Below, one piece after another: positions 1 through 37,559 of a stretch of DNA of 37,559 nucleotides; the stretch's first letter is position 1; each line of letters begins with the position of its first letter. Below the pieces are notes generated by a model, which was not told the DNA's origin, made no database searches, and was given only the letters and a program-made list of their open reading frames with translations. The stretch comes from Bacillota bacterium (GTDB taxonomy: Bacteria > Bacillota > Dethiobacteria > DTU022), in contig JAKPEE010000147.1 in assembly GCA_029552125.1 (NCBI GenBank), positions 1-37,559 of the forward strand. The letters are read 5' to 3'. Position numbers and translations under genes: made by a program.

Positions 1-20
1 TGTATAATCTTATCTGACAT
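1..20 (-). CDS. 5' end of a CDS running off the left edge (MSDKII...); possibly a corrinoid methyltransferase (MttB-like) from context only
   Basis: Minus-strand ATG at 18-20 preceded by a strong SD (AAAGGAGG) at the expected spacing, co-oriented with the pyl operon; only 6 codons visible. Confidence 0.55.
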
Positions 21-154
21 GGTACGTAACCTCCTTTGGTTGGTATTTTGTGTGCTAACTTAATTCTACCAAACGGTTACGTCCATGTCATTTTTATTGG
101 ACTTCTATGAATTTGCGAAAAATATTATACTTTATCCAAACCCCTCAGCGCCCA

Positions 155-1654
155 TCAGGCAGAAACCCTCCCTTCAGAGTAGAGTTTCGGGTCCAGCGGG
201 GGGCCAACAAAATTACCGATTAGATACGCCACCACCGACACGGGAACGGTCAGGTAAATCACCATCTCCGCCCACAGGTGAATGGTAGTTCCGAAAATGT
301 TCACTTCCCAGATAATGGTATCCCAACCGGGCACATGTTCGCCGAAGGCAAAAACTGCCGCTATATAAGCGATGGTGGTGATCAGGCCGGCCACAGCAGA
401 GAACGTGCCGCCCATAGCCGTCTTTTTAAATGGCCACAGGAAAGCCCCCATGATCGGGATTAACGCCACTGAAATAAGAATAGCCGCCTGCAGCAGCCAG
501 ACCAGCATAATTCGCGGGAAAATGAACATTAACCCGTAGGAGAGAGCAAAGGTAAATAAGATCATCACCCGGGTGAGAAGCAGTGTTCTGTTTTCAGACA
601 GATCAGGCTTAAAGATCTTTTGCACAATATCGTAGGAAAGATTGGCCGCCCCGACCAGGGTGTAGGAGTCCACCGTGGACATGATTCCGGCCATGGCTCC
701 GGCGATGAACAGGCCCGCCACACCCACGGGTAAGAAACTAAGGACGGTGGTAAATACGGCCTGATCCTGGGTGATGATAAAGCCGGGATACTTGGCCCAG
801 GCAACCAGCCCCAGGGAAACCAGGACCTTGTCGATGAACAGCCAGAGGATAATCATGGCCATAAAGGCCCTTACCGCGGTCTTATGATCCCTGGCGGCAA
901 AAAAACGCTGGTAGAAAACCGGCTCGACCAGTATCGTCAAAGCCGAGGCGGCATAAACCCCCAGAATCAACCAGGAGAGGTAGCCGCCCAGGGGCTCCAG
1001 GTGCCATTCGGGGTTCAAAGCTAAAATGTTGCTCCAGCCTCCATAGGAGAAGAGAGCGATGGGCAGGGCCACCACTACGCCAATAAACATCAGGCCGAAC
1101 TGCATCATGTCGGTAAAAGCCACAGCCCAGAGTCCCCCCAAAAGGGTATAGAAGACGGCGAATCCCCCCCCCACCAGGGCGCCCAGCCATAACGGCCAGC
1201 CCAGGACCACATGAAATACTACCCCTACAGCCATGAGCTGCATCACCGGTATGCAATAGAGGAAACTGCCGATAGCGCCAAAAAAACGGGTTAATTTACC
1301 GTAAAAACGACCCAGAACATCAGGTAAAGACAGCTCGCCGAGCAATCTAAGCCGGGTAATGAGAAAGAAGGTTAGAACAATTAAGAGGAAGTAGTATGGC
1401 GGGTAGTAGGCAACATCGGCCACAATACCTTCGGCATAGATAAATCCCGCGTCGGCGAAGAAAAACATGCCACAGTAGTAGGAAGCCATCAGGGTGCCGA
1501 CCAGCAAAGGCAGGGTTAAAGCTCTTCCGGCGATCAAATAATCTTCAAATTCGTTCACCCTGCGGTAGAACCAGATGCCCACGTAGAGCATGGCCACAAA
1601 GTAGAGGGCAACCAGCACCCAGTCTACGGGATGAAGTGAAACATTTTCCAACAT
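155..1654 (-). CDS. Sodium:solute symporter (SSS) family permease
   Basis: 499 aa, many hydrophobic TM segments, SSS-like motifs (GRALTLP, GGLWAVAFTDMMQF, AGIMSTVDS). Confidence 0.85.
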   Translation of the reverse strand: MLENVSLHPVDWVLVALYFVAMLYVGIWFYRRVNEFEDYLIAGRALTLPLLVGTLMASYYCGMFFFADAGFIYAEGIVADVAYYPPYYFLLIVLTFFLITRLRLLGELSLPDVLGRFYGKLTRFFGAIGSFLYCIPVMQLMAVGVVFHVVLGWPLWLGALVGGGFAVFYTLLGGLWAVAFTDMMQFGLMFIGVVVALPIALFSYGGWSNILALNPEWHLEPLGGYLSWLILGVYAASALTILVEPVFYQRFFAARDHKTAVRAFMAMIILWLFIDKVLVSLGLVAWAKYPGFIITQDQAVFTTVLSFLPVGVAGLFIAGAMAGIMSTVDSYTLVGAANLSYDIVQKIFKPDLSENRTLLLTRVMILFTFALSYGLMFIFPRIMLVWLLQAAILISVALIPIMGAFLWPFKKTAMGGTFSAVAGLITTIAYIAAVFAFGEHVPGWDTIIWEVNIFGTTIHLWAEMVIYLTVPVSVVAYLIGNFVGPPLDPKLYSEGRVSA

Positions 1655-1701
1655 ACATTCCTCCTTTCATTTTGTTCCCCGGGGACCATGTTCCGCTGCC
1701 T

Positions 1702-2895
1702 TTAAAGGTGAACGCCTCCCCCCTTTCCCGCGGTGACGGCAGCCCGGTCATCTATTTTTATATGTAAATCGTGTTGTTTTGCTATTGATTCAAGCATGTC
1801 ATCGTGCCTGCTCCAAAGTTCAGCCATGGAGTCACCGTAAAAGATCACGATCGCCACCCAGTCCGCCCCCCTGCCGTAATTGGTGAGAGCCACATCGGCG
1901 CCGAAGAAGTTCTCCACTAAGGCCAAAGGGCCCACCTTGGAAATGACCCGTTCCCCGAGGATCTCCAGGGTCTCCCCGGAAACCCTGATCTGTTCATAAA
2001 TCACCGCCTTAGGCCGCTTTGCGGGCTTTAGCGCCGGCAAAATACCACGGGCAAAAATATCATAGAGGGGTTCCAGCATGTTAATACCGGTCGAGTGGTA
2101 AACCGTTATTGGGGTCTGGCTGGGCAGCCTGGCATCAATTTCTAAGACCTTCCAGCCATCTTTACTGTTGATTGCCTCCAGGTCCATGATCCCGGTTAGA
2201 TTTAGGGCCCGCGCTGTTTTAAGGGTCAACTGTTTTAAATCTTCAGCCTGTTTTTCGCTAAGCTTTGCCGGGGCCACCACTCTTTTGCAGTCAAATGCTT
2301 CGTCAACATGGATCTCGGTGATCTGCAAAGTCTGAAACTTCTCCCCACACCCCAGGATCTCCAGGGAATAGCCATGCCCTTCCACGAATTCTTCCACGAT
2401 CCAGCGGTTATGCGTATCTTGCTTTAACCGGCTTAAAAGCTTATTCAACTCGCTGGCCGATTCTACCCTGGTTACACCGCTGCTGCCGCTTAAACCGGAG
2501 GGTTTTATGAGAACTGGGAAGCGGCAAGCGGGCCAGGGTTCAGGCAGGGGCAGCTCCAGGGAACGGAAAAGCTGATTAGATTTTTGTTTGCATGAAGATA
2601 CACGGTATGACGCCCTGTCATAGGCAAGGGGCACGCCTTCCTGGGCGGTAATTTCCTGGAGCAGATCAAGAACAACAGCATCTTCCAGGGCGGGGATCAC
2701 AAAATCACACTCTTTAATGATCTTCCGCCAGGCCGCTACATCGGTAAGAAAGTTGACCCGGAAAAAGCTATGCGCCAAACCGGCGGCAGGGACGGCGCCC
2801 TCTTTGTCCATCACCACTATCTCCCAGCCGGCCCTGCGGGCCAGGTAGGCGGCTTCAAGGCCTTGCAAGTTGCCTCCGGCTATCGCTACTCTCAT
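1702..2895 (-). CDS. pylC: Pyrrolysine biosynthesis ATP-grasp ligase PylC
   Basis: ATP-grasp protein starting MRVAIAGGNLQGLEAAYLARRAGW, in a cluster with pylB/pylD/pylS/tRNA-Pyl. Confidence 0.93.
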   Translation of the reverse strand: MRVAIAGGNLQGLEAAYLARRAGWEIVVMDKEGAVPAAGLAHSFFRVNFLTDVAAWRKIIKECDFVIPALEDAVVLDLLQEITAQEGVPLAYDRASYRVSSCKQKSNQLFRSLELPLPEPWPACRFPVLIKPSGLSGSSGVTRVESASELNKLLSRLKQDTHNRWIVEEFVEGHGYSLEILGCGEKFQTLQITEIHVDEAFDCKRVVAPAKLSEKQAEDLKQLTLKTARALNLTGIMDLEAINSKDGWKVLEIDARLPSQTPITVYHSTGINMLEPLYDIFARGILPALKPAKRPKAVIYEQIRVSGETLEILGERVISKVGPLALVENFFGADVALTNYGRGADWVAIVIFYGDSMAELWSRHDDMLESIAKQHDLHIKIDDRAAVTAGKGGGVHL

Positions 2896-2905
2896 GGCTC
2901 TCTCC

Positions 2906-3997
2906 TTAGCCTGTTTTCGGTAATCTTTCCCTACTCCGGGCCAGCCAGTTTACGTAATCTTCCGGCGCGGCCGCTTCCAGGCCAAGCCGGGCCAGTTCGA
3001 CCGAAACACTTTGCACGGTCCGGCAGCCCTCGTCGATATCCAGGGTGCTGTTGGAGACCCCCCTTAACCCGCTGCGGGGCGGTATCAGGGAGGTGACCAC
3101 GTTGGCCCCCGCCTCCAGCCTGGCTTTAAGGCCTGCCAGGCCGTCCACGTCCAGGGAGGCCGGGATCAGTTTCTGCGGATAAAGCAAACGCATCAGGGCG
3201 ATAATCTTCAATTCACGGCTGCGCGGCGGAGTCGGTAGATGGGCCAGGGGAGTATTGGCTTGGGGCACAAAGCTCATGACCCGCACCTGTTCCGCGCCCA
3301 GCTCTCCCATGACCCGCAAAGAATGAACGATATCCCGCAGGCTTTCCCCTACGCCGGTAAGGATACCCTCTTCGATTAAAAAGCCCAATTGGCGAGCATC
3401 CTTTTTCCGGCTTAAACGCAAGTCATAATCCTGCTGCGGGCGCAAACGCTGAAAAAGAGAGCGGTTATGGGTTTCCTGGTAACAGGCGTACCAATCCACT
3501 CCTTCTTCAGCCAGTAAGCGAAGCGCCTCCCTGGATACCGTTCCCGGGGAAATCATCAAGGGGAGGCCGGTGTTTTCTTTAATCAGGCGCACCAGCTCCA
3601 GAAGCCGCTGTTCACCGCTTTGATCCGTGCAATAAAAAGGGTCCTCCCCCATGGTCATATCGAGCAGGTGCACTCCCGCATCGCGCAGCCCGACAGCCGC
3701 ATTGACCAGTTCTGCCGCGGATTTGCGGTACCTGGCCAACCCGCTGTTTAAAGCCCTGTAGCCGCAAAACGAACAATTGTTGCGGCACCAGGTGGAAAAA
3801 TAAAGGAAGCCGTACAAAAACACTTTCCGGCCGAAATATCGTTCCCGCAAGGCACAGGCTGTGCTGAACAACATCGATAAAGCCAGAGGGTTTTCCAGGC
3901 CCAGGATAAAGAGTGCCTCTTCATCAGTTAAGGGTATTTCGGCCCCGGCCTTGTTGAGGCAGTTCTCCAGTTTAATCATGTCACCACCGGCAGGCAT
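2906..3997 (-). CDS. pylB: Methylornithine synthase PylB (radical SAM)
   Basis: Radical-SAM CxxxCxxC motif (STWCRNNCSFCGYR), cluster context. Confidence 0.94.
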   Translation of the reverse strand: MPAGGDMIKLENCLNKAGAEIPLTDEEALFILGLENPLALSMLFSTACALRERYFGRKVFLYGFLYFSTWCRNNCSFCGYRALNSGLARYRKSAAELVNAAVGLRDAGVHLLDMTMGEDPFYCTDQSGEQRLLELVRLIKENTGLPLMISPGTVSREALRLLAEEGVDWYACYQETHNRSLFQRLRPQQDYDLRLSRKKDARQLGFLIEEGILTGVGESLRDIVHSLRVMGELGAEQVRVMSFVPQANTPLAHLPTPPRSRELKIIALMRLLYPQKLIPASLDVDGLAGLKARLEAGANVVTSLIPPRSGLRGVSNSTLDIDEGCRTVQSVSVELARLGLEAAAPEDYVNWLARSRERLPKTG

Positions 3998-4028
3998 GCG
4001 CGGCTCACCTTCACCTTGCCTAAATTGC

Positions 4029-4682
4029 TTAACCTTTTGATTTAATAAGCTCAGAAATTACCTTAACGCCTTCGTTGGCGTCCTCGGCGTAGGCGTCGGC
4101 CCCGATTCTCCTGGCCCAGCGTTCGGTAACCGGTGCGCCGCCCACCACGGTTTTATACTTGTCGCGCAAGCCCCGGCGGCGCAGTTCGTCTTCCAGATCT
4201 TTCTGGGCGCCCATGGTAGTGGTCAGGAGGGCGCTGGTACCAATCACGTCGACCTGCAGCTCTTCAGCTTTCTCAATGATAGTGGCGATCGGCACATCCC
4301 GCCCGGCGTCATACACTTCGAACCCGTGCGCTTTAAGCAAAGAGACGACGATTCCTTTACCGATATCATGGAAATCTCCTTCCACGGTGGCGATGAGCAC
4401 TTTACCGGCCGAAGCCTTCTTTTCTGCGGTTATGGCGGCATTAAGCATACCGGTTACTTCTTTCATTACTTCGGCGCACTGGATCAGCTCGGGCAAAAAA
4501 AGCTCTCCCCGCTCGAAAAGATCGCCCACCTTATTCAAGCCGGCGATAAATCCTTTTTCAAGCATAACCATGGGATCGATCTGCCTGGCCAGCGCCATGC
4601 GGGCCACTTCTTGAGCCCTGGTTATATCTCCATCGACAATGGCGTCAGCAGCCTCCTGAAACAGAGCTTGATCATCATGCAT
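4029..4682 (-). CDS. Corrinoid (cobalamin-binding) methyltransferase protein, MttC/MtbC type
   Basis: B12-binding signature VEGDFHDIGKGIV plus N-terminal helical cap domain; 217 aa. Confidence 0.92.
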   Translation of the reverse strand: MHDDQALFQEAADAIVDGDITRAQEVARMALARQIDPMVMLEKGFIAGLNKVGDLFERGELFLPELIQCAEVMKEVTGMLNAAITAEKKASAGKVLIATVEGDFHDIGKGIVVSLLKAHGFEVYDAGRDVPIATIIEKAEELQVDVIGTSALLTTTMGAQKDLEDELRRRGLRDKYKTVVGGAPVTERWARRIGADAYAEDANEGVKVISELIKSKG

Positions 4683-4766
4683 CCTTTATCCCTTCCTCCT
4701 TCTTTCTTTACGCATACTTAATGTTGCCGGGGAATCAACCGGACCGCGGCCCGGCCCTTTTAAAAG

Positions 4767-5621
4767 CTAGAAATCGTAACCGGAAACCGCCGCAAAAAGC
4801 ATTGTGGCCACGCCAATTTCCAGGGCATCATGCACAAATCTGCCTTTTACCGCCTCCACGGCTTCCGGAGTAAGGCCGTGAGGCACACCGGGAGCAACGA
4901 TAAAGGTACCGGGACGTATATGCAACGGGGTGATTAAGTTTGCCGCCGGACAGGCATCCACCAGAAGGTCGTGGCCGGCTAAACCCTGTTCGAGATTTTT
5001 TTCAATTTTTGCAGCCAGGCCCAGCTTTAGCTTCAGTTCTCTCTGCAGTTCGCTGCTGCGCGGTGCGGCGGTATCAAAAAGGGCCGGCTCCGCGCCCATC
5101 CGGCCCAGGGCCAGGGCAGCCCCTCTGCCCACCCGGCCGCATCCAATGAGCAGCACTTTTCTACCGGCCACGCCCCCGGCGATGCAATCTAAGACAGTGG
5201 CAAAACCAAGGCCTGTAGCCGCGGCATTATCAACAATTTTGCCCGTAGTTCGATTGAGAACAATAAAACGGCTGTCGTCGGCCATCATAACCAGGGCAGT
5301 TTCTTTTTCCAGGGCTTCAGCCAGCCCCGCCACATCGGTGGCGGAAGTAATATAAGAGCTGAAGCCCAGGTAGGCGGCGATGCCCGCCACGGCACTGGAA
5401 AAGCCTTCGATAAGGCCTTGTCCCGCAGTCACCGGCACTGCCGCCACTACCAGATCATGAAGATCGCGCTGCACCAGCTCCGGCGCCTGCACCGCCCTGG
5501 CGCCAATCTGTTTCAACGATAAACCCGTATTTTGCTGTAAACTAAGATCGTAGGAGGCCAGATTGTGAAGCAACTCCCGGGTATAGTCTGGGCTTAACCT
5601 GGTCAACTGCCCGCCCTCCAC
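4767..5621 (-). CDS. pylD: Pyrrolysine biosynthesis dehydrogenase PylD
   Basis: Rossmann motif LLIGCGRVGRGAALALGRMG, PylD-like C-terminus; ends at TAG (4767-4769). Confidence 0.92.
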   Translation of the reverse strand: MEGGQLTRLSPDYTRELLHNLASYDLSLQQNTGLSLKQIGARAVQAPELVQRDLHDLVVAAVPVTAGQGLIEGFSSAVAGIAAYLGFSSYITSATDVAGLAEALEKETALVMMADDSRFIVLNRTTGKIVDNAAATGLGFATVLDCIAGGVAGRKVLLIGCGRVGRGAALALGRMGAEPALFDTAAPRSSELQRELKLKLGLAAKIEKNLEQGLAGHDLLVDACPAANLITPLHIRPGTFIVAPGVPHGLTPEAVEAVKGRFVHDALEIGVATMLFAAVSGYDF

Positions 5622-5708
5622 GCTAGAATTAGGTAAACTGCAAGGATATCAGCGCCCAACCTGCCGCTTTTTTACCGGTGCCTTCCTTTGGCGAGTCATT
5701 GGATCTGC

Positions 5709-6548
5709 TCAGATGTTTAAACGAACTCCATCCAGGTAGCTGAGGCTTTTCGCATAACTCTTGATATTGTTGCTTTTCCGGGCCGCCATGGCCAGCCGCT
5801 CCAGGCCAAAGCCCAATCCCACCCAGTTTTCCGTAATCCCCCACGGAATATCCAGGGGGTGCGGTCCCATGGCGCCTGATCCCAGTTCCAGCTCCCCGCA
5901 AACTACATCCACTGTCTCTCCATACACTTCGGAGCTTGCGGTAACCAGTTCATACCGAACGATCCCTGCTGTTTCTACTACCAGTGCGGCCAGCTCTTTC
6001 AGTCTCGACCATCTTTGCTCCAACGGCAAGCCCATTTCCACCAGATTTAACATGGTAAATTCGCTCAAGTGCTGCGCACCCCGGGATTCCTTTCGAAAAC
6101 AGCTTCCGATTTCAAAGATAGACACCGGTTTTTCCCAGAGACGTAAAAGATCCACCAGCAAATAGTAAAGATTCGGCGCCAGCATGGGGCGCAGGCTCTT
6201 ATTCTTACTGACCCAGTAAACCTGGTCGAAAAGCCGATGCTTTTCCGTAATGTTCATCCTGGCCAGCAGTCTCCGGGACATCATGATAGGAGTACTGACC
6301 TGGACAAAACCGGCCCGGGTTAGCGCGCTCACCAGCTCACTCTCCATCCTCGAAAGCAGCGGCCGTTTTGTCTCTTCCCTTAAGCGGCACAGTTGCTTTT
6401 TGGCTGCCGCCACTAGCTCTTTTTCCAGCTCCAGAAAACTACGGTTACGCTCCACCGTGCTGGAAAAGGTTTTATTGAGACAGTCTGCACCGGCCTCAAA
6501 AGCGGCCAATCTCTGCTTTTGGGCGTTTGTCCAGGTTATCTCCATCAC
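5709..6548 (-). CDS. pylSc: Pyrrolysyl-tRNA synthetase catalytic subunit PylSc
   Basis: Class II aaRS core (RPMLAPNLYYLL, FEIGSCFRKES, GLGFGLERLAM); GTG (6546-6548) or ATG (6543-6545) start with SD AGGTAGGAG. Confidence 0.96.
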   Translation of the reverse strand: MMEITWTNAQKQRLAAFEAGADCLNKTFSSTVERNRSFLELEKELVAAAKKQLCRLREETKRPLLSRMESELVSALTRAGFVQVSTPIMMSRRLLARMNITEKHRLFDQVYWVSKNKSLRPMLAPNLYYLLVDLLRLWEKPVSIFEIGSCFRKESRGAQHLSEFTMLNLVEMGLPLEQRWSRLKELAALVVETAGIVRYELVTASSEVYGETVDVVCGELELGSGAMGPHPLDIPWGITENWVGLGFGLERLAMAARKSNNIKSYAKSLSYLDGVRLNI

Positions 6549-6563
6549 TGGCTCCTACCTTTT

Positions 6564-6635
6564 TGGCGAGGAGTCCGGGAGTTTCACCCGGCTGCACCGA
6601 TTTAGAGTCGGCGCGATCTTTCCGATCCACCCCCC
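6564..6635 (-). tRNA. pylT: tRNA-Pyl (anticodon CUA)
   Basis: Minus strand GGGGGGTGGATCGGAAAGATCGCGCCGACTCTAAATCGGTGCAGCCGGGTGAAACTCCCGGACTCCTCGCCA: 7-bp acceptor (with G-U), 6-bp anticodon stem CGCCGA/TCGGTG, loop CTCTAAA with CUA, encoded CCA. Confidence 0.96.
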
Positions 6636-6680
6636 GGATAAATCAAGAACCCTGATCGCAATACTCCTGTGCAAGCCTGT

Positions 6681-7076
6681 CTATTTAAATTCCTCCACTG
6701 TATTAGCCGGCACCTCCGGCCCGGATTCATGCAGCAGGGAACCCCAGCCACGCTTAAAATATGTAGCGGCGTATTTCTCCACTTTCCAGGCCGGAATACC
6801 GCACTTTGGACACACCTCGCGGTACCACTTGTTACGCAGCCAGCGGGAAGCCCGGCTATTACGGGAATCATGAATAATAAAAGTTTCCCGGCAGTGAGTG
6901 GTAATTTCCATCAGGTTTCCCTGAATATTAATCGTTTTTATACCGTGCAGTATCCCTTTCCGGGAAGGCCAGAGCTTGATTTTTTGCACCAGTCTGGCTG
7001 TATTTACCCTTTTCCGGTAATATATTTTTTTTACCTCTTTTACCTTTGGCTGGTCGCCGGTTACCGCTTGTTCCAT
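6681..7076 (-). CDS. pylSn: Pyrrolysyl-tRNA synthetase tRNA-binding subunit PylSn
   Basis: 131 aa basic protein with PylSn-like His/Cys zinc-site arrangement (..VCPKCGIPAWKVEKYAATYFKRGWG), immediately upstream of pylT; ends at TAG. Confidence 0.9.
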   Translation of the reverse strand: MEQAVTGDQPKVKEVKKIYYRKRVNTARLVQKIKLWPSRKGILHGIKTINIQGNLMEITTHCRETFIIHDSRNSRASRWLRNKWYREVCPKCGIPAWKVEKYAATYFKRGWGSLLHESGPEVPANTVEEFK

Positions 7077-7139
7077 TCGCTAACCCCCGTTAGCATACTG
7101 CCCGGCTGAAAACTCTGGCATTTGACAATAATACTAACA

Positions 7140-7154
7140 GCAATAAATATGCCA
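7140..7154 (-). promoter_or_regulatory. sigma54 (RpoN) -24/-12 promoter of the pyl operon
   Basis: Minus strand TGGCATATTTATTGC versus consensus TGGCAC-N5-TTGC; 64 bp upstream of pylSn. Confidence 0.85.
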
Positions 7155-7227
7155 AGATGGATGATGTCTTTTTTTTGAGCAAAGCCCTTCTATATAACAC
7201 TTCTCCGGGAAAAGCTGTAGAGGTTGC

Positions 7228-7245
7228 TGTCTTATGGTTAAGACA
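7228..7245. promoter_or_regulatory. Palindrome TGTCTTA-TGGT-TAAGACA, candidate enhancer-binding site
   Basis: Perfect 7-bp arms, upstream of the sigma54 promoter. Confidence 0.55.
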
Positions 7246-7265
7246 TAGTGGGTGGACAAATGGCA

Positions 7266-7311
7266 AAGGGTGAGACGAAAAACGTTGAATATCAGCTTTT
7301 GTCTCACCCTT
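7266..7311. repeat. 11-bp perfect inverted repeat AAGGGTGAGAC...GTCTCACCCTT, candidate upstream activating sequence
   Basis: Arms 7266-7276 and 7301-7311; no U-tract on either strand; related half-sites upstream of the regulator gene. Confidence 0.5.
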
Positions 7312-7359
7312 GATACAAATTGAAGGTTTTTCACATTATTTAGACACTTTTATATTGTT

Positions 7360-9048
7360 TTAATCCTTGATTCCCAGTTCGGAAATCTTCCGGTAGAGGG
7401 TAGCTCTACTGATACCCAGCGCCCGGGCGATATTGTTTTTAGCTTTTGATGAAGTACCAAAACGTTTTAAATGATCCTTGATCACACTGCGCTCGTAATT
7501 GAGAAGCATCGTTTTTAAACAAGAGCTGTTTTCGGAAGGTTCTTCAGTATGCATACAGAGCCGGGGAGGGAGGCAGCTTATACTTAAGATCCTGCCGGCG
7601 CACATGTTCACAGCATATTCCAGAACATTTTCCAGTTCCCTGACGTTTCCCGGCCAGTCATAGCTGAGGAACCTTTCCATTACCTCTGCCGATATGGACA
7701 TATGGGGCCTTTTTAACTTCACCGCCAGGACTTTAAGATAATGCTCTGCCAGCAGCGGTATATCTTCCTTCCGTTCTTTAAGAGGGGGGATATGCAGGGG
7801 AATGACCCCTAACCGAAAATAAAGGTCTTTCCGAAATTTTCTTTCCTGCATCATTTTGTCCAGGTCACGGTTGGAAGCGGCAATTATTCTCACATCAACG
7901 GGTATCTTTTTTGATCCTCCCACCCTTTCCACTTCTCGGTTCTGCAACACGTGCAGCAGCTTAACCTGCAGGTGCAGCGGCATTTCGCCAATTTCGTCAA
8001 GAAAAATAGTGCCTTTATCGGCCAGCTCAAATTTTCCGGTTTTCCCTTCCTTTAAAGCACCGGTAAATGCGCCCCCTTCATACCCGAAGAGTTCGCTTTC
8101 CAGTAAATTCTCCGGAATAGCCCCGCAATTTACACTGATAAAAGGGCCGTCGGCGCGGTGGCTGGCATTGTGAATAGCCCGGGCAAAAACTTCTTTACCG
8201 GTCCCACTTTCACCGGTAATCAGCACAGTTGAATTGGTATCGGCTACTCTCAAGGCCATCTCCTTAACCCGCTGGATGGCATAACTGTTGCCGATAATAT
8301 CATCAAAGGTATATTCCAGGCTGGTTTCACTCAAATCATAAATGAGGCGGCGCGCTTCAGCGATATCCCGGAAAGAGATTACCGCACCGCCGGGCCTTCC
8401 TGAACCGGTAATCAGGCGCAGGGTGACAATAAAATGCATCCACCGCTCACCGGAATGATATATTTCTTCCTTTTCCGTATATTCCTGTCCCTTAGCCATA
8501 GCTTGCAGGGCAGGGGTCTGGGGCCATAGTTCATGCAGCGGGATGCCAATAATTTCGCTGCGATTTGCTTTTAGCAGTTTTTCCGCCGTGGCATTACAGT
8601 AGGTGACGACACCGGAAGAGTTTATGACCAGCGCTCCCTCATGAATAGTCTCCAGAATGACAGCCAGCTCTTCACGCCGCAAAGAAGCCTCCCTTTCCGT
8701 GATGGCGGCTGCTAAAAGATGGCTCATCCGGTTCACAAATTCCTCAACCTGTTGAAGGGGCGGCTGCAGCCCGGATGGAGAAGCAAAAACGGCAATCCAT
8801 CCCCAGACGCGGCCTCCCGTAACGATAGGGCTGCAATAATCTCCCAGCCTGCAGCGATCACCGCTTAATTGCGCCCTTTTCTCTTTTTGCCCTGCTTTTA
8901 ACCGGCTAGCCCCCGTCCCACCGATAATGTTTAACTCATGATCAATGATTTCCACCTCGACATTAAGGGCAAAAGAAATGGCTTCAGCAGCTTCCTGGAC
9001 TATTTCTAGATAAGGTGCCAGATTGGACATAAATTCCACTCCTTGCAC
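7360..9048 (-). CDS. sigma54-dependent transcriptional activator (sensor region, PAS, AAA+, Fis-type HTH)
   Basis: [30 protein letters not shown] (GAFTGA loop), [17 protein letters not shown]-terminal Fis-like [21 protein letters not shown]. Confidence 0.97.
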
Positions 9049-9321
9049 GGCTGTTATTTTTCCCTGACGATTTGTTTATCTTTTCTTTGAATTTATAGTA
9101 TATCATGAAAAGGAGCTGTTGTCTCACTATTAAAACAAATGTTTTGAGCAGAATCTATCCACCGTAATTGACTGAGACACTATCGATTCCATTAGTTTCG
9201 AGTAAAACCTCCCGGCAATGAAAAAGTGGCAATTACTAGTTAATTTACTTTATTGATGACAGTTTTCTGTTAGGTTTATAATACTATTACATAAGACTAT
9301 CTTTACAAAGAGGGTATTGCT

Positions 9322-9546
9322 ATGAAGTCTAAGCTGGTTGCTTATATCGAAAAAGACGTTGAGTCGGGATCGTATGTAGCTTTCGTTCCAGGAATCCCAG
9401 GGGCTCATACTCAGGCCGACACACTGGATGAACTTCAAGTTAAGTTAAAGGAAGTAATTGAACTTTGTCTGGAAGAAATGGATCCTGAAGAAAGAAAGAA
9501 TTTACCTCAATTTGTTGGGATCCAGCAAATTGAAGTAGCAGTATGA
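9322..9546 (+). CDS. hicB: HicB-family antitoxin
   Basis: 74 aa HicB fold motif (YIEKDVESGSYVAFVPGIPGAHTQADTLDEL). Confidence 0.85.
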   Translation: MKSKLVAYIEKDVESGSYVAFVPGIPGAHTQADTLDELQVKLKEVIELCLEEMDPEERKNLPQFVGIQQIEVAV

Positions 9547-9581
9547 GTAAACTTCAGTTAATCGATGCTAGAAAACAATAA
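9543..9581 (+). pseudogene. Truncated hicA remnant (MSKLQLIDARKQ*)
   Basis: ATGA overlap with the hicB stop; peptide begins like HicA toxins, then TAA. Confidence 0.5.
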
Positions 9582-9804
9582 TACCCCCCTGTAACAGGCA
9601 CAAATAGATTTTTTTTCATCTAATATGTACCCGAAATACACCTATATCATTCTGTCTGTTCTCCCCCCGTTACAATGTAAGTTTTCCAGCATAAATAAAA
9701 CGATTTCGCCATAGCGATAAAAGGTAGAACCATGTCGCCAGGCTTGCCGGTCAAAGTGGCCTGGCAGGGGTTGAACTTTTCGGTTTGCGCAGAGGTGCTG
9801 TTAT

Positions 9805-10677
9805 ATGAAAGTAAAGCAGTGCTTATCAGCAGAAAAGAACCTTCTCATACGTAAGAATACATGCCGGTTATTGCTTTTGGGGATCCTTTTGGCCACTTTT
9901 CTCTGGCTGTATCGAAGCTTTTATACGGAAAGAGCCTGGACCTCCCTTACGCTGGAAGGACTTCAGGAGATACAGATATCATCCACCGAATACCCATATT
10001 TCTTATATCATATGCACGATCTACAATCTCCGATTTTTACTAATAAAAAGCTATTATATAAAACCACCCTGTCTCTAATTGACAAGCCCCCCCATGATTA
10101 TTACAATTTTGCATTTTTGTATGAAGACCAGCAGAAGATTCTTTTCCAATACAGCCCCACTATAAATGAAGTGTATGATATCAAGAATAAGCTAGAAACC
10201 TCATCTGACTTAAAAGAAGTGCTTCTGGATCTGGCCGCTTTATACAGACAGGAAATTGATAAGACCTATGGTGCCCTGCTGGTGTGGGAGGAAGCGGAAA
10301 AAATATTTTCAATAGATACAACCGCCAAAATAACCGATATTTATACCAGGGCGTCTTTTTATGTGCAGCGGAAAGATGGCGTAGACCATGCCGATGTCCA
10401 GCCACTGACGGCAAATGATACCGCCATCATGAAAAAAATATATGGAAACCAGTGGAGTTGGGAGCGGAAAGGGATTATTGTTGAAGTTGGAGATTACCGC
10501 ATGGCTGCATCCATGAACGGCATGCCGCATGGAGCCGGTAGTATAGAAGGCAATAACTTCCCGGGCCATTTTTGCATTCATTTCCTGGGCAGTACCATCC
10601 ACGGCGGGGGTATGGATATCCGCCACCACCGGGAAATTCTGAAAGCCGCAGGTAAACTGCCGTTAGATGATTATTAA
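9805..10677 (+). CDS. Membrane-anchored/secreted hypothetical protein with conserved C-terminal AASMNGMPHG...GHFCIHFLGSTIHGG domain
   Basis: N-terminal TM helix; SD GAGGTG; long ORF. Confidence 0.75.
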   Translation: MKVKQCLSAEKNLLIRKNTCRLLLLGILLATFLWLYRSFYTERAWTSLTLEGLQEIQISSTEYPYFLYHMHDLQSPIFTNKKLLYKTTLSLIDKPPHDYYNFAFLYEDQQKILFQYSPTINEVYDIKNKLETSSDLKEVLLDLAALYRQEIDKTYGALLVWEEAEKIFSIDTTAKITDIYTRASFYVQRKDGVDHADVQPLTANDTAIMKKIYGNQWSWERKGIIVEVGDYRMAASMNGMPHGAGSIEGNNFPGHFCIHFLGSTIHGGGMDIRHHREILKAAGKLPLDDY

Positions 10678-10860
10678 ATGGCCTGAGTTTAATAAGATTT
10701 TGCACCACATGCTTAGCAGTTTATGATTCTCACTAATGGGAAATACTGTTTGAGCAGGTTAAATATTGACGAAATCCCGGCATTACCATATACTTTCTTT
10801 AGCCTCTGGCGAAGATTCGGGAACGGCAAGAGGCGTATAACAGGCGAAAGAGCGGTTAAA

Positions 10861-11967
10861 ATGCCGAATATATTGTCCAAAATCCCTCTTCCACTGGTGA
10901 ATCTTTTAAAGTTGGCGGGCATCATTGCCGCAACCCTGGGTGCCCTTTACCTGTTTGTCCTGGTTATTGAATATGCGGCGCCCTTTGTCATTGCCCTTGT
11001 ATTGGCCGCGCTGATTGAACCGTTTACGCGCTTCTTGTCCAAAAAAAGGAAATTTACTCTTCCCCGGCCTCTGGCGGCGCTGATCGGGACGATCCTGATT
11101 ATAGCCATCGTAGCGCTGGTAATTTTCGGCATCGGCAATCTTCTGTTCAACCAGGCCCGGGAATTGATTATTCTCTTACCGGCAAAATATCCCGGCCTGG
11201 CCCAGGATATTATTGACTATCTCGCAGATCTGCAACGGGCTATCGATTTTTTACCTGAGGAAGCGGTTCAGAGCGTTAACAGTTTATTATCGCAGCTTGG
11301 AGAATTTATTTCCGGCTTTGTCAGCAGCGCGGCTCTTTATCTCTTTCATTACGCCGTCTCCATCCCCGAGATACTATTGTTCATTATTTTAACTATTTTG
11401 TCCATCTATTTTATTTCCCGGGACTGGCTGAAGATGGAGGAAGGGATCAGCGGGCAAATTCCTCGTGCCTGGCTGGACAAGTACTATATCTTCCGGCATG
11501 ATATGCTGGCCGCCCTGTTCGGCCTTATTCGCGCAACCCTGATTTTGATGGCCGTCACCTTCGTCCAGCTTTACATCGGCCTGCTTATTTTGCAGGTCCA
11601 GTATGCCCTGTTAATAGCCTTTATCGTCACCATCCTTGATGCCCTGCCGGTAATCGGTGCTGGCCTTGTCCTGATCCCCTGGATTATTTACTCCTTTATC
11701 ACCGGCAATTTTAAAGTTGCAGTTGGACTGATAATCATCCAGGTGTTAATCACCGTGGTAAGACAAGTTATCCAACCTAAAATACTGGGTGATCAGATCG
11801 GTATACATCCGCTTTTTACCATGATTGCCATGTATGTAGGCTTTAAATTCTTTGGTGTATCCGGCCTGATCGTGGGCCCGGTTATTTTTGTAGTCGTCAA
11901 AAGCGTTCTCGGTTTCTATACTAAAGGGCGCAACTTTAAACAAATAATTTTTGGAAATGACCCGTAG
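10861..11967 (+). CDS. AI-2E family / YtvI-like sporulation integral membrane protein
   Basis: Multi-TM; internal motifs typical of AI-2E permeases (ILDALPVIGAGLVLIPW); ORF open from 10723, likely ATG at 10861. Confidence 0.82.
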   Translation: MPNILSKIPLPLVNLLKLAGIIAATLGALYLFVLVIEYAAPFVIALVLAALIEPFTRFLSKKRKFTLPRPLAALIGTILIIAIVALVIFGIGNLLFNQARELIILLPAKYPGLAQDIIDYLADLQRAIDFLPEEAVQSVNSLLSQLGEFISGFVSSAALYLFHYAVSIPEILLFIILTILSIYFISRDWLKMEEGISGQIPRAWLDKYYIFRHDMLAALFGLIRATLILMAVTFVQLYIGLLILQVQYALLIAFIVTILDALPVIGAGLVLIPWIIYSFITGNFKVAVGLIIIQVLITVVRQVIQPKILGDQIGIHPLFTMIAMYVGFKFFGVSGLIVGPVIFVVVKSVLGFYTKGRNFKQIIFGNDP

Positions 11968-12054
11968 CCGGCAGCCCTGTAATTACACCCCTGTGGTGGA
12001 CAGGTGCCGCTAAGGGCGGTGCGGCAAGGTTTTCTATGGCCGCGATCAAAGGAT

Positions 12055-12879
12055 CTAGTCCTGAAAGATGCGGATGTCGACGCTCCCGCTCCAGTTCGAT
12101 GTTTTAATCATGATCAGATGATCCGTATTATTTCTGAATTTAAAATCAAGATAATCGGACACGGTGGCGTCCCTCCCCGGCGGAACATAGTAAACCGGCA
12201 CACTGTGCGGGTAACGCTCCACAACTTCCAGGCCGGCCTCCAGGACGGCATTGTAAAGGGTAGAGGAAACCTGGCATACGCCCCCGCCTATGCCCATGCC
12301 GCCGACCACCGGCGCCAGGCGATAGCCTCTTTCAAACGTCCGCGGCCCATTGGCCCGGTTAAAAGAAAACAGTTCTCCCGGCATCAGGACATAATTGTTT
12401 AAGGAGGCAGTAGCCAGGTGAATGTTCGTGGCCCTGCCGCCGTTGCCTGCGCCGATCCAGGTCCGGTAAGCCCCGATCTCCCTGTTGATGCGCTGGTAGT
12501 GCCGAAAGGTCACTGCCGGATCCAGTTGCACCAATTCCAAAAGGACCATGCTATGAGCCGGGGCGGCCATGACATTTTCTACGGTCGCCGCTACATTAAC
12601 CTGCCTGCCCGGGACTTCGGCTACCAGCTCCCCCGTGGCCATATCAAGGTAAGCGTTGCGCGGCATACAGTTTATATCCCTGGCCAGATCCCGGACCAGC
12701 GCTTCCACTTCGTTACGGCGCATCCCCTCCACCAGGATGCCTTCAATGGTAACGCCGGGATTAACCGTTTTACGCCAGGGTTCCAGCAGGCCGATTCCCC
12801 GGGCTGCCAGGATGATGCCGGTGATCAATATGGCGGCAATGGCCGCAGCAAGCCTTTTTTTCCGGCCGGCAACATTCAT
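12055..12879 (-). CDS. VanW family protein
   Basis: VanW motifs NGPRTFERGYRLAPVVGGMGIGGGVCQVSSTLYNAVLEAGLEVVERYPHS; upstream start at 13008 possible. Confidence 0.9.
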   Translation of the reverse strand: MNVAGRKKRLAAAIAAILITGIILAARGIGLLEPWRKTVNPGVTIEGILVEGMRRNEVEALVRDLARDINCMPRNAYLDMATGELVAEVPGRQVNVAATVENVMAAPAHSMVLLELVQLDPAVTFRHYQRINREIGAYRTWIGAGNGGRATNIHLATASLNNYVLMPGELFSFNRANGPRTFERGYRLAPVVGGMGIGGGVCQVSSTLYNAVLEAGLEVVERYPHSVPVYYVPPGRDATVSDYLDFKFRNNTDHLIMIKTSNWSGSVDIRIFQD

Positions 12880-13318
12880 TTTTCCCCACCCCCGCCGCGA
12901 CACAGTCAACCCGGGCCCACCAAAGCTTACCCCGGCCGGCGGCACCGGCTTTTTTATTAGAAATGTTTTCTCTTCGGAAGACACCAGGATCGCTTTTCCT
13001 GGAGACAAGTGGCTCAGAGTGATAAAGATTTCAGGTCAATCCTGCGCCGGCTTCGCCATTGATCAAAACAGTTATAGCATATGTATGCGCCTTTTTAACC
13101 GCTTATTCAAAAATAAAGGCACAAGGATTTTTTACCCCGCAGGAGATTCGCGCCGCCAGCCGACCCAAGGCCCGCATAGGAATTACCCGTGCCAGCACCG
13201 CGGCAAACCGGCCGAATTTCCGATAATATTAATTGAACAGATTATCATAGCTCCAGCTCCATCTGGTTACTAAAAAAAAAAGCAGTCCAATTATTGCGAA
13301 CTGAGTTTGGAGTCCGTT

Positions 13319-14071
13319 TTAATTATCTTTAAATCCCATAATCTTGCTGGAGCGTTCATATTTGCGCCGGGACACTTTGTCGTTTACCAGTTTACAACGG
13401 GCGCACTGGGGCCAGGTATTCGCTTCGATGAACCATACTTTGCCTTTTTTGTCCAGGGCCAGATCAAAGCCGATAATGCGCAAAGGAAATTTTGTACTTA
13501 AATAGCCGGCCATTTGATGCGCCAGATCCACGATTTCTCTTAAAGTAGCCATGGGGTCCTGTTTCTGGTCATATACTTGCAGAATATGATTTAAGGGATA
13601 ATCCTCCGCTCCCCTGGCCACATTGGTAACAACGGCATCCTCTTTCAAGGCCACTTTGGCCGATGTAAGGGTCAGTTCCCAGGTGGCGTATGGCTTCTGC
13701 ATAATAACCCTTATATCAAAGGGACGATTATTTAATGTAGCCAGATCTATCCCCTGCTGGATAATATATTGATTTTTCGAAATGATCGGCAACAGCTCTG
13801 TTAAACCGCCCGGCAGTGCAATCTTCCTGGACGCGTTTTGCGAAGATAACACGCCTTCATGTTCATTAATCCTGTGCACCCGGAACACCCGGTGGCCCTG
13901 GTGCCCGGCGTCGGGCTTTACATAAATAACCCTGAAAAGGGAGATCATTTTATGCAGGTTCTGCAGATTGCACCAGACAGTCTTAGGCACATGATTGGCC
14001 AAGATCGGGTGGCCCAGCAGAGCCCCGGTTTTTTTCATTTTACTTCTTATAATTTTATGGTTGATCATCAT
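13319..14071 (-). CDS. YheC/YheD family ATP-grasp (spore coat-associated) protein
   Basis: PFDIRVIMQKP...NVARGAEDY...GFDLALDKKGKVWFIEANTWP. Confidence 0.85.
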   Translation of the reverse strand: MMINHKIIRSKMKKTGALLGHPILANHVPKTVWCNLQNLHKMISLFRVIYVKPDAGHQGHRVFRVHRINEHEGVLSSQNASRKIALPGGLTELLPIISKNQYIIQQGIDLATLNNRPFDIRVIMQKPYATWELTLTSAKVALKEDAVVTNVARGAEDYPLNHILQVYDQKQDPMATLREIVDLAHQMAGYLSTKFPLRIIGFDLALDKKGKVWFIEANTWPQCARCKLVNDKVSRRKYERSSKIMGFKDN

Positions 14072-14312
14072 GTTACACCTTTACCTAACCTTTAAACTCT
14101 TTTTTTTAAAGCAGCCCGGGTTTCTATTCAGTATATGTGCCCGGTATGACTTTGGTTCAAGTTTCAGGCTATATCGTGGATATATAAAAGCAAAAATTTG
14201 TGGAAGGTGCCGGCCGGCCGGCAGGATAACTACTGTTCAAGAAGAATATTTACCTGGGATGCGGTAACGAGGAAACAGCCGTTAATTAGCCGAGGACCGT
14301 ATGATATGGCGT

Positions 14313-14341
14313 TCCCCGGGACACCGGGACGCTAATTTTTT
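14313..14341 (+). terminator. Terminator-like hairpin in the leader of the flippase gene
   Basis: CCCGG-GACA-CCGGG stem with flanking GCGT/ACGC pairing, followed by TTTTTT. Confidence 0.5.
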
Positions 14342-14356
14342 CGGCTGCAGGTAACC

Positions 14357-15937
14357 ATGCAGCCGCAAGCGATGGGGTTTTTGATGCGTTCTAAAACAAA
14401 AGAGCTAAACAGCGGGCAACTGCTGGCTAAAAACTTCCTGATCAATCTCTTTGGGAAAGCAGTTCCAGCCCTGGTTGCATTAGTCACGATCCCGCTATTA
14501 ATTAACGGGATGGGCAGCGACCGCTTCGGCCTCTTCAATTTGCTGCTGGTGACAGTGGGCTACTTTAGCCTGTTCGAACTGGGCATAGGCAGGGCTATAA
14601 CCAAGTTTGTTTCCGAGGCCCTGGCCACGGGAGATCAAAAAGGTGAGTTAACCAGGTTATTATGGTCTTCCTTTGCCCTGCTACTGGCCCTTGGGTTGCT
14701 GGCCATGGTTCTATTGATTGTTTTTACTCCTTATCTGGTCAAAAACATCTTAAATGTACCCGGGTTTTTAATCGAGGAAGGTATGACCAGTCTGCTCTAT
14801 GTCAGCCTTAGTTTGCCCCTCATGCTCACTTCTGCCGGCGTACACGGGATCCTGGAGGCCCAGCAGCGCTTTGACCTGATTAACCTGATCCAGATCCCTT
14901 TCGGCATCTCAAACTACATCTTTCCTTTACTTATATTACTGGCCGGCTCCAACAATCTCTCCCACGCTATCCTCAGTATTGTTTTCGCCCGCGTGGTTGT
15001 ACTGGGCGCTTCGTTCTGGATCTGTTTTTACACCCTGCCGGAAATTAAATCTCCTCCCCGGCTCAGCGTTGTTGATATGAAAAAAGTATTGACCTTTGGC
15101 GGATGGCTTACCGTATCCAATATCATCAGCCCGCTGATGTCGTACATGGACAGATTTTTTATCGGCGCCGTATTGACCCTCACCGCAGTATCTTACTACG
15201 TGGTCCCCTATACCATTGCCACCAAGTTGCTATTAATCGTGGCCAGCCTGGCCATGGTCCTCTTTCCCGCCTTCTCTTACTCAAAAAATCAAGACCGGCA
15301 AATCTATATGCGCCTTTACCGGCGCGCCATCAAATATATTTTTTTAATCCTTATACCGGTAGTGCTTGTTTTGTCTGTTTTTGCCTATGACCTGTTATCG
15401 CTATGGATGGGCGCCGCATTCGCCCGAAACAGCTACGTTGTGCTGATTATTTTAAGCCTGGCGGTGATGGTCAATTCCCTGGCCAATGTACCCTATACCC
15501 TGATCCAGGCTTTTGGGAGACCCGATATTACTGCCAAATTTCACCTGGTCGAGTTCCTCCCATATATGGCTTTGCTGTGGTTTTTTGCTTCCAGGTTCGG
15601 TATTGCCGGCGTGGCCGCCGCATGGCTGGCCCGGGTCAGCCTGGATGCCGTTTTATTGTTCTGGTTTGCCGACAGGCTCCTCGCTATGGAAACCAGGAAG
15701 CAGCGCAGCATCTATCTGCTGTTTATCTTGAGCCTGATTCCGGCCGCCGCCTATTTGCTGATCCTGGGGCTAAGTACGTTTGCCCCGGGTTTAGTGGCCC
15801 GCAGTTTGATGACTGCGGCCATATTTATGGCCCTGGGGCTGGCCATATGGAGATTTTTATTGGAGCCTGACGAAAAAAGCTTTCTCCTTCAGGGCTACGG
15901 TTCCTTAAAAAATAAGCTGGGATTAAACAACAGATAA
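14357..15937 (+). CDS. Polysaccharide/oligosaccharide flippase (MVF/Wzx-like)
   Basis: ~12-14 TM, NFLINLFGKAVPALVALVTIPLLINGMGSDRFGLFNLL; alternative start ATG 14384. Confidence 0.88.
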   Translation: MQPQAMGFLMRSKTKELNSGQLLAKNFLINLFGKAVPALVALVTIPLLINGMGSDRFGLFNLLLVTVGYFSLFELGIGRAITKFVSEALATGDQKGELTRLLWSSFALLLALGLLAMVLLIVFTPYLVKNILNVPGFLIEEGMTSLLYVSLSLPLMLTSAGVHGILEAQQRFDLINLIQIPFGISNYIFPLLILLAGSNNLSHAILSIVFARVVVLGASFWICFYTLPEIKSPPRLSVVDMKKVLTFGGWLTVSNIISPLMSYMDRFFIGAVLTLTAVSYYVVPYTIATKLLLIVASLAMVLFPAFSYSKNQDRQIYMRLYRRAIKYIFLILIPVVLVLSVFAYDLLSLWMGAAFARNSYVVLIILSLAVMVNSLANVPYTLIQAFGRPDITAKFHLVEFLPYMALLWFFASRFGIAGVAAAWLARVSLDAVLLFWFADRLLAMETRKQRSIYLLFILSLIPAAAYLLILGLSTFAPGLVARSLMTAAIFMALGLAIWRFLLEPDEKSFLLQGYGSLKNKLGLNNR

Positions 15938-15940
15938 TTG

Positions 15941-15965
15941 ACGGCCGCGCTGAAAGCGCGGCCGT
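15941..15965 (+). terminator. Hairpin after the flippase gene
   Basis: ACGGCCGCGCT-GAA-AGCGCGGCCGT perfect 11-bp stem; weak U-tract. Confidence 0.5.
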
Positions 15966-16082
15966 AATAATAACTCCCTTACCCGGCCAGCCGGAACGCG
16001 TCCCGCACCGGCCTTAACGGGTTAACTGCCCGATTTTTCCCGAACGCCTAAAAAAACCAGCCAGACTTTTAAACAGGGAAGC

Positions 16083-17102
16083 TTACCGGAGAATGTCGTG
16101 CAACGCAGTCAGAACTTTCTCCAGATCAGACCGCGTAATGTCCTTGTTGGTGGTAAAGCGAACCCGGTCCGGCTCCATGATTACCCCCAGCACACCGCGT
16201 TTTTTCAGTTCTTCCAGCAAAGCGTTTGCAGACATGGACACCGGTTTAAAGATGACAATATTTGTCTCCACGGTTGATGGATCAAATTCCAGGCCCGGCA
16301 TTCCGGCCAGGCCGTCCGCCAGGAACCGGGCATTGGCATGGTCTTCGGCCAGGCGATCAACCATCGTGGTTAAGGCCACAATCCCCGCGGCGGCAATGAT
16401 GCCGGCCTGGCGCATCCCGCCGCCCAGGCGCTTGCGCCAGCGGCGCGCTTCGGCTATCCATGCCCGCGGCCCAACCAGAATTGAACCGATGGGCGCGCCC
16501 AGCCCCTTGGAAAGGCAAAACTGAACTGTGGTGGCACAGGCGGCCAGTTCGCTTGCCTTGACACCCAGGGCGATGGCGGCGTTAAAGATGCGCGCCCCGT
16601 CGAGGTGCAGGGGCAGGTTATGCTTCAGCGCCACTTCATAAACCGCCTGCATGGTTTTTAAGGGAATGACCGTGCCCCCGGCGCGATTGTGCGTGTTTTC
16701 GAGGCAAATCAACGCCGTGGGGGGCAGGTGAATATCGTCTTCGCGGATGGCCTCCTCCACCTGCTCTGCTGAAAGGGCGCCCCGATGTCCTTTAAGGGGC
16801 CTCAACTGGACCCCGGCAAAAACCGAAGCCGCCGCCGCCTCGTAGTAAAAAATGTGGCTGTCCTGCTCCAGGATAACCTCGGTGCCAGGGCGGGTATGGG
16901 TCAATACGGCGGTCTGGTTACCCATGGTGCCGCTTACTACCAGCAGGGCATCTTCTTTCCCCATCATCTCCGCAGCCATTTCTTGCAGGCGGTTTACAGT
17001 AGGATCTTCACCGTAGACATCGTCACCCACCTCCGCCTCATACATGGCCCGGCGCATCTCTGCGGTGGGCCTGGTTACTGTATCGCTCCTCAAATCAATC
17101 AT
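16083..17102 (-). CDS. ltaE: Low-specificity L-threonine aldolase
   Basis: MIDLRSDTVTRPTAEMRRAM, LHLDGARIFNAA, CLSKGLGAPIGS. Confidence 0.95.
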   Translation of the reverse strand: MIDLRSDTVTRPTAEMRRAMYEAEVGDDVYGEDPTVNRLQEMAAEMMGKEDALLVVSGTMGNQTAVLTHTRPGTEVILEQDSHIFYYEAAAASVFAGVQLRPLKGHRGALSAEQVEEAIREDDIHLPPTALICLENTHNRAGGTVIPLKTMQAVYEVALKHNLPLHLDGARIFNAAIALGVKASELAACATTVQFCLSKGLGAPIGSILVGPRAWIAEARRWRKRLGGGMRQAGIIAAAGIVALTTMVDRLAEDHANARFLADGLAGMPGLEFDPSTVETNIVIFKPVSMSANALLEELKKRGVLGVIMEPDRVRFTTNKDITRSDLEKVLTALHDILR

Positions 17103-17180
17103 CTTCCCGCGGCCTCCCCGTATGAATTCGTGTCCGGTTTAAAATAATTATAGCACATACAAATGGGGCAAAAATACATA

Positions 17181-17207
17181 GAGATCCCCTCTTGCCCGGG
17201 GGATCTC
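17181..17207. terminator. Intrinsic terminator hairpin
   Basis: GAGATCCCC...GGGGATCTC flanked by T-rich tracts. Confidence 0.6.
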
Positions 17208-17263
17208 TTTTCTTTTAATTAAGATGGACCGGCTGCCGCAATCGCGATGATTCAGCCTTTTGC

Positions 17264-17626
17264 TTACGGTGATACTTTGGGGTTTCTTTGCAGGTACAGG
17301 TGGAAAAAGAATTCACCTACAGCGACCAGGACGGCAAAGGTTAGCAGTGAAGCCGGGGTGACCCGAAATGCGCCGCTAATTAAACTGAAGATATAAGCAG
17401 TCAGAGCGGCCAGCCCCCCGTCGGCGATAGAAGCAATCAGGTTGCCGGCAGCCGGTAAAATCGCCAGATCTCCAAGAAGATAATTAAGGGCAGTTGCCGC
17501 CAAGGCCAGGCCGATAATCCAGCTCCAGGGGTTGCCTCCCGCTACCCAGGCAAAGGCGATAACGGCAAACAGCAAAGTTAAAGCGAATTTACTGATTAAA
17601 GCGCTCCACGTGGTCATATAATTCAT
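17264..17626 (-). CDS. DUF2512 family membrane protein
   Basis: 120 aa, 4 TM, YndM-like. Confidence 0.75.
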   Translation of the reverse strand: MNYMTTWSALISKFALTLLFAVIAFAWVAGGNPWSWIIGLALAATALNYLLGDLAILPAAGNLIASIADGGLAALTAYIFSLISGAFRVTPASLLTFAVLVAVGEFFFHLYLQRNPKVSP

Positions 17627-17725
17627 ACCCCCAATTGTGGCCCTGTGATCGTCGAACTATCTCCTTAATCCAACTGGCAGCCCTGCAAAGCCGGCCGGGA
17701 CTGGATGGCACTTTAAATGACATCT

Positions 17726-18418
17726 CTAGTGCGGTTGGTCCGGGCTGCCGGCAGGCTGCTGGAAAGAAGGAGGTTGGGGCTGCTCCAGGGAAAATTGACG
17801 GCCCCCAACATTGGAAAGATCAAAATAGAGCCTGGCGTTTTCATCAACACCCCAGTCGCGAGATGAACCGGAATCCTGCACCTTCAGCAAAGCCTGCCGG
17901 AAAAGAGTGTTGTGAGCCTCTTCCCGGTTTAAGAGAAAGTCAATCATCTCGCGGACATGTTTATCATTAATCTGGCGATGCAGATACTCGTATACCACCT
18001 TGGCTCGTTGCTCCGCGGCAATGTTGGACAGCAAATCCGCGGGTAGATCCCCGGTTACATTGACATAAGCAGCCGTCCAGGGAACCCCGGAACCATTAAC
18101 TAAATGCGGCGCCAGTCCGGTGAGCACATGATGTTCGATGGTCCCGCTTTCCACCGCTTCAGCCTGGACATCATGACCGTTTAACAGATTTACGGCTGTG
18201 GAGACCATTTCCATATGGCTCAACTCTTCCGCAGCGATATCCATAAACAGATCTTTTATTTCGGGATCTTTAATGCGGAAACTTTGAGAGATATACTGCA
18301 TGGCCGCCTTTAGCTCACCCTGCGGCCCGCCCAACTGTTCCACGAGCATGGCGGCGTAGGTGGGGTTGGGCTTCTCCACCTTTACCGGTTGGAGCAGGTT
18401 TCGATCATATTTAAACAT
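17726..18418 (-). CDS. Manganese catalase family / CotJC-like spore coat protein
   Basis: Di-Mn ligand motifs AAEELSHMEM and LLNREEAHNTLFRQAL. Confidence 0.9.
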   Translation of the reverse strand: MFKYDRNLLQPVKVEKPNPTYAAMLVEQLGGPQGELKAAMQYISQSFRIKDPEIKDLFMDIAAEELSHMEMVSTAVNLLNGHDVQAEAVESGTIEHHVLTGLAPHLVNGSGVPWTAAYVNVTGDLPADLLSNIAAEQRAKVVYEYLHRQINDKHVREMIDFLLNREEAHNTLFRQALLKVQDSGSSRDWGVDENARLYFDLSNVGGRQFSLEQPQPPSFQQPAGSPDQPH

Positions 18419-18651
18419 CAGCTAACCTCCCTAGATGAATATAACCTTTCGATACCTCCTTTAATCATGGTTATCTTGCCTTGTGCCGCAGAATTTATGC
18501 AAAATGCCCGTCTTGCCGGGGAAGAGATTTTTCCCACCCGGTAGGCCCCCGGGGCAAAAACCGGCAGCAAGGTTACGGCATCATTCCCTCTAAATTTCAG
18601 GTATAGGACAAACCGCGGGCTTAATAGGTTATCCTTGAGGAGGGGAAAAAA

Positions 18652-19281
18652 ATGAAAAATGATATTTCGATTAAAGATCTCGGCACTCTGGCGGAAGATG
18701 AAAAAAACCTTTTGCTGGAGTACTGCCGCTCCGCATTTGCCGATAAAGCACTGGCCAGGCAAAAAACCAGCCGGAAAAGCATAACCCTGGCAAAAGATAA
18801 TCAGTACACTTATAAACTGGTAGCCGAGATTGACGACAAAAGGCCTGTGAAAACAGTGGAAAAAGCAGTGGGCGAACTGGGCCTTTCTGCTGAAGCGACC
18901 AAAAAAATTTTAAAAGGGTACCAGGATCGGGACATAAAAAAATACCAGATCGCCGATATTAAATACCTTTCTGAACTGATTCAGATGCTGGAGCCGGCGC
19001 AGCAGAAAAAAGCGGTGGATCTGATCGTGCAAAACCGCAAAGACCTCTACCATGTTAACAAGGAAGATGTAGTCATGCTCCTGATCAGCGCAAACCAGGT
19101 TAGCCCTTATTTCGCCGAAGTATGGTATAACGGGATGATCCGCCTGCTGGAAAAAATTAACCGCAAAACAGCCGTGGAGAAAGAGTTCCTTAACGAGATC
19201 GATCCCATTTATCAAAAAGACCTGAAACGAAAGTTAAAAACCGCCTCCGCCAGGCTCGACGAATTGAAACAAAAGATCTGA
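18652..19281 (+). CDS. Hypothetical protein, 209 aa, lysine-rich and helical
   Basis: SD GAGGAGGGG, long ORF; no family recognised. Confidence 0.8.
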   Translation: MKNDISIKDLGTLAEDEKNLLLEYCRSAFADKALARQKTSRKSITLAKDNQYTYKLVAEIDDKRPVKTVEKAVGELGLSAEATKKILKGYQDRDIKKYQIADIKYLSELIQMLEPAQQKKAVDLIVQNRKDLYHVNKEDVVMLLISANQVSPYFAEVWYNGMIRLLEKINRKTAVEKEFLNEIDPIYQKDLKRKLKTASARLDELKQKI

Positions 19282-19411
19282 CTGGACATCCACAATAGCC
19301 GCCCGGTGCACCCTGCCGCATACAACACTCCCGCCAGCTCACTTACGGTATGTTATCCCGGCTATCTCTTTGCTACAATAAGGGTATCTGATCAAAAAGG
19401 GAGGTCTACCG

Positions 19412-20014
19412 GTGCGGGTAATTTCCGGTACCGCCCGGGGCATGAAGCTTAAGGTTCCCCCGGGAGAGGCCATCAGGCCAACCGCCGACCGGGTTAAAGA
19501 AGCGCTGTTCAATATACTGGGAGCCCGGGTAATCGGGGCGGCAGTGGTGGATTTATTTGCCGGCAGCGGCGCCCTCGGTATTGAGGCGCTGAGCAGGGGG
19601 GCGGCCTGTTGTACTTTTGTGGAAAACAAGCGATCCCACCTGGCTGTAATCAGGCATAACCTGCAGCAAACCGGTTTAATTAACCGGGCCCGCCTCTTGG
19701 ACCGGGAGGCCACCGCGGCCCTGCAACTTCTCGGCCGTGAAGGCGGGCAGGCCGATTTAATTTTCCTTGATCCGCCTTACTGCAGCACCCTCATTTCCGG
19801 GGTGCTGCAGGCTGTACACCGGCTGCGGCTCCTGCGGGAGGGCGGGCTGGTGGTAGTGGAATTTTCCCGGCACAACTGTAACTGGGTGTCGCTGTATCCC
19901 GGGATGAGGCTAAAAAAATACGGTGACACGCAACTGGCCTTTATTGATGGATCAGTGCTAGATGCGGCGGCGGCTGAAAAAGAAGGCCAGGCGAATGGCC
20001 CGGATCATGTATAA
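19412..20014 (+). CDS. rsmD: 16S rRNA (guanine966-N2)-methyltransferase RsmD
   Basis: MRVISGTARG, DLFAGSGALGIEALSRGA, LIFLDPPY; GTG start. Confidence 0.95.
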   Translation: MRVISGTARGMKLKVPPGEAIRPTADRVKEALFNILGARVIGAAVVDLFAGSGALGIEALSRGAACCTFVENKRSHLAVIRHNLQQTGLINRARLLDREATAALQLLGREGGQADLIFLDPPYCSTLISGVLQAVHRLRLLREGGLVVVEFSRHNCNWVSLYPGMRLKKYGDTQLAFIDGSVLDAAAAEKEGQANGPDHV

Positions 20015-21310
20015 TACGGCAGCCACAACGGTCAGGAGGCCCAAAAACAAGGTGAGCTGGTTTAGCATAAACACAGTCCTGGTCCACCAGAAGGAAATGC
20101 TGCTAACCGGCCGGGTCTGCAGGAACACCGACAACGCCAGCCGCCCCAGGACGGCGCTGGCGGGCCCCAGCAGCAGCGCCGTATAAACTCCCGCCAGGAC
20201 AGCGTGCACCAACCGGGCCAGGATATACGGAGCAATCCGGATATCTGACTTGGAAATGATGCTGGCTACCTGGGCATGCACGGAAAGGCCGCTAAAGGCG
20301 ATAATCATGCTGCAGGCAATAATTTTATCCCGCATGGCGGCGCCGGCCGCCTCCGCTGCAAACTGGCAGCCCAGGTCAATTTCGAACAAACCGCTGATCA
20401 GGGCCGGAGCCAGCTCCGGGCTAAGGCCGCCCAGTTTTAACAAAGGCTCAAAAAACTGGCCCAGCAAACCGACTACCCCGATCAGATCAAGAATGCGTAT
20501 AATCACTGAAAAAAGAATAATAAAACCGCCGACAAGCAACAGGGTGTCCACGGATTTGCGGATGGCGTCACCCATTAGCTGCCCCAGGGGGCGGCCGTCC
20601 TCCGCCCGGGCCTGCACCAGGGCTTGCAGGGCGCGGGAGATCAGGCGTCCCCTGCCGGGGGTAGCATCCGGCGAACCGGGCTCGCCGCGGCGGTAGAAGC
20701 GAAGCAGCAGCCCCAGGGTAATGCTGGACAAATAGTGAGCCAGGGTGATGGAAAGCCCCGCCTGGGGAAAACCAAGCATACCCACGGCCACTGCCCCAGA
20801 CATAAACAGGGGATCCGCGGTGTTGGTAAAACTTAACAGCCTTTCCGCTTCAACGCGGTTGCACAGCTTTCGCTCGCGCAGCTCCGCCGTCAGAACCGCA
20901 CCGATGGGGAAGCCGGAAGCCAGGCCCATGGCCAGGACAAAGGAGCCTGCTCCGGGGACATTGAAAAGAGGCCGCATCACCGGTTCCAGAAATACTCCCA
21001 TCATATGAACCACGCCAAACCCGATAAGAATCTGCGAAAAAACAAAAAAGGGCAAAAGGGCCGGAAAGACTATATGCCACCATACTTCCAGGCCGGCTAC
21101 AGAAGCGCTGAATGCTTCCTGGGGAAAGCGAACCATCGAAATGGTAAGAAACAAGGCCAAAACAGCCAGTAAATATGTAACCAGGTGGCGTTTATGCCCG
21201 CCCAGGGTGAGGCGCATGCGGTAGAGCAGGAAAAAAAACAGCAAGATTACAGCCGCAGCAATGACATAAAGCAACAGGCCTACCCCTCCCGCCGTTTTTA
21301 GTGCCGTCAT
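19958..21310 (-). CDS. ylbJ: Sporulation integral membrane protein YlbJ-like (nucleoside recognition domain)
   Basis: FPALLPFFVFSQILIGFGVVHMMG, GLASGFPIGAVLTAELRE. Confidence 0.88.
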   Translation of the reverse strand: MTALKTAGGVGLLLYVIAAAVILLFFFLLYRMRLTLGGHKRHLVTYLLAVLALFLTISMVRFPQEAFSASVAGLEVWWHIVFPALLPFFVFSQILIGFGVVHMMGVFLEPVMRPLFNVPGAGSFVLAMGLASGFPIGAVLTAELRERKLCNRVEAERLLSFTNTADPLFMSGAVAVGMLGFPQAGLSITLAHYLSSITLGLLLRFYRRGEPGSPDATPGRGRLISRALQALVQARAEDGRPLGQLMGDAIRKSVDTLLLVGGFIILFSVIIRILDLIGVVGLLGQFFEPLLKLGGLSPELAPALISGLFEIDLGCQFAAEAAGAAMRDKIIACSMIIAFSGLSVHAQVASIISKSDIRIAPYILARLVHAVLAGVYTALLLGPASAVLGRLALSVFLQTRPVSSISFWWTRTVFMLNQLTLFLGLLTVVAAVLYMIRAIRLAFFFSRRRI

Positions 21311-21392
21311 GTAATTTATTTATAATATGTTTATGAGAGGGGTAGACCAAATATTTGCCGGAGTCCGGATCAAGGCCTATCATTATTAACAT

Positions 21393-21623
21393 TTAACAAT
21401 AGCGGTTCCGGCCCAGGCCGTGCTTGTTGAAAACCCGCGGATTAACTTCAGCCAGATGGGTAAAAAAGCGTTGTAAACGGCTGTTTTTCATATGATCCTG
21501 CCGTGTTGATCCATCCCGGCATTCAGCGCACAAAAATCCGTTTGTCTGCTCCGCCGTGCGAAAAGCGGCAGCCCGCTCACTCAAAATAGCGATACATTGC
21601 GGTTCGCCTGTCATATACAACAC
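21393..21623 (-). CDS. Small hypothetical protein with a CxxC motif
   Basis: 76 aa ORF, SD-like AGGAGGTG upstream. Confidence 0.5.
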   Translation of the reverse strand: MLYMTGEPQCIAILSERAAAFRTAEQTNGFLCAECRDGSTRQDHMKNSRLQRFFTHLAEVNPRVFNKHGLGRNRYC

Positions 21624-21867
21624 CTCCTAATCCTGCCAATGTTGCAACGATGTTTGCTTCTGCCTTAACTTCTTTTCCGGCCGGTGAAGTTTGAGGGTAG
21701 CTTTATAATAGCATAGAATTCATAGTATTTCAATAGTTTTAATAGTTAAAGAAATCACTAACAAGCTCCTATTTGCCTTGCCTGGTGTTAGCCATGAGAC
21801 CTCCTTTGACTGAAAAACGGGCAAACTGGTAAACTTAGAAAAAGACTACGAAAGGGGACAGATAAGC

Positions 21868-22089
21868 ATGGAAAATCAGGGTGAAAAAATTACGTTCAAG
21901 GTGGAGGGCATGAGCTGCAACCATTGCAAGCAAAGCATTGAAAGGGCGGTCAGAGCTTTGCCCGGAGTTACCTCGGCCACGGTGGACCTGGCGCAAAATG
22001 AAGTGGACATTTCCTTTGATCCGCAGAAGGTGAAAAAAGAGGAGTTGCAAGCGGCCATAACCGGCGCCGGCTACCGGGTTGTGGGCTAA
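21868..22089 (+). CDS. Heavy-metal-associated (CopZ-like) copper chaperone
   Basis: GMSCNHC metal-binding motif, 73 aa. Confidence 0.92.
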   Translation: MENQGEKITFKVEGMSCNHCKQSIERAVRALPGVTSATVDLAQNEVDISFDPQKVKKEELQAAITGAGYRVVG

Positions 22090-22127
22090 ACCAGTATACA
22101 GAATACAAAATACTGTATACTAATATA

Positions 22128-23228
22128 CTATCTTTTTAGCACTTCCTCCAGCGCTTCCAGGAAACGGCGATTCTGCTCGGCGGTGCCGAAAGTAACCCGG
22201 ATATAGGTGGGGTAGCCAAAAATATCCCCGGTACGGACAATGACCCCCCGTTGCAGCAGCTTCTGAAATACTTTGCGGGAATCAACTTTAACGTCCACAA
22301 AGCAAAAGTTGGCCTGGGAAGGGACCGGCTCCAGCCCCAGTTTCATCAATCCTTCTCTTAACTGCGCCTGGCCTTCAGCCGCCAGGGCCCTGCTTTGCCG
22401 AACATGTTCTTCGTCTTCCAGGGCTGCCTGGGCGGCGGCCTGGGCGGCGCTGTTAACGTTAAAAGGCTCCCGCACCCGGTTTAAATCGGCTATCACCTCG
22501 GCCGGGGCGGCGCCATAACCGATGCGCAGCCCCGCCAGGCCGTAGATCTTGGAAAAAGTGCGCAGCACGATCACCGGGAGCCCTGCCCGGACATATTCCA
22601 GGCCGGCGTCGCTGCCGTAGCAATCCGCATATTCGTAGTAGGCCTGGTCAAGCACCACCAGGACGCCGGCAGGCAATTGTTGCAGAAAACGATCCAGCCG
22701 CTCTTTATCGACCGCAGAGCCGGTGGGGTTATTGGGACTGCAGATGAAAATAAGGCGGGTGCGTTCATTTACGGCCGCGGCCAGTTCATCCAGGTTGAAT
22801 TCAAAATATTTTCCCCGGAGAGGGATCGCGCGCGGGATACCGCCCATCATGCGCATGGCAAACTCATACTCGGAAAAGGTAGGGCTGACGGCAAGCGATT
22901 CATCACCCGGATTGATGTAGGTCCGGGTAATTAAGCTGAGGATCTCGTCTGAGCCGTTGCCGAACACCAGTTGCTGCGGCTGCAGTGCCAGCTTCTCGGC
23001 CAGGGACTGCTTTAAATAAAAACAGTTCCCGTCGGGATAGTAATGCAGGCGGGGCAACAGTTCCTGTAAAGCCTGCAGGGCCAGGGGAGACGGGCCCAGC
23101 GGGTTTTCGTTGGAAGCCAGCTTGATTACATTTTTCAAGCCCAGTTCCCGCTCCACCTCTTCCACCGGTTTCCCGGGGACATACGGCTTAATTAAATCAA
23201 TGCAGGATCTTTTCTCCGGTTTACTCAC
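22128..23228 (-). CDS. hisC: Histidinol-phosphate aminotransferase
   Basis: KLASNENPLGPSP, FICSPNNPTG, RTFSKIYGLAGLRIGYG; GTG start with SD GGGAGGAG. Confidence 0.94.
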   Translation of the reverse strand: MSKPEKRSCIDLIKPYVPGKPVEEVERELGLKNVIKLASNENPLGPSPLALQALQELLPRLHYYPDGNCFYLKQSLAEKLALQPQQLVFGNGSDEILSLITRTYINPGDESLAVSPTFSEYEFAMRMMGGIPRAIPLRGKYFEFNLDELAAAVNERTRLIFICSPNNPTGSAVDKERLDRFLQQLPAGVLVVLDQAYYEYADCYGSDAGLEYVRAGLPVIVLRTFSKIYGLAGLRIGYGAAPAEVIADLNRVREPFNVNSAAQAAAQAALEDEEHVRQSRALAAEGQAQLREGLMKLGLEPVPSQANFCFVDVKVDSRKVFQKLLQRGVIVRTGDIFGYPTYIRVTFGTAEQNRRFLEALEEVLKR

Positions 23229-23430
23229 GGCTTTCTCCTCCCGAGCCCATAATATGAACGTAAACCCATTATACACCAAACCTGACGCGGAAAAAACTCT
23301 CATCCAGGCAAACCTCTGCTGATGCCCTGGAGAAGGCAGCCGCCTCTAAAGATTCACCCGGGGAAGGGGAGGTCTCAAACAAGGCATACCCCGGAGCTAC
23401 CGGGCATAATGTGTAAGCGGGGGGATTTTT

Positions 23431-24210
23431 ATGTTTATGACCATCATTATAAAAAAAAGCCGGCTGGCGCTGATTTTAGCTCTGGCTGCCATCTTGCTGC
23501 TACTGCTTTTAACTCCCCTGTTCAACCTGCCCGGCCGGCTGGCGGCAGTGTTCAACCAGAGCGAACGCCTGGTGCCCATCTACTATGTCGATACTACAGA
23601 AAAAAAAGTGGCCGTCTCTTTTGACGCCAGTTGGGGCGCTGAGCGCACGCAGCAAATCCTGGACACTTTAAAACAGTATGAAATTAAAACTACCTTTTTC
23701 CTGACCGGTTTCTGGGTGGAAGATTACCCGGAGTATGTTAAACTAATTGTCGAAGAGGGGCACGAACTGGGCAACCATACTTTCAGCCACCCGCACATGA
23801 ACAGCCTCACCCCCGGGCAGATTCGCGAAGAGCTGGAGAAACTGGAGCAGATGCTCATGGAAGTAGCCGGAGTAAAACCGTCTCTGTTCCGGCCGCCATT
23901 CGGAGAATACAACAATGAAGTAATCCGTATAGCCAGTGAAATGGGTTATAAATCCATTCAGTGGAGCATTGATTCACTGGACTGGCAAAATATCAGCAAA
24001 GAAGAGATGATCAACCGGGTTACCAGCCGGGCTCACAAGGGAGCGATCATTCTTTTTCACAACAACGGTCTTCATACCGCCGATGCTTTGCCCGAGATTA
24101 TTGAGTATTTCCAGAAAAACGGTTACCAGATCGTACCCATCTCAGAGTTGATTTATCACGATAACTATTATATCGACCCGCACAGCGGCGCTCAAATTAA
24201 AAAGCAATAG
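23431..24210 (+). CDS. Polysaccharide deacetylase family protein (PdaB-like)
   Basis: VSFDASWG, TTFFLTGFW, GNHTFSHPHM, FRPPFGEYN. Confidence 0.92.
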   Translation: MFMTIIIKKSRLALILALAAILLLLLLTPLFNLPGRLAAVFNQSERLVPIYYVDTTEKKVAVSFDASWGAERTQQILDTLKQYEIKTTFFLTGFWVEDYPEYVKLIVEEGHELGNHTFSHPHMNSLTPGQIREELEKLEQMLMEVAGVKPSLFRPPFGEYNNEVIRIASEMGYKSIQWSIDSLDWQNISKEEMINRVTSRAHKGAIILFHNNGLHTADALPEIIEYFQKNGYQIVPISELIYHDNYYIDPHSGAQIKKQ

Positions 24211-24374
24211 CGATTTCGGCGTGGCATTAGGCACCGCGCCATCCGGGTTACCACGGTGCTGCTGATGCCCAGGGAAGGGCACAGCTTGCAGCACGGCAAA
24301 GAAAACAAAAATTACTGGTTGTCGCTGTCGCTTCTCTCTGGTATAATGCAGATAATTATTTAGTAAAGCCAAAA

Positions 24375-24607
24375 ACAATGACGGGGCCAAAAGCTTCAAT
24401 TCCACCATCCAGAGAGGGACTCCGCCGGCTGCAAGGGTCCCTGGCTGCCTGAAGTCATAAGCCTCCCCCGAGTTGCCCGCTGAAAATTTAAGTAGGCCGG
24501 GCCGGCAGAGATGCCGTTATCAAACAACGAGCGGTTCCTTGATCAGGAACAACAGGAGTGGTACCGCGGGAACAGGCCCGTCTCTTATCCAGAGACGGGT
24601 TTTTTTA
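24375..24607 (+). ncRNA. T-box leader RNA with terminator
   Basis: Stem I elements AGAGAGGGAC...GGCTGCAAGGGTCCC, T-box motif GGAGTGGTACCGCGGG (24555-24570), terminator CCCGTCTC...GAGACGGGTTTTTTT. Confidence 0.92.
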
Positions 24608-24637
24608 TTTAGTAGTGTAACTCAGGAGGGCAACAAG

Positions 24638-25876
24638 ATGAGCATTGGCTGGCAAGAACTATTCGCCCGGAGGGCCCGTTGCATTACCGGATCCCAGATC
24701 AGGCAGTATTTCTCACTTACAGAAAAACCGGAGATCATCTCTTTTGCCGGCGGCTTTCCTGAAAGCCGCTGCTTTCCCGGCGAAGAAATCTCGCGGGTCA
24801 TTACTGATCTGATCACCAGCGATTGTCGCGGCACGCTGCAATACACGCCCACCGAAGGAAATTGGGATCTGCGTACTTATCTGGCCGGGAAAATGCAGCG
24901 TGAAGGCTCGCCCTGCGGGGTAGAAAACATCATCATTGTGGACGGCTCCCAGCAGGGACTGGATTTAATCTGCCGCCTTCTGATCAACCCGGGAGAGCCG
25001 GTCCTGGTGGAAGAACCGGCCTACATCGGCGGCATGGGCGCCATTACCTCTTACGGCGGTATACCCGTGGGGATTCCCATGGATTCACAAGGCATTATGC
25101 CCGATATCATGGAGAAAACTCTTCTCAAACTGAGGAAGCAGGGGCAAAGCCCCAAAGTCTTTTACACTGTAGCCAACTTTCACAACCCTACCGGCTACAC
25201 CACCAGCCTGGAGAGGCGTAAAATAGTAATGGAGCTGGCCCGCCGCTATAACCTGATCATTATTGAAGACAACCCGTATGGTGAGCTATGCTACGAAGGG
25301 GAAGTCCCGCCCAGTTATATCTCCCTGGATCGGGAAGGCCGGGTGGCCTACCTCGGTTCATACTCCAAAACATTTATCCCCGGCATCCGCATCGGCTGGA
25401 TCGCCGGAGCGGTACCGCTCATCGAAAAAATTTGCCTGGCCAAGCAGACCGCCGACCTCTGCTCTAACTCCCTGGGGCAGCGCCTGGCCTGTCACTTATC
25501 CCGGGAGGGCTACCTGGATCGGCACGTGAAGCGGCTGATCGGTTACTACCGCCGCAAGCGGGATGCCATGCTCGCCGCCATGGAACAATATTTTCCTCCG
25601 GAAATTAAGTTCAGCCGTCCCGGGGGAGGCTTTTTTACCTGGGTCACTTTCCCCCGCAGTTATCCTCCGGCCCGGGAGCTGCTGATGCTGGCCCTGGAGC
25701 GAAAAGTGGCTTTTGTGCACGGTGAAGGCTTCTTCAGCAACGGCGGCGGCACCCACTGCGCCCGCTTCTCTTTTAGCCAGGCGAGCCTGGAAGATATCGA
25801 CACCGGTATACGCCGCCTGGGCGAACTTTTCTATGAGGTCCGGGATCAAGCCGGCAGGCAGGCGGCCCATGGGTAG
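24638..25876 (+). CDS. PLP-dependent class I/II aminotransferase (2-aminoadipate transaminase-like)
   Basis: ISFAGGFPE, FHNPTGYT, GSYSKTFIPGIRIGW; ATG with SD AGGAGGG. Confidence 0.92.
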   Translation: MSIGWQELFARRARCITGSQIRQYFSLTEKPEIISFAGGFPESRCFPGEEISRVITDLITSDCRGTLQYTPTEGNWDLRTYLAGKMQREGSPCGVENIIIVDGSQQGLDLICRLLINPGEPVLVEEPAYIGGMGAITSYGGIPVGIPMDSQGIMPDIMEKTLLKLRKQGQSPKVFYTVANFHNPTGYTTSLERRKIVMELARRYNLIIIEDNPYGELCYEGEVPPSYISLDREGRVAYLGSYSKTFIPGIRIGWIAGAVPLIEKICLAKQTADLCSNSLGQRLACHLSREGYLDRHVKRLIGYYRRKRDAMLAAMEQYFPPEIKFSRPGGGFFTWVTFPRSYPPARELLMLALERKVAFVHGEGFFSNGGGTHCARFSFSQASLEDIDTGIRRLGELFYEVRDQAGRQAAHG

Positions 25877-25926
25877 GGGCAGAATACAGGAGAGAGGATA
25901 CAGGAAATAAAAGGGGGGAGTTGGTG

Positions 25927-26568
25927 ATGGGAAAAGTGGCGATAGTTGACAGCGGCTGCGCCAATTTAAGCAGCATCCACAAGGCGCTGCTTCGGGCCGG
26001 CATCACTGCCTTTGTCACTTCTGAAGCCAAAGCCATAACCGGAGCGGCCGGAGTCGTCTTTCCCGGAGTGGGCTCTTTTGAGCATGCCGCGGCGCTGCTC
26101 AAGCAAAAAGGGCTGGATGAAGCCCTGCTGCAATGCGCCGCCGCGGGTAAACCTTTTCTGGGAATCTGCCTGGGGCTCCAGCTTCTTTTTAGCTGCAGCG
26201 AAGAGCAAAGCTCCGCCACAAACCGACTTCCCTCCGGCCTCAATGTCATTCCCGGAAAAGTAATCCGCTTTTCCCATGGGCTGCCGGTGCCCCATGTGGG
26301 CTGGAACCGGGCTGTGCCCCGCTACCGGCACCCCCTTTTTGAAGGGCTGCCGGACGGCGCCTATTTTTACTTTACCCACTCATATTTTGTCCAGCCGGAG
26401 AATCCCGGGCATATCCTGGCCCTGGCGGAGTACGGGCACCCCTTTACCGCTGCCGCCGCCAGGCAAAACCTCATGGGAGTGCAGTTCCACCCGGAAAAGA
26501 GCGGTCCCGCAGGCTTGCGCCTCCTAAGCAATTTTGGTAAGATTATAGCCGATCCAGATTTATTGTAG
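25927..26568 (+). CDS. hisH: Imidazole glycerol phosphate synthase subunit HisH
   Basis: [17 protein letters not shown] (Cys nucleophile), VQFHPEKSG. Confidence 0.96.
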
Positions 26569-26593
26569 CTTCCGTTCAGGAGAGAAGCCGGAG

Positions 26594-27412
26594 ATGCTGG
26601 CCAAACGAATTATCCCCTGCCTCGATGTTAAAGGCGGCCGCGTGGTCAAAGGAACCCGCTTTGTTAATTTAAGGGACGCGGGAGATCCGGTAGAGCTGGC
26701 CGCTTTTTATGACCGGGAAGGCGCGGACGAACTGATCTTTCTTGATATCACCGCCTCCTCCGAGGGGCGCCGCGCCATCCTCGATACGGTGCGCAAAACC
26801 GCGGCAGCAATCTTTATTCCCCTGACCGTGGGCGGTGGCATTGACTCGGTCGAATTCATGGGAGAGCTTCTCCAGAGCGGCGCCGATAAAGTTTCGATCA
26901 ACACCGCGGCCCTTAAAGACCCGGGCCTGATCCAGGCGGGGGCGGCCCGCTTCGGCAGCCAGTGTATTGTTGTCGCCATCGATGCCCGCAGGGTTAAAAG
27001 CGCGCCTCCGGAAGCACCCTGCTGGGAAGTATACAGCCACGGCGGCAGATACCCTACCGGGCGCGATGCCGTGCAGTGGGCGGTAGAGGTGGAAAAACTG
27101 GGCGCCGGCGAGATATTACTCACCTCCATGGACGCCGACGGCACCCTTAACGGTTATGACAACGCTCTTCTAGCCGCGGTGGCCGGCGCTGTATCCATAC
27201 CGGTAATCGCCTCGGGGGGCGCGGGCACCCTGCAGCACCTTTATGAGGCGCTTACTCTGGGGAAGGCTCACGCCGTTCTGGCCGCAACCATTCTCCATTA
27301 CGGGGCATACTCAATTCGCAGCATCAAACAGTTCCTTTCTGAAAAGGGTTTACCGGTCCGTCCGGTCAACCGGTACGCATTTAACTATTTGCCAGAGGAG
27401 GCTGGAGCATGA
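26594..27412 (+). CDS. hisF: Imidazole glycerol phosphate synthase subunit HisF
   Basis: [41 protein letters not shown]. Confidence 0.97.
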
Positions 27413-28293
27413 AAGAACAAGGGACCTTTCGGGTTAAAAAAGGAATGGCCCAAATGCAAAAAGGCGGCGTGATTATGGATGTCACTACGCCTGAGCAGGC
27501 CAAGATTGCCGAAGAAGCAGGAGCCGTGGCGGTGATGGCGCTGGAAAGAGTACCCGCGGATATTCGCGCCGCCGGCGGGGTGGCCCGGATGGCCGATCCC
27601 GAAGTAATCCTGCGCATTATGGAGGCGGTGACCATCCCGGTGATGGCCAAGGTTCGCATCGGACACTTCGCCGAAGCCCAGGTTCTGGAAGAGCTGGGCG
27701 TGGATTATATCGACGAAAGCGAAGTGCTTACACCGGCCGACGAACAGTTCCACATCAACAAGCACCAGTTTAAAGTGCCCTTTGTTTGCGGGGCCCGCGA
27801 CCTGGGAGAAGCGCTGCGCCGTATCGCCGAAGGCGCGGCCATGATTCGTACCAAAGGCGAACCGGGCACCGGTAACGTGGTGGAAGCGGTGCGCCATATT
27901 CGGATCGTGAACGAGCAGATCCGCCAGACCGTGCATACCCCCGACGATGAGCTGCCGGCGCTGGCCAAGAAGATGGCGGTGCCCCTGGAGCTGCTGCGTG
28001 AAGTGAAGAAACAGGGCCGCCTGCCGGTGGTCAATTTTGCCGCCGGCGGTATCGCCACCCCCGCCGACGCCGCCCTGATGATGCAACTGGGCTGCGACGG
28101 TATCTTCGTCGGATCAGGCATCTTTAAATCAGCGGACCCCGCGAAGCGCGCCAGGGCCATTGTCCAGGCCACCCTGCACTACGACGATCCGGCTGTAGTA
28201 GCCAGGGTTTCCCGGGGGCTGGGCGAAGCCATGCCCGGCCTGGAGATATCCTCCCTAACCGCGGCCGACCGGATGCAGGAACGGGGTAACTAA
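27409..28293 (+). CDS. pdxS: Pyridoxal 5'-phosphate synthase lyase subunit PdxS
   Basis: [49 protein letters not shown]. Confidence 0.98.
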
Positions 28294-28294
28294 T

Positions 28295-28867
28295 GTGGTG
28301 AAAATCGGCGTTCTCTCCATCCAGGGAGCGGTTTCCGAGCATATCGATCTGCTGAAACGCTGCGGCGCGGTTGCGGTACCAGTAAAGAAGCTATCCGACC
28401 TGGAGGGGCTGAAGGGGCTGATTCTCCCCGGCGGGGAAAGCACCACCATCGGCGGGTTGATGGAAAAGTACGGCCTTACCGAAGCAGTCAGAGCGCGGGC
28501 CCGGGCCGGCATGCCCGTTTTCGGCACCTGCGCCGGCATGGTTCTGCTGGCCCGGGAAATTCTTGACGGGGCCAGGGAGCAGCCGCGCCTGGCGTTGATG
28601 GATGTAAAAGTGCGGCGCAACGCCTTTGGCCGCCAGAGGGAGAGCTTTGAAGCCCCGGTGCAGATAAAAGGATTCGACACCCCCGTGGAAGGCGTGTTTA
28701 TCCGGGCGCCGCTGATCGAAGAAGCGGGCCCCGCGGTAGAGGTGCTGGCCTCCCTGGACGAAGGCATAGTTGCCGCCCGCCAGGGCAGCCTGCTGGCCGT
28801 CTCCTTCCACCCGGAGCTGACCGACGATCTGCGCCTGCACTGCTACTTCCTGGAAATGTGCAAATAA
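28295..28867 (+). CDS. pdxT: Pyridoxal 5'-phosphate synthase glutaminase subunit PdxT
   Basis: KIGVLSIQGAVSEH, LILPGGESTTIGGL, GTCAGMVLLA, VSFHPELTDD. Confidence 0.97.
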   Translation: MVKIGVLSIQGAVSEHIDLLKRCGAVAVPVKKLSDLEGLKGLILPGGESTTIGGLMEKYGLTEAVRARARAGMPVFGTCAGMVLLAREILDGAREQPRLALMDVKVRRNAFGRQRESFEAPVQIKGFDTPVEGVFIRAPLIEEAGPAVEVLASLDEGIVAARQGSLLAVSFHPELTDDLRLHCYFLEMCK

Positions 28868-28910
28868 GAAGCACGGGTTCCGCCCCATGCTTCCTTCGGA
28901 GGTGGCGTCT

Positions 28911-29984
28911 GTGAATGCCCGAGAGCGGGTATGCAGGGCTATTGAGTTTAAGGGGCCGGACCGGGTACCGACCTGTTATTACAGCCAGCCGTGGCGCGGC
29001 GATGTATTGCCGCTGGTGGCTCTGCCCTCCCGTGACTGGATGCCGCCTGAGCCCTACTACCCCTACGGCTTTATCCTGGAGCTGATGGCGCTGGGCTTAT
29101 GGCGGCCGAAGCGCCGCCTGCCCCGGGGATGGCAGAAAACCCGGCACCAGGCCATGGACGAATGGGGCTGCCTCTGGGAAGTGGACGGCAGCGCTACCTA
29201 CTTAGGGCAGCTACGGCGGGGCCCGCTGGAAGAAAGCTGGGATCTGCTGGAACGCTACCAGCCTCCCGACATGCGCGATCCTACCCGCTACCCACTTTTC
29301 GGCCTGATCAAGAAGCTGGCCGGAGCCGGCCGCTACCGCCTCGTCTGCGGCGACACCTTTATCTTTAGCCGCTTACTCTTCCTGCGCGGCTTTGACCAGG
29401 CCATGACCGACCTGGTTCTCTACCCGGAAAAAGTGGACCGCTTGCTGGATCTGCTTGAAGATCACTTCCGCGGTTTTATCGAAATGGTGGGGCGCTTCGG
29501 GGTGGATGGCATTCAGTTCGATGACGACCTGGGGACGCAGCTTAATGCCATGATCAGCCCGGACATGTTTCGCCGCTTCTTCCTGCCCCGCTATACCAGG
29601 CTGGTGCAACTGGTCCACGAACTGGGGATGCACTTTATTCTTCATTCCTGCGGCAATATCGGTAAAATGATCCCCCTGCTAATCGAGGCCGGTATCGATG
29701 CCCTGCAGCTTGATTCGCCCAACCAGACCGGGCTGGACAGGCTGGCAGAGCTGGGCGGCGGCAAGATCGCCTTCTTTAATGTAGTGGACATCCAGCAGGT
29801 CCTCCCCCAAGGGTCGCCGGAAGAAATCGAAGCCTATGTTGTCGAGATGATTGAAAAGTTAGGCTGTTACAACGGCGGCCTGGTGGCGGCCACCTACCCC
29901 ACCCTCTACTCCATCGGCGCCACCCGGCAGCAAGAAAAGATCATGTTTAACGCCTATAAAAAGCACGGCAAATACAAAAGATGA
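28911..29984 (+). CDS. Uroporphyrinogen decarboxylase (UroD/MtaA) family protein
   Basis: RVCRAIEFKGPDRVPTCYY; HSCGNIGKMIPLLIEAGIDALQL; GTG start after SD GGAGGTGG. Confidence 0.85.
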   Translation: MNARERVCRAIEFKGPDRVPTCYYSQPWRGDVLPLVALPSRDWMPPEPYYPYGFILELMALGLWRPKRRLPRGWQKTRHQAMDEWGCLWEVDGSATYLGQLRRGPLEESWDLLERYQPPDMRDPTRYPLFGLIKKLAGAGRYRLVCGDTFIFSRLLFLRGFDQAMTDLVLYPEKVDRLLDLLEDHFRGFIEMVGRFGVDGIQFDDDLGTQLNAMISPDMFRRFFLPRYTRLVQLVHELGMHFILHSCGNIGKMIPLLIEAGIDALQLDSPNQTGLDRLAELGGGKIAFFNVVDIQQVLPQGSPEEIEAYVVEMIEKLGCYNGGLVAATYPTLYSIGATRQQEKIMFNAYKKHGKYKR

Positions 29985-30053
29985 CCGGATTCAGAGGCCG
30001 GGGCCCTAAAGAGAACAATCGGCGCCACTCTGGCAGAAACGGAGAAAGGTCAC

Positions 30054-30677
30054 ATGTCCAAATCTTTTTCTCGCCATAATGCAGATACGGAGAACGATGC
30101 TGCGCTCATACAGCAAGGGTATGTTAAAAAGGATTTTTCTTTTTCTCCGGGTACGGCCTACGCCTATATTATACTGTTCTTAATTCCAGCAGCGGCGCTG
30201 CTGCTGTATATCTATGCCATCAGGTTTTCCGGAAAGGCAATTCAAATTTCTCTATCAGGATTAACCGACTTGATCATGCTTGCCCTGTTCGGCCTGGGAT
30301 TTCTACTGTTAACAACGGCCCATGAGCTGCTGCACGCCCTGGCTGCCATTATATTCTGCCAGGCTAAAAGAAAAGATATCAGATTCGGCGTGATCTGGAA
30401 AGTGCTTACCCCCTACACGCACTGCACATTGCCCATGACCCCGGCCCAATATAAAATCGTCTTATTTCTACCCAACATCGTTCTCGGAATTCTCCCGTAT
30501 ATCCTGAGCCTGGTGATCGGTTCCCCCCTCATGTACTGGTACGCTTCGTTAATGCTGTTGGGAGGCCTGGGGGATCTCTTTATCTATATCCAAACCACCA
30601 GGTTGCCGGCCGAAGCTTTGATCATAGATCATCCCTCTAAAATCGGTTTTTTGGCCTACATTAAAGAAAGTCATTAG
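30054..30677 (+). CDS. DUF3267-like membrane protein
   Basis: TAHELLHALAAIIF zinc-metallopeptidase-like motif within TM segments. Confidence 0.75.
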   Translation: MSKSFSRHNADTENDAALIQQGYVKKDFSFSPGTAYAYIILFLIPAAALLLYIYAIRFSGKAIQISLSGLTDLIMLALFGLGFLLLTTAHELLHALAAIIFCQAKRKDIRFGVIWKVLTPYTHCTLPMTPAQYKIVLFLPNIVLGILPYILSLVIGSPLMYWYASLMLLGGLGDLFIYIQTTRLPAEALIIDHPSKIGFLAYIKESH

Positions 30678-30715
30678 CTCCGGCCTATCCTGTGATCAAT
30701 TAATATCTTCATAGC

Positions 30716-30746
30716 AAAAAAACCCCGATGTTTCCGGGGTTTTTCG
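30716..30746. terminator. Bidirectional terminator between DUF3267 gene and guaA
   Basis: AAAAAAACCCCG-ATGTTTC-CGGGGTTTTT. Confidence 0.85.
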
Positions 30747-30757
30747 TTTTCGTGCCC

Positions 30758-32314
30758 TTATTCCCATTCGATGGTACCGGGAGGCTTGGAGGTAATATCA
30801 TAGACGACCCGGGCCAGGCCGGGTATTTCCCCGGTAATACGGGCGGAAACCCGTTCCAGGAGCTCGAAAGGCAGTTTTGCCCAGTCTGCCGTCATGGCGT
30901 CTTCCGACCTGACCGCCCGCAGGGCCACCACCGGACCGTAATGGCGGTTGTCTCCCTTGACCCCGACGACATGGATACCGGTGTGCACCGCAAAATACTG
31001 CCACAGATCCTGCCCCAGCCCGGCTTTTTCAATCTCTTCGCGAAAGATGGCATCGGCTTCCCGCAGCAGCTCCAGCTTTTCTGCAGTAACCTCCCCGATC
31101 ACCCGCACCGCCAGCCCCGGCCCCGGAAACGGCTGGCGCTTGAGGACGCTATCGGGCAGGCCAAGTTCCCGGCCCACCAGGCGCACTTCGTCTTTAAACA
31201 GCTCCCGCAGCGGCTCCACCAGCTTAAATCCCAGTTCTTCCGGCAGGCCGCCGACATTGTGATGGGACTTAATCACCGCCGCGCCCGCCACGGTGCCGCT
31301 TTCAATGACATCCGGGTAGATGGTCCCCTGGGCCAGGTAGGCGATATCGCCCAGTGAAAGTGCTTTTTCTTTAAACACGCTGATAAACTCGGCCCCAATA
31401 ATTTTTCTTTTCTGCTCCGGATCAGTAATGCCGGCCAGCGCCTTTAAGAAACGGTCCCTGGCATCCACGTGGATAAACTGCCCTTTGAGGCGGCTGCGGA
31501 ACAGATCCACCACCTGTTCCGCCTCTCCTTTGCGCAGCAGGCCATGATCCACGAAGATGGAAACAAAACGCTCCCCCACGGCCCGGTCCAGCAGGAACGC
31601 CACCACCGTAGAGTCGACGCCGCCGCTTAAGGCGCAGACCACCCGGCCGTCCGGGCCCACGGAGCTTTTGATTTTATCCACAGCGTATTGCACAAAGCTG
31701 CGGGGTGTCCAGTCCGGGGTGCAGCCGCAAACATGATAAAGAAAACTCTTTAATATGTTCATGCCTCCCGGGGTATGCTGCACTTCGGGATGCAGTTGCA
31801 GTCCGTAGAGGCGGCGGGAGTCGTCGCCGATCGCGGCAATAACACCGTTTTCCGTGCGGGCCAGCACCTTGAAACCGGGCGGCGGTTCCAGCACGGCGTC
31901 CCGGTGGCTCATCCAGCCGTAACAGCATTCTTCCTGTTCGAAACATTCGCCCTGAAAGAGCGGCTCGCGCTCATACACGGTAAAAGCGGTGCGGCCGTAT
32001 TCAGAGCGGCTGCCCTGCTCCACCTTGCCTCCCAGTTGCCTGGCCATCAGGTGCATGCCGTAGCAGATGCCCAGCACCGGGACGCCCCCTTGAAAAAGGG
32101 TGCTGTCGCAACGGGGCGCCCCTTCCAGGTAAACGCTGGCCGGGCCTCCGCTGAGAATAACCCCGGCGGGGCCATGCTTGCGGATTTCTTCCCACGGGGT
32201 ATCATACGGCAATATCTCGCAATAGACCCGCGCTTCCCGGACCCGGCGGGCGATGAGCATGCTGTACTGGCCTCCAAAGTCGAGCACTATTACTTTCTGC
32301 ATTTGCGGTTTCAT
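30758..32314 (-). CDS. guaA: GMP synthase (glutamine-hydrolysing)
   Basis: [34 protein letters not shown]-terminal KPPGTIEWE. Confidence 0.98.
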
Positions 32315-32401
32315 GAGCGAATTCCACCTTTCCTTGGATGCAGCGGCAAGATCCGGTTACAGCTTTCCGTTTGACCGGGCCGCGGAAGATCATAACGCTA
32401 T

Positions 32402-33787
32402 TCACGGCTTGCCTGCCGGATAAGAGCCGGTAAAACAGGCCGTGCAAAAACCGGTATTAGTATCCCCCACCGCGGCGTAGAGATCTTCGAGGGAGGCAAA
32501 AACAATGCTGTCGGCCCCCACCTCGCCGGCCAATCTCTCCAAATCCGTACCGGCGGCGGCCAGGTCAGCGGCCAGGGGGATATCGACACCGTAGTAACAA
32601 GGATAAATATAAGGCGGTGCGGCGATATAGAAATGCACCTGCGCCGCTCCCGCATTTTTTAACATGGCCGTCAGTTTCCGCGCCGTGGTGCCGCGTACCA
32701 GGGAATCGTCCACCACCGCCACTTTTTTCCCTTTCAGCAGCCCGGATACGGTGTTGTACTTAAGTCCAGCCGCCAGTTCCCGCTCGCCGGGAGTAGGCTC
32801 GATAAAGGTGCGGCCCAGGTAGGGGTTGCGGTGCACGGCCCACTCCAGGGGCAGCCCGGACGCTTCGGCCAGGCCCATGGCCGCGGAAACCCCCGAATCG
32901 GGGGAGGGGATCACCATATCCACGTTTCCGGCCAGGAGGCGGGCCAGGCGGCTGCCGATGGCTTTGCGGACCAGGTGCACATTTTTGCCTTTAAAATTGC
33001 TGTCCGGCCGGGCAAAATAGATAAATTCAAAGATACAGAAAGCCTCTGCAGGCCGGTTTACGTACACTGACGAATTTACCCGTCCCTGCTCCACCAGGAT
33101 AATTTCCCCCGGCTCCACCTCCCGGTCAAATGAAGCGCCCACAGCATCCAGGGCGCAGGTCTCGGAAGCGAATACCGTGGCTTCACCGATGCGGCCCATC
33201 ACCAGGGGCCGGAACCCGTGCGGGTCCCGGAAGGCCACCATTGTTTCGCCGTCCATGGCCACGGCGGCATAGGCGCCCCTGATCGCCGCCATGGCTTCCC
33301 GCACTGCTCCGGAGAGCCCGCGGCGGTGGTGGCGGAACAGGTAAGACAACATCGTTTCGGTATCTGAAGTGGTGTGAAAGATATGGCCCTGCTCCAACAT
33401 GGCCTGCCTGAGGCGGCCGTTATTGGAGAGGTTGCCGTTATGGGCCAGGGCGATCCCGCCGCCGCGCGCCGGGCGGGCAACCAGGGGCTGGGCGTTATTG
33501 ATACAACTGAGCCCGGTAGTGGAATAGCGCACGTGGCCCAATACTGCGGGGGCTTTAATTTGCCCCAACATTTCGCGGGGAAACAGCCGCGATACCAGCC
33601 CCATGCCTTTGCGGCAGGCCATCCCTCCCGGCCCCTCAAAGGCCATGCCCGCACTTTCCTGGCCGCGGTGCTGCAGCGCCAGCAGGCCATGGTAGGCCAG
33701 GTGGGCGGCGGTGCCGGGGCCGTGGTAGTTATAAATAGCAAATACGCCGCATTCCTCTCGCGGCCGCCCTGCATCTGGAACTGGCAC
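32402..33787 (-). CDS. purF: Amidophosphoribosyltransferase
   Basis: ECGVFAIYN, LQHRGQESAGMA, VVDDSLVRGTTARKL; GTG start. Confidence 0.97.
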   Translation of the reverse strand: MPVPDAGRPREECGVFAIYNYHGPGTAAHLAYHGLLALQHRGQESAGMAFEGPGGMACRKGMGLVSRLFPREMLGQIKAPAVLGHVRYSTTGLSCINNAQPLVARPARGGGIALAHNGNLSNNGRLRQAMLEQGHIFHTTSDTETMLSYLFRHHRRGLSGAVREAMAAIRGAYAAVAMDGETMVAFRDPHGFRPLVMGRIGEATVFASETCALDAVGASFDREVEPGEIILVEQGRVNSSVYVNRPAEAFCIFEFIYFARPDSNFKGKNVHLVRKAIGSRLARLLAGNVDMVIPSPDSGVSAAMGLAEASGLPLEWAVHRNPYLGRTFIEPTPGERELAAGLKYNTVSGLLKGKKVAVVDDSLVRGTTARKLTAMLKNAGAAQVHFYIAAPPYIYPCYYGVDIPLAADLAAAGTDLERLAGEVGADSIVFASLEDLYAAVGDTNTGFCTACFTGSYPAGKP

Positions 33788-34231
33788 CAGGTAAGATTAC
33801 CTCCTGCTGATTAAGGCTTTCCTGCTGAAATCTATATTTTGTTCAATTTGCGACGCAAAAACTCCTTTTGGCGGGCAAACTTTTTTTCTTTAGAGACCAG
33901 CGGGAACAAAAATTTTTTCTTTAATTCATCCACATTTAAGCAAGCAGCAAGGCAAAGGGGCCGCCCCGATACACAAGGGAAGGGGCTGCGCGCCTGCGGT
34001 GCCAAAGCTATCCGGCTATCCCTAATCGCTGGAGTGATACAAATTTTTTACAGCAAACAGACTTTTTTCCTTAAAGCCGGTATAATAATATGAGGGTGCT
34101 AAAAAGTGCTTTACATACTGCGACCCGGCAGGGCCTAGGATGCGGTGCCATGGCCTTATTATTTTAGACAATGTTCAGCACCGGGGTGTATCCTAAGAAC
34201 TGCAGGAAGCAATACCATATTACTTTTTGGA

Positions 34232-34588
34232 ATGGAGGTGACTACCCTGGTCAGTCAGGAGGAAAAGACTTTGGGCATGCTGGTCCACTTACTGTCATTT
34301 GCGGGATTTTTTGTGCCTTTCGGCAATATCATCGGGCCGCTGATACTCTGGCTGCTTAAAAAAGATGAGCTGCCCTTTGTGGATCACCACGGCAAAGAAT
34401 CTTTAAATTTTCAAATCAGCATCATTCTTTATACAGTTATCGCGGTCATTCTCTGCCTGATCTTGATCGGCTTCTTAATTCTGGCGGCCATACCGATCTT
34501 CAACCTGGTTATGGTCATCATTGCCGCTGTCAAGGCCAATAACGGCGAGGAGTACTCTTACCCGCTAAGAATACGGTTTATCAATTAA
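34232..34588 (+). CDS. DUF4870 domain-containing membrane protein
   Basis: LGMLVHLLSFAGFFVPFGNIIGPLILWLLKKDELPFVDHHGKESLNFQ; exact start uncertain. Confidence 0.85.
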   Translation: MEVTTLVSQEEKTLGMLVHLLSFAGFFVPFGNIIGPLILWLLKKDELPFVDHHGKESLNFQISIILYTVIAVILCLILIGFLILAAIPIFNLVMVIIAAVKANNGEEYSYPLRIRFIN

Positions 34589-34710
34589 TAAACCAGCGAA
34601 GACCCCGGGGTTGGCTCCCGGCTCCTGGAAAAAGAGCGCTCCCTTTCAATGACCCCCCCGGCTCCTTCAACATATATATAAGATAACTATGTTGAAGGAG
34701 TTGTTTTCAG

Positions 34711-35826
34711 GTGCCGCGCGGTAAAATTAAGAAGGTATTTCCGGGATCAAACTCGGCTTACGGTTTCTATTCGTTTTACGACCAGATCATTGGCGATGAC
34801 GCCGCCCGCATTTTCGTTATCAAAGGGGGACCGGGCGTCGGCAAATCCACTTTTATGACCAACATTGCCCGGGAGCTAATTCGCCTCGGTTACGATGTGG
34901 AGTATCATTGCTGCTCCGCCGATAACAGCTCGCTGGACGGCATTGTCATCCCCCGCCTGAACATAGCCTGTATCGACGGAACCGCTCCCCACGTGGTCGA
35001 TCCCAAAAACCCGGGGGCGGTGGATGAGATTATACACCTGGGTGAGTTCTGGAACGAGGCGGGCATGATCGCGCACCGTGATTCCATCCTGAAAGCCAAC
35101 CGGGAAATCAGCCGCCTCTATCGCCGTGCTTACCGTTATCTTGCGGCGGCAAAACTGTTTCTTGACGAAGTGGAAGATTATTATCGCGAACACAACGCCC
35201 TCGATACCGCCGGGCTGGCCCGGCTGGCCCTGGAGGTGACCGGTGAAATCTTCGGCAGCCAGGTCAACGAGCGGCAGGAGAAGCGCGTCGAAAGGCATCT
35301 TTTTGCCACGGCCATTACCCCCGACGGCCCGGTCAGCTATCTAGAAACCATTGTTGACAGTGACTACCGGCGCTATATCATCTCCGGCGACGACGGTACC
35401 GGAAAAAATGAGCTGATCGCCCGCATCAAGGATGCAGCGGTGATGCGTAATTATTATGTGGAGGTTTATCACTGCGCCCTGGATCCGCACAAAATTGATC
35501 ATGTGATCATCCCGCAACTGAAAGTGGCCGTCTTAAACAGCGTTACCCCCCACCTGCTCGAGCCCGAAGACGGTGACCGCGTTATCGAAACAGACGGCTA
35601 TGTTAAAAATCCCGGCGATGCCCTGGAAAAAGAAAGGGATCTGGCCCGGTATCTTTACCAGGAATCCTTCGATGCGGCCATCTCCTATATTTACCGCTCC
35701 CACGAGGTGCATGATGAACTGGAAAAATACTATATCCCGAATATGCGCTTCCATGAAATCAACCGCCTCGGCAAATTGGTTCTGGAAAAAATCCTGTCGT
35801 ACTCCGAGCAAATTAAACCGGCCTGA
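34711..35826 (+). CDS. P-loop ATPase of the PRK06851 type (duplicated architecture)
   Basis: Walker A IKGGPGVGKSTF; second NTPase-like half IISGDDGTGKNELI. Confidence 0.85.
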   Translation: MPRGKIKKVFPGSNSAYGFYSFYDQIIGDDAARIFVIKGGPGVGKSTFMTNIARELIRLGYDVEYHCCSADNSSLDGIVIPRLNIACIDGTAPHVVDPKNPGAVDEIIHLGEFWNEAGMIAHRDSILKANREISRLYRRAYRYLAAAKLFLDEVEDYYREHNALDTAGLARLALEVTGEIFGSQVNERQEKRVERHLFATAITPDGPVSYLETIVDSDYRRYIISGDDGTGKNELIARIKDAAVMRNYYVEVYHCALDPHKIDHVIIPQLKVAVLNSVTPHLLEPEDGDRVIETDGYVKNPGDALEKERDLARYLYQESFDAAISYIYRSHEVHDELEKYYIPNMRFHEINRLGKLVLEKILSYSEQIKPA

Positions 35827-35896
35827 CTTTACGGCAATAGCAGCATCTCCAGGGCCGGCCCAACATATCATGCTTTAATTTATGGGAAAAAAATCG

Positions 35897-35926
35897 TTGA
35901 CAGACCAGCAACAAGGCGGATATAAT
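35897..35926 (+). promoter_or_regulatory. sigmaA promoter upstream of glnA
   Basis: TTGACA - 18 bp - TATAAT, both hexamers match consensus. Confidence 0.85.
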
Positions 35927-35950
35927 TGAAAAGTAATTAATGCGGGCAAA

Positions 35951-35996
35951 GGCGCCCTACAGCAGTGTCACCACTGCGGGAGGGCGCTTTTTCCTT
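35951..35996 (+). terminator. Terminator/attenuator hairpin in the glnA leader
   Basis: GCGCCCT-ACA-GCAGTG-TCAC-CACTGC-GGG-AGGGCGC followed by TTTTT. Confidence 0.75.
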
Positions 35997-36027
35997 TTAC
36001 ACCCAAAAAAAAGGAGTGGTACTATTA

Positions 36028-37356
36028 ATGGGGATGACCAAAGACGATGTCATGCATGCCGTTAAAGAAGCAGGGGTGAAATTTATCCGGCTGCAATTTA
36101 CCGACCTGGTAGGCCAGTTGAAAAATGTAGCCATTACCGTGGAGCAGCTGCCGAAAGCCCTTGACGGTGAGTTGATGTTTGACGGCTCTTCCATTGAAGG
36201 ATTTGTCCGGATCGAGGAGTCGGATATGTTTCTTCGCCCCGACCTGGATACTTTCGCCCTCTTTCCCTGGCGCCCCCAGGAAGGCGGTGTAGCCCGGCTT
36301 ATGTGCGACGTCTACAACCCTGACGGCACCCCCTTCGAGGGCTGCCCCCGCTGCCAGTTGCAAAAAATGATTGCCCTGGCCGCCAGAGAAGGCTATACTC
36401 TCTATTGCGGCCCCGAAGCCGAATTCTTCCTTTTCCATACCGACAGCGACGGCGCGCCGACCCTGCATACCCACGACCAGGGAGGCTACTTTGACCTGGC
36501 TCCCACGGATCTTGGCGAAAACGCCCGCCGGGACATCTGCCTGGGGCTGGAAGAAATGGGCCTGGAAATCGAAGCTTCCCACCACGAGGTTGCTCCGGGA
36601 CAGCATGAAATTGATTTTAAATACAGCGACGCCCTGCACTGCGCCGACAGCCTGGCCACATTTAAGTTCGTGGTGCGAGCTATCGCCCAGCGCCACGGGC
36701 TCCATGCAACGTTCATGCCCAAACCCATCGCCAATATCAACGGCTCCGGCATGCATACCCATCTTTCATTGTTCAAAGACGGAGAAAACGCTTTTTATGA
36801 CCCCGAAGGCCCCGATCAGTTAAGCCAGGTCTGCCTTAGTTTCATCGCCGGCCTTCTGGAGCACGCCAAAGGCTATACCGTCGTAACCAACCCGCTGGTC
36901 AACTCTTATAAGCGCCTGGTGCCCGGGTACGAAGCGCCGGCCTACATCGCCTGGTCGCACCGCAACCGCAGCCCGCTGGTGCGCATCCCGGCCCGGCGCG
37001 GCATCGGCACCCGGGTTGAGCTGCGCAGCCCCGACCCGTCGTGTAATCCCTACCTGGCCTTTGCCGTAGCGCTGAGAGCAGGTCTCGACGGCGTGATGCG
37101 CAAGCTGACCCCTCCACCCCCCGTGGATGGAAATATCTATAATATGACCGATGAAGAATTAAAGGAGCGGGGCATTGACCAGCTGCCTTCCAACCTCTAC
37201 AACGCGGTTATGGAGCTGGATAAAGATCCGGTTATCCAGGAAGCCCTGGGCCCACATATTTATACTCGCTTCCGGGAAGCCCGCTTGAAAGAGTGGGACG
37301 AATACAAAATCCAGGTGCATGACTGGGAGGTCAAGCGATACCTGGCCCGTTTCTAG
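36028..37356 (+). CDS. glnA: Glutamine synthetase type I
   Basis: [52 protein letters not shown]. Confidence 0.98.
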
Positions 37357-37365
37357 CCCATTTCG

Positions 37366-37394
37366 AAGGGGGGAGGCTTCCGGCCTCCCCCCTT
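37366..37394 (+). terminator. glnA terminator
   Basis: AAGGGGGGAGG-c-ttccgg-CCTCCCCCCTT hairpin. Confidence 0.75.
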
Positions 37395-37522
37395 CTTTGG
37401 GCCGGAGGCGGCATAAACAGGGGTTGTGTACATTTTTAGTAGGTGAATAGGGGTTGAATAGAGAATGAGACCTCTATCGGTGACTCAGCCGAACTCCCAA
37501 GAAAGGAGAAGAGGTCTCATCC

Positions 37523-37559
37523 ATGTTTAAGATTCGCCAGATAGTAATTGTAGTCCTGT
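37523..37559 (+). CDS. 5' end of a CDS running off the right edge (MFKIRQIVIVVL...), possibly a transposase
   Basis: ATG after SD AAAGGAG; preceded by an 11-bp inverted repeat; only 12 codons visible. Confidence 0.35.
   Translation, partial: MFKIRQIVIVVL

Follow-up and report, generated by a model that had tools for sequence, protein, structure and literature searches.

A complete pyrrolysine cassette with a predicted sigma-54 promoter, one of two pyl sets in a Bacillota genome

The stretch of DNA analysed here (hereafter the window; 37,559 nucleotides of contig JAKPEE010000147.1, designated C104, of genome G000) begins with pyrrolysine genes arranged in the order pylSn-pylT-pylSc-pylD-corrinoid protein-pylB-pylC-symporter, which raises the question of whether they make up a complete code-expansion module, how such a module might be switched on and which genes it serves. 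The features of the locus (Table 1) probably represent a functional, sigma-54-induced pyrrolysine module that forms the front half of a methylamine operon and shares the genome with a second such set.

Profile searches of the window ORFs against NCBIfam, with curated cut-offs applied, placed PylB, PylC, PylD, PylSn and PylSc all above these cut-offs, and the closest solved structures were those of the same five proteins. The window thus holds the three biosynthetic proteins and a split pyrrolysyl-tRNA synthetase (PylRS), in whose catalytic half the pocket columns RPMLAPNLY, EFTMLN, VYG and WVG are conserved. The tRNA-Pyl gene, having a CUA anticodon and G73, was located by ARAGORN on the minus strand at 6564–6635, exactly as in the preliminary description, and folds as a cloverleaf. 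In agreement, it scored 92.6 bits (E about 4e-22) when 29 other tRNA-Pyl sequences, with the window clade and the second copy of this genome left out, were used to build a covariance model; strong tRNA-Pyl matches in the genome number exactly two. The tRNA is atypical, and no Rfam family matched it even at E<=1. The window tRNA has a G2:U71 acceptor pair, which was rejected as a separate identity mark because it is absent in clade relatives and present in Desulfosporosinus tRNAs. Integration at a tRNA-Arg was likewise rejected, since the window contains no repeat of the 3′ end of that tRNA. With PylB/C/D, PylSn, PylSc and tRNA-Pyl all identified, the completeness initially claimed for the cassette is confirmed.

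Table 1 Features of the pyl locus in the window.
Feature	Position	Strand	Evidence or remark
Right end of multi-copy IS; contig ends there	1..136		inverted-repeat core 107-122; end structure compared over 26 copies
Target-site duplication, 8 bp, CAAACCCC	137..144		identical to 8 bp preceding IS left end on C150
IS-interrupted small membrane-type protein gene, first codons (MGAEGF..)	137..155	-	remainder on C150 (L068:15245-15745)
Sodium:solute symporter (SSF)	155..1654	-	PF00474, superfamily-level match only
pylC, 3-methylornithine--L-lysine ligase	1702..2895	-	TIGR03909 399 bits (cut-off 248); PDB 4ffl PylC E=3e-49
pylB, methylornithine synthase, radical SAM, with CxxxCxxC	2906..3997	-	TIGR03910 476 bits (cut-off 348); PDB 3t7v PylB E=3e-86
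Corrinoid protein, methyltransferase-cognate, MttC/MtbC type	4029..4682	-	TIGR02370 221 bits (cut-off 215)
pylD, 3-methylornithyl-N6-lysine dehydrogenase	4767..5621	-	TIGR03911 234 bits (cut-off 150); PF21455 PylD_N; PDB 4q39 PylD
pylSc, catalytic half of pyrrolysyl-tRNA synthetase	5709..6548	-	TIGR02367 336 bits (cut-off 178); closest solved chain 3dsq E=7e-94
pylT, tRNA-Pyl(CUA), CCA encoded	6564..6635	-	ARAGORN, covariance model, fold
pylSn, tRNA-binding half of pyrrolysyl-tRNA synthetase	6681..7076	-	TIGR03912 121 bits (cut-off 51); PDB 5ud5 E=3e-9
Sigma-54 promoter, perfect motif, TGGCATATTTATTGCT, upstream of pylSn	7139..7154	-	sole strict site in window
Upstream activating dyad, TGTCTTATGGTTAAGACA, probably bound by the EBP	7228..7245		about 75 bp upstream of -24 element
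Second dyad-like site	7300..7317		one mismatch
Sigma-54 enhancer-binding protein (EBP): N-terminal region, PAS, AAA+, HTH	7360..9048	-	PF00158 Sigma54_activat 247 bits, PAS, HTH_8
Dyad-like site upstream of EBP gene	9120..9137		one mismatch

As for the gene order, pylSn had been given as the last gene of the usual layout, which agrees both with the published statement that bacterial layouts are "generally pylTScBCDSn or pylSnScBCD", sometimes interrupted (PMC3941956), and with the surveyed loci, among which T-Sc-B-C-D-Sn is found in 33 of the 56 complete ones. The window departs from this pylSn-distal layout, and pylT indeed lies between the synthetase halves. The order described as unusual is uncommon but not unique, since two other genomes (L077 and L157) share it and L076 does so as far as its contig extends; likewise, the corrinoid gene between pylD and pylB is real, but corrinoid genes are found within pyl cassettes elsewhere too, e.g., in L104 and L108. 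Because the order of pyl genes varies widely among bacteria (13 distinct orders in the 56 complete loci) and relatives share the window order, the arrangement is best regarded as a clade signature of modest novelty. More informative than the order are the presence of two sets, the apparent continuation of the operon to UAG-containing methyltransferases and the predicted sigma-54 control.

The cassette had been taken to extend over positions 1–9048, and its minus-strand features are located there as described, except that the outermost stretch is an IS end and not part of the operon. The TTTTTCGCAAATTCAT core of this IS occurs 26 times in the genome, in all cases close to contig ends. The gene that it interrupts begins with an ATG overlapping the stop codon of the symporter gene (TGATG), and the reading frame resumes across the 8-bp duplication into contig C150. 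In relatives, a homologue of this small membrane-type gene directly follows the symporter gene on one contig in L157, the symporter, orf166 and orf443 are on a single contig in G018, and the synteny of G026 supports the joining of C150, the IS and C104. Within the set of loci compared, symporter homologues (72–74% identical) were confined to L157 and L077. Since the duplication, the resumed frame and the gene order of relatives all match, we joined the two contigs through the IS. On C150 lie mttB and mtbB, both with a single in-frame TAG; as read from the joined sequence, a longer methylamine operon starts with the cassette as its front half and continues on C150. Sitting between the symporter gene and those of the methyltransferases, the IS would exert a polar effect, and therefore the two halves may lack co-transcription in this strain.

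Contig C134 carries another complete pyl set, which has the usual pylTScBCDSn order and is accompanied by its own EBP, sigma-54 promoters, mttB and mtbB, the latter two again with one TAG each. PylSc is 62% identical between the sets; in five separate quick trees, the window genes group with L076, L077 and L157, whereas those of C134 are placed with L094, L141 and L158. As we are dealing with a MAG (completeness 87%, estimated contamination 3.7%), the two-set claim and the contig linkage both rest on assembly, and one may suppose that the window holds an ordinary cassette with a shuffled order and that the second copy arose from assembly noise or from contamination by a foreign contig, a supposition to which the incompleteness of the MAG and the variability of pyl order lend something. 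However, the non-pyl flanks of both C104 and C134 are 87–91% identical to the same-genus G026, far above other genera, ruling out contamination from a distant organism for these contigs. Moreover, the two sets differ in their tRNAs and in all five proteins and are assigned to separate clades, and two pylSc loci are also present in the cultured Sporomusa malonica, S. acidovorans, Sporomusa sp. KB1 and Desulfosporosinus nitroreducens. We consider this explanation very improbable; the sequences indicate that the two sets are anciently diverged and that both belong to the lineage.

Identity values give more room to another explanation, in which the redundancy is transient, the window set having been horizontally acquired and now being lost, with the IS as the first damage. 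The core DNA of G000 shares about 88% identity with that of G026, whereas pyl cassettes with the same layout reach only 64–73% (aligned blocks) between G000 and G026, G017 or G018; by contrast, G026 and G018 have cassettes with 90% identity, although core segments of G000 and G018 match at only about 70%. The interruption of the operon would fit ongoing loss, but no frameshift was found in the window cassette, where the pyl genes, tRNA, promoter and dyad are all intact, and we regard such a course as unlikely. Scarcely credible is a fused PylRS, in which PylSn and PylSc would be made as one chain by UAG read-through across the tRNA gene. The pylSn gene does end with TAG, and the frame from 7076 to 5709 is open if TAG is taken as pyrrolysine, with two TAG codons between the halves, yet this frame is conserved in no other surveyed locus and pylSn ends with TAA in L076. 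In addition, pylSc has its own ribosome-binding site directly after pylT, and the mRNA would be severed when the tRNA is excised; the fusion was rejected.

The reading of the window set as an inducible module draws on the DNA upstream of pylSn. The combination expected of a sigma-54 operon, a -24/-12 promoter, an upstream dyad and an EBP gene, is found there at the sequence level, and rpoN is present in the genome. The same kind of promoter element precedes pylSn in L156, L157 and L077. Across the loci, the strict sigma-54 motif occurs 93 times as compared with 3–10 times for control motifs, sigma-54 sites upstream of annotated genes number 57, and the perfect motif was found in 22 of 88 bacterial pylT upstream regions, in which six control motifs were absent (0). 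The TGTCTTATGGTTAAGACA dyad occurs only once in the 2.56-Mb genome, the window contains four dyad matches with <=2 mismatches (0.56 expected), and a related dyad pattern lies before pylSn in relatives. The EBP is assigned at the superfamily level only, being PrdR-like and below the cut-off of that model. It is probably the activator of the operon, and the site upstream of its own gene makes autoregulation possible. No EBP gene was found beside pyl in L077, L156 or L157, and for this reason the pairing of EBP and dyad relies on their closeness in the window and on the sharing of the dyad.

The module is envisaged to operate as follows. Methylamine, sensed directly or via a metabolite, would cause the adjacent EBP to bind the TGTCTYA-N4-TRAGACA dyads and to activate sigma-54 RNA polymerase at the promoter (-24/-12) that lies ahead of pylSn. 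A single transcript would then encode PylSn, tRNA-Pyl, PylSc, PylB/C/D, the corrinoid protein and the sodium symporter and, before the IS insertion, would have run on into the UAG-containing mttB (trimethylamine) and mtbB (dimethylamine) methyltransferase genes. Presumably, tRNA-Pyl is cut from the mRNA and charged by PylSn and PylSc with pyrrolysine, which PylB, PylC and PylD would make from lysine, and the UAG codons of mttB and mtbB would be read as pyrrolysine. Such a promoter before the pyl operon, in many Bacillota directly before the tRNA gene and in some loci with an activator gene nearby, is a concrete candidate for a switch by which bacteria would turn on the 22nd amino acid only when needed. 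Among the papers searched, none relevantly connected pyrrolysine with sigma-54, and sigma-54 control of pyl genes looks unreported.

In comparison with known systems, the window set has the same parts as the Desulfitobacterium hafniense-type pylTScBCDSn, namely split PylRS, tRNA-Pyl(CUA), PylB/C/D and a link to methylamine methyltransferases and corrinoid proteins, but differs in having pylT between the synthetase halves (Sn-T-Sc-D-corrinoid-B-C-SSF), in an operon with SSF and unassigned genes, and in standing beside a usual-order set in the same genome. Two complete pyl clusters in one genome are also known from Methanomassiliicoccus luminyensis (PMC3941956), where they represent an archaeal, lineage-specific duplication of identical organisation, in contrast to the anciently diverged sets of different layouts in the present bacterium. 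Although the parts themselves are known, the two-set duplication in one bacterium looks unreported. Two PylRS/tRNA-Pyl pairs likewise occur in Candidatus Methanohalarchaeum thermophilum HMET1 (PMC9071458). Orthogonality of the HMET1 type, in which the pairs differ in the discriminator base and in the length of the motif 2 loop, was rejected for want of any sequence sign, both tRNAs here having G73 and the two PylSc aligning gap-free in the motif 2 region. It is quite doubtful that the two sets are separately switched code-expansion modules, each with its own sigma-54 activator and methyltransferases, that are partitioned or even mutually orthogonal. Diverged split PylRS/tRNA pairs in single bacteria, cultured strains of Sporomusa and Desulfosporosinus among them, are nevertheless natural material for cross-charging tests and may be useful for genetic code expansion. 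Finally, sigma-54 control has similarly been predicted for the trimethylamine methyltransferase (MttB) genes of Clostridia, in a text that does not mention pyrrolysine (PMC12316311), whereas here the predicted promoter precedes the pyl genes proper, including the one for the tRNA.

The preliminary description, which had recognized a complete pyrrolysine (pyl) cassette from the sequence alone, was correct in its gene assignments: in a profile search of the window, all the Pyl proteins exceeded the curated NCBIfam cut-offs, and their nearest solved structures were PylSc, PylSn, PylB, PylC and PylD. Because Rfam gave no family match for the window tRNA-Pyl, a covariance model was made from 29 other bacterial tRNA-Pyl sequences; the window tRNA scored 92.6 bits against it, bearing out its identity together with the ARAGORN call. 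The window is an entire contig of a Bacillota MAG totalling 2.56 Mb (completeness 87%, contamination 3.7%), and this whole genome gave exactly two strong matches to the model. The stop codon of pylSn is TAG with pylSc in frame, so that decoding TAG as pyrrolysine would keep the whole region open; this open frame is not conserved in relatives. A small ORF for a HicB-like antitoxin lies upstream of the gene for the sigma-54 enhancer-binding protein (EBP).

Features of the pyl loci in the window and in contigs C150 and C134 of the same genome
Feature	Contig	Position	Strand	Remark
EBP, pylSn, pylT, pylSc, pylD, corrinoid protein, pylB, pylC, sodium symporter genes	window		minus	
tRNA-Pyl(CUA)	window	6564-6635		ARAGORN
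TAG-open pylSn-pylSc frame	window	5709-7076		
sigma-54 promoter	window	7154-7139		TGGCATATTTATTGCT
HicB-like antitoxin ORF	window	9322-9546	plus	
166-, 443- and 226-aa genes	C150 (L068)	13153-15745		between symporter and mttB
mttB with TAG	C150			TIGR02369, 707 bits
mttB homologue, Pyl-free	C150			after mttB(TAG)
corrinoid gene	C150			after Pyl-free mttB homologue
mtbB with TAG	C150			TIGR02368, 526 bits
further mttB homologue	C150			after mtbB(TAG)
EBP-mttB(TAG)-mtbB(TAG)-corrinoid-pylT-pylSc-pylB-pylC-pylD-pylSn	C134 (L067)	537-11108		second complete pyl set

The left 136 bases of the window are the end of an insertion sequence (IS). Its core repeat has 26 copies in the genome, located close to the ends of contigs. 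Comparison of ends placed the IS left end on C150, preceded by CAAACCCC, and its right end in the window, followed by CAAACCCC. When the IS and one of the two CAAACCCC copies are removed, an ATG overlapping the stop codon of the symporter gene (TGATG) opens a frame that continues into a 166-aa ORF of C150, beyond which lie two genes without assignment (443 and 226 aa); none of the three matched Pfam or NCBIfam. In G018, homologues of the symporter, the 166-aa ORF and the next ORF lie in the same order on one contig, those of the 166- and 443-aa genes following the symporter in its locus L157, and in the genus-mate G026, C150-like sequence is separated by about 1.2 kb from a match to window position 12066. 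This junction, together with the TAG-bearing mttB and mtbB on C150, indicates a single operon-like island, made up of the pyl genes and the UAG-containing genes that depend on them, which the IS now divides.

Bacterial pyl layouts are already stated to vary and to be interruptible (PMC3941956). Among about 100 bacterial pylSc loci collected and read, 56 had all six genes, in 13 distinct complete orders, T-Sc-B-C-D-Sn being found in 33. The window order, described beforehand as unusual, does depart from this majority but is not singular, being complete also in L077 (G017) and L157; in the latter, corrinoid-like DNA was detected but no intact ORF passed the corrinoid profile. The G026 locus L076 reads Sn-T-Sc-D-cor-B up to the contig end, and Sn-T-Sc also occurs in L160. 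In the PylSc tree, the window and the relatives sharing its layout, minus L160, form a single clade (SH-aLRT 97), with which quick trees of PylB, PylC, PylD and PylSn were concordant. The layout is thus a conserved signature of this clade. Two Desulfosporosinus loci (L111 and L133) carry a second pylT with pylB, pylC and pylD, oriented opposite to a complete set.

The sole strict sigma-54 promoter in the window lies upstream of pylSn; similar elements precede pylSn in L077, L156 and L157, and both mttB and mtbB on C134. The strict motif occurred 93 times across all loci, versus 3–10 times for reversed, swapped or respaced controls. Of 88 distinct pylT upstream regions, 22 carried it in the 200 bp before the tRNA gene, mostly at 17–48 bp, versus none for six controls. 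Many Bacillota (L161, L078, L103, L140 and others) have a perfect promoter right before pylT, 17–48 bp upstream, implying that tRNA-Pyl would be transcribed there by sigma-54 RNA polymerase. RpoN is encoded in the window genome. A dyad, TGTCTTA-TGGT-TAAGACA, stands some 75 bp further upstream than the window promoter and has no other match in the 2.56-Mb genome; its pattern is matched exactly in L157 and nearly in L156 and L077, and a related site lies upstream of the window EBP gene. Sigma-54 control of MttB has been predicted in Clostridia (PMC12316311), in a text not mentioning pyrrolysine; within the collection searched, from which most subscription journals are absent, nothing else relevant linked pyrrolysine or mttB to sigma-54 or EBPs, and no paper in it reports sigma-54 control of pyl genes.

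The same genome carries on C134 a second pyl set, of the usual layout, whose PylSc is 62% identical to that of the window and whose tRNA-Pyl differs at about nine positions; its proteins cluster with L094, L141 and L158, in a clade other than that of the window. Either contig being a distant contaminant is excluded because the non-pyl flanks of both are 87–91% identical to G026. Cultured Sporomusa malonica, S. acidovorans, Sporomusa sp. KB1 and Desulfosporosinus nitroreducens also have two pylSc loci, in separate clades of the PylSc tree. Between the window genome and G026, core DNA is about 88% identical and the same-layout cassettes only 66–68%, over longer aligned blocks; G026 and G018 cassettes share 90% identity, and core segments of the window genome and G018 about 70%. 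The simplest reading is that whole cassettes moved by horizontal transfer; a misbinned contig is possible in G026, an assembly with 7% contamination.

In the best-supported mechanism, the EBP and sigma-54 would induce a transcript carrying the window cassette, supplying PylRS, tRNA-Pyl, pyrrolysine synthesis and uptake and, prior to IS insertion, also the methyltransferases; we infer expression, the inducer, EBP binding and pyrrolysine insertion. The two pairs of this genome bear no sequence sign of the orthogonality of the two PylRS/tRNA-Pyl pairs in Candidatus Methanohalarchaeum thermophilum HMET1: both tRNAs have G73, and an alignment of the two PylSc proteins is gapless over the motif 2 region, in contrast to that type, features that favor cross-charging as more likely than separation.
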